A DNA stretch of 64,000 nt from an uncultured Methanomicrobiales archaeon (GTDB lineage Archaea; Halobacteriota; Methanomicrobia; Methanomicrobiales; Methanospirillaceae). This document shows, piece after piece, positions 1 through 64,000 of this stretch. The notes under the pieces are model-generated. The model made no database searches. It had not been told where the DNA came from and saw only the letters and a program-made list of their open reading frames with translations. Within the stretch, counting starts at the first letter, position 1. The number at the start of each line of letters is the position of its first letter. A program made the position numbers and the translations under genes. The stretch spans positions 1 through 64,000 of the forward strand of contig CAILCG010000019.1 of NCBI GenBank assembly GCA_903832665.1, given 5' to 3'.

Positions 1-336
1 GTCCTGAAAAGAAAGTTCAGCGGCGATCTCAAAGCTCGAAGATTTCTGATTCAGACAAAAGAAATCGCTACCAAAATGATTGTTTGTAACATTCACACGT
101 TCCTACAATTTCTCATCATTGAGGTTTTCTACAGAGCAGATAATTCAAAAAAGAATTGCTATCTTTTCCAGACCATTATGCCACATGATCCTGCGGCGCG
201 GGTATCCCGTTCCACCCGTCGGGGTATGACGGGTGTCATACAATTGTCTGACAATCCAGCCGCACATTCCAAAAACAACGGTAAAAATCCTCTCTTTTTC
301 GCAGAAAACTGCATTTTCCCCACAAGCCTTATATAA
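1..336 (+). CDS. C-terminal end of a DDE-type transposase (5' end outside window)
   Basis: The open frame enters from outside the window and stops at 334-336. Its first ~45 residues (VLKRKFSGDLKARRF..., KEIATKMIVCNIH, FLQFLIIEVFYRA) look like the C-terminal end of IS4/IS5-type DDE transposases, where a V(F/L)K(R)KFG-like segment and a (K)E...K.IVYNIH segment surround the last catalytic residue. The remaining ~60 residues, after about position 180, are basic and proline/serine-rich and do not look like transposase, so the native protein may have ended earlier and the frame may run on into flanking DNA. Family assignment is from pattern memory; whether the element is intact depends on sequence upstream of the window. 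Confidence 0.5.
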   Translation, partial: VLKRKFSGDLKARRFLIQTKEIATKMIVCNIHTFLQFLIIEVFYRADNSKKNCYLFQTIMPHDPAARVSRSTRRGMTGVIQLSDNPAAHSKNNGKNPLFFAENCIFPTSLI

Positions 337-390
337 TGAAAATTCGAACAGGAGAATTACCTAGAACAAAAAGGCAGGAGGTGAAGTCAA

Positions 391-711
391 ATGAGTGGAG
401 AAATTTACCAGGCACAGATGATTCGGAATTTCTTTGAGTGTATCACGGGAACCGACCGGAACCTGACCCGCATCTACATGTGCGTAATGAGTCTTGCAAA
501 GCTCCGGATGGAGCCCCCCGAGAAGATGGCGGCTCTTGTCGACCAGCTGAGGAAGAGCAAGATGCAGAAGGAGTTGTCCGTAGATATTCTGGATTACATG
601 TGCGATGCCGCAAACCAGATCGAGGTCAGCATGGTCCAGACGGCATTCGGTGTCAAGGATATCCGTGAGGTTGCTCAGGACTTCGGCGGGATAAGTATGG
701 ACAGTTTATAA
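391..711 (+). CDS. Conserved-looking hypothetical protein, 106 aa
   Basis: An ATG at 391 lies eight bases after a very strong Shine-Dalgarno sequence (AGGAGGTGA, about 376-384), which fixes the start. The protein is mostly alpha-helical and acidic/amphipathic (LAKLRMEPPEKMAALVDQLRK, ELSVDILDYMCDAANQIE), with no signal peptide, membrane segment or metal motif. Codon use is GC-rich like the core genes, unlike the AT-rich DNA that follows. It is a single-gene unit: a hairpin plus T-run follows the stop. I do not recognise the family, so no function is offered. Confidence 0.7.
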   Translation: MSGEIYQAQMIRNFFECITGTDRNLTRIYMCVMSLAKLRMEPPEKMAALVDQLRKSKMQKELSVDILDYMCDAANQIEVSMVQTAFGVKDIREVAQDFGGISMDSL

Positions 712-713
712 TC

Positions 714-761
714 TTTTTTTGTCCGGTTGGGAATGGTTATTTGGGTTAGCCGGGTTTTTTT
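714..761 (+). terminator. Terminator after the 106-aa gene
   Basis: A T-run (714-720) is followed by a small stem (CCGGTT 723-728 with AGCCGG 748-753, one G-U pair) and a second T7 run (755-761). Archaeal RNA polymerase terminates mainly at T-runs, and here there are two. Confidence 0.6.
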
Positions 762-999
762 ATAAATTGTATTGTTTACTATTATAACCTAAAAAAAATA
801 ATTCGGTGGAAATATTTTTTTCTCATAATCATGAATGGGAATAAGAAAAACATAGCACCGTGCGAATATTACTTCAATATGTAAATCCGTCAAAATTATT
901 TAAAATCACGATTTTCATAAATATAACCCTTAAAAGAAACTATTTTTTAAGATTGCCCAACTATTTTAATTACCCAACTTCTAATAAAATTTATTAATT

Positions 1000-1302
1000 A
1001 TGATTTGTCCTGAGTGTGGAACTAGATTACCAATTGAAGCTTCTAAATGCCATTTTTGCGGAAATGAAATTCATCCCGCGATAACAACGAGTTTTATTGA
1101 CAAATTTATCGCACTTTTCACAATATTTGCTTGTATTTTGGCAGTAACCGTTTTGCTTTACACTGCAACTGAGGATGTTAAAGCAAGTGGCACACTGCGA
1201 GCAATTGTAAGTTTTATCGGAGCAGTCGTCTTGACATCTTTATATTTGCGTTGGAGTCCTGAGTTGATAAAAAAAATAATAGATCCACTCTTGAAAAAAT
1301 GA
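1000..1302 (+). CDS. Small zinc-ribbon membrane protein, 100 aa
   Basis: The N-terminus carries a zinc ribbon with CPEC (residues 3-6) and CHFC (17-20). Two hydrophobic helices follow at about residues 38-55 and 67-85, with a basic tail ending LLKK. The DNA is AT-rich and there is no Shine-Dalgarno sequence; the tract just upstream (TTTATTAATT) runs into the ATG, so the mRNA may be leaderless. Such zinc-ribbon/two-TM proteins are common orphan genes in methanogens. Function unknown. The low GC compared with the 391 gene suggests a separate, perhaps acquired, origin. Confidence 0.6.
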   Translation: MICPECGTRLPIEASKCHFCGNEIHPAITTSFIDKFIALFTIFACILAVTVLLYTATEDVKASGTLRAIVSFIGAVVLTSLYLRWSPELIKKIIDPLLKK

Positions 1303-1342
1303 GATTACATCAATAGGTAAAAAACTCCACTTTTCATCTATT

Positions 1343-1677
1343 GGTTCATTCAGTCTTCAGTTTTTTCCACACTTGGGGACTGACGCAACTGAATGAGCGT
1401 CCTCAAACCGTATCAGGAACTGGAATCCCTTTAACCTCCCCGCCCAGCGAGGCCCCGCCGAATCGGCCGGGCGACCCCCCGCAGGGGAGGGCTTGCTCAA
1501 AAGATGACGACAGAAGTCCCACATTCCCATGCATAACATCAAACAAAAGGCGGGTGGGAGGTACCCTGTCCAAACCAAGAGAGGGGGATACCAGCCCACC
1601 CTACCCCCCCTCCGGGAAAAGACAGGGTACCCCCTCACTTGCGCAGGACAGGGTACCACCCCCCCTTTGAATGAACC
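1343..1677. repeat. Non-coding GC-rich island bounded by 10-bp inverted repeats
   Basis: Perfect inverted repeats GGTTCATTCA (1343-1352) and TGAATGAACC (1668-1677) bound 335 bp that are far richer in G and C than the flanks and hold no convincing gene. Inside, a GGTACCCTGTCC motif (~1560-1571) recurs inverted twice as GACAGGGTACC (~1621 and ~1648). The layout resembles a miniature mobile element or an extragenic palindromic repeat. Open frames exist on both strands but are proline/arginine-rich and have no ribosome-binding site. Confidence 0.5.
1429..1478 (+). repeat. Dispersed 50-bp GC-rich repeat, copy A
   Basis: About 80% identical by eye to the reverse complement of 36404-36454. Shared blocks are CTTT, AACCTCCC, GCCCAGCGA and GCGACCCC at the same spacing, with roughly nine mismatches and one gap. 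The second copy lies inside the tRNA-Thr element, next to its putative origin. Confidence 0.65.
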
Positions 1678-1753
1678 GGTCTCCGGTTCTGATCGCAAAA
1701 TTGTCTGAGCGTTGGGGAATAGCGAAGCGGTTTTGGGTTCGATGCCCGCTATT

Positions 1754-2419
1754 CTAAGCGAACGCGAGATACAGGAAGTAGATCCCGATGAGCACAATCA
1801 CCATGCCAATAATTTTATCGAATACCTCGCCGCTCACTCTTGCCTTGTCCTTGATCTTCTTCACCACGGCCCCGCCCAGCGAGCTGATGATGATGAGCGG
1901 AATGGAAAGCCCGATTGCGTAAATCAGCATCGTGAAGAGACCCTGGAATGCGGTCTGGTAGAGGGCAATATAGGTCAGCACGATGAGCAGCATTGGGGCC
2001 CCTCTTCCCACCGTAATCGCTCCGAACGAGAGTCCGAGCAGGAATGCACCGGTTACGGTGTACGACATGGGGACTTTGAAGAAATTGAAGATACTTCGTA
2101 TCGGTGGCTTGTAGATATGGAGAAGCTGCAACCCCATCAGGATCAGCAGTACTCCCCCGAGCGCCCACGCGATGGTGCTGTTCAGGAAGAGCAGGTACTT
2201 ACCGATAAATCCTGCAATCATCCCGAGTGGCAACAGCACCAGCACGGTGCCGGTGCAGAACGCGATGGTCAATTTCAGGATATTGGTAAAGGAGAGTTGG
2301 GACTTCCCGCTCGTCAGGTATCCTATCAGTCCAAGGCAGAGGACGCTGTTGCACGGACAGATGCCCGCAATCAGCCCGAAGACGAAAATACCAAGGATCG
2401 ATGGATCGAGACTTGCCAT
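1754..2419 (-). CDS. ccdA: CcdA/DsbD-type thiol-disulfide transmembrane protein
   Basis: A 221-aa protein with six or so hydrophobic helices. The first helix carries a paired-cysteine motif (GICPCNSVLC, about residues 19-28), matching the membrane Cys-Pro motif of CcdA/DsbD proteins that pass reducing equivalents across the membrane. Family knowledge: CcdA moves electrons from cytoplasmic thioredoxin to extracytoplasmic partners; in methanogens the acceptor is usually unknown. The length fits stand-alone CcdA. The second cysteine expected in helix 4 is not obvious (GAITVGRGAPML instead), so activity may differ from classical CcdA. The stop is TAG. No partner thioredoxin is adjacent; the nearest is at 54.1 kb. 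Confidence 0.75.
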   Translation of the reverse strand: MASLDPSILGIFVFGLIAGICPCNSVLCLGLIGYLTSGKSQLSFTNILKLTIAFCTGTVLVLLPLGMIAGFIGKYLLFLNSTIAWALGGVLLILMGLQLLHIYKPPIRSIFNFFKVPMSYTVTGAFLLGLSFGAITVGRGAPMLLIVLTYIALYQTAFQGLFTMLIYAIGLSIPLIIISSLGGAVVKKIKDKARVSGEVFDKIIGMVIVLIGIYFLYLAFA

Positions 2420-2566
2420 TCTGTTACCGTGTTACGGTCGCGGTGAAATATATTTGGAAATGTGTTTCATTCTCACGTGATCGGATAGCGATTCTTCCTT
2501 TATGCCGGGCAAAGGCAGAGGCCACCTGGCGAATTGCGGCAGTTATTTTCAGGCCCACAAAAAAAT

Positions 2567-5174
2567 TCAGTCATATTTCCGGAACAATGCCGGGTTCTGC
2601 CGCCGGATCCACCAGCGTCTCACCAAGAATAGGCCAACGATGATAACAACTGCGCAGATGACCCCTGCAATAATTGTTGCTAGGGGCAACCCCTCATCGG
2701 GAACCGCAATAGGTGCGGGAGGCGGTGCCTGTGTATCCTTGCGGACGATCATACCCTGCGAAGGGGAGTTGACGGGTAACGGTGTCTGTTGTACTGAGTC
2801 TGTAGCTACTGCCACCGGGGTTGGAAGTAGAGTAGCTATTCCCGTCAGGGTGCTATCCTGCTGATAAGCAATCGCAAAGTACGACAGGGACGGTGTTGTT
2901 GCCCGGTACAACACAGTCCCCCCGTTCTGTGAGATAAACTCTGTATTGAGTGCCTGCCACGTACCGTTCACATAATGCAGCATAACAATATCTCTCTGTT
3001 CAAACCCGTGATCGGTAAGCCATGCCTGCGGTACCGAGAAATCAAGAGTTGTCTGGTTGACAACCCCGGTTATCGTGCTCGAGGTTATCGAAAGGTACTG
3101 GTATACGGGTGTGGGCGGGGCTGCAATGGTTGCCGGCAGGTCAGGGTGCGGCATTGACGTGATAACAAGATTTCTCCCCAGACCTGTTCCGGTCACCGTG
3201 GCGCGTAGTACTGCGGATCCCCCGCCCACGTTCACGGTCTCGGTTTTCACGATGTCCACGTTATGTACTGGAGGAACAGGACCATCCCCATTGGAATCAG
3301 GGACCTAGTCGACCGGAGCGGTGCGGCCTGCCATCGCGAGTACATCAGCCCTGCCATACCCGAATGAGGTATCCCATCCCGGGGTTCCCAGGTCCACGGC
3401 AGAAGTATATAATGCACTCCGCACCTGGGCCGGCGTAAGGTCCCGGTGGGCCCCCCAGATCTGGGCGACTATCGCTGCGATATGCGGCGCGGATGCGCTG
3501 GTACCATAGAACGGGCTCGGAAACCCGCCCACCCCGGTGACATTCACGCCATCGACACCCGAGATATCGGGCTTGGAGCGGATTTCCGGTGAAGGATAGG
3601 CGATCGTAACGGGTCCCCGCGAAGAAAAATATTCAATTGTTGAGGGGGTACTCTGGTGAACTGCTGCCACTGCGATGACATCAGGGACTGCAGGATGCCC
3701 ATAGATCGAGTCCGCTTCAACAAGATTATTCGGATAGATCGTGGCCCCTCCATCTCCCCGGTACATAAATAATTCGAGTGTTTTTGCCGCGCCGTGCAAT
3801 TTGAACACATCGATCGAGCAGTTAATGGGGGTAGCGCCCGTGTTTTTAAAGGTGATAAATTCAAGCGGATCGCCAGCGCCGTTCTGAACGTTTTCTGAGA
3901 ATTGCAGATCCCCGTACACGCGGGGGGAACGATCGGCATTGGAGAAGTAGAGATTATAGTCATTGCCTGAATGGCCGAACTGGTCATCCCATTCCAGGAA
4001 TACATCCACCGATGAATTCGGTGCCAGCCTCACGTATAGTGATTTGCGGGCTGCACTCGTTCCCCGGCTGAAATCATTATGTCCGGTCCCGTCATCATAG
4101 AATCCTCCCTGGTAATGACTCACCGCATCATTCCCTGCTGACGATACATAGATCACCTGGTTTCCGGCTAACAGGGTGGTAATATTGGATGCAATGATAC
4201 CGTCTTCAAAGTAGGGTTCATCTGCCCAGCCGATATCATCACAGATCACTGTACAGCCAGCGGCTTTGAGTACAGCAATTGCCTGGTTAAATGCGAGTTT
4301 ATTCTCCCCTGCGTCATGGAAGTACAGTTCAGCATCCGGGACCATGTCGTACACGATCTCCAGAATGGCAGTCCCTTCATCCCCGCCAATCGCATCTCTC
4401 AGGACATGAACATTGTCAGGCAGATCGCCGGTAGCTTTTGATTCGTTGATATGTCTCACCCCATCGGAGATGATGCCGATCTTCATGCCCGTGCTGGTAT
4501 ACCCTAACAGGGAACGGACGTTGGCGGTCCGGTGGATAGCATCTCCCTGGGTGAGGCGTGATCCCATATACACAACAGGGGGGGGTCACTTGACGAATGT
4601 TCCGGACTCCTTCAAGATCCGCAAGACCGGGGAGATTGGCAACGTTCGTCCAGCCAACGGCGAGGTGGTTCTCCTCGTCCCGGCCCGTCACCTCCGCAAC
4701 CAGAGGATCCACAATATGGGTGGAGTACCCGGGTTCTGTGGAAATATACACGTACACCTGGGTGCCGGACTGAATTTTAGCGGGGGCTGCGTTGCCGGTT
4801 ACCGAATACAAAGGTACCGGAATGGCTTTTATAATAAGACCGGTTGTTGATACCTGTTCGTTTCCTGCAGAAACAGTTGATGTTCTGTCAATCGCCTGCA
4901 GAAGTGCCGTGGATAATTTCTCCTCTTCCGGGGTGATATTGCCTGTCTCATCCACGGTCTTTGGCCGGACAAGAGAAGAGCTGGCAGTATCTAGGGTATG
5001 CGAGGATTGGGCCGGAACTGGAGAGACCGGTATCGTTGGAGTGGGGGTAATCTCCAAGAGAATCGTATGAGTATCGGTCTCATTGGTGATAGTTTCAAGA
5101 GCAAAACAGTGTGCTGTCCCTACACAGCACAGGAAAATTACCAGGGCCAGAACTTTTATTTCCTGCATCAACAT
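2567..5174 (-). pseudogene. Secreted S8 subtilase with PGF-pre-PGF domain, broken by a frameshift and an in-frame TAG
   Basis: Three consecutive pieces on the minus strand form one protein. 5174 to about 4580 encodes a signal peptide (LALVIFLCCVGTAHC) and a prodomain. 4573-3305 encodes a subtilisin-like domain with Asp in GIISDGV, His in the IGGDEGTA region, and the Ser motif GTSASAPHIAA. 3259-2567 encodes a PGF-pre-PGF domain, one transmembrane helix (~residues 195-215 of that piece) and a basic tail. The first break is a run of eight C (coding strand, 4578-4585): dropping one C joins ...RQVTPP to VVYMGSRLTQG. The second is TAG at 3305-3307; the frame continues through it as PVD-stop-VPDSNGDG to the next domain. 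A cell-surface protease is inferred; as written only fragments are made. Sequencing error at the C-run is possible; the TAG is a separate lesion. Confidence 0.8.
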
Positions 5175-5331
5175 CTTGTCTCAACCTTTGAACTCCGGGA
5201 CACTGCACAGGTTTGCCCGGATGTCTTCTTTTTCAAATTGTTCATTATCACTCCAATTTCGCGATAAAATTTTTGGGGATAATCAGCAATAGGTCCGTTT
5301 TCGTTGAATCCTTCCCCCGGCACATAAACAA

Positions 5332-5868
5332 TTACCCGCTCCTGGTAATCGGGGGAGATACAGTCCTGATTGACCGGACGGATTCGAGCGATGCAAGCTT
5401 CTCCAGTTTATTGACATCCACCCATGCAACAACAAGATGACCGAGAGGATCACGATTGGTCACATTCCATACCAGTGAATCCACTGGGGTGGGGGCAGCG
5501 TCGGTTGTTTGTATATATACGGACACAAGGGTTTCCCCGGTTCCTGCCACATGCGTGAGCTGATGATTCTGTTCCATCTGGTTTTTGAGCGCCACCCGGG
5601 TCAATCCTTGCGGTACTGCCAGTACGCCTATCAACTGGAGAAGATCGGTTGAAATTTTGCTCTCCGCTGGAGTCAGGTTCTCTTTTGAGAGTGGTGTGCT
5701 GGTTCCCGGCTCGCATGCCTGTCCCAGGGAACACGTGCCGGGAGTAGTGTTTTGCAATGGGGGAGATGATGGCGTTTTGTCAGTAAAAATAATAATTCCT
5801 CCTACAAGAATTATCACTATTGCGCCGATGAGCAACCCGGTCCTCACCCGCGGGTCCGATGAAATCAT
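5332..5868 (-). CDS. Membrane-anchored subtilase prodomain paralogue without a protease domain
   Basis: 178 aa from the ATG at 5868, beginning with a membrane helix (LLIGAIVIILVGGIIIF). The rest matches the prodomain of the broken subtilase just downstream: compare TPAESKISTDLLQ with TPEEEKLSTALLQ, and LASLESVRSIRTVSPP with LADLEGVRNIRQVTPP. The frame ends (ITRSG, TAA) exactly where the protease domain begins in the neighbour. It is either a truncated duplicate or a stand-alone propeptide that could chaperone or inhibit subtilases. The start is uncertain because the frame is open to 5967; 5868 was chosen because the upstream residues are basic and unlike a signal sequence. Confidence 0.65.
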   Translation of the reverse strand: MISSDPRVRTGLLIGAIVIILVGGIIIFTDKTPSSPPLQNTTPGTCSLGQACEPGTSTPLSKENLTPAESKISTDLLQLIGVLAVPQGLTRVALKNQMEQNHQLTHVAGTGETLVSVYIQTTDAAPTPVDSLVWNVTNRDPLGHLVVAWVDVNKLEKLASLESVRSIRTVSPPITRSG

Positions 5869-5983
5869 TGAGCACACATTCCTTTTGAAAGGGTTTAATC
5901 TTTTGATATGACGGAAGAGATGCACAATGATTTTTCCCGATCGGGAGTGGGTTATCAAAAAACACAAATCACAACACGGTGAA

Positions 5984-6388
5984 ATGGTAAAATTGATAGT
6001 AATGAAGCAATGGATTAAAGATACCGCGGGAATTGGTACCGCCCTCTGGCTGATGGGCTATATTGCATCGCTTGTCTTGTTTTTCTCACCCTATGCAGGA
6101 ATCATGGGCTGGGTCCTTGCCGCTTTCTTCACGCCAGTAACCATCGTGATTACGTACGTGTGGTTCAGGAGACGGGATTCCCTCCCCCTGCAGTACTATG
6201 CGGGGGTCGGTGTTGCATGGATGGTGATCGCGATCGTGCTGAACTACTTGTTCATTGTCCTGCTGTTCCAGGCAACCTATTACGGCGTCGATGTTTTCGT
6301 GTACTATGCGGTTACGCTCCTCATTCCGGTGGGCATCGGACTCTTCCTGAACAGGAACAGGACGCCGGTCAATCCTTCCGGCGTATAA
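5984..6388 (+). CDS. Small four-helix membrane protein
   Basis: About 134 aa, with ATG choices at 5984 and 6003; GGTG just before 5984 favours the first. Four hydrophobic helices are visible (GTALWLMGYIASLVLFF, WVLAAFFTPVTIVITYVWF, AWMVIAIVLNYLFIVLLF, YYAVTLLIPVGIGLFL) joined by short basic loops. There is no catalytic motif. It stands alone between the prodomain gene (divergent) and recQ (convergent). Similar small membrane proteins are frequent in Methanomicrobiales; function unknown. Confidence 0.65.
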   Translation: MVKLIVMKQWIKDTAGIGTALWLMGYIASLVLFFSPYAGIMGWVLAAFFTPVTIVITYVWFRRRDSLPLQYYAGVGVAWMVIAIVLNYLFIVLLFQATYYGVDVFVYYAVTLLIPVGIGLFLNRNRTPVNPSGV

Positions 6389-6440
6389 AAAAGGATCTGA
6401 TCCATCGATAATTTGATCGATCGAGGAAATCTCAACCTCT

Positions 6441-8231
6441 TCACTCTTTTCGTATCTCTTCCATGAATTCCGGCCCGTACTTCTCCAGCTTGTATTCCCC
6501 GACACCGGAGATCGTGGAAAAACTCTCCCGGTCGCCGGGCCGGGTGCAGGCCATCTCGTGAAGGCTCTTGTCCGGGAAGATGACATAGGGTGGCACACCG
6601 TTCCGGTCGGCAATTGACTTCCGCAGGGCCTTCAAGCGCAGGAACAACGCGGAGTCTTCTGCTCCGGAACTCTCCTCATGGACTGCAGTTGCCCGTTTCG
6701 TTGTTTCCCGTTCGGGGACCGGGAGCATCACCCTTGCTCTTCCTTTGAGCAGTTCCTCGCTCTTGCCGGTACAGCAGATGACCGGGTACTTGTCGCCCGT
6801 CCGGTCCAGATATCCCTGGCGGACGAGCTCATTGATCCAGGTCCGGTACTGGGCCTTACTGTACTTTTTCCCTGAACCATATGATGACAGGATATCCAGG
6901 TGGTAATCCTGGATTTTGGCACTCTTTGAACCGCGGAGCACATCAGAGATCAGTTCGATCCCGAAGCGTGCGGGGAGCTGTTTTATGCAACTGACTATCA
7001 GCGCAGCCGGTTCGGTGGTATCTATCATATCGGGCGGATGATCGCAGTTGTCGCAGGATGCGCAATTCTCCTCCAGGTATTCCTCGCCAAAATAATTGAG
7101 CAAGAACTTTCGCCGACAGGTGGTGGTCTCGCAATACTCTGTTATGTCCCGGAGTTTTTTAAGCGCCAGGCGGAGATTGCGTTCACCGGCATCATCATGC
7201 TCCAGCATTGAGCGCACCCGGGCGTAATCCCCCCGGCTGTAGAGAAGGATACATTCACTGTACTGGCCATCGCGACCCGCCCGCCCGGTCTCCTGGTAAT
7301 AGGATTCCACGGTCTTTGGCAGGTCGTAGTGAATCACATACCGGACATCGGGCTTGTCGATACCCATGCCAAACGCGACTGTAGCGCAGACGATATTTAT
7401 TGCATCGCGGATGAACGCATCCTGGACTTTCTCCCGGACCTGCTTGGAGAGTCCCGCATGATAGGCATGTGCTTTGTACCCGCGCTTGTGGAGATCGGCA
7501 GCAATATCTTCGGTCTCTTTCTTGCTCATGCAGTAGATGATCCCGGAATCGTTCCGGTGCTGGCCGATATAATTTGCCAGGAAGACCATCGGGTTTTTCT
7601 TCTGGATAATGCGATACTGGAGATTCTTCCGGTTGAAACTGCCGATGAACTCCCGGGCACCCGACAGGCCAAGTTGTTCGGAGATATCCTTTCGTACTTC
7701 GGGAATTGCTGTTGCCGTCAGTGCAACCAGCGGGACTGCGGGAAAGACCTTTTTCAACTGGGCAAGCTGCCGGTATTCCGGACGGAAGTTATGGCCCCAT
7801 TCCGATATACAGTGCGCTTCATCGATCGCGATGAGGCGGATGGGGGCTCCCCGGAGCGAATCCAGAAAGTTGGGCTGCATGCATTTCTCCGGAGAGATGA
7901 AGAGCAGGCGAAGCGTTCCGTCTTTTAGCTCGCTCTCGATCCTGGCCCGGTCGCGGTATTCGAGGGAACTGTTGAAGGCTGCCGCAGGAATTCCCCGGGC
8001 ATTGAGATCATCGACCTGGTCCTTCATCAGGGATATCAGCGGAGAGATGACCACGGTCAGACCCCCGAGGCAGAGTGCAGGCAACTGGTAGCAGAGCGAC
8101 TTTCCGCCACCGGTAGCCATGATGGCGAGCGTGTCGTTGCTGTTCAGGATCGATCCGATGATTTCTTTCTGGTGGGGCAGGAACGCTGAATATCCCCAGT
8201 ATTTTTTTAAAAGTTCATCGGTTTGGTTCAT
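6441..8231 (-). CDS. recQ: ATP-dependent DNA helicase RecQ
   Basis: A superfamily-2 3'-5' DNA helicase for recombination and stalled-fork repair. The helicase core has Walker A ATGGGKSLCYQLP (~residue 37-50), DEAH with the RecQ-specific loop (IDEAHCISEWGHNFRPEY, ~134-151) and motif VI ETGRAGRDG. It is followed by the RecQ zinc site (CRRKF... CASCDNC), a winged-helix RQC region and a C-terminal HRDC-like domain (FSTISGVGEYKLEKYG). At ~596 aa from the ATG at 8231 the length is normal for RecQ; a GTG three codons upstream is the other start. RecQ is patchily present in archaea and was probably acquired from bacteria by the lineage; here its codon use matches its neighbours. Confidence 0.95.
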   Translation of the reverse strand: MNQTDELLKKYWGYSAFLPHQKEIIGSILNSNDTLAIMATGGGKSLCYQLPALCLGGLTVVISPLISLMKDQVDDLNARGIPAAAFNSSLEYRDRARIESELKDGTLRLLFISPEKCMQPNFLDSLRGAPIRLIAIDEAHCISEWGHNFRPEYRQLAQLKKVFPAVPLVALTATAIPEVRKDISEQLGLSGAREFIGSFNRKNLQYRIIQKKNPMVFLANYIGQHRNDSGIIYCMSKKETEDIAADLHKRGYKAHAYHAGLSKQVREKVQDAFIRDAINIVCATVAFGMGIDKPDVRYVIHYDLPKTVESYYQETGRAGRDGQYSECILLYSRGDYARVRSMLEHDDAGERNLRLALKKLRDITEYCETTTCRRKFLLNYFGEEYLEENCASCDNCDHPPDMIDTTEPAALIVSCIKQLPARFGIELISDVLRGSKSAKIQDYHLDILSSYGSGKKYSKAQYRTWINELVRQGYLDRTGDKYPVICCTGKSEELLKGRARVMLPVPERETTKRATAVHEESSGAEDSALFLRLKALRKSIADRNGVPPYVIFPDKSLHEMACTRPGDRESFSTISGVGEYKLEKYGPEFMEEIRKE

Positions 8232-8437
8232 GGCACGCACCTAAGAAAACAATTGAGAAAATGAATTGCACATAGTTCGCCGGATCGCTACATGAATCCT
8301 CTGCCTTGCACGAGGATGGATCCGTTCTCTGGAGCAGGCAAAGAGATTATTCATTTACGGAACAGGAACCTTTTGGAATGGAAATCCCCACTGACTTTTC
8401 GCCCCCTGTTTGGAGAGAAAAATATTCACGGGGGGTT

Positions 8438-8929
8438 CTATACGATTCCCAGCGCTTTTTTATAGCCCGTGAGCAGCCTTACAATATATTTCCGGTGCTC
8501 TTCCATTGCTTCTTCATCCTCTGATGATGCAATGATTGCCGCTGCGTAAACCAGCAGAAGAGCATTATCAAGTTCAAGTGTTCCGGGATCTTCAACAGTT
8601 TCGGGTGCGAGTCTGATCGCACAATACGAGCGTTCCTGCTCATCGAATTTTAATGAGAGATCGGCAGTAAATTGTGAATTGTCCAGGTCCTGCGCATTGG
8701 CAAGCATAATTGCGAGCGCTTTTTTTAACGCATTATATGCCCCCTGGTGCGCAGGATCTTTTCCCGGTCCCAGCAACCTGATAGCCTCGGTACATTCTTT
8801 TACCGCATTGGCATACAGGCCAAACCGGAATGCCAGGAATGCCGACGCGATCTCATGGGCAGTCGTATCGGGAATATCATCGACTCCCGCCCGGATTCGC
8901 TCGATATAATCGGTAAGAAATTGTTCCAT
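8438..8929 (-). CDS. Helical hypothetical protein, 163 aa
   Basis: All-helical, acidic protein without membrane segments. Residues ~25-75 (ASAFLAFRFGLYANAVKECTEAIRLL... QGAYNALKKALAIML) have the spacing of one or two TPR-like helical hairpins, and the C-terminal half has LLLVYAAAIIASSEDEEAMEEH. I do not recognise a family. It lies downstream of recQ, same strand, with a ~200-bp gap, so it is probably transcribed separately. The gap 8241-8437 shows no other gene. Confidence 0.6.
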   Translation of the reverse strand: MEQFLTDYIERIRAGVDDIPDTTAHEIASAFLAFRFGLYANAVKECTEAIRLLGPGKDPAHQGAYNALKKALAIMLANAQDLDNSQFTADLSLKFDEQERSYCAIRLAPETVEDPGTLELDNALLLVYAAAIIASSEDEEAMEEHRKYIVRLLTGYKKALGIV

Positions 8930-9099
8930 ACGATGGTACTCCCATAAGATCTTTTATACCGTTTTGATTCTTCCAGTTATTTTAGAATCGCACGGACATG
9001 AACATATCTTTCCGGCCCTTTCACGGTCCAGGGGAATAGACAGAACCCGGACCATCAGAGGATTATTAGGGTAAGGAGCACCTACATAGTAAAACCGGT

Positions 9100-9852
9100 A
9101 TGGGTGCAGTTATATTTTCCGATGTGCATGCCGATGCAGGAGCGATTGCCGCACTCTCTGCATGTATACGCACCCCGTCCTTTTTGGAAAGTTTTGGTCC
9201 GATAGACCGGGTCATTAATCTTGGCGATCTTCTTCACCGGGGGGATCACCCGAAAGAAGCGATGGAAAAGATCCATACCCTTTCACGCGATTACCAGCTC
9301 ATCTCGGTGATGGGTAATCATGATCATGCCTACCTCCATGGGTTACTGGTCAGCGGGAGTGATGCTGCGAGCATGTACCGCCACGAACAACTGCGTGATT
9401 CCCCTCTCCTTTCCATATTTGAGCGGATGCCCATGGAATGGTCGGATAACGGCATGCTCTTTGTCCACGGGGGCCCGATGGAGCTGGGCACCCAGACCCT
9501 CCGGCTCAAATGCTGGCAGCGCCTGTCACACCAGTCAGGAGATTCATTTACCGGGTACCACTATACAGCGGGAATGGCCTTTGATGCCCTGCAGGCCCGG
9601 GGGTTGACGCACCTCTGCTGCGGGCACCAGCATAAGCATGTCTGCTGCCGGAAGACAGCGCAGGGGATTGTGGAGCAGCCGATCGAGTTTTTACCGCTTC
9701 CGATGAAAAAAACTGAAACAAACATGGAGCTGGAAGTGGCAAGAATACCCCTTGATCTGCCGACCATCAACCGGGTGGGAGGCTGTCATGGTAAGGAACC
9801 GGAATTTGCCTACACGGATTACTCTACCTTTTCCTATATCCGCATTGTCTGA
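9100..9852 (+). CDS. Calcineurin-like metallophosphoesterase
   Basis: A 250-aa cytosolic protein with the ordered metal-binding blocks of the family: SDVHAD (residues 7-12), NLGDLLHRGDH (~40-50), MGNHDHA (~72-78), VHGGP (~122-126) and CGHQHKH (~170-176). These place it among YfcE/MJ0936-type phosphodiesterases with a two-metal site. Typical substrates are small phosphodiesters, but the physiological substrate is not predictable here. It is a single gene, divergent from the 8438 gene. A short C-terminal extension (after ~200) ends in FAYTDYSTFSYIRIV and has no known motif. Confidence 0.85.
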   Translation: MGAVIFSDVHADAGAIAALSACIRTPSFLESFGPIDRVINLGDLLHRGDHPKEAMEKIHTLSRDYQLISVMGNHDHAYLHGLLVSGSDAASMYRHEQLRDSPLLSIFERMPMEWSDNGMLFVHGGPMELGTQTLRLKCWQRLSHQSGDSFTGYHYTAGMAFDALQARGLTHLCCGHQHKHVCCRKTAQGIVEQPIEFLPLPMKKTETNMELEVARIPLDLPTINRVGGCHGKEPEFAYTDYSTFSYIRIV

Positions 9853-9940
9853 AATCAGCTTCAGTCACCTTTATTGATCGCATAAAATGCGCACGGTTTC
9901 ACCTTCCCGATCTTACTGATTCAGGGCGCTTTTCGCCTTT

Positions 9941-9981
9941 TTATATAAAGTCAGACGCACATTTTCCAAAATCTTTATATG
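9941..9981 (+). promoter_or_regulatory. TATA-like elements before the ribbon-helix-helix gene
   Basis: Two archaeal TATA-like boxes, TTATATAAAG (9941-9950) and CTTTATATG (9973-9981), precede the ATG at 10004. The second is at the right distance for an almost leaderless transcript. Confidence 0.5.
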
Positions 9982-10003
9982 TCGTGACCACAGAGTGGTT
10001 ATT

Positions 10004-10198
10004 ATGCCTCGTGCAGGCGAGGGACGTTCGATTCGGATCGATCCTGAGGTGTATGAGGCGCTGCTCGTATTGAAACGAGGGAATATGACGTTCTCTGACG
10101 TCATTGCCCAGATGCTCAATGACTGCTATGACTTATCTGATGAAGATTCATCAAGCCAGAGTGATCTGGCTGACTTTGTAGTGGTCAATACGCGCTGA
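10004..10198 (+). CDS. Ribbon-helix-helix protein, VapB-like antitoxin family
   Basis: 64 aa. The N-terminus RSIRIDPEVYEALLVLKRG then MTFSDVIAQMLNDCY is a classic ribbon-helix-helix fold: a beta strand RSIRI followed by two helices. An acidic tail follows. Archaeal proteins of this size and opening (MPRAGE...) are often annotated as VapB-type antitoxins. No PIN-domain toxin follows: the next 200 bp hold only a decayed small frame. It may therefore be a solitary regulator or an orphaned antitoxin. An upstream GTG at 9995 is the other start. Confidence 0.7.
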   Translation: MPRAGEGRSIRIDPEVYEALLVLKRGNMTFSDVIAQMLNDCYDLSDEDSSSQSDLADFVVVNTR

Positions 10199-10261
10199 CA
10201 ATCTTCCGGGACTCCCTTTTGGATCTGTCCCAGTATTCAACAAAAATGGTGTCGGAATGAA

Positions 10262-10368
10262 ATGAAAAGCACGACTACCGAAGATCTCAAGGGGAAACGC
10301 TGAACCGGCTTGTCGAAACGATCGACGAGATGTTTGCGGAAATGGATGAAAATGAGAATGAACCCTGA
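10262..10368 (+). pseudogene. Decayed small antitoxin-like reading frame
   Basis: ATG at 10262 gives MKSTTTEDLKGKR and stops at once. Shifting by one base at the GGGG run (~10291) yields a coherent helical continuation, ETLNRLVETIDEMFAEMDE, ending at 10368. Repairing one base would give a ~35-residue protein resembling the second helix and acidic tail of ribbon-helix-helix antitoxins such as the gene just upstream. The similarity is only suggestive. Confidence 0.35.
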
Positions 10369-10404
10369 TGGCAGGAATGGACCGGTACATTATCCTTATA
10401 CCGT

Positions 10405-11691
10405 TCAATTCGTGTCCGGCTGAAATTGCACGCTCCCTCCAATTATCCCCTCTATCTTTTCTATCAGTTCTTCCGTGGTAACTGGTATATTCTCGGTGAT
10501 CTTGGCAGTCCAGAGGACGAGTTCATGGTGAAGCTGCTCTTCCTTGGTGAGCCTGTGCCCGAGCTGGGTTTTTTCCCGCATAAGTGAGTTGGTTCGTACT
10601 ACCAGGGGATGGGTGGAGAGTGTCGTTTCTGCATCCCTGCATGTTTTGTCGCACGCCGTGAGTTCTGTGCAGAGTTCGGACATTGTGCTGCAGAAGAGAT
10701 CTGTATCGGAAAAAACCTCGCGTTCCTCCCGGTTCTTTAATGGGATATCTCCGGCCGTTATCATCCGTTGTGCTACCGGACATGCCGCTGCAAGTGCGGT
10801 GCCCAGAACGGACGGATCAGGCATATCATGATTTGAAAGTATCTCGATTGCATGCTTAAGTGCAGAGACTTCACCCGGGTGATGCTGTTTTGCCGCAATA
10901 TTTTCCGCTTTCCGGAATACATGGGAAGCGGTCATGGAACGGGCGGCATAATTCCGGGTCACGTCATTCCGGGTCTTCTCGCGTTCTGCAAGGATCGCCC
11001 TGCACGTCTCAATTGCCTGTTTCCCTTCTTCATCCGATGCGAGCCGGGTCTCTTCGGCCTCAATTTCCGCAATGCGGCTCGTGATCTCGCCAATGCGGAC
11101 GGTGATACGCTGCTCTTTTTCTCCGGAGTGTTTGAGGTCATCCTGCATGTCACGCACCGACTGGTAAAGATCCTTTACCTCTTCTATCGCTGCTCTCTGT
11201 TTGCGGTATACTGCGAGGGATGAAGTCAGGCCATTCATCTCCCGGCCCATAGCATCGATCGATGTCTTGACCGCTTTCATCTCATCGGGAAATACTGCCT
11301 GCAGGTATCGTCCCTGGCCGCGGTTTGTGTTCAGGCTGGATTTCACGCATTCGACCGCATCCGTATAGAACTCCTCGATATCGTCTGAAAGGGGTTTTGC
11401 GAGGGCAGCATTCATGGCTTTTATGTATAAAGGAAGTGAATTTTTTGCTACGGACTTGAGTTTCGGGTGAAGTGCGGGATCATGTTCCGAGCCGGAGATA
11501 CTGTTGACAACGAGCTGCAGCTGGGCAGCAGAATTTCTTATGCTCTGCATGGGAGCTTTTGCCGCTTCTTCAAGGGTTTCCCGGGCCTTTTTCTCCTGTT
11601 CCTTAACCCAGGCAGGAATACTATTGAATGCCATAATGCTCGGGGCGGGTTTTTTCGGACTAACGAGGTTTTTTATGAAATTGTACATCAT
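10405..11691 (-). CDS. Large coiled-coil protein, ~428 aa
   Basis: Almost entirely helical with long heptad stretches: ~25-60 (AWVKEQEKKARETLEEAAK) and ~150-240 (EVKDLYQSVRDMQDDLKH, EITSRIAEIEAEETRLA, ILAEREKTRNDVTR). The C-terminal helix pair (REKTQLGHRLTKEEQLHHEL) is of the same kind. There is no signal peptide or catalytic motif. Archaeal proteins of this kind are annotated only as coiled-coil proteins. The start is the MM pair at 11691/11688, downstream of GTGGGTGA; a GTG at 11700 is possible. It sits directly downstream of nadM on the same strand, but with no overlap. Confidence 0.7.
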   Translation of the reverse strand: MMYNFIKNLVSPKKPAPSIMAFNSIPAWVKEQEKKARETLEEAAKAPMQSIRNSAAQLQLVVNSISGSEHDPALHPKLKSVAKNSLPLYIKAMNAALAKPLSDDIEEFYTDAVECVKSSLNTNRGQGRYLQAVFPDEMKAVKTSIDAMGREMNGLTSSLAVYRKQRAAIEEVKDLYQSVRDMQDDLKHSGEKEQRITVRIGEITSRIAEIEAEETRLASDEEGKQAIETCRAILAEREKTRNDVTRNYAARSMTASHVFRKAENIAAKQHHPGEVSALKHAIEILSNHDMPDPSVLGTALAAACPVAQRMITAGDIPLKNREEREVFSDTDLFCSTMSELCTELTACDKTCRDAETTLSTHPLVVRTNSLMREKTQLGHRLTKEEQLHHELVLWTAKITENIPVTTEELIEKIEGIIGGSVQFQPDTN

Positions 11692-11736
11692 TTCACCCAC
11701 TTATGTTTCTGACCGGTAATGCCTGCAGTCATAGCC

Positions 11737-13031
<1,295 letters not shown>

Positions 13032-13082
13032 GGTTTTGACAATACAGATATGGAACGGCGTATAATAAGTTAGTTCATAGTC

Positions 13083-13403
13083 ATGTCTTATCTCATCTAC
13101 GTTGCTATATTCGGGGCAGCCGCAGTTCTCTTTCTCTGGCTGCGGGATGCCCGGATCTATTTCAGGACCGGGCTCCCCGGTTACCGGAAGGCAGCGTATT
13201 ATGGCGTTGGCTATGGGGCGCTTGCGTCCCTTGGGGGGGCCTTCACGCTCACGATGCCCGATTTCGAACTGCTGGGCCTGGGTCTTATCCTCGCGGCAAT
13301 GTATCTGCAGGGCAGGGTGGTGCGCGAGAAGGTCTGGGGAAATGAAGACACTTTCACCCGGTTCATAGGCAGCGCACCAAGGCCAAAGGCGAATAAGAAA
13401 TAA
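13083..13403 (+). CDS. Small membrane protein upstream of hisS
   Basis: 106 aa with three hydrophobic stretches: LIYVAIFGAAAVLFLWL (3-19), AAYYGVGYGALASLGGAF (~37-54) and FELLGLGLILAAMYLQG (~61-77). A basic tail ends PRPKANKK. It reads in the same direction as hisS with a 35-bp gap, so co-transcription hisS-top6B-top6A is likely. No family recognised. It is divergent from larB; the 50-bp gap contains ATAATAAGTTAG, a possible shared promoter region. Confidence 0.65.
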   Translation: MSYLIYVAIFGAAAVLFLWLRDARIYFRTGLPGYRKAAYYGVGYGALASLGGAFTLTMPDFELLGLGLILAAMYLQGRVVREKVWGNEDTFTRFIGSAPRPKANKK

Positions 13404-13438
13404 CGAATACCAACCAACAGGGAATAAGGATTTTTATC

Positions 13439-14671
13439 ATGCTCCAGAAACCGAGAGGAACGCGGGATTTTTTACCGGATGAGATGGAGGCGCGGCGCAG
13501 TGTCGAAAGGAAACTGCGCGAAGCTGCGCGGTGCTTTGGATACCGGGAAGTCTGTACTCCCGAGTTTGAGGATCTCGAACTTTTTACTATGAGGTCCGGG
13601 GAAGGAATCATCGACGAAATGTACGTCTTTGAGGACAAGGGGGGCAGGAAGCTTGCCCTCCGCCCTGAGATCACTGCCGCCGTTATCCGGATGTATATCA
13701 ACGAGGCAAAGGTTGCCCCCAAACCTCTGCGCTGGTGCTATTTTGCCGACTGTTTCCGGTACGAGCGTCCCCAGAAGGGCCGGTACCGCCAGTTCTGGCA
13801 GTTCGGGGTTGAACTGATCGGTGCGGATACGGCGGCAGCCGATGCGGAGACCATTATGCTGGCTTCCGATATGCTCAACGCTACCGGGGTTACGTATGAA
13901 CTGAAAGTTGGTCATCTCTCCCTCATGAAAAATCTCGTGAAGGATCTTGAACCGGTAATGCAGCGAAAGGTGCGGGCACATCTGGACAAGAAAGATTATG
14001 ACGGGTTGAATGCAACGCTCGAATCCTTAAACAGGACGGATCTTGCTGCTTCGCTTACTGCCCTTGTCAACACCCGCGAACTTACAGAAGCCTTTGAGAT
14101 TGCCGGGGATATCCCGGAGAAAGCACGGTTTGAACGGACCATTGGATCGCTCGATGCCGCCGGGGTGAAATATAGCCTCAACTTTGGTATTGCGCGTGGC
14201 CTGGATTACTATACCGGTATGGTCTTTGAGGGCTTTGCCCAGAACCTCGGTGCCGAAAACCAGATCCTGGGCGGTGGAGCCTACCGGCTCGCCCATCTTT
14301 TTGGCGGCGACGACGTGGCTTCCTGCGGCTTTGCCATAGGGTTTGACCGGGTGATGGTATCGCTCGGTGATACCCTGCCAGTTCCCGTCCCTATCGTCGG
14401 CCTCGTTTGCACGGCGGAGGGTCGTAATCGCGCACTCGAAGTTGCAAAGGCATTACGGCATGCAGGTATCCGGACCGAAATGGATCTCATGGAGCGCGGG
14501 CTCGGTACCCAGCTTGCCCATGCGGCGAAGACCGCAAATTTTGCGATCGTGATCGGCCAGCGTGAAGCGGAGTCCGGTAAGGTTACCTTAAAGAACCTGA
14601 CAACCGCAGAGCAGAAGACCGTGGATCTTGCAGCAGCCGTTGCTGAGGTGAGAGCGTTTGGTCCTGGCTGA
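13439..14671 (+). CDS. hisS: Histidyl-tRNA synthetase
   Basis: 410-aa class II aminoacyl-tRNA synthetase that charges tRNA-His. It opens with KPRGTRDFLPDE, the typical HisRS N-terminus. Motif 2 is CFRYERPQKGRYRQFWQFG (~103-121), the histidine-binding motif is RGLDYYTGMVFE (~249-260), and motif 3 is GFAIGFDRVM (~299-308). The C-terminal anticodon-binding domain follows (GLVCTAEGRNRALEVAKALR, GIRTEMDLMERG, AIVIGQREAESGKVTLKNL). Length is standard. Its 3' end overlaps top6B by 14 bp. Confidence 0.97.
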   Translation: MLQKPRGTRDFLPDEMEARRSVERKLREAARCFGYREVCTPEFEDLELFTMRSGEGIIDEMYVFEDKGGRKLALRPEITAAVIRMYINEAKVAPKPLRWCYFADCFRYERPQKGRYRQFWQFGVELIGADTAAADAETIMLASDMLNATGVTYELKVGHLSLMKNLVKDLEPVMQRKVRAHLDKKDYDGLNATLESLNRTDLAASLTALVNTRELTEAFEIAGDIPEKARFERTIGSLDAAGVKYSLNFGIARGLDYYTGMVFEGFAQNLGAENQILGGGAYRLAHLFGGDDVASCGFAIGFDRVMVSLGDTLPVPVPIVGLVCTAEGRNRALEVAKALRHAGIRTEMDLMERGLGTQLAHAAKTANFAIVIGQREAESGKVTLKNLTTAEQKTVDLAAAVAEVRAFGPG

Positions 14672-16460
14672 CGAGCTTGCCAAGCAGCAGCGCAGCATCA
14701 GTGTCGCGGAATTTTTCGAGAAGAACAAACACCTGCTGGGATTCGATTCCCCCACGCGCGGCGTCATCACCACGATAAAAGAAGCGGTGGACAATGCGCT
14801 GGACGCCTGTGAAGAGGCACAGGTACTTCCGGATATTTTCATCAGCATCAAGAAAGTTTCCGGTGATATCTTCCGGATTATTGTCGAGGATAATGGCCCG
14901 GGAATTGTGCCAGCCCAGGTACCGTATGTGTTTGGCAAATTGTTGTACGGCTCCCGGTTCCACCAGATCCGGCAAACGCGCGGGCAGCAGGGTATCGGGA
15001 TCTCTGCCGCTGTGCTGTATGCGCAACTGACCAGCGGTGTTCCGACCGTAGTGATCTCCCGTACCGGTCATAAAGAGCCGGCATACAAGTTCGAGATCCA
15101 GATCAAGATCGAGACCAACGAGCCTGACATCATCTCGCAGCAGCCGATCGACTGGGACCGGATTCACGGCACCCGGGTGCAGATCGAGTTCAAGAGCACG
15201 ATGTCGGCAAAGAAGAAGCTGCTTGAGTATCTCAAGTATACTTCCATAGTCAATCCTCATGCGAGATTCCGGGTCGAACTGGACGATGATGCGTTCACGT
15301 TCGAGCGGGTAAGCCAGGAGATCCTCGCATGCCCCATTGCTGTCAAACCGCACCCGCACGGAATTGAGTTTGGGCAGCTCAAACGAATGGCCGTTGCAAG
15401 CGATGAGAAACTTGCCGATTTCCTGATGGAGAATTTCAGCCGGGTCGGCAAGAAGACTGCCCAGGAGATGTGCGATAAGTCCGGCCTGAAGGCAACGGTA
15501 AAAGTGTCGGGTCTCTCTGCAGATCATCTCAAGGCGCTCCTTACTGCCATGCAGGATGTACCGGTACCTCCCCCGCTCACCGTCCAGTGCCTCTCACCCA
15601 TTGGTGAGGAACTGATCCGGCGGGGGCTCGACAAGGAGTTCCAGATGGACTTTGTCGGGGCCCGCACCCGGCCGGCTTCGGTATTCTCCGGCCACTCGTT
15701 CGTTGTGGAAGCGGCGATCGGGTACGGGGGCAAGTTGCCCTCAGAGGGCAATGCGATTATTCTTCGGTTTGCCAACCGGGTTCCGCTGATGTACCAGCAG
15801 GGCGCGTGCGCAATCACCCAGTGTGTTGCCAACGTGAATTGGAAATCCTATAACCTCTCCCAGCAGGGCCTGCCGATGGGACCGGTGCTGATCCTGGTCC
15901 ATGTTGCCTCCACCAATATTCCCTTCACTAGCGAAAGTAAGGATGCAATCGCGAGTATTCCGGAGATAGAGAAGGAGATTGTGCTTGCCCTGCAGGACTT
16001 AGGGAGGGATCTCAAGCTCTTTGTCTCCCGGCGGGACAAGAACAAGGTAGCTGATGACCGGGCCCGGGCAGTCTGTGCAATCATTCCGGAGATTGCTGCG
16101 AAGGTGAGCGAGATTGTCGAAAAACCGCTCGTTGACACCACACCCATTGAAGGAAAACTGATGCGCAAGCTGATCGTGAAGAAGGGAACCGTTGATGGCC
16201 GGATCACGATCGAGCTGAACAATTACACTGCGCATGACGCGGATGTGTCCATTTACGACATATCACAGGACAATGCTGACGATGCCGAGCCAAAAGCAGC
16301 ATTTGTGAGTGAGATGGATGGGCAGTTCACGAAAGTCTGGAAGCTGGTGATACCCTCCCAGACTGTCCAGCGTGTAGTCTATACCGGGAAGGGTGGGGGA
16401 CTGCTCGATATCCGGGGCATTGAAGACAACAAGAAGATGGTGGTGGATCTCGATGTCTAA
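14658..16460 (+). CDS. top6B: DNA topoisomerase VI subunit B
   Basis: 600 aa; the ATPase subunit of type IIB topoisomerase, which relaxes and decatenates DNA with Top6A. GHKL motifs: N-box EAVDNALDACEEA (~42-54), VEDNGPGI (~77-84), QTRGQQGIGISAAVLYAQL (~107-125). The H2TH region follows (~LADFLMENFSRVGKKTAQEM), then the transducer with the switch lysine region. The start is TTG at 14658, supported by GAGGTG seven bases upstream and by the fit to the family N-terminus. The gene overlaps hisS upstream (14 bp) and top6A downstream (8 bp). Confidence 0.97.
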   Translation: MVLADELAKQQRSISVAEFFEKNKHLLGFDSPTRGVITTIKEAVDNALDACEEAQVLPDIFISIKKVSGDIFRIIVEDNGPGIVPAQVPYVFGKLLYGSRFHQIRQTRGQQGIGISAAVLYAQLTSGVPTVVISRTGHKEPAYKFEIQIKIETNEPDIISQQPIDWDRIHGTRVQIEFKSTMSAKKKLLEYLKYTSIVNPHARFRVELDDDAFTFERVSQEILACPIAVKPHPHGIEFGQLKRMAVASDEKLADFLMENFSRVGKKTAQEMCDKSGLKATVKVSGLSADHLKALLTAMQDVPVPPPLTVQCLSPIGEELIRRGLDKEFQMDFVGARTRPASVFSGHSFVVEAAIGYGGKLPSEGNAIILRFANRVPLMYQQGACAITQCVANVNWKSYNLSQQGLPMGPVLILVHVASTNIPFTSESKDAIASIPEIEKEIVLALQDLGRDLKLFVSRRDKNKVADDRARAVCAIIPEIAAKVSEIVEKPLVDTTPIEGKLMRKLIVKKGTVDGRITIELNNYTAHDADVSIYDISQDNADDAEPKAAFVSEMDGQFTKVWKLVIPSQTVQRVVYTGKGGGLLDIRGIEDNKKMVVDLDV

Positions 16461-17541
16461 AGAGGAACTGGAAAAGAAGTCGATGGCGGCCCTGCTCCGG
16501 ATCGCCAACGCATGGTATGACCAGATGAAGGCCGGCGAGATCCCCTCTATCTCGCTGCCCACGCGTACGAAATACAATATTGAATATGATGATGCGAGCG
16601 AGGTCTGGAAGTATGGCGACAAGGAGAGCATGCGTACCGCGGCCTCGGCAAAAAGTGCCACGCACCTCATGAAGATGGCCTACGTGATTGGGTTCATCAA
16701 GCAACAGCTGATCGAGAACCGTTCATCAACACTCAGGGAAATGTACTACATCTCCGAAGGCTGGAAACGGGCGAAGTTCGGTGCGCAGGAAGAGAGCAAT
16801 TTCCTCATCGAAGATCTCGAGATCATTTCGGAAGTCCCACGCGAGGGCTTCCATCTTCACCCTGAAGAGAATGGTGCGTCGATTTATGGGCCAATGCGGA
16901 TCCGGGAAGAGACGCGAAGGGGCATGCGGGCGATTCACTGCCAGGATGATGTGGGGCAGGCCGGGTACACGATCCCCAACAATGTCGAGAATATTGAGTT
17001 CGTGGATCATGATGCAAAATTTGTGATTGCGCTCGAGACGGGTGGTATGTATGACCGTCTCATCGAGAACGGGTTTGACGAGGAGCATAACGCTATTCTT
17101 GTGCACCTGAAGGGTCAGCCGGCACGTTCGACCAGGCGCATGCTCAACAAGATCAGCACCACGTGGAATCTTCCCGTGATGGTCTTTACCGATGGCGACC
17201 CGTGGTCGTACCGTATCTTTGCCTCGGTGGCGTATGGTTCGATCAAGAGTGCGCACATGTCAGAGCTCCTGGCAACACCCAAGGCGCAGTTCCTAGGACT
17301 GCAGCCGAGCGATATCCGGGATTACAACCTGCCGTCTGACAAATTGTCCGAGAAGGATGTCGAGGCATTGCATGCTGAGCTTACCGATCCCCGGTTTGCT
17401 ACGGAGTACTGGAAGAAACAGATCAACCTTCAGATAAGCTTGGGGCTGAAGTCTGAACAGCAGGCTTTTGCGGCGCGGGGGCTGGACTTTGTGACAAAGA
17501 AATATTTACCGGATCGGCTGACTGAAATGGGAATTATATAA
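16453..17541 (+). CDS. top6A: DNA topoisomerase VI subunit A (Spo11-like)
   Basis: 362 aa from ATG 16453, inside the end of top6B; an upstream in-frame GTG adds 20 unrelated residues. The DNA-cleaving subunit. The CAP domain has [13 protein letters not shown] (~93-105), where one of Tyr98/99 forms the 5'-phosphotyrosine. The Toprim part has Glu in [15 protein letters not shown] and the metal-binding D-x-D of [13 protein letters not shown], followed by [15 protein letters not shown]. Length is normal for euryarchaeal Top6A. Order B-then-A with short overlap is typical. Confidence 0.97.
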
Positions 17542-17708
17542 TCTGGTTATTCCAAGAATAGAATAATAGGTTGTACCGTGTCCGGATCTTAAACTGATGG
17601 CGGTACTGGTGATAATTCTAGACGTTTCAGGTACCGGAATATGTATCGGACAATCGTATCGGTAAAAACAAGAGTAACGAGAGAATTAATAAAATACATC
17701 GGACACAG

Positions 17709-18944
17709 GTGAAAAATATCGTTCAGGAAGATATCCGGAAACCCGTGGTTGATACCCGCGATAAGACGTTGTTAGTCATAACTCCGGATTATCCCGACGA
17801 AAAAAACCGGTATATCGGATCAGTCTATGTGAAAGATCAAGTGGAGGAATTGAAAACATTTTTCAAAAAAATTATCGTGATATGTCCTGTACTTTTTTCA
17901 GGCAAAATCATGCCTAACGACCGTTACTGCACGGATTATCAGTACGATAATGTATTCGTGTATTATCCACGCTGTTTTTTTATTCCGAGGTTGATCCCGG
18001 GGATCGGATACAAGAGGAAACTGGATTTTGATTTCCGACTCCATGCAATCCTGAACTGTATCCGGAAACATGAGATCGGGTTCGATCTGATTCATGCCCA
18101 TTTCACTCTCCCTTCTGCGCATTGCGCAAATGTACTCAAGGAACAATTCTCCGTGCCTTACGTGATTACGGCAAACGAGGACTCCGGGTGGCTCCAGGAA
18201 GAGATCGATCTGGCAGATCCACGTATTGAGAATGCATGGATCCATGCCGATCAGATAATGACTATCAATGGACGAGAGATCCCCAAGCTGAAACGTTACA
18301 ACCCGCGGACGATAGCTGTACCGTACGGTTTTATCCCGAAATATTCTCCGCTTGACATGCGCAGGTGCCGGGAAGACCTGGGTGTGCCTCTGGATGCAAA
18401 AGTCCTCTTTACGTTTGGCATCCTGCAGAAGCGGAAAGGTCTGGAGTACCTTATTGAGGCAATGGATATCATCCGGAGAACTCGAGGAGATGTTCAGTGT
18501 TATATCGGCGGGAGAGCGGAATACGAAAAATCGTATGAGACGTATCTCAGAAAACGTGTTGCTGAGCTGAATCTTGAAGATCGGGTTCATTTTCTTGGAT
18601 TTATGGAGGGACCCGATATTCCTGCCTGGATAAATTCCAGTGATCTCTTTGTGCTCCCGAGCTTAGAAGAGGGTTTTGGTATTGCGCAGATTGAGGCGCT
18701 GGCATGCGGTAAACCGGTAATTGCTACCCGGAACAGCGGGAGTTTGGAGATCCTTACGGACCCTGACGTTGGCATTCTTTGTGAGCGCGCCGATTCGAAG
18801 GATTTTGCACGGGGTATTCTGCTTGGACTTAACCGGACGTGGGACCCGGAAAAAATTGTGGAGTTTTCCGGGAAATACCGGGGGGATAACGTGGCCGGGA
18901 TTATTCATTCGGTTTATGGAGAGGTGCTTTTCCGGAAACGGTGA
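17709..18944 (+). CDS. Glycosyltransferase, GT4 family
   Basis: 411 aa, start GTG at 17709. N-terminal Rossmann domain opening with TLLVITPDYPDEKNRYIGSVYVKDQVEEL, the usual start of GT4 sugar transferases. The C-terminal GT-B domain has VLFTFGILQKRKGLEYLIEAM (~232-252) and the E-x7-E retaining motif EEGFGIAQIEALACGKPV (~321-338). It uses a nucleotide-activated sugar to extend a surface glycan; the sugar cannot be predicted. It is the first gene of the polysaccharide locus. GC and codon use are intermediate between the core and the AT-rich genes that follow, with a ~165-bp gap after top6A. Confidence 0.88.
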   Translation: MKNIVQEDIRKPVVDTRDKTLLVITPDYPDEKNRYIGSVYVKDQVEELKTFFKKIIVICPVLFSGKIMPNDRYCTDYQYDNVFVYYPRCFFIPRLIPGIGYKRKLDFDFRLHAILNCIRKHEIGFDLIHAHFTLPSAHCANVLKEQFSVPYVITANEDSGWLQEEIDLADPRIENAWIHADQIMTINGREIPKLKRYNPRTIAVPYGFIPKYSPLDMRRCREDLGVPLDAKVLFTFGILQKRKGLEYLIEAMDIIRRTRGDVQCYIGGRAEYEKSYETYLRKRVAELNLEDRVHFLGFMEGPDIPAWINSSDLFVLPSLEEGFGIAQIEALACGKPVIATRNSGSLEILTDPDVGILCERADSKDFARGILLGLNRTWDPEKIVEFSGKYRGDNVAGIIHSVYGEVLFRKR

Positions 18945-19153
18945 TTTTGGGAAGAGTGTTATTCTGCCACCTGACGGAGTCTGATCAATTTGGCGGTGAA
19001 TCCTTAATAAAATCAATTCTTTTTCCTGATGAATCTTTAACGAAGTCCTGATTTTTGTTACCCGAGATATATCAATAATGTCAAAGATAATTTCTAAGCG
19101 GTTCTATTTGTTTAATGAAAAAAAATCAAAAATAATTTCCGGATTGTCAACCC

Positions 19154-20047
19154 ATGAATAAAAAGAATCCCCTCGTTTCCATTATTACCCCCTCATACAA
19201 TAAGGGAACGTACATTGAAGAGACCATTTTGAGTGTCAAAAATCAGACATATTCGAATATTGAACATATTGTGATTGATGGCAGTTCAACTGATGATACT
19301 CTGGCTATTTTAAAAAAATATTCAGATAATCTTGTCTGGTTTTCAGAACGCGATACAGGACAATCAGCTGCAATTAACAAGGGTTGGAGACTGGCGAAAG
19401 GTGATTTCATCGCTTATTTGAACGCAGATGATACGTATTTGCCTAACTCCGTAGAAATTGCTGTAAATTATTTTTTGGATCATCCTGAAACCGGGATGAT
19501 ATACGGTGATGGAATATTATCTGATGAAAATGGAAAATTCCTAAGTAATTTTACTGTCGGGGAATTTAATTTGAAAAACCTGATCTTTTGTAAAAATAAT
19601 ATTTTACAACCTGCAGTTTTTCTTCGTAAATCCGTTTTTGAAACGGTAGGTGATATTGATGTGAACCTACATCTTGCTATGGACCTGGATTACTGGATCC
19701 GAACCGGGATCCGCTTTACTGTAATTTATATTCCACAACCTTTGGCTGTCGCAAAAATCTATCGGGACGCGAAAAGTTCTGCTCAAATGCACAAATATGT
19801 CGGGGAGTATGAACAAATCTTGAAAAAATTATTCTCGACCCCTCATTTGAATAATGAGATTTCTTTGATTCAAAAAGATGCGTACGTTTTTGTGTATGTA
19901 AAGGGTGGTCTTGATTACCTTCATGTTAAAATGTTTCACGAAGGTATTCGTTATTTATGGAAAGCATTTCGGTTGAGCCCGGGAAATTGTATAAAAAATG
20001 TGATGGTCCTTATAACTTATCATTTACGAAAAAGATCAGCTCGTTAG
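19154..20047 (+). CDS. Glycosyltransferase, GT2 family
   Basis: 297-aa GT-A enzyme: PLVSIITPSYNKGTYIEETI (6-25), HIVIDGSSTDDT (~44-55), the D-x-D-like YLNADDTYLPNS (~93-104) and the acceptor-side VYxDGxL-like GMIYGDGILSD. It lacks membrane helices, so it is a cytoplasmic or peripheral transferase. AT-rich codon use contrasts with the upstream GT4. The ~200-bp gap before it (18945-19153) is AT-rich with no gene. Stop codon TAG. Substrate unknown. Confidence 0.87.
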   Translation: MNKKNPLVSIITPSYNKGTYIEETILSVKNQTYSNIEHIVIDGSSTDDTLAILKKYSDNLVWFSERDTGQSAAINKGWRLAKGDFIAYLNADDTYLPNSVEIAVNYFLDHPETGMIYGDGILSDENGKFLSNFTVGEFNLKNLIFCKNNILQPAVFLRKSVFETVGDIDVNLHLAMDLDYWIRTGIRFTVIYIPQPLAVAKIYRDAKSSAQMHKYVGEYEQILKKLFSTPHLNNEISLIQKDAYVFVYVKGGLDYLHVKMFHEGIRYLWKAFRLSPGNCIKNVMVLITYHLRKRSAR

Positions 20048-20148
20048 GTCGTAATCAATTTCATGTAATTTAAATCACAAGAATTAATTTATTAGATTCC
20101 TTTTTTCTTGATTGATAACTTTTACATAAGTTCCTCTCGCATTAATTA

Positions 20149-20232
20149 ATGTCCATGAAAATTTTAGGCATACATATCGGCCATGATAGCGGAGTTTCGC
20201 TACTTATTGATGGAGTTACGGTACCGAAATGA
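20149..20232 (+). pseudogene. N-terminal stub of a NodU/CmcH-type carbamoyltransferase
   Basis: A 27-residue frame beginning MSMKILGIHIGHDSGVSLL and IDGVTVPK, then TGA. The pattern MxILGIxxGHDsgvsLlxDG is the distinctive first strand-turn of carbamoyltransferases that decorate sugars or antibiotics. The full protein would be ~550-600 aa. Here it breaks off after 24 or so residues and the next gene starts inside its stop (ATGA). It is the scar of a deletion that joined the carbamoyltransferase start to another glycosyltransferase. Confidence 0.7.
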
Positions 20233-21377
20233 AGCTTGTTTTTATTGCTCATGCAATTGGTATTGGTGGTGGTCCGCTAAGTTCTTCATCGACAATCCAA
20301 TATTTGCTTGATACGGAATTATTAAAAAAGGAAGATTGTCTCATCATTCATGACAAATTAAAAGAAATAAGTGATGCAAATAATGATGTATACTTCAATT
20401 TAAAAAAAACTGTAAAACATTTTGAATGTACATTGCCATTCAGTCCTGTTTACAAGGGGACTGCTACAAATTTTTTTTCCACTATTTTCAATCCGTTTAA
20501 AGGATTTATTATTCTCCTGATGTTTTTTTTTAATTGCAACAAAATTCTCCGACAGGAAAAAATTACAACCGTTCATCTAAATTCGATGGTGTTATGGCCA
20601 TTATTACTCGTTTTACCAAAATCGATGAAACTAGTAATTCACATCCGTGAAGTACCCAATGATACCATCAGAGCTCGAATAGCAGTTTTTGTAATAAGAC
20701 GATATGCGACAAAAATTATATCGATCGATCCGATATCCGATCTTCCTTTTTCAGATAGCGGGAAATCTATTGTAATAATTAATCCGTTCAATATGACACA
20801 ACCCCGTCAATTGCGGTCAACAAAGACTTCCATAAAAAAAAAATTGGGTATCTCTGAGGATACATTTATTGTATCAATCTTTGGAAATGTTAGTGCAGAA
20901 AAGGGACTTGGTTTTTTTATTCGTGTCGTAAAGGCATCTGTTGAAATTAAGAATCTGGTTTTTTTTATTATAGGAAAGCCATCCGGTTTACATGGAGAAA
21001 ATTGTGTTCAGAAGTTAGATGAATTCAAGAATGTAAGATATTTCGGAGAGCAGGCAGATACGAGTAAATATTATGCAATCACGGACGTCGTCATTCGTTG
21101 CGAAGATTATTTGCCATTAGGGCGTACCGTCTGGGAAGGAATTTTTGCCGGTGGGGTAGCTCTTGTTCCGGTAAATGAGAATGATGACGTTTCAGTAATT
21201 CAGCAATATCTAGGAAAATATATCTACACGTATCCTGCTTCACGTGTAGAAAGCTGTATCGATACGTTGAAAAAAATTAGGGAACTATATCCGGCGACGG
21301 TTATTGATTCAGGTTATCCTGTTTCAGATAATTTGGCGATCAGCGCAAAACAATTCTTTGAAACAATTCAATCATAA
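20229..21377 (+). CDS. Glycosyltransferase, GT4-like
   Basis: 382 aa. It opens with MKLVFIAHAIGIGGGPLSSS, a GT-B N-terminal loop for nucleotide-sugar or acceptor binding. There is a hydrophobic stretch ~80-100 (FKGFIILLMFFFNC), then TVHLNSMVLWPLLLVLPK. The C-terminal domain has FIVSIFGNVSAEKGLGFFIRVV (~205-226) and a donor-site loop LGRTVWEGIFAGGVALVP, where the second Glu of the E-x7-E motif is E in VWEG. The start overlaps the carbamoyltransferase stub by 4 bp, so its translation may be driven by that stub's start signals. Strongly AT-rich. Confidence 0.75.
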   Translation: MKLVFIAHAIGIGGGPLSSSSTIQYLLDTELLKKEDCLIIHDKLKEISDANNDVYFNLKKTVKHFECTLPFSPVYKGTATNFFSTIFNPFKGFIILLMFFFNCNKILRQEKITTVHLNSMVLWPLLLVLPKSMKLVIHIREVPNDTIRARIAVFVIRRYATKIISIDPISDLPFSDSGKSIVIINPFNMTQPRQLRSTKTSIKKKLGISEDTFIVSIFGNVSAEKGLGFFIRVVKASVEIKNLVFFIIGKPSGLHGENCVQKLDEFKNVRYFGEQADTSKYYAITDVVIRCEDYLPLGRTVWEGIFAGGVALVPVNENDDVSVIQQYLGKYIYTYPASRVESCIDTLKKIRELYPATVIDSGYPVSDNLAISAKQFFETIQS

Positions 21378-22038
21378 ATATTAAATTTTTTTATGAGATT
21401 TCATTTATCAATTAAACCACATCTTTTGAGTTGAAGGTTTTGACCAAAATGCGGAAAATGATACTAAGTCCCTTATACATTTTAGAATTCCCGTACGAGG
21501 GAAAATCTTCGAATTTTCGTTTTGGGAGATTCATGATTCTTTCGAATTCAATTTATGAGGATTTCGAATAAAGTTGAATAATTAGGATCCATTAACAGAT
21601 TGAAGTGTTTTTTGAGTAATTTTTCCCTAAAAATGTGCCATAATTTCCGTTTCATTCATCCAATTTTTTGCAAAATGCCAAAGCATCCGCTAGATTATAC
21701 CGTGATGTTTGAAGGTCCGAATATTGTAGATATTGAAACTCATCGCAGCAAAGATCATTTTATCATGCACCCTTGCAATAGCCGTTACCATGGTATGAGC
21801 CGATTTGAAAACGGGCTTTCACCGGGAAATCGTTTTCTTAAGATCCGTTTATTTATGAGTTTGTCCCAGATGCATGTTATCCCGGGTCCAATCCTCCTTT
21901 TTCCCTGTGGAATCTCGCCGTAAATCACCAAATGCTTAAAGTCATCAAAAACAATATAATAAACATGGAGAAAAAGGAAACAATTTATTACTAGGTATTG
22001 TAAACCAACTGGCAACCATTTTAATAGATTAAAGGGAA
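21378..22038. other. Intergenic stretch with no recognisable gene
   Basis: 660 bp between two glycosyltransferase genes. 21640-21930 is slightly less AT-rich and stays open on both strands for 70-100 codons, but neither translation resembles a family I know and there is no ribosome-binding site. It is probably the worn remnant of a deleted gene or insertion sequence. Confidence 0.4.
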
Positions 22039-23171
22039 TTGGTAATTATTCGGAAAGTTCTAATCATTGCTTATGCTTTTCCTCCCTGGCAAACAATTGG
22101 TAGTTTAAGATCTTTTGGGCTTGCTAAATACCTTCCAGAATGGGGATGGGTATCAATTATCTTAACATCTAATTATGCTAATCGTCCTTTGTATCCATTC
22201 ACAGTTATCGAGACTCCAAATCACGATAAAAAAGAATCTTTGAAAAAATATGATCAACTTGAACCTTTGAAAAAAATATTTAATTATAATTCGATCCAAT
22301 CGAAGGAAAAAAATGTTTTCAATTATCAATAAGCAAATATAAAAATATTACTTTGACAAAATTGGGCTCATCATTGCTGAAACACAAAAAAGATGGTATC
22401 AAGATGCCTTTGATATCGGTTCCGTAATATTAAAAAATAATAAATTAGATGCAATTATTAGTACCTCACCGCCCCCCATAAACCATGTTGTAGCGCAAGA
22501 TCTTCCTCGTGTATTCAATTTACCTTGGATTGCAGATCTGCGAGATTTATGGAATCAGGGTTATTTTTACTCTTACAGCAACATAAGAAGGATTGCCGAG
22601 CGAAAATTCGAGAAAAATGTTCTCGGAAGGGCAGATGCATTAGTAACGGTATCAAAATTCCTGAAAGAAAATCTCCAAATACTTCATAGGCATAAACGGA
22701 TATTCACAATACCCAATGGCTTAGATCCTGACAATCAAGGGCGAGGACATCCACGACAGCAAGAGGGATTAACAATTGTATCCACGAGGAACATTACCAA
22801 AGGAGAACAAGACCCCACTCCATTATTTAAAGCCCTTCGCGCACTTATCGATCAGGGAAGTCTTGATTCTAGGGATATCCATGTTAATTTCTTCGGATGT
22901 GATGGTAGTTCCTTTGACAAAAGTATAATCCAATACAGATCAAAGAGATGGTCAAACGTATTGCAAAATATCCCATGAAGAGTCACTTAAAATGCAACAA
23001 ACTGCAGAGACACTCCTCTTACTGACCTGGAAAGATCCTTCTGAAACCGTGAATACAAAGAAAATGGGGTTGTGCAATATTGCGGGATTGAGGCAGAGGT
23101 CATGAAATACAATCACAGGGAAAATGGCAAGAATGTTTACTGAATTACTGGAAGGGATTTGTGAATTTTAA
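22039..23171 (+). pseudogene. GT4 glycosyltransferase broken by several frameshifts
   Basis: Four frame segments, read in order, give one glycosyltransferase. 22039-22335 starts VLIIAYAFPPWQTIGSLRSFG. From ~22351 to a stop at 22976 the frame has AIISTSPPPINHVVAQD, PWIADLRDLWNQGYFY, RADALVTVSKFLKENL, IFTIPNGLDPDN. From ~22965 another frame gives ISHEESLKMQQTAETLLLLTW. The last piece, ending 23171, reads MARMFTELLEGICEF. At least three shifts plus a loss of the loop before the second glutamate region make this a clear pseudogene. Confidence 0.8.
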
Positions 23172-23219
23172 AGGGAAAATCAGACTTGAAATATATTATA
23201 TTTTTTATGGAGATAATAA

Positions 23220-24686
23220 TTGAGTCTTGATGATAAAAAATCTGGAATTCGTTGTCATGTCTTTGATATCGGCATTACCTTTTCTTCAACTTTAGTTACG
23301 ACAGTATTAGGGTTCCTACTTACAGTAATATTAGCACGGAGTTTCGGTGCAACTGAATTAGGAATATACCGACTAACTTTAACCATATATGGTATTGTTA
23401 TGCTTTTTGTTGCATCAGCAATACCCGCGGCTATGATAAAATATGTTGCTGAATATCAAGGCGACTTAAATAAATTAAACAAGTTAATTTCGACAGGATT
23501 GATCCTCGCATGTATATTTGGAGGGATATGCATGATATCTCTTTTTTACCTATCAGGTTTTATTGCTGAAATCCTAAATGCTCCAGCACTATCAGGACTA
23601 TTAAAAATATTTATAATAATTATTCCATTCAGTCTTATGACTGGTGTTTTGAATGGTTATTTAAATGGTGTACGAATGATGAGGCTACTTGCAATTTCAA
23701 CCATTTTTCAAAGTATAGTTATGGTATCATTATCCATATTCTTCATTCAAATGAATATTGGATTGCAAGGCATTATTATTAGTTCTGTAATCGCATCGAT
23801 ATCCAATTTTTTACTATTGTTATTTTATATCCGTATTGATTTCACCCTCGAATGGATAACATTTTTAGAGACATCAAAACTGTTGTTGATATTTGGCTTG
23901 CCGGTTATCGCTGTAAATATGATTGCACAGATAAATGGCCAGTTGGATAATTTTTTTATTGGAATATATTTGACACCTGCTGATGTTGGGATTTATTCAA
24001 TTGCCTGGCTGCTGAGTAGTTCTATCTGGTTATTACCATCTGCCATCCAAAGAATTACCTTTCCAATGACATCGCAATTGTGGGAAACGAAAAAAATTTC
24101 GGAACTTCATCATATGCTGAATGTTTCTTTACGATTATCTACTGCGATATTATCCTTTGGCAGTATTTTTCTGGTGTTTTTCGGAAAACAAATTATTCAA
24201 ATAATTTTTACGACACAATTCACTCCAGCATACATTCCACTTATCATACTATTAATTGGATCAACAATTCGGGGAATTATTACATCGATCGGATCTACAA
24301 TTGCTGGGATAGGAAAACCGGGGATCGATCTTATTCCTACGGTCATAACGTGCCTGATATGGATTTCATTGGATTTTTTATTAATACCACATTTAGGAAT
24401 AACTGGTGTTGCAATATCCGCAACAGTTTCATTAACATTTGGATCTCTTGTAGGACTCTATTATGTTAAGAAGTATACTTTCGTATGTTTTGGCTGGAAA
24501 TGGTATTTGAAGACGTTAATATTGATTATTTCCTGTCTTGTTGCATACTGGATTTTATCGTTTGTTTTCATATCAGAAATTATTGGAATACTGATATTAT
24601 CAATTTTTATTGTGATATTTTATTTTAAAATTTTCAGTAGTGATGACAGACTTTTGTTGAAGGGAATTATTAAAAATATAATTTAA
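23220..24686 (+). CDS. Polysaccharide flippase (Wzx/RfbX, MATE-like superfamily)
   Basis: 488 aa with 12-14 hydrophobic helices, the normal size for flippases that move lipid-linked oligosaccharides across the membrane. The N-terminus has the family's feature FSSTLVTTVLGFLLTVILARSFGATELGIYRL: two helices with an RxxGxxxxGxY-like loop. A repeat half begins around LLLIFGLPVIAVNMIAQINGQLDNFFIG (~215-242). The start is TTG at 23220 after TGGAGA. It is the likely exporter for the glycan assembled by this locus. AT-rich. It ends convergently against the next gene, 33 bp away. Confidence 0.88.
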   Translation: MSLDDKKSGIRCHVFDIGITFSSTLVTTVLGFLLTVILARSFGATELGIYRLTLTIYGIVMLFVASAIPAAMIKYVAEYQGDLNKLNKLISTGLILACIFGGICMISLFYLSGFIAEILNAPALSGLLKIFIIIIPFSLMTGVLNGYLNGVRMMRLLAISTIFQSIVMVSLSIFFIQMNIGLQGIIISSVIASISNFLLLLFYIRIDFTLEWITFLETSKLLLIFGLPVIAVNMIAQINGQLDNFFIGIYLTPADVGIYSIAWLLSSSIWLLPSAIQRITFPMTSQLWETKKISELHHMLNVSLRLSTAILSFGSIFLVFFGKQIIQIIFTTQFTPAYIPLIILLIGSTIRGIITSIGSTIAGIGKPGIDLIPTVITCLIWISLDFLLIPHLGITGVAISATVSLTFGSLVGLYYVKKYTFVCFGWKWYLKTLILIISCLVAYWILSFVFISEIIGILILSIFIVIFYFKIFSSDDRLLLKGIIKNII

Positions 24687-24719
24687 TCCTTAAATATTTA
24701 CTATTTTTTTGTTTTAGGG

Positions 24720-25736
24720 TTAAGGAATTCGAGAATAATACATTTCAATTAACTGATGGGCAATAATGGTAGAATCATGGTGTTTTTCGGCATATTCTCG
24801 TCCTTTTTCTCCAATTGACGTCCGAAGACTCGGATTTTCGATAAGGTTTTTCAGATTCCCATAAAGAGTATCCGGTGTGGTATTAACGATCGGCAATCCA
24901 GGGTAATAGTGAACAAGGTTTTCATGTATATGATCGAGAACTGGTTTACCTAACGCCATACACTCAATTGCGAGAATACCGTATGGTCCCTGCAAAACAT
25001 CATCAACAACAATATCCGCTTTTTTGTATATTTCCAAAGCTTCATGATGCGGCTTCTTTTCCACAAGAATAAAATCTATTGGATAACCCTCTTTTTTCAA
25101 TCGATCAATAACTGGAATGATATAGTCGGTTCCTTTGAGCCCTCGATTTGTAGGTGCATGAATTATTGTAATGATATCATTTTGTGGTACACATCCGACA
25201 TACGGAAGAGATGAAAGATCAATTGCCTGGCGTATTACTCTACTTTCAGGAGAAAATGGTAATAAAGAATAATCACCCACAATCGAAACATCAACAAGAC
25301 TGTTGATTTTTTTAATTCTCTCACGTTTTTTATCATTATTAATGGTCGGGAAAATTTCTTCAAATATTTTTTCATTTAATAGGGTATATTTTTTTACAAT
25401 GTCTGTCTGAATAACATCAGAACCCCAGTAATGCATGATGGTTTTTTTATTGCAAAAACGATAAATTTCCAAATCGAGATTATATGGTAATAGACTTTGC
25501 CCGAAATGAAAATGAAAAATATCATATTTCAAAAAAAAGGAAAGAAAATTAAAAAATTGTGGTATTAAACGGATAATCCTTGGATATTTGTTTAAATACA
25601 AATTGTAATCGCATTCATATTCCAAAACATTCTGATAGAAAATTAAGACATCACTTTGAATTCCTAGCGAACGCTCAGCCTTTGAAATAATTAACGCTTG
25701 GTTGGCAATATTGTAGGGGGCATGGAGTACTTTCAT
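24720..25736 (-). CDS. Glycosyltransferase, GT-B fold
   Basis: 338 aa. MKVLHAPYNIANQALIISKAERSLG is a typical GT4 N-terminus; then FHFHFGQSLLP and IMHYWGSDVIQTD. The C-terminal domain has IITIIHAPTNRGLKGTDYII (donor-domain start) and IVVDDVLQGPYGILAIECMALGKPVL, an E-x-M variant of the retaining-GT donor loop. The gene is first from the left in a minus-strand run (last transcribed) with hisF2, hisH2 and wbpG upstream of it, so it probably adds the sugar those genes make. Gaps in the run are only a few bases. Confidence 0.8.
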   Translation of the reverse strand: MKVLHAPYNIANQALIISKAERSLGIQSDVLIFYQNVLEYECDYNLYLNKYPRIIRLIPQFFNFLSFFLKYDIFHFHFGQSLLPYNLDLEIYRFCNKKTIMHYWGSDVIQTDIVKKYTLLNEKIFEEIFPTINNDKKRERIKKINSLVDVSIVGDYSLLPFSPESRVIRQAIDLSSLPYVGCVPQNDIITIIHAPTNRGLKGTDYIIPVIDRLKKEGYPIDFILVEKKPHHEALEIYKKADIVVDDVLQGPYGILAIECMALGKPVLDHIHENLVHYYPGLPIVNTTPDTLYGNLKNLIENPSLRTSIGEKGREYAEKHHDSTIIAHQLIEMYYSRIP

Positions 25737-25740
25737 GATA

Positions 25741-26508
25741 TCATTCAGCTCGACTTAAAAATTGCTTTAATTCATCTGGTAAAGGGAAATTTATGAGTAC
25801 GCCTTTATTTTTTCCTTGATAGACAACCATACTTCCGGCCGCCACAGCAGATGCTCCAGCTTCCACAGCCTGTTTGAAATGTTCAACAGAACCTGCACCT
25901 CCATGTGCAATCAACGGGATGCTAATTGACTCAGAAACTCGGTGTACCAGCTCAAGATCATATCCATTCATCATTCCTTCATGACTAATGGAGGTCAGTA
26001 AAATTTCCCCTGCACCGCATTGTTCCATATTGATTGCATGTTGAATTGGATCCAAATTTGCTTTTTTCGTCCCGGAATGTGAATATACTCCATATCTTCC
26101 GAATAAATCCTTTTTTACATCAATTGAAACGATTATACTCTGGTTGCCAAATTCCTTTGCAGCTTCTTTGATAAATTTCGGAGTTGATATCGAACTGGAA
26201 TTTATTGCGATTTTTTCAATTCCACTGTGGAATATTTTTCGCATATCTTCTATCTTCGAAATACCTCCCCCATACGTAACTGGCATGAAACATTCATTGG
26301 TAATATTTTTAATACTTTCAAACGGGGGTGAGCGCTGTTCAAGCGTCGCAGAAATATCAAGAAAAATCAATTCATCTACCTCTTTTTCGTTATAAATCTT
26401 TATCGCATTGATCGGATCGCCAATATAATCTGGGTTCTTGAACTGAACCGTTTTCACAAGGCGGTTGTTCTTTAATAGCAAACAAGGCATGACCCGGATT
26501 CCTAGCAT
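25741..26508 (-). CDS. HisF-like cyclase subunit of a sugar-amidine synthase
   Basis: 255 aa from ATG 26508; GTG 26517 would overlap hisH2. A TIM-barrel HisF relative: MPCLLLKNNRLVKTVQF, ELIFLDISAT, VTYGGGISKIEDM, AINSSSI, IVSIDVKK, EILLTSISHEGMMNGYDLEL and IAHGGAGSVEHF are the HisF motifs, with the sugar-locus variant LDIxAT in place of DITAS. In Pseudomonas O-antigen loci, HisF2 works with HisH2 and WbpG to turn an N-acetyl amino sugar into an acetamidino derivative. Position beside hisH2 and wbpG supports the same role rather than histidine synthesis. Confidence 0.88.
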   Translation of the reverse strand: MLGIRVMPCLLLKNNRLVKTVQFKNPDYIGDPINAIKIYNEKEVDELIFLDISATLEQRSPPFESIKNITNECFMPVTYGGGISKIEDMRKIFHSGIEKIAINSSSISTPKFIKEAAKEFGNQSIIVSIDVKKDLFGRYGVYSHSGTKKANLDPIQHAINMEQCGAGEILLTSISHEGMMNGYDLELVHRVSESISIPLIAHGGAGSVEHFKQAVEAGASAVAAGSMVVYQGKNKGVLINFPLPDELKQFLSRAE

Positions 26509-26510
26509 AC

Positions 26511-27134
26511 TTAACACAACTCAGTGAAATTTTCGAAAATTTTCATTCCATATTTATGACTTTTTTCTGGGTGAAATTGCGTGCCATAAATATTATTTTT
26601 TTGGATTGATGATACAAAATCATACCCGTAATGTGTAGTCGTAAGAATATCATTGCTATCTTGGCACAAAATGTGGTATGAATGAACAAAATAAAATCGG
26701 GCATCAGGATGCATTTTTGAAAATAATAAATTTTCTTTGTGTAGACTCGTAGTATTCCATCCCATATGGGGAATTTTAAGGTTTTGATTACCCGAAAAGG
26801 AGAATCGTATGGTCTTTGCATCAATCCATCCAAGACCTGGTAATAATCCTTCTTCACTTCCTTTTGTAAACATCTGAATTCCAAGGCATATACCCAAAAT
26901 TGGAATTTTATTTTTTATTACCTGAATTTCAAGTAATTCTTTAATATTCAATGCCTCAATACTTTTCATAACACTATCAAATGAACCAACTCCTGGAAGG
27001 ATCACTTTTTCAGCAGATTGGATATCTTCTGGATCTGATGAAATAATTGAGGGGCAATTGATTTTTTTTAGCATATTCTGAATAGACCCGAGATTTCCCA
27101 TACCGATATCGAGAATAAGAATTTTGGATTTCAT
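26511..27134 (-). CDS. HisH-like glutamine amidotransferase of the sugar-amidine system
   Basis: 207-aa class I glutamine amidotransferase. The oxyanion motif is PGVGSFD (~49-55), the nucleophile is Cys in GICLGIQMF (~81-89), and the catalytic pair is YGTQFHPEKS (~184-193). It releases ammonia from glutamine for its HisF-like partner, encoded two bases downstream. Compared with histidine-pathway HisH it sits in a polysaccharide locus next to a WbpG-like PP-loop protein, so it is assigned to acetamidino-sugar synthesis by context. Confidence 0.9.
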   Translation of the reverse strand: MKSKILILDIGMGNLGSIQNMLKKINCPSIISSDPEDIQSAEKVILPGVGSFDSVMKSIEALNIKELLEIQVIKNKIPILGICLGIQMFTKGSEEGLLPGLGWIDAKTIRFSFSGNQNLKIPHMGWNTTSLHKENLLFSKMHPDARFYFVHSYHILCQDSNDILTTTHYGYDFVSSIQKNNIYGTQFHPEKSHKYGMKIFENFTELC

Positions 27135-27150
27135 AATAATTCACAAAAAT

Positions 27151-28269
27151 TTACTTTGTATATTTGATATAGAAGCTCTTTGGCACTAGATCCATCTTAT
27201 ACATCAACCAGAAAAATGGGCGCATTCGTTGAAATGTGGGATGATAAGTCTCATAATCCCTCGCACTCTTTTTTGGAAGATCCAATATTTGCTGAAATTC
27301 ATCATCAGATAACTGGAGACGTTTTTTAACTTCAGTTACAATCTCTTCATTATAAGGAATTGGTTTTTTCACATCCTCTAATGCATCTTCACGTGACATC
27401 TGTCCTTCACGAATTAATGCTGAATATTCTACATACCTTTGATCAATCCCAAACTTATTTCGTAAAATATCATGGCAAAAAATAGTATACCTGTTCTCCA
27501 TGTGGTGTCCACCATACCACTGCCATCCGAATTCCTTTTGTAGGAATTGTTTCACCTCTTCTTTGGGGTAATCGATATAGTATAAAGGACGATATCGTTT
27601 GATTCGTTTAAACATATAATAAATAAAAGTAGACATCCATAAATTAGGAAATCGATCCATTTTTTCTCTGCCAAATTTTTTATGGATACCATCTATATAT
27701 TTCCCATCAAAATAAAACCAGCCAAGTGGCATAATTCCTTCAGTTCTGAAATTATGCCCATTAAATATATATTTTATATTGTGCTTATTTGCCGCAGAAT
27801 AGAGTGTTGTTGTCAATGCAATATCGGTGAGGGCATCAATTTCGGGGACAGATGCATAAAGAAAGGATCTGGCGAGATCATTAAATTCTTCATTATCCAT
27901 GACATGAGTGTAAAGATCGACATCCAATTTTTTTAGTACACAATGAATGTTTTCCACAGCAATTTTAGAATTCCAGGTATTATCAAAATGGACCGCTAAT
28001 GGTCTGAGTCCCAATTCCTTTGATAACCAAATAAGATATGATGAATCACATCCGCCACTTACTCCGACAACACAGTCATATTGTTTACCTTTTCCGTCAC
28101 GTTTAATTCGTTCCGCGATTTTATTGAGGCGGTTTTTTCCCACTGCTCCTCTCGGATATTCTCTTTGAAGTTCGTCATGGGTGTGACAATAGTTGCAGAT
28201 ACCATTGGAATCAAATGATATTCCGGGAACATTTGCATCATAAATACATCGGCGACATGTTTGAACCAT
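27151..28269 (-). CDS. N-acetyl-sugar amidotransferase, WbpG/PseA-like
   Basis: 372-aa PP-loop ATPase. The N-terminal zinc-like site is TCRRCIYDANVP... CNYCHTHDE. The PP-loop is VVGVSGGCDSSYL (~67-79), followed by KELGLRPLAVHFDNTWNS. The family members activate an N-acetyl amino sugar and, with ammonia from HisH/HisF partners, make the acetamidino group (WbpG in Pseudomonas; similar sets in archaeal N-glycan loci). It is the first gene of the trio wbpG-hisH2-hisF2, with 16-bp spacing. The cysteines and loops are intact, so it should be active. Confidence 0.88.
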   Translation of the reverse strand: MVQTCRRCIYDANVPGISFDSNGICNYCHTHDELQREYPRGAVGKNRLNKIAERIKRDGKGKQYDCVVGVSGGCDSSYLIWLSKELGLRPLAVHFDNTWNSKIAVENIHCVLKKLDVDLYTHVMDNEEFNDLARSFLYASVPEIDALTDIALTTTLYSAANKHNIKYIFNGHNFRTEGIMPLGWFYFDGKYIDGIHKKFGREKMDRFPNLWMSTFIYYMFKRIKRYRPLYYIDYPKEEVKQFLQKEFGWQWYGGHHMENRYTIFCHDILRNKFGIDQRYVEYSALIREGQMSREDALEDVKKPIPYNEEIVTEVKKRLQLSDDEFQQILDLPKKSARDYETYHPTFQRMRPFFWLMYKMDLVPKSFYIKYTK

Positions 28270-28349
28270 TTGTTACCTCAATCCTTTTGAAGCGAATAAA
28301 ACTTTAGATTTTATTCGCCTTTCTTGAAGATTAGGATTTTCCAATTCAA

Positions 28350-28883
28350 TTATTGACGAGTCCTTAATAATCTTGCAGGATTGCCGGCATACACAGAATA
28401 TTTGGGGATATTTTTGGTTACAACAGAACCTGCACCAACGATTGAACCCTGACCGATTTTTACTCCCGGAAGAATTATTGACCCTATGCCGATATCACAA
28501 TCATCATTAATTACAACTTCATCGAATTCAAGATCATTTGAGATTATGGGATTGGTGAGATTATTTTCTTTATGCACGGAGGTCAATATCTTTACACCAG
28601 GTCCGATTCCAACAGCTTGGCCAATAGTAATCCCCCCAGCACTATGCATATAACACATTTGTCCAATCCAGCAATTATCCCCAATTTTTAAAAAATTCTT
28701 ATGATAACCTTTTAAAATTGAATTATGCCCGATATACACGTTATTGCCAATTTCAACGTTGCCCGGATGAAAAATTAAGACATTATCTTCAAAAATTACG
28801 TTATTTCCCATTTTTTTTAAATCAGAAGGATTGAATCTGCCATTTCCATGACTTTTATATTGAGAAATTGTTTGCTGATTCAT
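28350..28883 (-). CDS. Left-handed beta-helix (hexapeptide) acyltransferase
   Basis: ~177 aa from ATG 28883. Hexapeptide repeats run through the protein: NVEIGNNVYIGHNSILKG, LKIGDNCWIGQMCYM, ITIGQAVGIGPGVKI, CDIGIGSIILPGVKIGQGS, IVGAGSVVTKNIPKYSVYAGNPARLL. The last block is the acyl-CoA site of the LbH family. HKEN (~110) holds the catalytic histidine region. It is probably the N-acetyltransferase acting on the 3-amino sugar (WbpD/NeuD-like role). An apparently normal gene, unlike the frameshifted second acetyltransferase at 32.3 kb. Confidence 0.82.
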   Translation of the reverse strand: MNQQTISQYKSHGNGRFNPSDLKKMGNNVIFEDNVLIFHPGNVEIGNNVYIGHNSILKGYHKNFLKIGDNCWIGQMCYMHSAGGITIGQAVGIGPGVKILTSVHKENNLTNPIISNDLEFDEVVINDDCDIGIGSIILPGVKIGQGSIVGAGSVVTKNIPKYSVYAGNPARLLRTRQ

Positions 28884-28906
28884 AGTCTTCACAATACCTC
28901 GAAGAT

Positions 28907-29893
28907 TTATTTTGTCATCTTTCTTTGATTATTCAACGTTATTTTATACCAGTCAACCGTCTTTTTTAATCCGTCCTCAAATGAAACAGTTGGCTTGAAT
29001 CCTAAAAGATCCTCTGCCAAGTAGGTGTTTGCGATATGCCTTCGAACATCTCCTGGTCTGTCCGGGTCGTAAAGGATTTTTTCAATATCGTAATCTAAAT
29101 ATTCCGCAATTTTTTTCACAACATAGACAATAGAAATTTCCTTTCCGCTGGCAATATTGAGAACTTTTTGGCGGGTCTTTAAATTTTCATATATTTTTAT
29201 TGCAGCTTTCGCGGTATCAGTTACATAAAGGTAGTCTCGGGTTTGTTTTCCGTCACCAAATATCATGGGTGGTTTATTTTCCATTATCTTTTGTACTGTG
29301 ATCGGAATAAGTCCTGCATAACTTGCCTCATTTTGTCTCGGACCGTAGTTATTAAATGGTCGTATTATAGAAGCATCAATTCCAAATGTCCGACAGTATG
29401 AAAGAACGAGCAAGTCACATGCGGCTTTACTAGCTGCATAGGGGGTGGTTCCATTTAAAGGATGATTTTCATCCATTGGACCAGAAATTGAAGTTCCATA
29501 TACTTCGGAAGATGAAAAATGAATCAACGTCTTAAAAAAATCTTGTCTAATTAATTCACACATCGTTACGGTCATATTGTTATTATGTGAAAATGTCCAC
29601 GAGGGCTTTTCAAGTGACGCGGGTAAGGGAATTACAGCCAAATTAAAAACAACATCGATATTATCATTTTTGAAAATTGTTTTCATTTTTTCAAAATTAG
29701 ATACATCTTCATGAATGATTTTCAAATCAGGGAATTTTGACTGGGCATCGAGTAGGTTATTGTCTTTACCTAGAAAAAGATTATCGACAACAATAATTTT
29801 TTCAGGTTTCTCTAAAATTAACTGATCAACCAAATGACTCCCAATAAAACCCGCTCCCCCAGTGACAAGGACTGTTTTGTTTTTTAACTTCAT
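28907..29893 (-). CDS. NAD-dependent sugar-nucleotide epimerase/dehydratase
   Basis: 328-aa extended short-chain dehydrogenase: NAD-binding VLVTGGAGFIGSHLVDQL (8-25), catalytic SSSEVYG (~122-128) and PYAASKAACDLL, a Y-x3-K motif (~147-158). The substrate end has RPFNNYGPRQNEASYAGLI and GDGKQTRDYLYV. The closest types are UDP-glucose or GDP-mannose 4,6-dehydratase/epimerases of surface-sugar loci; the exact substrate cannot be told. It overlaps the stop of the upstream aminotransferase gene by 4 bp, so it is probably coupled to it. Confidence 0.88.
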   Translation of the reverse strand: MKLKNKTVLVTGGAGFIGSHLVDQLILEKPEKIIVVDNLFLGKDNNLLDAQSKFPDLKIIHEDVSNFEKMKTIFKNDNIDVVFNLAVIPLPASLEKPSWTFSHNNNMTVTMCELIRQDFFKTLIHFSSSEVYGTSISGPMDENHPLNGTTPYAASKAACDLLVLSYCRTFGIDASIIRPFNNYGPRQNEASYAGLIPITVQKIMENKPPMIFGDGKQTRDYLYVTDTAKAAIKIYENLKTRQKVLNIASGKEISIVYVVKKIAEYLDYDIEKILYDPDRPGDVRRHIANTYLAEDLLGFKPTVSFEDGLKKTVDWYKITLNNQRKMTK

Positions 29894-31017
29894 GATGCAC
29901 CTTTAAGAATTTTTGGCAAAATTCCAGATATTTCATCGATATCTTTGTTATTTAAAGAATAATAATGTGGCAGGGCAATTGCCCGATTATAAATATCAAA
30001 AGAGACCCGACATTTTTTCTTGTATCGGTAAACCGGTTGGATGTGAGAAGCGTATGTCCCGATTTGTGTCTGGATCCCTTCCTCGGCCATTTTTTCAATC
30101 ACTGCATTCCTGTTGATTTTCTTATCAACCATCGCCACATAACTCTGGTATACATGGAAACATTTTTTTGAATTATGGGGCTTGGAAATAAAATCCATTT
30201 GATCCAATAAATTATCCCAGTATTTTGCCAGTTCCTGTTTTCTCTTTATGATACGCTCGATTTTCTTCATCTGGGCAACACCGATTGCTGCAGAGATGTC
30301 ACTCATCTTATAATTATATCCCATGTCAAAAAACTGAGGGATCATAAAGGATTTTTTTGTTTCCCGTTCCCAGGCAGTTTTCATTCCAAAAACAGAAAGA
30401 TACTTGATTTTTTCTGCAATTTCTTTGTTGTTTGTGACAACCATCCCTCCTTCGCCTGTAGTAATACCTTTTCTTGCATGAAATGAAAAACAGCCGATAT
30501 TGCCGATAGAACCCGCGAATTTCTTTTTATATTTTGATCCCAGTGCACAGGCTGCATCTTCTATAACGAATAAATCATGTTTTTCTGCAATTTCCATAAT
30601 CGGATCCATATCTGCACATTGGCCGAATGTATGAACCGGAATGATTGCTTTGGTTTTTGGCGTAATACTTGCTTCAATTTTTTCAGGATCGATATTATAG
30701 GTTTTTTGATCAACATCTACAAAAACCGGTCTGGCGCCGCAATATAATACTGAATGTCCCGTTGCAGGAAATGTATAATCTGCAACAAGGACTTCATCTT
30801 GTTTTGTTAAGCCAATACTAAGGTTTGCCAGGTGAAGGGCACAAGTGCAATTGGTAACCGCAATTGCATATTTTACTCCAATAAAATTGGAAACTTTTTC
30901 TTCGAATTCTTTTACTTTAGGTCCTTGGGATACCCATCCAGAATCAAGTACCTTTTGCACTTCCTGGATCTCGTCATTATCAAAAAAAGGTCGTGCCAGA
31001 TTAATTGATTTCATCAT
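29890..31017 (-). CDS. DegT/DnrJ/EryC1 sugar aminotransferase (AT-rich copy)
   Basis: 375-aa PLP enzyme that transaminates keto-sugars. Diagnostic blocks: SGWVSQGPKVKEFEE (~26-40), VTNCTCALHLA (~54-64), ADYTFPATGHSVLYCG, VIEDAACALGS, and FSFHARKGITTGEGG, where Lys is the Schiff-base residue. The C-terminal YNYKMSDISAAIG is also typical. It overlaps the epimerase by 4 bp. The AT-rich codon use differs clearly from the second DegT gene (31237-32331), indicating a different origin. Two in-frame ATGs (31017, 31014) are possible starts. Confidence 0.9.
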   Translation of the reverse strand: MMKSINLARPFFDNDEIQEVQKVLDSGWVSQGPKVKEFEEKVSNFIGVKYAIAVTNCTCALHLANLSIGLTKQDEVLVADYTFPATGHSVLYCGARPVFVDVDQKTYNIDPEKIEASITPKTKAIIPVHTFGQCADMDPIMEIAEKHDLFVIEDAACALGSKYKKKFAGSIGNIGCFSFHARKGITTGEGGMVVTNNKEIAEKIKYLSVFGMKTAWERETKKSFMIPQFFDMGYNYKMSDISAAIGVAQMKKIERIIKRKQELAKYWDNLLDQMDFISKPHNSKKCFHVYQSYVAMVDKKINRNAVIEKMAEEGIQTQIGTYASHIQPVYRYKKKCRVSFDIYNRAIALPHYYSLNNKDIDEISGILPKILKGAS

Positions 31018-31100
31018 AACTCACTCACCTTACTCTGAAATTTGGTTTTGGTAAACAACGGATTATTTTTATCTATAATTAAGACGATTTTCATGATATC

Positions 31101-31235
31101 TCACTCCACGATTACATGCCAGTTCTTATCCCCGCGCCCGATACCCTTGTACATGAAACCCGCAGCAATGAACGCTTCGGTATCAATCACATTCCTGCCA
31201 TCAATAATGACCGGATGATCTTCACCAACATCCAT
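31101..31235 (-). pseudogene. C-terminal stub of a UDP-N-acetylmannosamine/UDP-glucose-type dehydrogenase
   Basis: A 44-residue frame reads HPVIIDGRNVIDTEAF, then IAAGFMYKGIGRGDKN, then WHVIVE. DGRN(V) and the F.YKGIGRG ending are the signature C-terminus of UDP-sugar 6-dehydrogenases (WbpA/WecC/TviB type). The other ~380 residues are missing. It lies just after the second DegT gene (two-base gap), where a WbpA-type gene would be expected. The GC-rich codon use matches that DegT gene. It is a deletion scar. Confidence 0.75.
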
Positions 31236-31236
31236 A

Positions 31237-32331
31237 TTATATCACTCCCTGTATTGTGGTACAGATTTTTTCAAGCATAGGTTCAGTTACATTCGGATGA
31301 ACCGGAAGGGAAAGCACCTCGTCGCACAATCGTTTCGCGACCGGGCATGAGGTCGAAATTTCCTGATCTAGGTAAACGGGCTGTTTATGGATGGGAATTG
31401 GGTAATGAACCGCCGTGCCGATCCCGTGTTCTGCTAGGGACGTCATGAATTCCCCACGCTTCATCGGGAAATCCGGAGTGATCCGGATAACGTACTGGTG
31501 ATAGACATGAGTCGCATCCGGCATCCGGTAAGGCGTTATCAGGCCCTTTTTGGAGATATGCGAATCTAGGTATGCAGCATGGCTGCTCCTCAGGGCATTG
31601 AACGCAGGTAGTTTTTTCAGTTGCTCGCACCCGATCGCACCCCCGATATCGTTCAGGCGGTAATTGTACCCGATCATGGTATGGCGGTACTTCTCGCTCT
31701 GCCCGTGGTTGATGAACTTTCTCATCATAGCCGCATATGCATCGTCATCTGTCGTTATGATGCCCCCTTCACCGGTCGTCATGTTCTTGGTAGGGTAAAA
31801 GGAGAAGCAGCTTGCTTTCCCGAAGCCCCCGACTTTTTTGCCACGGTACTGTGCCCCGTGTGCCTGGGCAGCGTCTTCAATCAATGCGAGATTATGATCG
31901 TCACAAATGTCCAGGACCGGTTTAATATCAAATGGCTGACCGAAAAGGTGAACACCGATCACCGCTTTGGTCTTTTTCGCTACTGCCTCTGCCACACATT
32001 CGGGATTTATGTTGAACGTATGGGGATCCACATCGACAAAAACCGGTGTTGCACCGCACATTGAAACACAGCTGGCGGTTGCAAAGAAGGAAAATGTGGG
32101 GACAATAACCTGATCCCCTGCCTTTACCCCGGCACATGCAAGCGATGCATGGAGCGCAGCAGTACCACTGTTGACCGCTATGGCGTTTTTCACATCACAA
32201 TAGTGTGCGAATTGTCCCTCAAACTGCGCAACTGCCGGCCCCTGAGCAAGCATCCCGAACCGAATAACTTCGGATACCACACGGCTCTCCTCTTCACCGG
32301 TTTCAGGACTGGCAATCGGTATGGTGATCAT
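31237..32331 (-). CDS. DegT/DnrJ/EryC1 aminotransferase (GC-rich copy), WbpE-like
   Basis: 364-aa PLP-dependent aminotransferase: RFGMLAQGPAVAQFE, VNSGTAALHASLACAGV (~53-69), VPTFSFFATA, LIEDAAQAHGAQYRG (~150-164), FSFYPTKNMTTGEGG with the PLP lysine (~185), YNYRLNDIGGAIG. These match the WbpE group that puts the 3-amino group on UDP-3-keto-GlcNAcA. The ATG overlaps the stop of the upstream acetyltransferase by 4 bp, reproducing a wbpD-wbpE pair. GC-rich like core genes, so this pair and the dehydrogenase stub may be the older resident part of the locus. Confidence 0.9.
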   Translation of the reverse strand: MITIPIASPETGEEESRVVSEVIRFGMLAQGPAVAQFEGQFAHYCDVKNAIAVNSGTAALHASLACAGVKAGDQVIVPTFSFFATASCVSMCGATPVFVDVDPHTFNINPECVAEAVAKKTKAVIGVHLFGQPFDIKPVLDICDDHNLALIEDAAQAHGAQYRGKKVGGFGKASCFSFYPTKNMTTGEGGIITTDDDAYAAMMRKFINHGQSEKYRHTMIGYNYRLNDIGGAIGCEQLKKLPAFNALRSSHAAYLDSHISKKGLITPYRMPDATHVYHQYVIRITPDFPMKRGEFMTSLAEHGIGTAVHYPIPIHKQPVYLDQEISTSCPVAKRLCDEVLSLPVHPNVTEPMLEKICTTIQGVI

Positions 32332-32922
32332 GATCGCACCATTGCCGGAGGCGTAGAAACGAATCGTGCTGGGGAGCCAATAGCCAGTTTTCCGGTGGGG
32401 AGATTCTTCGTAACAACCGCGCCCGCAGACCCTTTACCCAGCCGGACCCAGTGCAGAATGGTCGCATTTGCGCCGATTGTCACATCGTCTTCTATAACCG
32501 GTCCTTTCAGTTCGGGCTTGCCGGCAGGCGGATACCGGTCGTTGGTCTGGATAGCATTTGGTCCTATGAAAACACCGTTGCCAATCGAAGTGTGGGTAGG
32601 AATGAATGCCATGCTCTGTATCCGGATGTTGTTCTCCATTCCGCAGGTGACTTCAATCACCGAGGAAGTCCCAATTGCCACATTGTTACCTATAGTGGTA
32701 TGTTCCCGGATCATTAATTACATTGTGGCCCGTCGAAAAATTATTCCCAATAGTAACATTGCTGTAAATGATAGTACCGGTCCGGAAAACTGCATTGTCA
32801 CCAATCGTTGCCCCGGGATAATCTGTTTTCCTAAAATGATCTATTGATGGAAAGCCCAGGAAAACGGGCTCGAATATCCGGGTCCCTTTACAGATACTAT
32901 TTTTTCCGTATGTATGGGTCAT
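32328..32922 (-). pseudogene. WbpD-like sugar N-acetyltransferase with a frameshift
   Basis: Two frames make one hexapeptide acyltransferase. 32922 to ~32710 gives FEPVFLGFPSIDHFRKTDY... RTGTIIYSNVTIGNNFSTGHNV. From ~32714 the other frame gives MIREHTTIGNNVAIGTSSV... IGPNAIQTNDRYPP. Removing one A from TTAA at ~32716 would join ...GHNVI to MIREHTTIG. In addition the region that normally reads GxGSVVGAGAVVTKN has lost about three residues (LGKGSAGAVVTKN). So the protein is probably non-functional unless the shift is an assembly error. Confidence 0.75.
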
Positions 32923-33188
32923 TGGTCACCTGAATAGTAATGAAAAATAAATGAGTAAATATGGTCGAACAATACATTTTATCTTTTTGAAAACGAGTAT
33001 AATAACCGAGCCTATCCAACGAGCGATGGCAATTGTTGGATGGCCAGCCGGAAAAAAGTGAAAGTGCAAAATTTTATCGCAATAATGATCACCGTTTCCT
33101 ATGCATAGCGGGCATTTTCTCGATCAACCCGCGATAAACCCCTTGAATCTTAAGCCAAAACGAGAATAATCTGGAAGTATCCACTACT

Positions 33189-33579
33189 TCAGTCCCACGG
33201 ATTTTTGGGTAACACAATAGGAAAAATCAGAAAAACTGAGCGAGTTGTTGAACCGGAACTATTTTGTTTTGCAAAATGCATCATGAGGAGGATTTGGTAA
33301 ATTACAAAATTTGTCAGGACATAGAGTTTTTTACTATTTTTTCTCACTTCCCTGACGTCAAACTTCACAATAGACTTGATATTATTGTGGGTTCGTTCGC
33401 AGCCCCCTTGTCGTGAATAGATTAAAATCGAATGCTGGGTCGTTAAGATTCTGATTTCTAAAATACGTACCAACTTGCTCTTTTCGGCCCTGCTTGTACA
33501 GGAATTCAAGTTTTTTCTCGATTGTATCATGAACCGATCCCTTCATAAAATTTTCCATGATATTGTCCATTGGATCCAC
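33189..33579 (-). pseudogene. Remnant of a DDE transposase (frameshifted)
   Basis: Two overlapping minus-strand frames. The N-terminal frame (33579-~33400) gives VHDTIEKKLEFLYKQGRK and DPAFDFNLFTTR. The C-terminal frame (from ~33420) gives RQGGCERTHNNIKSIVKFD, VREVRKNSKKLYVLTNFV and IYQILLMMHFAKQN. The block E-R-T-H-N-x-I-K..F.VR resembles the catalytic Glu helix of DDE transposases. A frameshift separates the pieces and most of the protein is missing. A 7-bp inverted repeat ATCCAAC/GTTGGAT (~33014-33041) upstream might be an element end, unproven. This family differs from the one at position 1. Confidence 0.5.
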
Positions 33580-33696
33580 CTTGTGATGATCCCAATATCG
33601 GTTTCCACTTACTGTTTTTTAGGCTCTTTTTAATGAATTGTAATGAATTTCACGATCTCTAAAAAAATTGTTATAATCTACGGGTGAAGTTTATCT

Positions 33697-34281
33697 ATGA
33701 ATCCGCAGCTATTTCTTGATGCATACCCAACAATAAAAAATTTGGCCCTTTCATTATTCCGTTTTTTTTCTGGTCTGTATTATTTAGTTTTGTCAATTAC
33801 TGGTCACATCCCATCTCATATTATCAGGAGTTCGATATATCGCTTTTTCGGGCTTAAATTAGGTAAAAACAGTTATATTTTTGGCAAAGCCGAGCTTCGC
33901 TCTCCAAGCCGAATAATTATCGGACAAAATACAATAATCGGTCATAATGCTATCCTTGATGGGAGGGGGGGACTTGAAATTGGTAATAATGTAAATTTTA
34001 GCTCAGGTGTCTGGATCTGGACTGTGGAACACGTTGCAAACGATATCAATTTTTGTTCTGTTTCAGAAAAAGTGGTGGTTGAAGATTATGCATGGATATC
34101 ATGTCGATCAATAATTTTACCCGGTGTAAAAATCGGGTACGGGGCTGTAGTATGTGCTGGGGCAGTTGTTACGAAATCGGTAGACCCGTATACAATTGTT
34201 GCTGGAGTACCAGCAAAAAAAATTGGCGAAAGAGAAAAAGATTTGAAATATACCCTTGGACAACCGATCTCATTTGTATAA
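33697..34281 (+). CDS. Hexapeptide acyltransferase (WcaF/colanic-acid type)
   Basis: 194 aa with an N-terminal hydrophobic part (LALSLFRFFSGLYYLVLSITG), then hexapeptide repeats: LGKNSYIFGKAEL, IIIGQNTIIGHNAILDG, LEIGNNVNFSSGVWIW, VVVEDYAWISCRSIILPGV, KIGYGAVVCAGAVVTKSVD, YTIVAGVPAKKIG. The acyl-CoA-binding C-terminus is complete. Probably O-acetylates a surface sugar. It reads opposite to the cassette genes, is AT-rich, and lies between a transposase relic and the tRNA-Thr element, so it is a marginal gene of the polysaccharide locus. Confidence 0.82.
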   Translation: MNPQLFLDAYPTIKNLALSLFRFFSGLYYLVLSITGHIPSHIIRSSIYRFFGLKLGKNSYIFGKAELRSPSRIIIGQNTIIGHNAILDGRGGLEIGNNVNFSSGVWIWTVEHVANDINFCSVSEKVVVEDYAWISCRSIILPGVKIGYGAVVCAGAVVTKSVDPYTIVAGVPAKKIGEREKDLKYTLGQPISFV

Positions 34282-34324
34282 TCAGTTCCTTGTGGATTAA
34301 TGAATATCAAAAAAAATGTTAAAA

Positions 34325-34342
34325 AGCCTCAGCTGTGGTTGA
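34325..34342. repeat. Putative att site: diverged copy of the tRNA-Thr 3' end
   Basis: AGCCTCAGC-T-GTG-G-TTGA (34325-34342) matches the plus-strand tRNA-Thr 3' end AGCCTCAGC-C-GTG-A-TTTGA (38491-38509) at 17 of 19 positions with one gap. It marks the far end of the integrated element. Confidence 0.6.
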
Positions 34343-34491
34343 CTGTAATTGTTCAAATCCTACGACAATAAACGTTTCTATCAAATAATGATTTCTGGGC
34401 TCTGCTGAAATAATTACCCCTTTTTAATTTTGGATTTTTATAGGGGAAATGTTTATCTATTTTTATCTATCTATATATATCAGTGAGGACA

Positions 34492-35268
34492 ATGGCGAAA
34501 TTTTGTAATGGTTCAGGGGTGTCAGCGGTACTGACTGAAGTTATCACAAATGCAGAAAAGGAATTGTGTATTATTTCCCCATATCTCAAAATTCCAATGC
34601 AAACCAAGAATTATCTAAAGGCAATCGACGATAAAAAATTTCAATTCACTATTATTTATCGAACGAATTCATCGTTGAATGATGAGGATCTCCATTTTTT
34701 TAAGAACTTAAACTATTTAGATTTGAGATGTTGTGACAACCTACACACAAAATGCTACATAAATGAAAAAGAGGGTCTAATTACGACAATGAATTTACAT
34801 GAGCACTCACAAGTCTTTAACTGGGAAATGGGGATACGATTCTCTAAACAAAATGATTCAGAGATATTTTCCGACGTAGTTAAGGAATTAAATTTTATAA
34901 TAAATGCAAGTAAATTGCAACCCATAAAACAAAAAAACCAAGAAAAGAAACAAAATAATTGGTCCAATACATCTCTCAAATCCACTCAAAAAACTGGGTA
35001 TAAGCCTAAAGAAGCCCCGAATGAAGGATTATTCACCAAACTTATAGATTTAGTAATTAGAAAAGAGGCATATTGTATTCGTTGTGGACAACCGATGGAC
35101 AAATTTGATTTACAAAAACCACTTTGCGAGATATGTTATCCTAAATGGGCAAAATATAAGAAAGTAGATTATCCAGAGAATAATTGCCATGCTTGTGGTC
35201 AAACAAAATCCAATATTACTTACGGAAAACCGATTTGCCTTAGTTGTTATAACAAATCTTATAAATAG
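34492..35268 (+). CDS. PLD-like domain protein with C-terminal zinc ribbons
   Basis: 258 aa. The N-terminal ~150 residues form a phospholipase-D-superfamily half: ELCIISPYLK (24-33), the H-x-K pair HTKCY (His85, Lys87), TMNL with the conserved Asn (101), and WEMGIRF (Glu112). A lysine/glutamine-rich linker (~130-180) leads to two CxxC/CxxC zinc ribbons (CIRC...CEIC, CHAC...CLSC). PLD-fold proteins with one HxK are usually nucleases that dimerise; a nucleic-acid role is inferred from the zinc ribbons. ATG 34492 is preferred over GTG 34483. TATATATC lies just upstream. It is inside the tRNA-Thr element. Confidence 0.7.
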   Translation: MAKFCNGSGVSAVLTEVITNAEKELCIISPYLKIPMQTKNYLKAIDDKKFQFTIIYRTNSSLNDEDLHFFKNLNYLDLRCCDNLHTKCYINEKEGLITTMNLHEHSQVFNWEMGIRFSKQNDSEIFSDVVKELNFIINASKLQPIKQKNQEKKQNNWSNTSLKSTQKTGYKPKEAPNEGLFTKLIDLVIRKEAYCIRCGQPMDKFDLQKPLCEICYPKWAKYKKVDYPENNCHACGQTKSNITYGKPICLSCYNKSYK

Positions 35269-35306
35269 ACTCAAAATTTTCTAATGTCGGAAATCATTCT
35301 GACGTA

Positions 35307-36272
35307 TCACTCATCATTACCCCCAAGCGAACGCCACGCGCTAATATTTTTGTCGTAATTAGGAGACCGATTAAGAATCTTTTCCTCATTCGAGAATTTT
35401 AAGAGAGTTTCAAGGGGTACAAATTTATAATTTTTTGGGATTTTCTTATTCATGATTGCGGAAAGAGAACGGGACGGTTGAAAGGCACGAACACGCCGAT
35501 TGAGACCCCCAAACAACTTAGATTTCCCTGATAACCATAGACAAGTATTAAATATCACATCATATTTCGTCCATTCGGAGAGCGCGCCAATTGATGTTTT
35601 CCCCAGGTATGCCAGAGGATAGGCAATAAAGGATTTTATGTCACGAAAGTCCTTCGGTTCTTTAATCTCAATTTTTATTCCGTGATCACGAGAACCCATT
35701 TTTTGGGTATTATTCCAATGATTTTCAATAATTTCTAACGTCTTTTCTGGCGGCAATTGATTGAGGAAATAATTGTCATGAGCGTGAACATAGCCGCTTG
35801 TTGGATGTCCTTCGAGAATTGAGAGGTAATCGACAGTTTTCAGATATTTTTTTATCATCTGTTTTCCTCGTCGATGCGCTTCATGGAATTTACCGAAATA
35901 CGCCAGGTGTCGCAGTCCGTTTTTTGTTGGGAGTTGTGGAGAAGCGTGAGAACCCGTTAAGGTAATCATCATTGTAAATTTCGGCATTTTCGAAGTATGT
36001 GCGAGGTAGTAATATTGTAAATTGTAGAGTTTGTAGAGAATACGACGGTCATAGAGAGGGGTCCATCGATGAATGTAATCAATATCCTCATCAACGGCAA
36101 CAGGGTCTAACAGGTCTCCATCTTGAGTATGTTCATCGTATTTTATTCCCCGAATTTTGATTTTCATGGCATTTGTCGTATTCAAGTAATTGTCGAATTG
36201 CAAAACGCGCTTGAGCATATATTTCAGGAAATTATCTTCCCGTATTTGTTCAATCAAAACTGGAGGTATCAT
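35307..36272 (-). CDS. rep: HUH rolling-circle replication initiator (Rep)
   Basis: 321 aa with the three ordered Rep motifs. Motif 1 is FTMMITLTGSHASP (~99-112). Motif 2 is the HUH metal site GYVHAHDNYFL, with His163 and His165 and Ala between. Motif 3 is the catalytic tyrosine segment AYPLAYLGK, Tyr222 with Lys225. Family knowledge: such proteins nick a hairpin origin and attach covalently to the 5' end to start rolling-circle replication of plasmids and viruses. No helicase domain is present. The gene begins ~60 bp from twin hairpins (36332-36372), the likely origin. Identification is from motifs, not a database search. Confidence 0.75.
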   Translation of the reverse strand: MIPPVLIEQIREDNFLKYMLKRVLQFDNYLNTTNAMKIKIRGIKYDEHTQDGDLLDPVAVDEDIDYIHRWTPLYDRRILYKLYNLQYYYLAHTSKMPKFTMMITLTGSHASPQLPTKNGLRHLAYFGKFHEAHRRGKQMIKKYLKTVDYLSILEGHPTSGYVHAHDNYFLNQLPPEKTLEIIENHWNNTQKMGSRDHGIKIEIKEPKDFRDIKSFIAYPLAYLGKTSIGALSEWTKYDVIFNTCLWLSGKSKLFGGLNRRVRAFQPSRSLSAIMNKKIPKNYKFVPLETLLKFSNEEKILNRSPNYDKNISAWRSLGGNDE

Positions 36273-36331
36273 GGGACACCTTCGTTTTTCGGTTCAGGGA
36301 GACCGGTACTAATTAGTCTATAGTTGCCAAG

Positions 36332-36372
36332 GGGGGCGCATCCGCGCCCCCTACACGGCGCTCCACGCCGTG
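36332..36372. other. Twin hairpins beside rep: putative rolling-circle origin
   Basis: Two perfect stem-loops lie back to back. GGGGGCGC (36332-36339) pairs with GCGCCCCC (36344-36351) around a 4-nt loop, and CACGGCG (36354-36360) pairs with CGCCGTG (36366-36372) around CTCCA. They stand 60 bp upstream of the Rep start, where double-strand origins of rolling-circle replicons often lie. A rho-independent-like structure is unlikely because no T-run follows. Confidence 0.55.
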
Positions 36373-36403
36373 AGATAAAGTAGGGAAGGAACCCCCCCCC
36401 AAA

Positions 36404-36454
36404 GGGGTCGCTCAGACGCCTCGTCGGGTCTTCGCTGGGCAGGGAGGTTGAAAG
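36404..36454 (-). repeat. Dispersed 50-bp GC-rich repeat, copy B
   Basis: The reverse complement is ~80% identical to 1429-1478. It sits between the hairpins and the 56-aa gene, next to a C9 run (36392-36400). Presence in both the element and a distant extragenic island suggests a shared origin or a repeat family. Confidence 0.65.
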
Positions 36455-36498
36455 CCTCTGCTCCGCTCACTACAGCAGTCTTTTGAGAAGTCACCGGA

Positions 36499-36669
36499 TC
36501 ACCTGCTCATCAGATTGTCCTTTTCAATCCGGACTTTTCCGACCCGTTCCAGTGCCCGGGCCATGAGTTGTTCTATCGGGTGCAGAGCTTTGAAGATATC
36601 GTGAGAAATGACGAGGATTTCTTCACTGATTCCCGATTGTGAAGAGCGCATCTGAAGTGTTTGTTGCAT
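36499..36669 (-). CDS. Small element-encoded protein, 56 aa
   Basis: ATG at 36669 follows GGGAGGTCAGT, an excellent Shine-Dalgarno sequence. The translation is helical and amphipathic: MQQTLQMRSSQSG, ISEEILVISHDIFKALHPI, EQLMARALERVGKVRI, EKDNLMSR, then TGA. There are no cysteines or membrane segments. The strong translation signal and position beside the origin and the ribbon-helix-helix gene suggest a real gene, perhaps a copy-control or partition-type factor; that function is a guess. Confidence 0.6.
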   Translation of the reverse strand: MQQTLQMRSSQSGISEEILVISHDIFKALHPIEQLMARALERVGKVRIEKDNLMSR

Positions 36670-36765
36670 ACTGACCTCCCTGCGTGGTAACGAACCGGCA
36701 GAAGAGGGATACCATCGCTAGCCCGTGTTCACTGTTCTTTTCACTCATCTGAATGTAAGTAGTCT

Positions 36766-37116
36766 TCATTTTTTCTTTACCTTCTTTGATTTTTTAGGTT
36801 CATGGTAGGTAAGTTTGACCGCGCTAGCCTCATCTTCATACTGACGTTTCACCCGGAGCCAGTAATCGGCATAGGCCTGTTTCGCTCCTAACCGGATGTT
36901 GTAGTGAAGGATCGTTTCCTTGTCACCTGAATATATTACATTTGGATTATACTGTGCTTCGACTGAACTTACCAGGAACGGGGCAAATTCACTCAGCATA
37001 TCCCGAATAACGGCATCGTAAGAACATCCCCGCTCCGCTTTGAGATGCCCAAGGATCTCAAAGGTCTCTGGGGAGACCCGAACATTCGGATAGTTCTTCA
37101 CGGTCTTTTTTACCAT
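36766..37116 (-). CDS. Basic ribbon-helix-helix-like DNA-binding protein
   Basis: 116 aa. The N-terminal NVRVSPETFEILGHLKAER then CSYDAVIRDMLSEF fits a CopG/Arc ribbon-helix-helix: a strand followed by two helices. The middle (~60-90) is helical and aromatic (ILHYNIRLGAKQAYADYWLRVKRQYED), and the C-terminus is highly basic (PKKSKKVKKK). In small plasmids and viruses such proteins repress rep or integrase promoters. It lies between the 56-aa gene and the integrase, all on the minus strand. Confidence 0.7.
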   Translation of the reverse strand: MVKKTVKNYPNVRVSPETFEILGHLKAERGCSYDAVIRDMLSEFAPFLVSSVEAQYNPNVIYSGDKETILHYNIRLGAKQAYADYWLRVKRQYEDEASAVKLTYHEPKKSKKVKKK

Positions 37117-37226
37117 GAGATCAAATTTACGTGTTGAATATTTATGTGTTTTTGTGTTTTTTATTGTGTTTTATTCAAGTATTCCCCGTCGTAAAATAGT
37201 GCAGAAAAAAACGTAAAAAAACACAA

Positions 37227-38213
37227 TTATTTCTTTAATTCTTGCAGCAATTCTAGAAACGCCGCACCTGCTTTTGGATTGTCGGCAAGAAGACCTCGAA
37301 CCTGTTCCTCGAAATTGCTCACTTGTTTTAGCGCTTCTCCAGTCAGAGGTTTGCCGCAGACGTGACAGAAATTGCTTTGCGGTCCGTTCATTGCAAAACA
37401 GGATTTACATTGCCGGGGAAGCATCTTCTTGTCTTCTTTGATCTCCTTTTTCTCTATTCCCATTTTCTCTTTAAATTCGGCGTCTATATCCTTGTCACTC
37501 AGTACGACATAGGTTTTGAACATATTTGTTCCGATATTGCCCCACATCGCCTGTTTGATGACACTTTCTTGATAGTTCTGTTTTATTAGACTGGTGATTC
37601 TGCTTTTACGGAACAGGTGGGGGGTAACGCGCTTATCCAATCCTGCTTTTTTTGCGGTCCTACTGATGATCTGCGACATAGCTCGATATTCCATAGGCTC
37701 CCCATCCGCGGATGTAAAAACATAATTGTCAGTGTCCGGAGTGCCAGGGTAATTGTTGCGCCATCCCGCGAGATACTCAATTGATGCACCTAGCAGAGCG
37801 TGACGGACCTTCCGTGTTTTTGTATCCGAGAGTGTCAGGCCGACGGTGCTGTCATCGTTGAAAATGACATCTTTCCATTTGATGCGTGCAAGTTCACCGA
37901 TACGACAGCCTGATTCGTACAGGACGAAGATTAGTGCCTTATCCCTAAATGTTCGTGCCTGCGTAACCATCGCTAAAATATCGTCCTCTTGTAAAATTCC
38001 GTCGGGTGTGGTAGTACAGGAATCGACAGAAGGGATCTTGATTTTATCGACTTTTTCTTTTGATAATGTTGAATGACCTTCGGTGATCATCCACTGTAAA
38101 AACCATTTGAGGCCTTTAACATAGTCATGCTTTGTATTATCTTTGAATGGTGTTCCCCTGGTGCTCTTTGCAGTATTCAGGTCATTAAGAGCCTGATGTA
38201 TCTGGGTTATCAT
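37227..38213 (-). CDS. int: Tyrosine recombinase/integrase with C-terminal zinc ribbon
   Basis: 328 aa from ATG 38213. The SAM-like core-binding part is DYVKGLKWFLQWMITEG. The catalytic domain follows: ESGCRIGELARIKWKDV (Arg I), TPHLFRKSRITSLI (H-x-x-R box; ~199-212), MWGNIGTNMFKTYV with the nucleophile Tyr (~234-237). A lysine-rich linker leads to a zinc ribbon CKSCFAMNGPQSNFCHVCG (~273-291), seen in several archaeal integrases. The gene abuts tRNA-Thr, the expected target. In-frame remains of ~70 more N-terminal residues lie upstream behind stop codons, so the present product is shortened. Confidence 0.85.
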   Translation of the reverse strand: MITQIHQALNDLNTAKSTRGTPFKDNTKHDYVKGLKWFLQWMITEGHSTLSKEKVDKIKIPSVDSCTTTPDGILQEDDILAMVTQARTFRDKALIFVLYESGCRIGELARIKWKDVIFNDDSTVGLTLSDTKTRKVRHALLGASIEYLAGWRNNYPGTPDTDNYVFTSADGEPMEYRAMSQIISRTAKKAGLDKRVTPHLFRKSRITSLIKQNYQESVIKQAMWGNIGTNMFKTYVVLSDKDIDAEFKEKMGIEKKEIKEDKKMLPRQCKSCFAMNGPQSNFCHVCGKPLTGEALKQVSNFEEQVRGLLADNPKAGAAFLELLQELKK

Positions 38214-38429
38214 AACTTCCCGATATGGCGATTGAATGAACCGGCGTCAGTTTACCAATTCAAAGATACTTTTAAGGATCCGCAGATTTGAGACATGCCG
38301 TGTGGCCTGATACTCTGATGCATAATCGCGGATCAGGACTGCGTCATCTGGAGTGATCTGTCCTGAAGCAAGTGCATTATTTATCGAGTTATCGCCGTAT
38401 TTCAGATTGTCCTAACTATGAAAGCCCAT
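38214..38429 (-). pseudogene. Cut-off N-terminal part of the integrase
   Basis: The integrase frame continues upstream to ATG 38429. It reads MGFHS, TAG, then DNLKYGDNSINNALASGQ, ITPDDAVLIRDYASEY, QATRHVSNLRILKSIFELVN, TGA, RRFIQSPYREV, and joins the present start. This is a coherent SAM-like domain of an integrase. The TGA probably replaced TGG (Trp). Confidence 0.7.
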
Positions 38430-38490
38430 GAATTAGGATTGTAAAATAGTGTTCAAATACCTTTTGATGTGAATTGAACAAAAAGTAACA

Positions 38491-38563
38491 AGCCTCAGCC
38501 GTGATTTGAACACGGGACCTGCTGATTACAAGTCAGCCGCTCTGCCAACTAAGCCACTGAGGC
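38491..38563 (-). tRNA. tRNA-Thr (anticodon UGU)
   Basis: Cloverleaf on the minus strand: acceptor GCCTCAG/CTGAGGC, D-arm GCTTAGTTGGCAGAGC, anticodon arm GCTGA-CTTGTAA-TCAGC (anticodon TGT), T-arm CCGTG-TTCAAAT-CACGG, discriminator U, no encoded CCA. No intron. It is the integration target of the neighbouring element. Confidence 0.93.
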
Positions 38564-38829
38564 GCCATATACTATAGGAATTTACTGCTAAAAAAGGTGG
38601 TGCTGATATTGCGTGATTTACGGATAGAATTTCTCTCATATTGTCCTTTGGAAAGCAAATCGATATTCAATCAATGTAGATATTCTCTTTCGATCAAACC
38701 ATATGAAGGATTTTGTTCATTTACACTCGGGAAATTCTTTATTTTCACCAATGACAAAATAATTTTTCACAGCGGATTCATACATTTCCAAACACATTTT
38801 AGGCCCAACAACGGAGATCTCATACACAG

Positions 38830-40056
38830 ATGGCTTACCTGACTGTTGATATCGGCGGAAGTCCGGGCATAAACTGCCGCGGGTTCTGCGAATACTGCTA
38901 CTTTAAAAATGTCAGGGGCACCCAGCCCTTGGGTTGCAGGTATTGCCTCCCGTTCAAGAAAGGCTGCGATTACTGCACCCGCGGGGTTAAAGAAGAGTAT
39001 AGCGGGTTCAAGGAGCTCAAAATAATCGCGGACGAGGTTCTTGCAAACCTCCAGACCCAGCGTGGTGATATCGAAAGGATCACGATCAGTGGTGGCGGGG
39101 ATCCCAGTTGTTATCCCCGCTTCACGGAACTTATTGAACTGCTCGGTAGTATGGAGGCTCCCCTCCATATCGGATACACCAGCGGAAAAGGGTGGGATGA
39201 TCCCACGGTTGCGGATCTTCTGATCGAGAATGGCCTATCAGAGATATCGTTCACGGTTTTTGCCTCAGACCCTGCGCTTCGTAGGCGTTACATGCATGAT
39301 CCGACTCCTGATGCTTCGTTAAAAATTGTGGAAAGGTTGTGCGAGACTTCTGATGTTTATGCTGCCGCAGTTATCATTCCGGGAATCAATGACGGGGATG
39401 TTCTGGAGAATACCTGCGAATGGCTGGATGCCAGTGGCGCAAAGGGATTGATCCTTATGCGTTTTGCGAACGCAGCCGAACAGGGTTTGATCCTGGGTAA
39501 TGGACCGGTCATCCAAAATCAGCAGGTCCAGTCTGTTGAATCTTTCCGGGATATTATTGCTAGGCTGAGTGAGAAATTTGATATGAAAATTACCGGAACT
39601 CCTCTGTGGGATCCTGATATTGGATCGCCGTTTGCTCTCGTCAGCGAACCTGACCTGATAAAGAAACTGCCCCGGGTAAACCGGAAAGCCACAGTGATCA
39701 GCGGAACTGTGGCAGCACCCTATATTCAAAAAATTCTATCAAACTGCGGGTCTAGTGTTCCCGTTGTTCCGGTGACCAAAGAGATCGCTTGTTTAATCAC
39801 GACTGATGATCTTCGAACTCTCAATATTTCGACACTGGAAAATCTGGTTATACTCCCCGGCCGGGCATTTGTGTTTGATCCTGAAGCACAGAAGATCGTA
39901 TCCGGAGATGGTGTGGAAAGAGAGGTGATTCGCGGTCCGGACATGCTGACGGCCGATGCTGAAACCAGCATGGGTATGACCCGCGATCAGGTACTTGCGT
40001 TGGAGATGGAGGGGTTTTCTGAACTCATCCAGACAATAAACCGTTACGGAAAGTAA
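38830..40056 (+). CDS. mmp10: Mmp10: methyl-coenzyme M reductase arginine C-methyltransferase (radical SAM)
   Basis: 408-aa cobalamin-dependent radical SAM enzyme that methylates the conserved Arg of McrA in methanogens. The protein opens with AYLTVDIGGSPGINC. The 4Fe-4S motif C-x3-C-x2-C is CRGFCEYC (residues 17-24), followed by two more cysteine clusters: GCRYCLPF and GCDYCTRG. SAM-binding ISGGGDPSCYP (~81-91) is present. The C-terminal domain (~290-408) is of the methanogenesis-marker type. The next gene on this strand is 11.7 kb away, and a T8 run follows at 40098, so it is monocistronic. Confidence 0.92.
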   Translation: MAYLTVDIGGSPGINCRGFCEYCYFKNVRGTQPLGCRYCLPFKKGCDYCTRGVKEEYSGFKELKIIADEVLANLQTQRGDIERITISGGGDPSCYPRFTELIELLGSMEAPLHIGYTSGKGWDDPTVADLLIENGLSEISFTVFASDPALRRRYMHDPTPDASLKIVERLCETSDVYAAAVIIPGINDGDVLENTCEWLDASGAKGLILMRFANAAEQGLILGNGPVIQNQQVQSVESFRDIIARLSEKFDMKITGTPLWDPDIGSPFALVSEPDLIKKLPRVNRKATVISGTVAAPYIQKILSNCGSSVPVVPVTKEIACLITTDDLRTLNISTLENLVILPGRAFVFDPEAQKIVSGDGVEREVIRGPDMLTADAETSMGMTRDQVLALEMEGFSELIQTINRYGK

Positions 40057-40097
40057 GAACCCCGGATCCCCCCTTGATGGTAAAAAAACGGATTCTG

Positions 40098-40105
40098 TTT
40101 TTTTT
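40098..40105 (+). terminator. T-run terminator after mmp10
   Basis: T8 at 40098-40105, about 40 bp after the mmp10 stop. The convergent DUF350 gene has its own run, the A8 at ~40230-40237 on the plus strand, which reads as T8 on the minus strand. Confidence 0.5.
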
Positions 40106-40241
40106 AGGAAACCCGATTTGGACCCTGAAATCCCTCAGTGTTTTTGATTATCAGGTATTTTGCATTTCAATTATGGATATAAGGATCGATATGAAATGAA
40201 GATTGCCTTCTGATCTAATTTACCCGCGAAAAAAAAGAAGA

Positions 40242-40742
40242 TTATAAGATTGCTGCAGTAATGCCGATAACACCCGACTGGATAATGACTGCAACAGCGA
40301 TGATAACGCCGGCCATCTCGAGCGCGACTGCAACATTGCCTTTCTTGAGTTCTTCAAACTCTTCAACACCTTTTGTAAGTTTGTCAAGAATGTTGAGTGC
40401 AAGGTAGATTGCCCCGACTGCGAGTACAATGCCCAGAATGAGCTGGATGATTGCGACACCGACAACCGTGAGACCATCAAGGGAAAGGATACCGACACTC
40501 AGTGCCTTGTTGATGCCTACCGAAAGACCGGATACACCGGACTGGACTACAAGCGCAATTGCAACAAAGACCGATGCGACAAGGATACCTACTGCAACAT
40601 TACCCTTAGCGAGTTCCTTTTCCTCATCGATTCCCTTAGTGATCTTTCCGAGCACTGCAAAGCCGACATACAATGCGACTACTGCGAAGATAATGGAAAT
40701 AACCAACTGGACTAATCCAACAACTGCATTTGCTAAAAGCAT
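40242..40742 (-). CDS. Duplicated DUF350 membrane protein
   Basis: 166 aa from ATG 40742, which lies behind GGAGTGAAATT; the frame continues upstream without a ribosome site. Two tandem DUF350 units are visible: LVQLVISIIFAVVALYVGF... ELAKGNVAVGILVASVFVAIALVVQSGV and IIQLILGIVLAVGAIYLAL... ELKKGNVAVALEMAGVIIAVAVIIQSGV. Each unit has two helices joined by a charged loop and K-G-N-x-A-V, so there are four helices in all. Small DUF350 proteins (YjfL-like) have an unknown membrane role. The TATA-like TATTTATT on the minus strand is upstream. Confidence 0.85.
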   Translation of the reverse strand: MLLANAVVGLVQLVISIIFAVVALYVGFAVLGKITKGIDEEKELAKGNVAVGILVASVFVAIALVVQSGVSGLSVGINKALSVGILSLDGLTVVGVAIIQLILGIVLAVGAIYLALNILDKLTKGVEEFEELKKGNVAVALEMAGVIIAVAVIIQSGVIGITAAIL

Positions 40743-40897
40743 AATTTCACTCCAGATTACCGTATGATGTTCGTTCAAACGGTAAATAAATATTTCGACT
40801 GAATTGGCAAAATTAAGTAATATTCACGAGATATTTTACAATCAGAAGGAAATATGAGCGTGAATCTTCCAGAAGAAAGATTCAACAAAACAGAAAA

Positions 40898-41008
40898 TGC
40901 TGCGGGAGGGTTACGATCCCCCGATCTCCAGATGTCTCAAGCCTGAACTTTTATTTAGTTCAATAAACCCTATGAGTCTGGCGCCCTAACCGGCTAGGCC
41001 ACCGCAGC
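40898..41008 (-). tRNA. tRNA-Met (CAU) with a 37-nt intron
   Basis: Minus strand: acceptor GCTGCGG/CCGCAGC, D-arm GCCTAGCCGGTTAGGGC, anticodon arm CCAGA-CTCATA^intron^A-TCTGG, T-arm GGGGG-ATCGTAA-CCCTC, discriminator A. The intron is 40934-40970. The bulge-helix-bulge is textbook: CTCA pairs with TGAG (4 bp), flanked by 3-nt bulges TAG and ACA, and the splice sites fall inside them. An elongator tRNA-Met is preferred over tRNA-Ile(CAU) from the acceptor, with some doubt. Confidence 0.85.
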
Positions 41009-41071
41009 ACAAAAGTGCATAATAAAAACGCAGTAAAAACAATTAAAGGTTCTGATGAGTTCCCTCGGTCA

Positions 41072-42547
41072 TCAGTTTTTTTTCTGTTGCAGGTACGTTG
41101 TGACTGCAGCCGTGATGGCGGCTACTTTTTTCCCTTGGTCAAATGTCCCCGCGAGGGTTTGCATCCTCGTCTCCTCGTCGCGCTTGTACCGTTCCAGCGT
41201 ACTTAAGATATGCTCTTCCTGCAGGAAGTGAGTATGGGTATTTCCCTCGATGTACTGCTGGTTGTTCATGATCGCGTAGTGGAGGGGCAGCGTGGTCTTT
41301 ACCCCGAGGATAATGTACTCCGAGATTGCCCTGCGCATGCGTCGGATCGCATCCTCCCGGGTGCGGTCCCATGCGCACAGTTTCGAGATCATGGAATCGT
41401 AGATGGGGGAGATGGTGTAGCCCATATGAATGCCGCTATCGATCCTGATGCCTGGCCCTCCCGGAGATCGGTATCGCACGATCTTCCCCGGATCCGCGGC
41501 GAAATTGTTGAGGGGATCTTCAGCATTGATCCGGCACTCGATGGCATGCCCCCGGATGGAGAGGTCCTTCTGCTCAAAGGAGAGGGGTTCGCCCGCAGCA
41601 ATTGCCAGCTGCTGCTTGACGATGTCGACTCCCGTGATGAACTCCGTAATCGTATGTTCGACCTGGAGGCGGGTGTTCATCTCCATGAAATAATAATTAC
41701 CGTTGCTGTAAAGGAACTCCACTGTCCCGGCATTGATGTAATCCGATGCCTTTGCCGCTCTGAGCGCGGAATCTGCCATCCGCTCGCGCAGTTCTGTAGT
41801 CATGATGGGACAGGGCGCCTCTTCTACCAGTTTCTGGTGGCGACGCTGGATCGAGCATTCGCGCTCATAGAGATGAACCGCATTTCCCTGTGTATCCGTA
41901 AAGATCTGGAACTCTATATGCCGGGGTTTCACCAGGTATTTCTCGATAAAGACCGTGGCATCGCCAAAAGCAGACTGCGCGATGCGCATGCTCGCCGAGA
42001 TCGCTTCTTCAAGACCCTTCTCGTCAGAGACGATCTGCATTCCGATACCGCCTCCTCCTGCGCTTGCCTTGACAATCACCGGGTACCCGATTTCAGCAGC
42101 GATCTTCTTTGCCTCTTCGGGATCTTTGACGCCACCTTCGGTACCCGGGACCACCGGTACTCCGTGATCTTTCATCATCTGCTTGCAGCCGATCTTGGAT
42201 CCCATCGCCTTGATGGTCTTCCAGCGCGGGCCGACAAACGTTATATCTTCATCCAGGCAGAGTTTGGCAAATTTATAATTCTCGGCAAGGAACCCGTACC
42301 CCGGGTGGACCGCTTGCGCACCGCTCTTCTTCGCGATGTCGATAATTCGCTCCATGTTGAGGTAGCTCTTGGATGGGTGGGCTTCCCCTACGTGGAATGC
42401 CTCATCGGCATACCTGACATGAAGCGCGTTCTTGTCGGCGGTGGAATAGATCGCAACCGTCTCGATATCGAGCTCGCGGCAGGCCCGCATGATGCGGATG
42501 GCGATCTCGCCCCGGTTTGCGATTAAAAGTTTTTCAAAATATTTCAT
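41072..42547 (-). CDS. pycA: Pyruvate carboxylase subunit A (biotin carboxylase)
   Basis: 491 aa; ATP-dependent carboxylation of biotin on PycB. FEKLLIANRGEIAIRIMRACRE opens the protein. The ATP-grasp P-loop is KASAGGGGIGMQIV (~159-172), the substrate loop is ERECSIQRRHQKLVEEAPCP (~229-248), EMNTRLQVEHTITEFITGVD (~287-306) and RINAEDPLNNFAADPG (~339-354). With PycB it makes oxaloacetate for biosynthesis in methanogens. Its ATG overlaps the pycB stop by 4 bp (TCAT on the plus strand). Confidence 0.95.
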   Translation of the reverse strand: MKYFEKLLIANRGEIAIRIMRACRELDIETVAIYSTADKNALHVRYADEAFHVGEAHPSKSYLNMERIIDIAKKSGAQAVHPGYGFLAENYKFAKLCLDEDITFVGPRWKTIKAMGSKIGCKQMMKDHGVPVVPGTEGGVKDPEEAKKIAAEIGYPVIVKASAGGGGIGMQIVSDEKGLEEAISASMRIAQSAFGDATVFIEKYLVKPRHIEFQIFTDTQGNAVHLYERECSIQRRHQKLVEEAPCPIMTTELRERMADSALRAAKASDYINAGTVEFLYSNGNYYFMEMNTRLQVEHTITEFITGVDIVKQQLAIAAGEPLSFEQKDLSIRGHAIECRINAEDPLNNFAADPGKIVRYRSPGGPGIRIDSGIHMGYTISPIYDSMISKLCAWDRTREDAIRRMRRAISEYIILGVKTTLPLHYAIMNNQQYIEGNTHTHFLQEEHILSTLERYKRDEETRMQTLAGTFDQGKKVAAITAAVTTYLQQKKN

Positions 42548-44283
42548 TGCACCACCAGCAGAACATCGCCATTCTGGACGACATCTCCGGTATCGACAAA
42601 GATCTCTGACACTTTCCCGTCAACAGGACTGTGGATGGGATTCTCCATCTTCATCGCCTCAAGCACAATGAGCGTATCGCCTTTCTTTACAACGGTTCCC
42701 CTGCTGACATTGACTTTGAGCACCATACCCTGCATGTTGCTCTTTATCCCGCCTTCGAACTCACCCCGCGGGATCTTCTGCGGGGTAATACTCGCGATGT
42801 CAACTTTATAGCCGCCCACCGAGACAATGCGGACTGTGAATACTTCACCGTCAACTTCGACTTCCATTTCGCCGGGTAAATCGGTCCTGGGCTGTTTGTC
42901 ACCCTTCTTCCGGGGCAGCGGCTCCGGCACCTTCTCTCCTTTGAGAAATGCCGGGGCAATCGCCGGGTAGAGGATATATGTCAGGATGTCTTCTTCCTTC
43001 TTTATGAGACCCACAGCGGTTGCTTCTGCTTTCATCTTCTCGTAGGAGGGTTCCAGCAGGTCAGCGGGCCGGCACGTGACTACGGTATCATTACCGATAA
43101 TCTGGTGCCGGATCTGCTGGTTGACCGGTGCCGGGGATTTCCCATAGTGTCCGTGAATATAGTCCTTGACTTCTTTGGTCACATTCTGGTAACGCTCCCC
43201 GTTGACGAGAACGTTTAGGACAGCCTGTGTCCCGACGATCTGGCTTGTTGGCGTGACGAGGGGCGGGTAACCAAGATCTTCTCTGACCCGGGGGATCTCG
43301 GCGAGCACCTCATCCCATCGGTTCAGTGCATCCTGTTCCTGCAACTGCGACACGGTGTTGGAGATCATGCCCCCGGGGAGCTGGTAGATGAGCACATCTG
43401 AATCCACTCGTTCCGATATGGGATTGAGCAGTCCGCCATATTTTTCCCGGATGAGTAAACATGCATTGCGAACGTTTCTCAAACGCATCAGGTCGATGCC
43501 GGTATCATAGGGAGTTCCCTTGAGCGCGGCTACAATGCTTTCGGTCGGGGGTTGTGAAGTTCCCATCGAGAACGGGGACATGGCGGTATCAAGGATGTCC
43601 ACCCCGGCTTCGATCGCGGTCTGGTAGCTCATGGGAGCAATCCCGCTGGTCGAATGGCTGTGCAGGCAGATCTTGATATCCACGGCTTTTTTAATTCCCG
43701 TTATGAGCTCCCGTGCCGCCTCGGGCATGATGAGTCCTGCCATATCCTTGATACAGATCGAATCGCAATCCTGTGCTGCGAGTTCCTTTGCCATCTCGAT
43801 GAATGTGCTGGTGTTATGGACCGGGCTCGTGGTATAGGAGATCGTGCCCTGCAGGTGTGCCCCGGCCTTCTTCACCTGGTCCATGGAGCGCTTCATATTG
43901 CGGATATCGTTCAATGCATCGAATACCCGGAAGACATCGACCCCGTTTTTATGCGCCGCGGACACGAATTTATCAACCACGTCATCAGAATAATGGCGGT
44001 ACCCTACAAGATTCTGGCCCCGGAGGAGCATCTGGATGGGGGTGCGCTTCAGTTCCGCCTTGAGAATACGGAGACGATCCCAGGGATCATCGTTGAGAAA
44101 CCTGATGCACGTATCGAAGGTTGCCCCGCCCCAGGCTTCAACGGAAAAAAAACCGCACTTGTCAAGTCCCTCCGCAAGAGGAATCATATCCTCGGTCCGG
44201 AGTCTGGTGGCTATGAGTGACTGGTGTGCGTCGCGGAGTGTAGTATCCGTGATTTTAACTTTATGGGGTATGGCGGAGTACAT
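42544..44283 (-). CDS. pycB: Pyruvate carboxylase subunit B (carboxyltransferase with biotin carrier)
   Basis: 579 aa from ATG 44283 behind GAGGT; the frame extends 7 codons further. The carboxyltransferase opens with VKITDTTLRDAHQSL, then LLRGQNLVGYRHY, the metal-lysine segment DSICIKDMAGL and LHSHSTSG. The C-terminal biotinyl domain has EAMKMEN, in which the Lys is biotinylated by BirA. Family: oxaloacetate decarboxylase alpha/PycB. Domain order (CT then BCCP, no BC) plus a separate PycA matches archaeal pyruvate carboxylase. Confidence 0.95.
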   Translation of the reverse strand: MYSAIPHKVKITDTTLRDAHQSLIATRLRTEDMIPLAEGLDKCGFFSVEAWGGATFDTCIRFLNDDPWDRLRILKAELKRTPIQMLLRGQNLVGYRHYSDDVVDKFVSAAHKNGVDVFRVFDALNDIRNMKRSMDQVKKAGAHLQGTISYTTSPVHNTSTFIEMAKELAAQDCDSICIKDMAGLIMPEAARELITGIKKAVDIKICLHSHSTSGIAPMSYQTAIEAGVDILDTAMSPFSMGTSQPPTESIVAALKGTPYDTGIDLMRLRNVRNACLLIREKYGGLLNPISERVDSDVLIYQLPGGMISNTVSQLQEQDALNRWDEVLAEIPRVREDLGYPPLVTPTSQIVGTQAVLNVLVNGERYQNVTKEVKDYIHGHYGKSPAPVNQQIRHQIIGNDTVVTCRPADLLEPSYEKMKAEATAVGLIKKEEDILTYILYPAIAPAFLKGEKVPEPLPRKKGDKQPRTDLPGEMEVEVDGEVFTVRIVSVGGYKVDIASITPQKIPRGEFEGGIKSNMQGMVLKVNVSRGTVVKKGDTLIVLEAMKMENPIHSPVDGKVSEIFVDTGDVVQNGDVLLVVQ

Positions 44284-44335
44284 GGGTGAACCTCTGCGGG
44301 ACATGTGTGATCAGATTTAGCCTCTCAAAAATTCA

Positions 44336-44986
44336 TCAGGAAAGTATAAAAAATGCACTAACGGGAATTATGGCGATGACGCTTACGCAAAGGGCGAAAA
44401 ATGCAGCAATGTAATCTCCCCGTCCATGGGTAAAGGCGCACACGAATGTTCCACCCCGCACGTACCCCCGAATTGCTAGCAACTCTGCCGTGTCCTCAGC
44501 CCGCAGGATTGTCGAGTGGACGAGAACCCTTCCTATCGGAACGATACTTCTGATGCCCGACCGGACCCCTTTCATCCTCTCCGCTGCGCGTATCCGGTCA
44601 AAGTCAGAGACGAGTGTGGTCAGGTTCTGAAGTGCCATTTCGGCAAGCATGCCCAGTTCGAAACCGGTCCGGCTTCCAAAAAGCCAGCAGCCGAGATGCA
44701 AAAAATCCCCTTTCTTCTGTCCGGAGAGCAGCCAAGCACTGATGAGGATCACCACCATCATCCGGAAGAAGTACGAGATCCCCTCGCCCCCGGTTACCTC
44801 AAGTAGTACACTAAAAACACCAATCATGGCCACTGAGGGAAGGATAAGCCGGTTCTTCTGAATGAGGTGAAAATTCGGGGTGAAGATCAGCCACCATATG
44901 GATGCTGCAACGGCTCCCTGGATGTTGTAAAATGCAACGAGCGATAGGAGGGTTGCTGCGCCGGTCCGCAGCCTTACGTCCTGCAT
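44336..44986 (-). CDS. ecfT: ECF transporter transmembrane subunit EcfT (BioN-like)
   Basis: 216 aa with 4-6 hydrophobic helices and the two EcfT coupling motifs with Ala-Arg-Gly patterns: RIRAAERMKGVRSG (~140) and ELLAIRGYVRGG (~170). EcfT couples the two ATPases to BioY for biotin import. It lies last of the four transporter genes and overlaps ecfA2 by 13 bp. 52 bp further on starts pycB. Identity as the biotin T-component comes from the bioY linkage. Confidence 0.85.
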   Translation of the reverse strand: MQDVRLRTGAATLLSLVAFYNIQGAVAASIWWLIFTPNFHLIQKNRLILPSVAMIGVFSVLLEVTGGEGISYFFRMMVVILISAWLLSGQKKGDFLHLGCWLFGSRTGFELGMLAEMALQNLTTLVSDFDRIRAAERMKGVRSGIRSIVPIGRVLVHSTILRAEDTAELLAIRGYVRGGTFVCAFTHGRGDYIAAFFALCVSVIAIIPVSAFFILS

Positions 44987-45669
44987 GCAGCCTCCTTGAG
45001 TGCATCAGGTGAGATATTTTGCGGTGTCTTTCCTTCAGCAATCAGTTTACGGATTAGTGGTGGCGCGTGCTGCCAGTTCCTGAGACCCTCCGGGGGTGAA
45101 CCACAGTACTCGAGCCTGCCTTTCCGGATCTCCCAGATATGCCCGACATGGGGAAGGATTGCCTGCTCGTGGGTGAAAAGGATCGTTATGCCCCGGGACC
45201 TCCCTGACAGGATATTACAGGTCCGCAGTTTCTCCCGTGCATCGAGCGAGCTGAAAGGTTCGTCGAGAATGAGGAGATCATAGGGGCGGGCCAGCACACA
45301 CGCGAGGTGGAGCCGCTTGAGTTCGCCCCGGCTCAGGCAGAAGGGATCTGCATCTCCTTTACCGGAGAGTCCGGTTGAGGGGAGGATGGTTGACGGGTCA
45401 AGACCCCATGATTCGCATTCTTCTCTCACGGTAGTTCCGGTGATATGGCATTCGGGAAACTGGAACGAGACCATCTGCGAGCTGCATTGTTCCCATTTGA
45501 CCGAGCCGGAAGTTGCCGGTAACAGGCCCGCCATGAGCAGTGCAAGGGTCGACTTCCCGCTGCCCACGTCCCCGCTAATGAGATGCACTCCCTCGTCAAA
45601 AGTGCCTTGTGCGGCAAGACGCCATCCTTCCCGGATCGCCACCACCTCATCCAGCACCAGTCTCGTCAT
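44974..45669 (-). CDS. ecfA2: ECF transporter ATPase EcfA2
   Basis: 231 aa from ATG 45669; the frame is open farther upstream but that part is unlike ABC proteins. Walker A GDVGSGKSTLALL (~33-45), signature LSRGELKRLHLA (~122-133, R in place of the second G of LSGGE), Walker B LLILDEPFSSLDA (~143-155), and the H-loop H of LFTHEQA. It overlaps ecfA1 by 4 bp (ATGA). The atypical signature is common in the second ATPase of ECF systems. Confidence 0.88.
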   Translation of the reverse strand: MTRLVLDEVVAIREGWRLAAQGTFDEGVHLISGDVGSGKSTLALLMAGLLPATSGSVKWEQCSSQMVSFQFPECHITGTTVREECESWGLDPSTILPSTGLSGKGDADPFCLSRGELKRLHLACVLARPYDLLILDEPFSSLDAREKLRTCNILSGRSRGITILFTHEQAILPHVGHIWEIRKGRLEYCGSPPEGLRNWQHAPPLIRKLIAEGKTPQNISPDALKEAACRT

Positions 45670-46334
45670 CTCCACCTCCACGAGAGGGGATAAAACGGGG
45701 TATCGCAGAGCCCGGCAAAAACCTGTTCCGGTCTTCCTGAATGCCGGACCCGGCCGTCTTCCAGGAAGACGACACAGTCGCTCTCGGCAGCAGCTTCCAT
45801 ATCCTGCGTACTCCGGATGACGTACGGAATGTGGGACTCCCGTATGAGTTGGTCGCTCGTCTGCATGCAGCGGGAATCGAGGTGCGAGTCGCATTCATCG
45901 AGAATAAGAATCGCGGGATGCTGGACCAGTGCGGCTGCAAGTGCAACAATCACCTTCTCACCCCCGGACAGGTCCCCCACCGCACGGTTAGACAGCCGCG
46001 TAAGACCAAACCTTTCCCGACACTCGCTTGTCCGCTGGGTGATCTCACCCGGTGGAAGGTGCCGGAAACGGAGCGCTGAGGCAACCTCATCGACCACGGA
46101 ACCGAAGATGAAATTGCGGTCCGGAAATTCGTTGACCCAGCCGATATCCATTGCCCTTGGCGTGGTCCCCTCAATGAGGATGGATCCCGATTCCGGTAAT
46201 GCAATACCGGCGCAGAGTTTGAGTAGGGTGGTCTTTCCGCTGCCGTTTGGACCGATAACCGAGGTAACGCCTGTGTTCAGTGACAGAAAATCAATTGCGA
46301 GGAGCCGGTAGCGGAGGTTCTCAATGTGGATCAT
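45666..46334 (-). CDS. ecfA1: ECF transporter ATPase EcfA1
   Basis: 222 aa. Walker A GPNGSGKTTLLKLCAG (~28-43), Q-loop region ~VNEFPDRNF, signature LSGGEKVIVALAAAL (~121-135), Walker B ILILDECDSHLD (~141-152). The residue after the catalytic Glu is Cys rather than Pro. H-loop: R-S-T-Q-D, where the usual His is replaced by Gln. The ATG overlaps the bioY stop by 4 bp. Partner of EcfA2 in biotin import. Confidence 0.88.
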   Translation of the reverse strand: MIHIENLRYRLLAIDFLSLNTGVTSVIGPNGSGKTTLLKLCAGIALPESGSILIEGTTPRAMDIGWVNEFPDRNFIFGSVVDEVASALRFRHLPPGEITQRTSECRERFGLTRLSNRAVGDLSGGEKVIVALAAALVQHPAILILDECDSHLDSRCMQTSDQLIRESHIPYVIRSTQDMEAAAESDCVVFLEDGRVRHSGRPEQVFAGLCDTPFYPLSWRWR

Positions 46335-46840
46335 GGGAGCCGTTGTCCTATCAGGTATGCCGCCGCCGCCTTGATCGCGTCACCCGGGATAAAGGGAAGT
46401 ACGCCAACCATAATGGCGGGCAGTAACGCGAGGTGCAGGGAATACATCAGCCAGGCAGTCCCGAACAGGTAGATCGCTGAGGTGGCCAGAATGATCCCAC
46501 CGATCCGGATGATCCGCGAATCGTGTTCATATGCACAACCCGCGATCAGGGCCGCAACAATGAACCCGATCAGGTACCCCCCGCTTGGTCCCAGCAGCAC
46601 CCCGATTCCCGCCATCCCGTTATGGAACAATGGCAGGCCCAGCACGCCAAGTATGCTGTAGAGTAAGACCGGGATCGCACCATACCGATGCATAACAATG
46701 CCCGCCAGGAGGACAAAGAGCGTCTGGAGGGTAAAGGGGATGTTCCCTACAGGGATGGAGATCCAGCTGCCCAGCGCGATGAGCCCGATGAATGCAGCAG
46801 AATAGGCAATTATCCGGGATCGCTGTACATCGCCAAACAT
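46331..46840 (-). CDS. bioY: Biotin transporter substrate-binding subunit BioY
   Basis: ~169 aa from ATG 46840 (TTG 46846 also possible). Five or six helices and the BioY pattern: GSWISIPVGNIPFTLQTLFVLLAGI (~25-49), followed by GLPLFHNGMAGIGVLLGPSGGYLIGF (~70-95) and a C-terminal PGDAIKAAAAYLIGQRL. BioY binds biotin and gains high affinity and energy from EcfA1A2T, encoded downstream. The start region is covered by a palindrome of BirA type (46839-46872), so biotin status probably controls the operon. Confidence 0.93.
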   Translation of the reverse strand: MFGDVQRSRIIAYSAAFIGLIALGSWISIPVGNIPFTLQTLFVLLAGIVMHRYGAIPVLLYSILGVLGLPLFHNGMAGIGVLLGPSGGYLIGFIVAALIAGCAYEHDSRIIRIGGIILATSAIYLFGTAWLMYSLHLALLPAIMVGVLPFIPGDAIKAAAAYLIGQRLP

Positions 46841-46872
46841 CGTCAACCATTAAAAAAATGCTGGTTGACGAT
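46839..46872. promoter_or_regulatory. BirA-type operator over the bioY start
   Basis: ATCGTCAACCA (46839-46849) and TGGTTGACGAT (46862-46872) are perfect inverted repeats with 12 bp between them. Cast as BirA boxes (TTGTNAACC and GGTTNACAA), the core arms GTCAACC and GGTTGAC are 14 bp apart, the spacing of known BirA sites. It lies 13 bp after birA and overlaps the bioY start codon. BirA here has the DNA-binding domain. Confidence 0.8.
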
Positions 46873-46885
46873 AAAAAAGTGTCCG

Positions 46886-47866
46886 TTATTGCTGGTAACA
46901 ATCGCCGGCCACAACGCGTTCCAGTTTCCCATTGTCTTTCCGGACAATGAGCGCGCCAAATTCATCGATATCGATCGCTTCGCCTTCAAAACTGTTCTTC
47001 AGGGTCCGGATCTGGACGTGGTTTTCCAGCGTGGCAGAGAGACTCTTCCATTCCTGTGTGATCGTTTCATATTCGCCGCTCTCCACCAGAAGGTAGCGGT
47101 TCTCAAATTCTTTGAGAATACGGGCAAGGAACGATGCCCGGTCAACCTCGTGACCCACTTCGACGCTGATGGAGGTGATATCCCGCTGGAGGTCCGCAGC
47201 GAAATCCTTGACCGGGTTATTCACATCGATCCCGATACCGAGAAGGCAGTAATGGACCGTATCGGCTTCCGCTGCCATCTCGAGAAGCAGGCCGCCGATC
47301 TTCTTCTTTCCTATCAAGATGTCATTAGGCCATTTGATAAGCGCACCCAATCCGAACTCCTTGCGTATTGCCCTCGCCACCGCCAGGGAACCAGCCATCG
47401 TGATCATGAAGATATGGTCAACGGGAACGTGAGGTTTTAAGATGATAGTGATCCAGATTCCCCCGGCAGGGGAGATCCAGGCCCGACCCATTCTCCCAAC
47501 ACCTCCGGTCTGTTCTTCGGCAATGATGACGGTACCATGGAATCTGCCAGGATCCCCTTCGGCACAGAGTTGCTTTCCCATGCTGTTGGTTGAAGGCGTG
47601 TGATCGAAATACCGTAAGCTGCTGCCGATGACACGGGTCTCGAGGTTCTTCTGGATCTCGTACGGGAGGAGTTTGGTGCTGGAATAGAGAAGCTTGTATC
47701 CCTCCTTCTGGGACGACTGTATATCGTACCCCATCTGGCAGAGTTCCTTTATGTTCTTCCAGACCGCCGATCGCGTGACCCCGAGTTCGCTGCTGATCGT
47801 CTCTCCCGAGACCGGAGCGTCTGTTCGTTGCAGAATCTCAAGTACTTTGAATGCGGAATCTGACAT
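46886..47866 (-). CDS. birA: Bifunctional biotin-protein ligase and repressor BirA
   Basis: ~326 aa from ATG 47866 (GGTG upstream); GTG 47875 would overlap the previous gene. The N-terminal winged helix-turn-helix is AFKVLEILQRTDAPVSGETISSELGVTRSAVWKNIKEL. The ligase domain has STNSMGKQL, EEQTGGVGRMGRAW (the GRGRxGR loop, with GGVGRMGR), KWPNDILIG with the catalytic Lys, and GIGIDVNN. The C-terminal SH3-like part ends VAGDCYQQ. It makes biotinyl-AMP, biotinylates PycB and, as inferred here, represses bioY. Confidence 0.93.
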   Translation of the reverse strand: MSDSAFKVLEILQRTDAPVSGETISSELGVTRSAVWKNIKELCQMGYDIQSSQKEGYKLLYSSTKLLPYEIQKNLETRVIGSSLRYFDHTPSTNSMGKQLCAEGDPGRFHGTVIIAEEQTGGVGRMGRAWISPAGGIWITIILKPHVPVDHIFMITMAGSLAVARAIRKEFGLGALIKWPNDILIGKKKIGGLLLEMAAEADTVHYCLLGIGIDVNNPVKDFAADLQRDITSISVEVGHEVDRASFLARILKEFENRYLLVESGEYETITQEWKSLSATLENHVQIRTLKNSFEGEAIDIDEFGALIVRKDNGKLERVVAGDCYQQ

Positions 47867-47871
47867 GGCCT

Positions 47872-48294
47872 TCACCGTCTGGCATCACTTTGTTCGGAAG
47901 GAATCGGGCAGGGATCCGTGCCGCACACCTGTTTGATGATGGCAGACTGGTGTTCCATCAGGGTTGCGAGATCGAAGATGCCCGTGATGTCAACGATCCC
48001 GATTGCCCCGATCGCGTTCCCGTCCCGGTCCCGTATTGGGGTGACGGATACGGGTACCCCCTTGTATGCACCGCTTGAAGGAGTGATTCGAATTGTGCTG
48101 TTGGTCCTGATCGCTTCAAGAAGGATGGGGCCGTTATAGTGACTATCGACAACTCTTCCCTCTTCAACTCGTATCCCATCCTTCTCAACAGATTTTGCCG
48201 TAACGGGAAGACGGTGAATCAGTTCATGGACTGCAATCACGACTGGTTCAAGATCGCCTGCTTCTGCGCTGCAGGACAAGGTATAGCGGTGCAT
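47872..48294 (-). CDS. DUF2111 family protein
   Basis: ~140 aa from ATG 48294. Recognised by IRVEEGRVVDSHYNGP, IRITPSSGAYKGVPVSVTPIRDRDG and GAIGIVDITG, which match methanogen DUF2111 proteins. GIVDITGIFDL is a short hydrophobic strand-turn, and the fold resembles PAS/CitB-like small-molecule sensors, but the function is unknown. It lies upstream of birA and may be co-transcribed. The stop region overlaps the GTG alternative start of birA. Confidence 0.75.
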   Translation of the reverse strand: MHRYTLSCSAEAGDLEPVVIAVHELIHRLPVTAKSVEKDGIRVEEGRVVDSHYNGPILLEAIRTNSTIRITPSSGAYKGVPVSVTPIRDRDGNAIGAIGIVDITGIFDLATLMEHQSAIIKQVCGTDPCPIPSEQSDARR

Positions 48295-48412
48295 AGGGGA
48301 GTCTCTCATACTTCTGGTGATCCTCTATCTAGATGAACATTTTGGAATGGGGATTTCAGCCACACTTGTAAAAACTTTTAAAAAAGGGAGCGATGACGAA
48401 TGAACTGTGGCA

Positions 48413-48988
48413 CTAAAATGTTGTTGACAGGCCCGAAGAGCAAAATGCCTGTAAGAATTTTTTCGAGGGATATTCATGCACACTCGTGACAATGATTTTT
48501 CCCTTTCCCCATTGTTTTTCAATAATGACATCAGCGGATTCCGCACTGCCAACCCGTTCTCCTTCGTGCGCCACGAACGAGCCGTCGCACTCGATACAGA
48601 GTGGATCATAATCTTCGATCAGGGTGCCCGTGCCGGGTGACGCAGCACAATCTATTTTCCGCGGGTGACAATCGTGCTTGTAGGTGACACTGAATGGGAG
48701 CCAGTCATAGACATCCGGCTTTTCCGTGGCTGCACCAAAGACCAGCAGGTTCCCGCCATTTTCTACAAACCGTTCGATCCTCGGGGAACTGGCCCGCAGT
48801 GCCGGCAGCAGGTTGGAATAGAGGGAATTTCCAAATCCCGTGGGGATGATCAGGCAGTTGAAGGTTCCCCGGAAAAACGGGGCCGCAAGCATATGGGGAG
48901 TGACGAGTTCACAGGTAATCCCGCAATCCTCGATAAAGCGGTTGAAATGTTGGGATGTGCCCCAGACGAACCCGGTCCGGCAACTCAT
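48413..48988 (-). CDS. Hypothetical protein coupled to rtcB
   Basis: 191 aa. [21 protein letters not shown], then [16 protein letters not shown] resembles the class I glutamine-amidotransferase-like (ThuA-type) fold: a Rossmann strand, a helix and a VENGGxLL turn. The nucleophile cysteine normally in G-x-C-x-G is not evident, so catalysis by that route is doubtful. The ATG overlaps the rtcB stop (ATGA), indicating translational coupling. I do not know a named family. Confidence 0.65.
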
Positions 48989-50418
48989 CCCTTGATCACT
49001 CCCAGGGGGGAAAGACGCGCCACAAGCCGGGAAATCCCCACCTCGTGCACCACGTTGACCACTTCATCGCTGGACTTATAAACCTCGGGAGCTTCATCTG
49101 CGATCGCATTATCGCTGTGTGCCCGCACAATGATACCGGCTTTCAGGAGATGTGCCGTAATGTCCTTTCCGCTCAGGTTCTTCTTGGCCTGGGTCCGGCT
49201 CATGATGCGTCCAGCACCGTGACAGGTGCTGCCGAAGGTCTTTTCCATGGCAGTCCTGGTCCCCCGCAGTACGAACGATGATGTCCCCATGCTGCCGGGT
49301 ATGATGACCGGCTGGCCGATCTTTTTGAGTTCCGCGGGGAGTTCGTCCGATCCGGGCCCGAATGCCCGGGTGGCACCCTTGCGGTGAACGCAGACCTTCT
49401 GCTGTTTTCCTTCGATCGTATGTTCTTCGATCTTTGCAACGTTGTGGGCTACATCGTAGACCAGCGGCATATCCTCGTACTCGAGCCGGAACATCTTTGC
49501 AAGCACCTGGCGTGTGGTATGTGTGATGAGCTGCCGGTTTGCCCACGCATAATTTGCTGAAGCCGCCATTGCACCGAAATAGTCCTTGCCTTCAGGTGAA
49601 AGGATGGGTGCGCAGGCCAACTGCCGGTCCGGAATGGAAATTTGATATTTTTTGGTTGCAGTTTCCAGGAGTTTCAGGTGATCGGTGCAGACCTGGTGAC
49701 CCAGTCCGCGGGAACCGCAGTGAATCATGCAGCAGCATTGCCCCAGGGAAAGTCCGAATACCTCCGCTGCTTCAGGATCGAAGATCTCCGAGACAACCTG
49801 CATCTCGAGGAAATGGTTACCGGAACCTAAGGTCCCCCCCTGTGGGACACCCCGCTGTTTTGCTTTTTCGGATACGGTACGGCTGTCGGCCTGTTTCATG
49901 TATCCGCCATCCTCGCACCGGATGAGGTCACGCCGTACCCCATATCCGGTATCGACAGCCCAGTTCGCCCCCTTGACCATCATCCTCTCGAGATCCGGTG
50001 GCGATATACGGAGCGTACTCTTGCCCCCGACTCCCGTGGGAACTGCCCGGAAGAGTTCCTCGATCAGGTCGCGGCGACCAGCAATATCTTTCTGCACGAG
50101 AGGAGTGGTGATTAACCTGACGCCGCAGTTGATATCAAAGCCAACTCCCCCGGGAGATATCACTCCTTCATCGAGCGAGAAGGCCGCAACGCCCCCGATG
50201 GGAAATCCATAGCCCCAGTGGATGTCGGGCATGGCCAGGGAATGGCGGATAATACCCGGCAGCGTTGCTACATTTGCCAGCTGCTCGATTGCGCCGGTTT
50301 CGAGTGTGCTCCCCAGTGATTCCGAAAGAAAAAATTTTCCCGGTACTCTCATACCGGGCACGTATCCTACCGGCACTTCCCATTCATTAACCCCCGTCTG
50401 CAGTACACCGTCAAGCAT
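48985..50418 (-). CDS. rtcB: RtcB RNA-splicing ligase
   Basis: 477 aa, GTP-dependent ligase that joins 2',3'-cyclic-phosphate and 5'-OH ends, needed for tRNA intron splicing. Motifs: [18 protein letters not shown] (~63-80), [13 protein letters not shown] with the Mn-binding Asp and Cys (~90-102), [11 protein letters not shown] (~196-206), [12 protein letters not shown] (~228-239), and [22 protein letters not shown] and the Gly-rich C-terminal part with HGAGRIMSR, whose His takes GMP. No intein. Archease is encoded 87 bp upstream. Confidence 0.95.
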
Positions 50419-50505
50419 AAGTCTTCCTCATTGTCTCTGCCCGGGAATAGCAAGATCCTGCGCCGGATCTCTTTCCTGTAACCTGCATGTGTAAGCCCGG
50501 CCTCC

Positions 50506-50913
50506 TTATACATCAAATAAGATATCCAGTATATATCCATTCGCATCTTTCTCTATGACGAGTCCGGAATAGGAGACCCCCTTGACTTCCGTTCCCGAGG
50601 AATGCCGCAGGGGATCGAAGGATTCCCCGCTGAGCACAGCGGTCAGGGAAAGGCCTTCGATAGTAATATCAGCCTGTGAAAAAACCAGTCCTTCCACTTC
50701 AGCGATAAAAAGAATTTCAGAGAGGAAGTCACACAGGAGTGATTCTATATTGTCCGAATCAATCCGGACCTCTTTGGTTATTCCATCTTTTCGATCCGTT
50801 CCATACACGACCTGCATGAGTGCCAGGAACGCGTCGGTAAAAAGCGCATCCGGTGTCAGTGCCCGGGCCCGGATTTTTACATCTGCCGTGTGAGAAATCT
50901 CTTCAAAACTCAT
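50506..50913 (-). CDS. Archease, RtcB cofactor
   Basis: 135 aa. Archease activates RtcB by aiding GMP transfer. Family marks: FEEISHTADVKIRA (3-16), SLLCDFLSEILFIAEVEGLVF (~59-79), GESFDPLRHSSGTEVKGVSYSGLVI (~95-119), and the ending ILDILFDV. Acidic residues Asp11 and the C-terminal Asp of LDILFDV form the conserved metal site. It overlaps the gene upstream by one base, and rtcB follows, so the three form an operon. Confidence 0.95.
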   Translation of the reverse strand: MSFEEISHTADVKIRARALTPDALFTDAFLALMQVVYGTDRKDGITKEVRIDSDNIESLLCDFLSEILFIAEVEGLVFSQADITIEGLSLTAVLSGESFDPLRHSSGTEVKGVSYSGLVIEKDANGYILDILFDV

Positions 50914-51200
50914 CAGCGTTCGTGCCTGATCAGATCGTTGTCGTCAAAGAACGGGATCATTTCCATATGGATGCTGTGCAGGAACCGGGCCTGGTGGACA
51001 GAAACGTAGATCGTATGGTTTCCTGCTTTTATGAGAAGATCGGATTTTTTTGGGGGCTTGACCTGTACCGGCAAAAGGATGGGCCCCCCGCAGGAAGTGC
51101 TGATACGAAAATCACAGTTCCTTTTATTGATAAAATCTATCACTTCAGGAAGAACAGTGACCTCGCTCAAGCCGGAGCGGTCATAGGAATCGGAATGCAT
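50913..51200 (-). CDS. Conserved hypothetical protein upstream of archease
   Basis: 95 aa. LSEVTVLPEVIDFINKRNCDFRISTSCGGPILLPVQVKPPKKSDLLIKAGNHTIYVSVHQA is a compact alpha/beta pattern with a CGGP turn (~38-41), repeated valine strands and a basic patch KPPKKSD. There is no catalytic signature. TGA overlaps the archease ATG by one base. Linkage to archease and rtcB hints at RNA processing, but nothing in the sequence proves it. Confidence 0.65.
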   Translation of the reverse strand: MHSDSYDRSGLSEVTVLPEVIDFINKRNCDFRISTSCGGPILLPVQVKPPKKSDLLIKAGNHTIYVSVHQARFLHSIHMEMIPFFDDNDLIRHER

Positions 51201-51256
51201 GATGCTGTGATTATTGGAAGGCTGGAGTAAAAACGGTTATGGATCAGGTCCTCATT

Positions 51257-51583
51257 TCAGCAGACGCCAACGATCCTGATCACGACATCGTAATATTTTT
51301 CCTTGAGTTCATAGCTGTTCACTCCGTCAGCATTTCGCGTTGCATGGAGTATACCGATCCGGGAAGCAATGATGCCGACCATGGATGCAATTGCATGGAA
51401 TGTTACGACAAACTGTTTTTGCAGTTCTGCAACAATTTCTGCGATAGTGATTGACTTGGTCTTTACTAAGAGCCTGAGTACTTCACGCCGGATTCCGGTC
51501 CTGTCCCGGGAGAGGTAGGATCGCAGGCGTCCTTCAATGACTCTTTTGATCTCGGAAGGAGATCTCATATTTTTAGTGTCCAA
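51257..51583 (-). CDS. DUF2551 winged-helix-like protein
   Basis: 108 aa. The pattern EIKRVIEGRLRSYLSRDRTGIRREVLRLLVKTKSITIAEIVAELQKQFVVTFHAIASMVGIIASRIGIL is typical of archaeal DUF2551 proteins and reads as a winged helix: three helices, then a wing at HATRNADGVNSYELKEKY. Probably a small transcription factor. Divergent from secF across a ~190-bp AT-rich promoter region that holds a possible TATA (CTATTTAAT, ~51748-51756) for secF. Confidence 0.72.
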   Translation of the reverse strand: MDTKNMRSPSEIKRVIEGRLRSYLSRDRTGIRREVLRLLVKTKSITIAEIVAELQKQFVVTFHAIASMVGIIASRIGILHATRNADGVNSYELKEKYYDVVIRIVGVC

Positions 51584-51775
51584 TGTCTCGGTATATATAT
51601 TTATTGATTTTGCGCGTTTTAAAATCCCCGAAAGGAAATTCGGCCGAATTTAACCAGAACAAATTTTTTCTGCGAAATTTTTTAAATCCCTTCAAAACAG
51701 TGCACAAATATCTTCCAATCCCGCCCGGTCCAAGGGTGACTCTGGTAACTATTTAATCGTAGATTAACAGATGTT

Positions 51776-52636
51776 ATGGGCATGGGATTGATCAAATATG
51801 ATATTGAAAAATATTCACCGAAACAACTGGTGATAATCCCGCTCGTACTTCTTGCAATTTCGATAGTACTGCTGGCACTCAATATGGCAACTACAGGAAT
51901 GCCGGTGACACCGGGCATTGACTTTTCCGGGGGGACCGCAGTTACGGTAATTACTCCGGATACAGCGGATCAGATACGGGCGACCTTTTCTGGCTATCCG
52001 CTCATCGATGTCAGTGAGGGCGTGAGCAACGGGAAGTTTTTGAAGTTCAGTTCAATGGATGATGCAAAATACCAGTCCCTCACTTCCCTGGTAACCGAGA
52101 AATATCCGGATGCTCAAATCAACCAGATCGGGGAATCCTTTGGTAAAACCCTGCAATACCAGGCCGTGATTGCACTGATCTTTTCCTTCATTGGTATGGC
52201 AATTGTAATCTTCCTGGCTTTCCGGACCTTTGTCCCGGCAGTCGCAGTCATTCTTTCTGCATTTGCTGACATGATCATGACTGCAGCGGCGATGAATGTT
52301 ATCGGGATTCCCCTGTCCCTGGGGACTGTTGCCGCTCTGCTCATGCTGATTGGTTACTCTGTGGACAGTGACATCCTGCTTACGAACCGGGTATTGAAGC
52401 GGCAGGGTAAGCTCAATGACAAACTTACCGGGGCATTCCAGACTGGTATTATCATGACTTCAACAACGCTCGCTGCAACGGCAGCGCTGTTTATTGTCTC
52501 GTGGCTGGGCTCGGTCCAGATCCTTACGGAGATCTCGGCCGTACTGCTCATCGGGCTGGTTTTTGATATCCTGAATACCTGGCTTACCAATGCCGGCATC
52601 CTGAAATGGTATGCCTTAAAAGGAGGAATTAAATGA
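51776..52636 (+). CDS. secF: Protein translocase subunit SecF (archaeal)
   Basis: 286 aa; six membrane helices with the first periplasmic/extracellular loop after helix 1 (residues ~40-125). GIDFSGGTAVTV (~47-58) is the conserved loop start, and ILSAFADMIMTAAAMNVIG, LMLIGYSVDSDILLTNR (D-x-D in the channel helix) and TLAATAALFIVS are the family signatures. SecDF pulls translocated proteins using the proton gradient. secF precedes secD in Euryarchaeota, the reverse of bacteria. The stop overlaps the secD start by 4 bp. Confidence 0.93.
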   Translation: MGMGLIKYDIEKYSPKQLVIIPLVLLAISIVLLALNMATTGMPVTPGIDFSGGTAVTVITPDTADQIRATFSGYPLIDVSEGVSNGKFLKFSSMDDAKYQSLTSLVTEKYPDAQINQIGESFGKTLQYQAVIALIFSFIGMAIVIFLAFRTFVPAVAVILSAFADMIMTAAAMNVIGIPLSLGTVAALLMLIGYSVDSDILLTNRVLKRQGKLNDKLTGAFQTGIIMTSTTLAATAALFIVSWLGSVQILTEISAVLLIGLVFDILNTWLTNAGILKWYALKGGIK

Positions 52637-54093
52637 ACGGGCCTGAACTAAAAGCGCTGGTCTCCGACTGGAGAGTTGCCACGCTCATCATCCTGATCCT
52701 CCTCTCGGTAGTTGCAATATTCCCCCATTTCGATTCCCAGGGGAACATGGTCTCGAATCTCCAGTATGGCCTCGATCTCCAGCAGGGGTCGTGGCTGCAA
52801 CTGGAATTCCGTGCGGAAGTTGTGGGTTTTACCACCGATCACCCTGTCGATGAATTTATTGCGAATCTGTCGAAGAAACTGGATGCGGAAGTTTTGTACA
52901 TTGATCCGACTCACCTGGAGATTCGTAAATATTATTCCCAGGCCGAGCTTGATCCAATTTTTACCGCCGCAGGAGGTAAATTAACTACCTACCAGCCGGG
53001 TGTCTCAAAATCCACTTCAGAAGATGTCAAGCGTATCCTCGAAAACAAGATCAATACTCTTGGAACCAAGGATGCAAAGGTCAACACGCTCGTTGGCATG
53101 AATAACGTGGCCCGCTACATCCGTGTCGAACTCGCTGGCGTGGATATGAAGCAGGCGCAGAACCTTGTTGGAAAACAGGGCAAGTTTGAGATTCGGGTGA
53201 TGACTACCGGCAACCAGTCAGAGCATGTACTGTTCGGCGATGCCATAACCCGTGTCCAGAATCCCTCCCAGAGTCCGGCGGGCAGCGACAAATGGGGTGT
53301 CGGGTTTACGTTAAGTGACGCCGGTGCAGCTGCATTCCAGCAGGTGGCTATCAAGTCTGGTGCAACCGCAGATCCTGAACACCATGAACTGGTCATGCTT
53401 CTCGATAACAAGAGTGTATTCTCGGCTCCCTTGTCAACTGATCTTGCACGGGAACTCCAGGCCGGGTCCACCAGGGATCTCTTTGCCTCAACCGGTTCCG
53501 GCAAGACCGGTTCCGATGCGGCAACGAACCTTGAGATTCACTTAAGGGCAGGTGCTCTTCCGGTTGATGTGAGCATCGCCGGGTCAGGAGGAGTTTCGGC
53601 TCCCCTGGGTGAACGGTATAAGATGATGGCCCTGCTTGCGGGTATCTTTGCGCTCATTACTGTCGGCCTTGTAATCTATTTCCGGTACCGAGAACCGAGC
53701 ATTGTGTTACCGATGGTACTGATCAATGCTTCAGAAATAATCATTCTCCTGGGGATTATGAGTCTTATCAAATTCCAGCTGGATCTCCCAACAATCGCAG
53801 GTTTGATAGCCGTGGTTGGTACGGGTATTGATCAACTGGTCGTGATTACTGATGAGATCCTCCATGAAGGAAAGGTTCCTTCACCGAATCTCTATCTCAA
53901 GAGACTTGCCCGGGCACTGGGAATCATTGTCGTTGCGGCTGCAACTGTCGTGATCGCGATGCTGCCCCTTGCACTCATGGATCTCTCCACGCTCAAGGGA
54001 TTTGCCATCATCACGATCCTTGGTGTTCTCGTCGGGATCGTCGTTACCCGGCCTGCATACGGCAAGATCATCATGCAGATGCTCTCCAAGTAA
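52633..54093 (+). CDS. secD: Protein translocase subunit SecD (archaeal)
   Basis: 486 aa. Helix 1 ~15-33, and DLQQGSWLQLEFRAE (~49-63), the SecD loop with its D-L-Q-x-G pattern. A large extracytoplasmic part covers P1 and P4. The C-terminal RND-like helices have MMALLAGIFALITVGLVIYFRYREP, SLIKFQLDLPTIAGLIAVVGTGIDQLVVITDEIL and RALGIIVVAAATVVIAMLPLA. Works with SecF. ATG inside the secF stop (ATGA). Confidence 0.94.
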   Translation: MNGPELKALVSDWRVATLIILILLSVVAIFPHFDSQGNMVSNLQYGLDLQQGSWLQLEFRAEVVGFTTDHPVDEFIANLSKKLDAEVLYIDPTHLEIRKYYSQAELDPIFTAAGGKLTTYQPGVSKSTSEDVKRILENKINTLGTKDAKVNTLVGMNNVARYIRVELAGVDMKQAQNLVGKQGKFEIRVMTTGNQSEHVLFGDAITRVQNPSQSPAGSDKWGVGFTLSDAGAAAFQQVAIKSGATADPEHHELVMLLDNKSVFSAPLSTDLARELQAGSTRDLFASTGSGKTGSDAATNLEIHLRAGALPVDVSIAGSGGVSAPLGERYKMMALLAGIFALITVGLVIYFRYREPSIVLPMVLINASEIIILLGIMSLIKFQLDLPTIAGLIAVVGTGIDQLVVITDEILHEGKVPSPNLYLKRLARALGIIVVAAATVVIAMLPLALMDLSTLKGFAIITILGVLVGIVVTRPAYGKIIMQMLSK

Positions 54094-54112
54094 CAAAACC
54101 CATAGATTTATC

Positions 54113-54120
54113 TTTTTTTT
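54113..54120 (+). terminator. T8 run after secD
   Basis: TCTTTTTTTT ends at 54120, about 20 bp after the secD stop and 27 bp before the thioredoxin start; likely separates the two units. Confidence 0.45.
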
Positions 54121-54147
54121 AATCGACTACTCTTCCGGGTATGTTTA

Positions 54148-54420
54148 ATGAGCAAACCAGTGTTGTTTGATTTTTTTGCCACATGGTGCGGTCCGTGCAA
54201 AATGCAGACGCCCATTATTGAGGAACTCGCAAAAAAGATGGGGAATGCCGTTGAGATCAAAAAAATTGATATTGACCAGCATATGGATCTTGCAGAGAAA
54301 TACGGGATCCGTGTTGTGCCAACCCTTGTTATCGAAAAAGACGGGAAAGTCCTCCAGTCATTAGAGGGTGTAACTGACCTGTCAACCCTTGAAAAACTCT
54401 TGAAACCCCTGGTGGAATAG
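54148..54420 (+). CDS. trx: Thioredoxin
   Basis: 90 aa. FDFFATWCGPCKMQTPIIEEL (~7-27) contains the CGPC redox pair; then IDIDQHMDLAEKYGIRVVPTLVIEKDGKVL with the cis-Pro (VVPT) of the family. Small, cytoplasmic; short relative to bacterial TrxA because it lacks the N-terminal helix. The TAG stop is followed by the GTG of the F420:NADP reductase gene with a 1-bp gap, a pairing that suggests electrons from NADPH or F420H2 feed a thioredoxin-linked pool. Confidence 0.9.
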   Translation: MSKPVLFDFFATWCGPCKMQTPIIEELAKKMGNAVEIKKIDIDQHMDLAEKYGIRVVPTLVIEKDGKVLQSLEGVTDLSTLEKLLKPLVE

Positions 54421-54421
54421 C

Positions 54422-55072
54422 GTGAAGATAGGGATTGTCGGGGGGACCGGCGACATTGGAGAGGGTATGGCTATGCGCCTTTCCCCCATCTTCGATGTGA
54501 TTGTCGGATCCCGGGAATCAGAAAAGGCTGAACAGACCTGCAGGATGGGGCTGGAACTCCAGAAAAAGAGGGGAATTGACTGTTCCCTTACCGGTGTTAC
54601 CAACCAGATCGCGATCGACGATGCAGATGTCATCATCCTTGCCATTCCCTTCAAGCATCTCTCAGGTACTCTTGGAACCCTGCACGGTTTTGAAGGAAAG
54701 ACCGTGATCAGCCCGGTAAACCCCATGGAAAAGCGTGATTTTTTCACTTGCGTTCCCCCGGAAGAGGGTTCAGCCGCTCTCATGATACAACGAATCCTTC
54801 CGCCATCAGCCAGGATCTGCACTGCGTTTAACATGATCGCAGCGAACAAGTGGAAGGCGCTCGAGGAAGAGCTTGCCTATTCAGTACCGGTCTGCGGCGA
54901 TGATGATGCAGCAAAACGCGAGGTAATGGCAATTGTCAATAAGGTGTCGAAGCTCCAGTCATTCGATGCCGGCCCCCTTGCGGCATCCTGCCTGGTTGAG
55001 TCACTGACACCGCTCCTTCTCAATATTGCGCGGTATAACAAGATGCGGGATGTCGGGATCCAGTTCCATTAA
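54422..55072 (+). CDS. fno: F420H2:NADP+ oxidoreductase (Fno/NpdG)
   Basis: 216 aa, start GTG at 54422. IGIVGGTGDIGEGMAMRL (~3-20) is the NADP-binding G-x-G-x-x-G loop; GSRESEKAEQ (~29-38) binds the 2'-phosphate; VIILAIPFKHLSGTL (~76-90) and ISPVNPM (~100-106) are the F420-side loops. It interconverts F420H2 and NADPH for biosynthesis. The end overlaps the HhH-GPD gene by 23 bp. Confidence 0.9.
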   Translation: MKIGIVGGTGDIGEGMAMRLSPIFDVIVGSRESEKAEQTCRMGLELQKKRGIDCSLTGVTNQIAIDDADVIILAIPFKHLSGTLGTLHGFEGKTVISPVNPMEKRDFFTCVPPEEGSAALMIQRILPPSARICTAFNMIAANKWKALEEELAYSVPVCGDDDAAKREVMAIVNKVSKLQSFDAGPLAASCLVESLTPLLLNIARYNKMRDVGIQFH

Positions 55073-55685
55073 GGTTCATCACATTGTCCGGTGTCTTTCC
55101 GGTCACTATGGCGAGATCGCCTGGTGGCCTGGAGATACCGATGAGGTGATGATAGGAGCAATTCTCACCCAGCAGACCCGTTGGGAGAATGTTGAGCATG
55201 CACTACGGGAACTGAAGAGGAGAGGCCTCAACACCATGCTATCTCTCTATTCTGCTGATTCTCATGAGATTGAAGAAGCAATCCGGTGCACCGGATTTTT
55301 CCGGATCAAGACACAACGCCTGAAGTCTCTTGCTACTTATATGATGAAATCCCACGGGAGCGTCGACAAGATGCGCCAGGTCCCCACCGAGGCGCTCCGG
55401 GCCGGGCTGCTGGGTGTCAAAGGAATTGGTGAGGAGACCGCCGACAGCATACTCTGTTTTGGTTTTCTACGGGACAGTTTTGTGATCGATGCATACACCG
55501 AGAGAATTGTACGATGCTCGGGAGTCAATGATAAGCGACAGGAGCTAAAATCCCTGTTTGAGCGTGTTCTTCCCCGGGACCAGAAAGCATACCGGCAGAC
55601 GCATGCCCATATGGTAGAATATGCAAAAGAGTTCTGCGGGAAGAAGAGGTGCAGCGAATGTATTCTGGTGAATTTGAAAGGATAG
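55050..55685 (+). CDS. Endonuclease III-like HhH-GPD DNA glycosylase
   Basis: 211 aa from ATG 55050. GAILTQQTRWENVEHALREL (~33-52) is the family ILTQQT-type helix. HhH is LLGVKGIGEETADSILCFGF (~117-136), then the catalytic Asp in DSFVIDAYTERIVR (~139-152). Glu-Glu stands where Nth bifunctional enzymes have Lys (GxGxKTA), so it is probably a monofunctional glycosylase such as a methylpurine or mismatch type. Near the C-terminus CGKKRCSEC has three cysteines of the 4Fe-4S motif; the fourth is missing because the frame ends ILVNLKG (TAG). Confidence 0.82.
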   Translation: MSGSSSIKVHHIVRCLSGHYGEIAWWPGDTDEVMIGAILTQQTRWENVEHALRELKRRGLNTMLSLYSADSHEIEEAIRCTGFFRIKTQRLKSLATYMMKSHGSVDKMRQVPTEALRAGLLGVKGIGEETADSILCFGFLRDSFVIDAYTERIVRCSGVNDKRQELKSLFERVLPRDQKAYRQTHAHMVEYAKEFCGKKRCSECILVNLKG

Positions 55686-56191
55686 GAAAGCGTCTGTTTG
55701 CAGAACACCTTGTCGGGGGAAACTTTGGCAATATGAGTGTAAGAAGCGGAGACGGTTTTTTCATCAAACGCACCGGTTCCTGCCTCGACATTGCGACAGA
55801 GCCGGTATTTGTAGCTCTTTCCGGAGATGCACCGAAAGAAGCCTCGAGTGAATACCGGGTGCATCGGGCGGTATATGCTTCGACCGGCCATCTGGCGATC
55901 GTTCACGCCCACCCGCCATACGCGGTTGCAGCCTCGCTTGTTATGGATTCGATAGTCCCGGAAGACAGTGAAGGAGTGATGTTCTGCCCGCGTATTCCGG
56001 TGGTCACGGGGGCGCCCGGCACCCAGGAGGTTGCCGATAATGTTGCTCAGGCACTTTTCCGGTCAAAACTGGTGATTGCCCGGGGACACGGGACATTTGC
56101 AGCCGGTGCAACGCTGGATGAAGCGTATGTCTTCACTTCCCTTGCGGAACATTCCTGCAGGGTGCTCGCCCTGAAACAACAGTTCCTTTAA
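55658..56191 (+). CDS. Class II aldolase (fuculose-1-phosphate aldolase family)
   Basis: ~177 aa from ATG 55658 behind GAGGTG; starts inside the end of the glycosylase gene. Family marks: FAEHLVGGNFGNMSVRS (~11-27), IKRTGSCLD (~33-41), VHAHPPYAVA (~86-95, metal-binding His pair) and ARGHGTFAAG (~143-152, second metal His). A zinc aldolase splitting a ketose 1-phosphate into dihydroxyacetone phosphate and an aldehyde; in methanogens such an enzyme has been linked to lactaldehyde for F420 side-chain synthesis. Function by homology. Confidence 0.85.
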   Translation: MYSGEFERIGKRLFAEHLVGGNFGNMSVRSGDGFFIKRTGSCLDIATEPVFVALSGDAPKEASSEYRVHRAVYASTGHLAIVHAHPPYAVAASLVMDSIVPEDSEGVMFCPRIPVVTGAPGTQEVADNVAQALFRSKLVIARGHGTFAAGATLDEAYVFTSLAEHSCRVLALKQQFL

Positions 56192-56539
56192 TTTTTTCTG
56201 ATTTTTTTATCTTATGGATCCGCTCCATATTGGATCGAGAGTAAAATATCCCACTACGTTTGTGAATGTGATATCTCACCCGGGCGGCTCACGCATCAAA
56301 TGTATCAGAAAAAAGAGGCACGACCTCCCGCCCGGTCCTTTTTCGCGCATGGAGACCCGCCATACGATTCAGGACAAAGCCGGATCCAACATTCTTTATT
56401 ATTATTGTTGAATTTTGGTCTGGCGGAATCTGAATCACAGGTTATAGGCTGAACATTCGTGGGTGAACCCCGGAACAAAACAAGGAATAGCTCCCGGCCC
56501 GATTACTAACAAAAAAAGGATTTGTTATCTGGTGAAAAA
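56192..56539. other. Intergenic stretch without a clear gene
   Basis: 348 bp between the aldolase and the convergent AglJ-like gene. A T-rich tail (56196-56208) could terminate the aldolase mRNA. A 65-codon plus-strand frame (56214-56411) opens with MDPLHIGSRVKYPTT but becomes unlike any family, so I do not call it; it may be a relic of a small DUF2098-like protein. Confidence 0.4.
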
Positions 56540-57463
56540 TTATTTGGGATGTTTCGGGGAGTCCAGGAGTTGGATCTCCCGTATGATCTCCCGGTGAAAG
56601 ATCAACAGCATGTCGCTGATCATCCCGAACATGAAGATCTCAATCCCGACCACAATGAGGAGCACGGTGAGAATCGTCAGGGGAATATGGTTGATGTTGT
56701 TCATCCATTCAAGAACGACATAAATCCCGACAAGCACTCCCAGAATTGAAGTGAATACGCCCATCATGCCGAAATAGAACATCGGGTTGTTCACCCGCGC
56801 AAGCCGGTATATGGTGCTGACTATCTTGATGCCATCGTGGAATGGCGAAAGTTTGGTTGCCGTTCCCGGGCGGTGGGAATACCGTATCGGTACCACCATG
56901 ACCCGCTGACCGTTTCTGACCGATTCAACCGAGATTTCGGTCTCGATCTCAAACCCGGTCTCTTTCAGGTGCATCTGCTGGATTGCGAGTTTGGTAAAAG
57001 CCCGGTATCCCGAAAGGATATCGTGGAGATCCCGGCTGTGGGCAATCTTGAAGAGGAGATTGAGCATATGGTTCCCAAAAAGATTGAGATGCGAAAATGA
57101 TCCCTCCTCCGCATTGATGAGCCGATCCCCGATAACCTGATCAAACCCGAGAAACAGGGGGGTGAGCATCTTCTCGGCATCTCTTGCAGAATAGGTGCCA
57201 TCACCATCAAGCATGAGGATATAGGGCTGCTCTATAACCTCAAACGCTTCGATGATAGCATTTCCTTTCCCCTTACCGGATTGTGTACGGACCGTTGCCC
57301 CGGCTTCCCGGGCACTTTTTACCGTATTGTCAGAACTCTTGCCGTCAATGACAAGAATATGGGTATAGCCCAGTGCGGTAAACTCCCGCACAACCGAACT
57401 GATAGTCGGCCCTTCATTGAGAGTGGGAATTAAAACGCAGACCTCATCTTTGTTGAATTTCAT
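56540..57463 (-). CDS. aglJ: AglJ-like dolichyl-phosphate glycosyltransferase (GT2)
   Basis: 307 aa. GT-A domain: CVLIPTLNEGPTISSVVREF (~9-28), LVIDGKSSDNTVK, GKGKGNAIIEAFE, MLDGDGTYSARD with D-x-D-like catalytic residues (~83-94), GYRAFTKLAI, RYSHRPGTATKL. Two C-terminal membrane helices: FGMMGVFTSILGVLVGIYVVL (~233-253) and LTILTVLLIVVGIEIFMFGM (~264-283). Such enzymes load the first sugar onto dolichyl phosphate in N-glycosylation. It connects the 17-34 kb sugar locus with N-glycan assembly, by inference only. Confidence 0.82.
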   Translation of the reverse strand: MKFNKDEVCVLIPTLNEGPTISSVVREFTALGYTHILVIDGKSSDNTVKSAREAGATVRTQSGKGKGNAIIEAFEVIEQPYILMLDGDGTYSARDAEKMLTPLFLGFDQVIGDRLINAEEGSFSHLNLFGNHMLNLLFKIAHSRDLHDILSGYRAFTKLAIQQMHLKETGFEIETEISVESVRNGQRVMVVPIRYSHRPGTATKLSPFHDGIKIVSTIYRLARVNNPMFYFGMMGVFTSILGVLVGIYVVLEWMNNINHIPLTILTVLLIVVGIEIFMFGMISDMLLIFHREIIREIQLLDSPKHPK

Positions 57464-57501
57464 TGGTATAGTATTTTTAATAGGTTGGCATAAGTGCTTC
57501 T

Positions 57502-58122
57502 ATGCACCTGCCAAAAAAGGGGCTGCGCGCTCTTGGCATTGCGGAAAGTTTTTCCGGCCGCACCTGTTCTACGCTGGCCAGCGTGGTGATGCGAAAGGAT
57601 CTCCGGATCGATGGTTTTACTTTCGGCCGTGTGACCGTCGGGGGAATGGATGCCACCGATACGATTCTTGGCATGGTACAGGCACTTGACCGAAGGGATA
57701 TCAATGTGATTATGCTCTCCGGGTGTGTCATCGCCTAGTTCAATATCATAGACCCTGCGCAGATTTCACAGGTGACGGGCATTCCGGTGATCGGTATCTC
57801 GTATGGGGAATCGGCAGGACTGGAAGCCGATATCAGGTACCATTTTCCCGGAGATGAGAACCGGGTCACCGCTTACCACCGGTTGGGTGAGCGGATCCCC
57901 GTCATTCTTCACTCAAATCTTACCGTTTTCATCCGGGCGTGGGGTCTGAATGAGACAGACGCCGCACAATTATGCAATGATTTCACCCTTGAGGGAAAGA
58001 TTCCTGAACCCATTCGGGTAGCCCGGCTCTGTTCACGCAGCCTGATACGCAGTGGCCTCAAATATTCTCCTGCTTTACCGGACGCCATGGATTGCCCGGA
58101 GGAGCGGATTCATAAATATTGA
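57502..58122 (+). pseudogene. DUF99/UPF0215 gene interrupted by an in-frame TAG
   Basis: Two consecutive pieces share one frame: 57502-57738 (PKKGLRALGIAESF, MRKDLRIDGFTFGRV, VIMLSGCVIA) and 57739-58122 (FNIIDPAQISQVTGIPVIGISYGES ... KIPEPIRVARLCSRSLIRSG). Together they make a ~206-aa UPF0215/DUF99 protein, an endonuclease V-like fold found across Archaea. TAG (57736-57738) sits in the signature ...VIA-x-FNIID, a position that should be Trp or Gly, so TGG to TAG is the simplest explanation. Nothing else is damaged: no frameshift and good conservation on both sides. Confidence 0.75.
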
Positions 58123-58169
58123 CAAAAAGATGAGAATAGAAGAAAAATATTGCATGGAGTTGAACTGGT

Positions 58170-58361
58170 CTGACACAGGTTGATAAATGTGAACGGTGGG
58201 TTTGCCTGGAATGCCATTATATCTATGATCCGGCAAAAGGGGACCCCAGGAACGGAATTCCCGTAGGAACCGCATGGAAAGACGTACCCGACTCCTGGCG
58301 GTGCCCTGAGTGCAAAATTCTCAAGGCAAAAAAAGGCGTCTTCAAGCGACTTGACGATTGA
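58170..58361 (+). CDS. Rubredoxin, apparently started at CTG
   Basis: 63 codons: LTQVDKCERW, VCLECHYIYD, PAKGDPRNGIPVGTAW, KDVPDSWRCPECKIL, KAKKGVFKRLDD, TGA at 58359. Four cysteines (two C-x2-C knuckles), YIYDP, GTAW and P-D-S-W are rubredoxin hallmarks for one Fe(Cys)4 centre. There is no ATG, GTG or TTG in frame: a TGA lies three codons before the CTG at 58170. CTG is preceded by GGAG, ten bases upstream, so CTG initiation or a mutated ATG are the options. H replaces the usual Gly after the first knuckle. Function: small electron carrier. Confidence 0.8.
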   Translation: MTQVDKCERWVCLECHYIYDPAKGDPRNGIPVGTAWKDVPDSWRCPECKILKAKKGVFKRLDD

Positions 58362-58899
58362 GGAATCGCGAATAAAACCATGTTACATCATGGTCCTGTG
58401 TTTTTGCATGGGGAAAGGTATCGCGTGAGATGATCTGTTTTGTTGTAGTATCGTATACTTCGAACATGATCTGATCGCCCGGATGAAACGTCCTGTCTTT
58501 GTAATTGATGCTTACAGTCTGGTCGTGATACCAGGATGTTCCACACATCCCTTTCATATTCTGGATGCCGATATGGCGGGAACTGATAAAATCATGCCCG
58601 TTCAGTGTTGAGATTATGCAATTCAGCTGGATCCCGTTTCTGTAGGTCATTGCGTACAGATCCTTGTTTTTATAATCGATCGGTCCCGTGTTTTGGACTA
58701 CCATAACGCTGTCGAGATTTTTGCCATAGGATACTTTGGTTATTTTGAAAATGGCCGGGATCTCGGTATCCACCCACCCGAAATTGAACGTCAATAATTG
58801 CATGAGGATGAGTGCTACGAGTATTATCGTTATTGTTGTCGTAAGTAGTATACCTACGACCGGTGAAGCTGCATCCTCCCGCCAGGTATTTGATGACAA
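58342..58899 (-). CDS. Archaeal type IV pilin-like protein
   Basis: 185 aa. MSSNTWREDAASPVVGILLTTTITIILVALIL: a short charged leader with a pilin-type processing site before the hydrophobic helix (D-A-A-S-P-V-V-G), as in archaeal pilin_N/DUF1628 proteins cleaved by a prepilin peptidase. The rest is a beta-rich head: ITKVSYGKNLDSVMVVQNTGPIDY, GDQIMFEVYDTTTKQIISRDTF. Likely a surface adhesion pilin or related. Its 3' end overlaps the end of the rubredoxin gene on the other strand by 20 bp. Confidence 0.78.
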   Translation of the reverse strand: MSSNTWREDAASPVVGILLTTTITIILVALILMQLLTFNFGWVDTEIPAIFKITKVSYGKNLDSVMVVQNTGPIDYKNKDLYAMTYRNGIQLNCIISTLNGHDFISSRHIGIQNMKGMCGTSWYHDQTVSINYKDRTFHPGDQIMFEVYDTTTKQIISRDTFPHAKTQDHDVTWFYSRFLNRQVA

Positions 58900-59100
58900 T
58901 ATTTTACTATAAAATATACTACCTTATCTTTTTATTGAAATCGTTTTTTAAAGAAATGCATCTTCCTCCCCCAAAAGAAAGCACAATTTTTTCTGATTCT
59001 TCTGATCTTCGCTGGTCAATAAAAAAACCGCGAACATAAATATCACCGGCACTAAGATTTCCCAAGAATAATCGTTCCCCTCTCAAGGATAACCGGTTTT

Positions 59101-60066
59101 ATGTCCACCCTGCCAGAACAGTTCCAGACCCATGACTCCCGCCGGGATGGTTGGGTGCTGTACCATGAAGGTCTTGCATTGGGACGTGAGGGAAGACATT
59201 CGGATGCACTTGATTCCTTTTCCCGTGCACTCGATGCGGACCCGATGCTCGCCATCGCCTGGGTTGGCCGGGGTTTTGCCCTGGGAAAACTGGGGCGCTA
59301 CGAGGAAGAGGTAGAGTGCTGTGATAAAGCGATCCTCCTGGATTCCCGTTGTGTTGATGCCTGGAACAATAAGGCATTTGCATACGGCATGCTCGACCGG
59401 TTCGCGGAAAAACTTCACTGCTGTGACCAGGCCCTTGCGATCGATCCGGAGAATGCTGTTGCCTGGAATAACAAGGGTGTAGCCCAGGGAATGCTGGGCC
59501 GGTTTGAAGCTGAGGTTCGGTGCTGCGATCGCGCGATCGAGCTCAGGCCCCGCTATCTTTCGGCATGGGTGAACAAGGGGTTTGCGTACGGGAAACTCCG
59601 GCGGTTCGACGAAGAGAACCTCTGTTATGATCGGGCCCTGAAAATCTATCCGTTTTTTTTGTCCGCTCTCGTGAAAAAAGGGATGGCCCTCATCCACCTC
59701 AAGCGCTACCGGGAAGCAATTGAAGTGCTGGATCGCGCCCTGGGCATCGATCCCGGGAACGCAAAAGCCCTCTACCGGAAAGGACTTTCGCTCAGTATGT
59801 TGTCCCGGCACGAAGAAGCGATACAGTGCCTTGAGAAAGCGCTGGAAATAGAGCCGGGAATTGCTGATGCATGGGTGGTGATGAGCAACTCCTGTTTCAT
59901 GCTCGGCAAACTCGAAGAATCTGCCCATGCGTTCGACCAGGCGTATTTCCTGGATGCAAAAGATGTCCGTACCGGCATTGTGAAGGGGCTTTCATTATTA
60001 AAAACCGGGAAGTTTGACGATGCAATCCGGTGTTTTTCAGATGTATATGGGGTCCTCCTCAGGTAA
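59101..60066 (+). CDS. Tetratricopeptide repeat protein, 321 aa
   Basis: Eight or nine consecutive ~34-residue TPR units, e.g. GWVLYHEGLALGREGRHSDALDSFSRALDADPML (~17-50), AWNNKAFAYGMLDRFAEKLHCCDQALAIDPENAV and AWVNKGFAYGKLRRFDEENLCYDRALKIYPF, all with the W/Y-G-A-Y-A-P pattern. Some units carry CCD in place of YDKAI, a lineage-specific cysteine pair of unclear meaning. No signal peptide or enzyme domain. A scaffold for protein-protein interaction. The upstream 58900-59100 region is AT-rich and probably holds divergent promoters. Confidence 0.88.
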   Translation: MSTLPEQFQTHDSRRDGWVLYHEGLALGREGRHSDALDSFSRALDADPMLAIAWVGRGFALGKLGRYEEEVECCDKAILLDSRCVDAWNNKAFAYGMLDRFAEKLHCCDQALAIDPENAVAWNNKGVAQGMLGRFEAEVRCCDRAIELRPRYLSAWVNKGFAYGKLRRFDEENLCYDRALKIYPFFLSALVKKGMALIHLKRYREAIEVLDRALGIDPGNAKALYRKGLSLSMLSRHEEAIQCLEKALEIEPGIADAWVVMSNSCFMLGKLEESAHAFDQAYFLDAKDVRTGIVKGLSLLKTGKFDDAIRCFSDVYGVLLR

Positions 60067-60188
60067 CCCCGATACTATTTTTTCAACATATCCTGCCTGA
60101 CTCACCAATGTTCCATCTGGCCTGACAAACGAGTTCTTCTTTTTTTGAATACTCCGCATTTTTATGTCTTTCGCACGTACAGGAGAGT

Positions 60189-61511
60189 ATGGATGTTGAG
60201 GAGTATGTCCGCAGAAATATTGCAACGGGTGCGGACCGGGAAACCTTACAAAAAAATCTCACCGATCGTGTTCTTGAATTTAAAAAAGTCAGGAAATCCT
60301 ATGCAGAGGAATTTTCCCGCGCAGTTATTGAAGAAGTCAGAAATACCCTTCCGTTAAAAGGAGACTTTTTTGAATTCGAACCCGCCGGTGTAAATATGGG
60401 GGAATTCGGCGTAGGATCCCGGGGACAGGGCGACTTTTTTGCCCACCGGCAGATTGCCCGGATTATCGGGAAAACCAGTGCCTCGGTCGGCGTGGACGAG
60501 ATGGATGACGCAGGTGCGGTCTGTGCCGAAGGAAAATATATTATCTGTACTGTTGATGGTATGCATTCCCGCCTGTCCGATTACCCGTTCCTGGCAGGAT
60601 TCCATGTGACCCGGGCTACGCTGCGCGACGCCTACGTGATGGGAGCAAAACCCGTTATGCTCTTTTCCGATATCCACGTAGCTGATGACGGGGATGTGGC
60701 AAAGATTTTTGATTATACTGCCGGGATTACGACCGTGGGCGAAGCGATGAATGTCCCCCTTGTCACGGGCTCTACCCTGAGAATCGGCGGTGACATGGTG
60801 CTGGGAAACCGCCTGACCGGTTGCGTGGGTGCCGTGGGTGTTGCTGATCATCTCACTGCCCGTAAAGCCACCGAAGCCGGGGATGTGATTCTCATGTCAG
60901 AAGGAGCCGGTGGCGGAACAATCGCGACTGCTGCAATCTATTCGGGATTCCCCGAAGTTGTGGAACAGACGATAAATCTCAATTTCCTCAATGCCTGCGA
61001 GACCCTGATGAAGAGCACGGTCTTCTCCCGGATTCATGCGATGACGGATGTGACAAACGGGGGATTGAGAGGCGATGTCTTTGAAATGGCTGAGACAGCG
61101 AACTGCCGGATCGTGATCGATGAATTCGCTACCACAACGCTGGTAGAGCCGCACGTCAGGGCCATGCTCGAGAAACTGGAGATCGATTATCTCGGGGTTT
61201 CCCTGGATGCCCTCCTCATCGTTGCTCCTCCGGATGCGGCAGATGAGATCTGTTCCGTGGTAAAAACCGCCGGCGTCCGGATGCACAGGGTCGGGTACGT
61301 TGAACCCGGCAAACCTGAGTCGGTGCTTCTGTTGGATGGCAAAGAATGTGATTTTACGCCAAGATTCCGGGAGTCTGCCTATACCCCGGTCAAAAAGGTT
61401 GTTGACACGGACCCGCGAAACTTTGAAGCAATGAAGGAAGGGGTACTGCATGCTGCTGAAGCCGCGATGCAGAAAAAAGCACGGGTTCTTCAGAAACTGC
61501 AGAATACTTAA
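60189..61511 (+). CDS. AIR synthase/HypE/SelD-related protein
   Basis: 440 aa. N-terminal helical region (1-65), then a PurM-like ATP-binding fold: GVDEMDDAGAV (~98-108, the acidic cluster of AIRS/HypE/SelD), LRDAYVMGAKPVMLFSDIHVAD (~144-165), GSTLRIGGDMVLGNRLTGCVGAVG (~197-220), GDVILMSEGAGGGTIATAA (~236-254). C-terminal half: AMTDVTNGGLRGDVFEMAE (~283-301) and LGVSLDALLIVAPPDA. It resembles selenophosphate synthetase but lacks a clear Cys/Sec near the N-terminus, so another phosphoryl-transfer role is more likely. Frequent in methanogens; function unproven. Confidence 0.78.
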   Translation: MDVEEYVRRNIATGADRETLQKNLTDRVLEFKKVRKSYAEEFSRAVIEEVRNTLPLKGDFFEFEPAGVNMGEFGVGSRGQGDFFAHRQIARIIGKTSASVGVDEMDDAGAVCAEGKYIICTVDGMHSRLSDYPFLAGFHVTRATLRDAYVMGAKPVMLFSDIHVADDGDVAKIFDYTAGITTVGEAMNVPLVTGSTLRIGGDMVLGNRLTGCVGAVGVADHLTARKATEAGDVILMSEGAGGGTIATAAIYSGFPEVVEQTINLNFLNACETLMKSTVFSRIHAMTDVTNGGLRGDVFEMAETANCRIVIDEFATTTLVEPHVRAMLEKLEIDYLGVSLDALLIVAPPDAADEICSVVKTAGVRMHRVGYVEPGKPESVLLLDGKECDFTPRFRESAYTPVKKVVDTDPRNFEAMKEGVLHAAEAAMQKKARVLQKLQNT

Positions 61512-61630
61512 ATCCCTTTTTTAAAAAAATTCCATCGATTTTACGAAGAAATTTTTGTGCTCCGGAGAAATCCTCGACGTGAGACAAACGCTCTTATGGG
61601 GATTGAGCATTTCATCTTCTGCCATTTGAC

Positions 61631-61954
61631 CTAGGATCGATTCAGGATCTCTAAAATCTTTTTCGCCCCAACCATTTTTGCCCCATCTACTTTTTGAATT
61701 TCTTCATAAAAATCGCATTCCATGCAGTTGCTCATCTTCACGGCAAATGATCCCTGCACTTTCCCCCAGCATAACGTGCCGGAAACCGCAAAACACATCC
61801 GCCCGGCATTTTTGCCTTCATTGACACCATCCAGCCGTTTCTCCGTTGCTGCAACACAGGTCCCCAGCTCTTTTTCTTTTGCTCCCCCTGGTTGACGCCC
61901 GCATTTCTTGAATTCCCAGCAGTTCATTCCGGCCATAGTGATCAGATGCTCCAT
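61631..61954 (-). CDS. Two-CW domain protein, 107 aa
   Basis: MNCWEFKKCGRQPGG and CFAVSGTLCWGKVQG, with NCMECDFY further on: two Cys-Trp motifs and five more cysteines, which fits the small two-CW domain family (possible metal or redox binding). The start may be at 61954 or the internal ATG at MAGMNCW (10-13 codons in). No partner domain. Function unknown. Confidence 0.75.
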   Translation of the reverse strand: MEHLITMAGMNCWEFKKCGRQPGGAKEKELGTCVAATEKRLDGVNEGKNAGRMCFAVSGTLCWGKVQGSFAVKMSNCMECDFYEEIQKVDGAKMVGAKKILEILNRS

Positions 61955-62051
61955 GAGTACGATGAAACCTTAAAGGTAACCTATCCGGACAAATTAAAAA
62001 ACATTTGACCTGAGTGAGGGAAACGGTGCTTTAAGTCCCTTTAAAAAAAAG

Positions 62052-62783
62052 TTATTCGCGTGGTTTTTTCCCGCTCACACAGATATTGTATGCCAGCTGG
62101 GGGACGCGTTTCTCAACAAAAGGTTCGACTTTCTGGGCGAAGTTGAAGAGCGGATCGATCATATCGATGTGGGCAAAGGAGCACCAGGATACATTCACAT
62201 CGAGAAAACCCGCTTCGGTAAAAAGACCGGTCATCTCGTTCTTATCGTAATAATGCTCCCCGAAATCCTTCATCACCAGGTGTTTTACTTTCATCATCTC
62301 CCCGAGCTGGTAGAGCGTAGGTATTCCCCGGGTCAGGAGTTTCTTTCCCAGGGTGCAGATGGAAATGACTCCGCCGGGTTTGAGGACCCGGTAGGATTCG
62401 GTGAGCATGGCATGGGGATCTTTTACATAACTGAATGCGAGCAGGCTTGCTACCGCTTCAAATGAACTGTCATGGAAGGGGATTTTTTCCCCGGTCCCGA
62501 GAATAAATTCACTGGTGGGACACCGGTGGCACGCCCGCGAGAGCATCTTACCGCTGATATCAAGCCCAATGGCAGTTCCGCCGTTCAGGATAAATTTTTC
62601 AACAAACAGCCCAGTTCCGCACCCGATATCAAGAAGCCTGCCCCCTCGGGGCAATGGTCTCATGAGCTGGCTGCTGATATGCGTATGATAACTCCTTCCC
62701 CGGTGGTGATCGTAATGGTGATCGTACACATCGGCGATGGAATCGTAATGGTGCTGGATCTTGTCGTGTTTGGTTGCGCTCAT
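62052..62783 (-). CDS. Class I SAM-dependent methyltransferase
   Basis: 243 aa. Motif I is LLDIGCGTGLFVEKFI (~50-65), the acidic end of strand 2 is AIGLDISGKMLSRA (~71-84), LGTGEKIPFHDSSFEAVASLLAFSYV (~93-118) is motif II/III, and RVLKPGGVISICTLG (~131-145) is post-motif II. The pattern is UbiE/Methyltransf_11. The N-terminal HYDSIADVYDHHYDHH (12-27) binds SAM adjacent. Substrate unknown. The stop of the RFC gene upstream overlaps its ATG by 4 bp. Confidence 0.88.
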   Translation of the reverse strand: MSATKHDKIQHHYDSIADVYDHHYDHHRGRSYHTHISSQLMRPLPRGGRLLDIGCGTGLFVEKFILNGGTAIGLDISGKMLSRACHRCPTSEFILGTGEKIPFHDSSFEAVASLLAFSYVKDPHAMLTESYRVLKPGGVISICTLGKKLLTRGIPTLYQLGEMMKVKHLVMKDFGEHYYDKNEMTGLFTEAGFLDVNVSWCSFAHIDMIDPLFNFAQKVEPFVEKRVPQLAYNICVSGKKPRE

Positions 62784-63775
62784 GAAAACACCGTCTGAAT
62801 CTTTGTAGTAAATGCTCCGATCTGGACAAATTCGTTGTTGCTGTGCCGCATCTTCAGTTCAGCGTCTGCAAGTGCGATGGCGATCTCCGGGTGATTGTAC
62901 TCCCTCCGGGTAATTATCCTGATCTGTTCGAGAACTTCACTGCCGGATAAACCGTAATCGATCATCAGGGATTCCAGCCGCCGGATTGCCCCGCGTATAT
63001 CCCCGTCCTTGATCACTTTGATCGCCGATGCCGATATGTTTACGGTCTCCGATTGATCCATCTCAAAGAGATGGTCGCATTTCCCAGTTTCCAGTGCCAC
63101 CTGGAGGAGCAGGATTGCCCGGCGCATATCCCCGTGGGCCGCTTGGACGATCAGTTCAAGATCATCATCGGAACAACCCTGTTTTTCGGGGGGTTCATAC
63201 GCCTTGATCGTGCGAAGGTGGTCGAGCATCACGGTCTGATCCAGGGGGGCAAAGAAGAGGGGAAGGCAGCGGGATGAAATTGCCGGTATGATGGAACTCT
63301 GGTTGGTGGTAGTAAAGACAAACCTGCAGGTACCGCTTGAGCGTTCCATGATTCTTCGCAATGCCTGCTGGGCATCCAGCGTAAGTGCATGGGCATCTTC
63401 GAAGATCATCAGCTTGAACTCCGTGTCCAGCGGGCGCAGGGATGCATACCATTTGATGATATATTTGAAATTGTTGATGAGCGACTGGCCCTTCTGGTAG
63501 ATGTGGGTGTACCGGTCATCATTTTCAAGGTACGCTTTACCCTGGGAGAAGAGGTCAGCGGTCTGGAAACGGGAGGTATTGAGTTCCCAGTTTTCCCCGT
63601 ACAGTTTTCTTGCGAAACATTCAATCGCGACACTTTTTCCCGTTCCGTGCGGCCCGGTCAGTATCAGGTGAGGCAGGGTCGTGTTCTCGGCAAAGGATGA
63701 AAGAAGACCAACTGATGGATCCTGGCCCAGGATCTCTCTGAATTCTTTTGGTCGGTATCGCTCAATCCATAGCAT
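62780..63775 (-). CDS. Replication factor C small-subunit paralogue
   Basis: 331-aa AAA+ clamp loader subunit. LWIERYRPKEFREILGQ (2-18) is the RFC box II start. P-loop LTGPHGTGKSVAIECFARKLYGENW (~38-62), Walker B FKLMIFEDAHALTLDAQQALRRIMERSS (~119-146), sensor 1 FVFTTTNQSSIIPAISSRC with the SRC motif (~150-168), sensor 2 GDMRRAI (~214-220). The Walker B reads EDAH in place of canonical LDEAD. Some methanogen groups have two small RFC subunits; this would be the second type. Partner of the PCNA clamp. Overlaps the pantoate ligase by 14 bp. Confidence 0.85.
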   Translation of the reverse strand: MLWIERYRPKEFREILGQDPSVGLLSSFAENTTLPHLILTGPHGTGKSVAIECFARKLYGENWELNTSRFQTADLFSQGKAYLENDDRYTHIYQKGQSLINNFKYIIKWYASLRPLDTEFKLMIFEDAHALTLDAQQALRRIMERSSGTCRFVFTTTNQSSIIPAISSRCLPLFFAPLDQTVMLDHLRTIKAYEPPEKQGCSDDDLELIVQAAHGDMRRAILLLQVALETGKCDHLFEMDQSETVNISASAIKVIKDGDIRGAIRRLESLMIDYGLSGSEVLEQIRIITRREYNHPEIAIALADAELKMRHSNNEFVQIGAFTTKIQTVFS

Positions 63776-64000
63776 GGCTCAGCCTCAGGGTTATCTCACG
63801 TATTGCTTCTGACAAAAGATAATGATTGTCAACTGAACCGGTGAGCTGCCTGCACTCATCCGGAGATACTTCGGTACATGCCTTGGTGATCTGGGGAAGT
63901 GCCCGGGTGAGTTCATCGACAATCGTCAGTGTTGCGGAGCGGGCTGTCCGTGAGAGGGGGTTGAGATCGATCGCGATGACCGTTTTTCCCATCTGTACCA
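63762..64000 (-). CDS. 4-phosphopantoate--beta-alanine ligase, C-terminal part (5' end outside window)
   Basis: The visible 79 codons read VQMGKTVIAIDLNPLSRTARSAT and LTIVDELTRALPQITK, then VDNHYLLSEAIREITLRLS. IAIDLNPLSRTARxAT.TIVD is the C-terminal signature of archaeal phosphopantothenate synthetase (PPS), which makes 4'-phosphopantothenate from phosphopantoate, beta-alanine and ATP for CoA. The stop at 63762 lies inside the RFC gene start (14 bp overlap), so the two are probably co-transcribed. Confidence 0.85.
   Translation of the reverse strand, partial: VQMGKTVIAIDLNPLSRTARSATLTIVDELTRALPQITKACTEVSPDECRQLTGSVDNHYLLSEAIREITLRLSHAMD

Follow-up and report, generated by a model that had tools for sequence, protein, structure and literature searches.

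A probable integrated rolling-circle plasmid at a tRNA-Thr gene of a Methanoregula species and a structured unit, putatively a single-strand origin, that recurs across the genus

Attachment sites and integrase

The window (the whole stretch of DNA analyzed here, 64,000 nucleotides) comes from a species of Methanoregula, a methane-producing archaeon, and an integrated element spans positions 34324–38506 of it. From left to right the element carries a distal attachment site, a gene for a PLD-fold nuclease-like protein, rep, a structured unit, a 56-aa gene, a ribbon-helix-helix-like gene and an integrase gene that abuts the target gene, tRNA-Thr(UGU) (38491–38563, minus strand), the sole tRNA that ARAGORN calls in the window. 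The 3′ end of this tRNA gene (38490–38506) is the proximal attachment (att) site. The distal site at 34324–34340 (plus strand) is a displaced tRNA-Thr end that has the core AAGCCTCAGC in common with the tRNA and is identical to it at 15 of 17 positions; 4,166 bp lie between the two att copies. The tRNA-Thr 3′-end sequence AAGCCTCAGCCGTGATT has just that one further copy in the 64 kb at up to three mismatches, and a 17-mer with this tolerance is expected 0.19 times per window by chance and was found at the two att positions only.

The two differences between the distal core and the tRNA end count against integration, and here a related element in a second genus of the family (L200 in genome G170) is informative. 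The element-side arm of the distal site (34341–34365, no strand assigned), which holds TTTGAACAA and is a candidate integrase arm site, is also present beside the distal att of L200, where the sequence reads TTTGAACAA..GGTCAACCACGGCTGGGGCTT against TTTGAACAA..AGTCAACCACAGCTGAGGCTT in the window, and in both cases the att core (GGGG or GAGG) matches the tRNA-Thr variant of its own host. The arm thus belongs to the element, and since the arm is shared and the cores are host-specific, an imperfect left repeat is the expected look of an att site. Judged from these sequences, the weak repeat on the left is a genuine att site. GTTCAA/TTTGAAC motifs occur on the integrase side as well, in the window, in L200 and in a sister element from another species (L062 in G042).

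The tyrosine integrase gene, whose product has a C-terminal zinc ribbon, occupies 37227–38429 (minus strand) and, by comparison with relatives, is a pseudogene. Its domain (37227–38213, minus strand) matches Pfam Phage_integrase at 7.8e-22, the true start lies at 38429, and codons 6 and 61 (38412–38414 and 38247–38249) are in-frame stops, where the 403-aa integrases of L062 and L200 are open. With these two stops the window copy does not qualify as a functional integrase gene, and because both nonsense codons are missing from the relatives, we read the element as decaying. The Rep frame is open in the window and interrupted in L062.

The right neighbor of tRNA-Thr encodes Mmp10, the MCR-arginine methyltransferase, and was matched in 57 of 60 relatives; element-free relatives have polysaccharide genes near tRNA-Thr, and a similar type of gene lies to the left of 34324 in the window. 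Integration recurs at the tRNA-Thr/mmp10 site, a hotspot in the genus: related elements occupy it in three genomes, and G003 and G015 have other integrases there. The latter (L095 and L092, respectively) are more distant, at 35–36% identity.

An earlier note on this DNA had delimited an element at tRNA-Thr by a diverged distal copy of the tRNA end. The att pair and the sister copies bear this out, with the size now corrected to the 4,166 bp given above, and the similarity of the left repeat to a tRNA end, when checked in the further genome, is confirmed by the distal site of L200. The two nonsense codons agree with the note's view that the element is now decaying; its view that the element arrived once cannot be established at a site that is a hotspot. 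An integrase does adjoin the tRNA as described there; its gene starts at 38429 and is interrupted by the two stops.

Rep, small genes, cargo and sister elements

The rep gene (35307–36272, minus strand) is open and encodes a 321-aa rolling-circle Rep with HAH and YxxxY motifs (alignment A5). The window Rep itself has no match in Pfam or the other libraries; its homologs match REP_ORF2-G2P (5e-11) and DUF1424 (1e-6) in Pfam, and Pfam scans of the window and sister Reps gave no match to PF25227 (Rep-Arvir). An AlphaFold model of the window Rep, built from a 5-sequence alignment, was poor (pLDDT 38.7) and unfit for structure search. A second Rep of another subtype is encoded in the same genome (L064, G000:C1:119086–119790), near a contig end and adjoining type I restriction-modification-like genes.

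Upstream of rep lies a putative double-strand-origin motif, CCTTGGCAACTATAGACTAA (36313–36332, minus strand). Six elements have its general form YCTNGGCNNNYNNNGAMTAA upstream of rep, the plasmids pML and pNVE2 have close variants, and the motif resembles the haloarchaeal double-strand origin TCTCGGCnnnCnnnG as that is cited in PMC9569500. The stricter form YCTYGGCNNNYNNNGAMTAA (YCTYGGC...) has a single exact match in the window; 27 of 100 shuffles match it at ≤1 mismatch, so that the evidence for the motif is its position and not its rarity. Two GC-rich sequences upstream of the motif, at 36331–36351 and 36354–36372 (both minus strand), fold as hairpins.

The conserved small protein sORF56 (56 aa; 36499–36669, minus strand) was identified by family search, with relatives in 11 of the 231 genomes of the order, and as far as these sequences go the gene is family-wide. 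The family has the signature VFxALxPLDQLAAxALEKVGKVxIVxD (alignment A4) and no library relative; the predicted structure is beta-alpha-alpha-beta, with pLDDT >90 in the core. The 116-aa ribbon-helix-helix-like protein (36766–37116, minus strand) corresponds to an 80-aa protein encoded at that position in L062. On the opposite strand, the 258-aa PLD-fold nuclease-like protein with C-terminal zinc ribbons (34492–35268, plus strand) matches PLDc_2 (8e-6), a zinc ribbon and phrog_9329 (2e-36), is weakly DrmC-like, and is related to proteins of small Vibrio phages; its relatives adjoin some integrases only.

Sister elements show which of these parts are constant. The tRNA-Thr site of L062 repeats the gene order of the window, with an integrase 82% identical to the window's, then the ribbon-helix-helix gene, the 56-aa gene and rep, after which the contig ends. 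L200, at tRNA-Thr beside mmp10, has the integrase, the 56-aa gene, Rep and a ParE-like toxin. In L065 (G040) the integrase-sORF56-Rep module is bounded by tRNA-Ser and, 3.8 kb away, by a 16-bp sequence that repeats the tRNA-Ser 3′ end exactly, and three further copies (L229, L232 and L233) have tRNA-Arg nearby. Direct att repeats of a tRNA 3′ end thus flank integrase and rep in the window, L200 and L065. The cargo varies among the sister copies (ParE-type toxin, TPR or other), and the PLD-zinc protein is therefore swappable cargo and not the source of the element's novelty. On present sequences the family hallmark is a constant module of integrase, 56-aa gene and structured unit, with exchangeable Rep and cargo.

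Much of the earlier note's inventory is upheld by these results: an HUH Rep with HxH and Tyr motifs, two strong hairpins upstream of rep, a 56-aa gene with a strong ribosome site (GGAGGT precedes it) and a PLD-like protein with zinc ribbons are all there, and the syntenic copies that it proposed to seek beside tRNA genes were found at tRNA-Thr (L062, L200) and tRNA-Ser (L065). The gene it called ribbon-helix-helix is present, but that assignment is weak (RHH_1, E 0.09), and its suggestion that the PLD-zinc cargo marks a new element type is not supported, given the other cargo of the sister copies.

The structured unit upstream of rep

The interval from the 56-aa gene to rep holds a conserved structured unit of about 62 nt (36382–36443, minus strand), recognized by alignments, a covariance model and covariation, with a 5′ extension conserved to 36468; it is absent from the earlier inventory. 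It is made up of an outer CCCA/TGGG helix, a hairpin with tandem GA and the loop CCGACGAGGC, and a second hairpin. When the sORF56-rep intervals of three elements are aligned, about 65 nt are 94–97% identical to the consensus, and the Reps of these elements share 25–58% identity. The unit is independent of Rep type, its core being 94% identical in L062 and L065 despite their different Reps and 87% in L199, which has the unit with another Rep and lacks the origin motif. Among 45 copies 97% of cells pair and 8 of the 11 pairs have changed on both sides, compared with 2.5 in shuffles and 2–4 in slid controls; the outer helix is invariant and so beyond the reach of this test. We read the unit on the rep-coding strand because the conserved tandem mismatches are G-A on that strand only. 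A role as the nick site of Rep was considered and is disfavored, since the unit is common to different Reps and rep has another conserved motif nearer to it.

The covariance model finds the unit in 37 of 39 genomes of the genus, at 1–26 copies each, counts that are lower bounds, and it is the 3′ part that recurs in this way. Outside the genus, some further members of the family have the unit, as do three genomes from a different family, in each of which the single copy adjoins a Rep gene. The same model found no unit in L229, L232, L233, L075 or pML, the last of which had been tried as a carrier, and a scan of viral contigs gave no match. Dispersed copies are intergenic and lie in both orientations relative to neighboring genes. 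One such solo copy is in the window itself (1439–1501, plus strand; 47.9 bits, E 5.5e-11). Other intergenic solo copies lie on contigs C14, C16, C17, C21, C26 and C28 of the same genome (G000), and there are about 10 per genome in the species. When solo copies in the close relatives G017 and G020 were compared with empty sites, the flanks aligned on one side only.

Subgroups of solo units are preceded by further sequences. The hairpin AAAACGCCTCGTCGGGTTTTGCG precedes those at L183, L188, L189, L190, L191, L182 and L065:13104–13163; its loop and the unit loop are reverse complements of each other, which gives inverted pairs of about 150 bp that resemble REPINs. A GCCGCCGCCCC...GCGGCGG palindrome precedes the unit at L110, L113, L164, L178 and L185, and CCCCCTCTCTCCCCCAGAGGGGG precedes it at L116, L122 and L123. 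Several repeat families seem to be combined in these genomes.

Interpretation and comparison with known systems

Comparison of the att sites, of the gene order shared across copies, of the Rep family and of the interrupted integrase leads us to conclude that the 4.2-kb region is very probably an integrated, decaying rolling-circle plasmid. A small plasmid would have used its tyrosine recombinase to enter the chromosome at the 3′ end of tRNA-Thr(UGU) and would now be trapped there. In the free form Rep would nick the GGC...GACTAA motif at 36313–36332, and the displaced strand would fold at 36382–36443 into a compact junction at which host enzymes start the complementary strand. The 56-aa and ribbon-helix-helix-like proteins probably control rep or int expression, and the PLD protein would be optional cargo. 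That an old integrase remnant at a hotspot has merely come to lie beside an unrelated Rep-PLD island is extremely improbable: the tRNA site is indeed a hotspot and the left att is imperfect, but L062 and L200 keep the gene order at tRNA-Thr and L065 does so at a different tRNA, att repeats included, and this synteny, as read from the sequences, already contradicts a chance assembly. A provirus of a small pleolipovirus-like virus is very unlikely as well. Among annotated proteins, the sister integrase is closest to integrases from Geoglobus and Archaeoglobus pleomorphic viruses (28–29%); against this, Pfam and PHROGs scans of five ORFs recognized no spike or membrane-protein gene in the 4.2 kb, and searches of phage records and viral contigs found no relative of Rep.

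The function of the structured unit is a separate matter. Its 3′ end lies 24–64 nt upstream of the double-strand-origin motif, and its predicted fold is strand-specific and would form on the displaced strand, the rep-coding strand holding the GA pairs; single-strand origins usually lie 100–200 bp upstream of the double-strand origin (PMC9569500), and the distance here is shorter. Five unit copies are joined at their 3′ end to 5′-truncated Rep genes. At L245, L253, L251 and L248 solo units run directly into Rep tails that start at residues 232–279, and G157 and G158, compared at orthologous loci that adjoin a cysteine desulfurase-like gene, are set apart by a deletion that reaches from the 3′ edge of the unit to Rep residue ~173. 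Such fusions are expected if complementary-strand synthesis starts at the unit and stays unfinished, which would lose the Rep start and the origin and keep the Rep end. We therefore tentatively propose that the unit is a single-strand (lagging-strand) origin, a reading we consider quite possible. Many of the dispersed chromosomal units would be what such elements have left behind. The fuller proposal, that the lagging-strand start signal of unrelated rolling-circle plasmids has turned into a genus-wide repeat, with incomplete complementary-strand synthesis at the unit making and spreading truncated elements, is more doubtful; if it is true, a covariation-defined archaeal single-strand origin would also be the source of a REP-like repeat family.

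Two other readings of the unit bear on this. It could be a regulatory RNA (a leader or an antisense control of rep), with chromosomal copies that form an RNA family; tandem G-A pairs and GNA-type loops suit RNA too, a reading frame crosses the unit into rep in L065 and L200, and the copies are intergenic. We find this rather unlikely, as Rfam has no match for the unit, the dispersed copies take both orientations, and 3′-edge fusions to rep interiors better suit a DNA-processing site. Somewhat less likely still is a chromosomal REP/REPIN-like mobile repeat that was acquired by plasmids and spread by an HUH transposase. The copy numbers per genome would fit, as would the upstream hairpins with reverse-complementary loops, which recall REP pairs, but the Y1 transposase (PF01797) is absent from the element's own genome and present in only 5 of the 39 genus genomes, so that a RAYT as the mover is disfavored; moreover, the three single copies in the other family all adjoin rep, and the position of the unit is fixed in elements with different Reps.

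To our knowledge, hardly anything is known of how the second strand is started in archaeal rolling-circle plasmids, and a Rep-independent structure with covariation support is a concrete, testable candidate for such a start. It may also explain how a repeat family shared among the genomes of a wetland methanogen genus arose, and the att-defined integrative plasmid family could be developed for Methanoregula genetics.

We could not match this plasmid family to any described archaeal one. The pT26-2 family (PMC6972569) is likewise an archaeal plasmid family with integrated members, and was compared by its description as given in title and abstract. The 2,158-bp plasmid pML of Methanohalophilus mahii has a Rep 39% identical to the L065-type Rep and a similar origin motif that follows a GC-rich hairpin ahead of rep, but it is a free plasmid in which an integrase and the 56-aa gene are not annotated. 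The haloarchaeal rolling-circle plasmid pNVE2 has a distantly related Rep (25%) and a matching origin motif, whereas haloarchaeal plasmids of this kind are small, free and without an integrase module. SNJ2-like betapleolipoviruses/Rep-Arvir (PMC13107129) are likewise archaeal integrating elements that combine an integrase with a rolling-circle Rep; they differ in being viral, in their Rep family (PF25227) and in having the origin downstream of rep (PMC13107129). REPIN/RAYT systems, finally, also consist of dispersed, structured intergenic repeats tied to an HUH protein, but the element here has no Y1 transposase, and its repeat travels with an integrating plasmid, ahead of a replication Rep.
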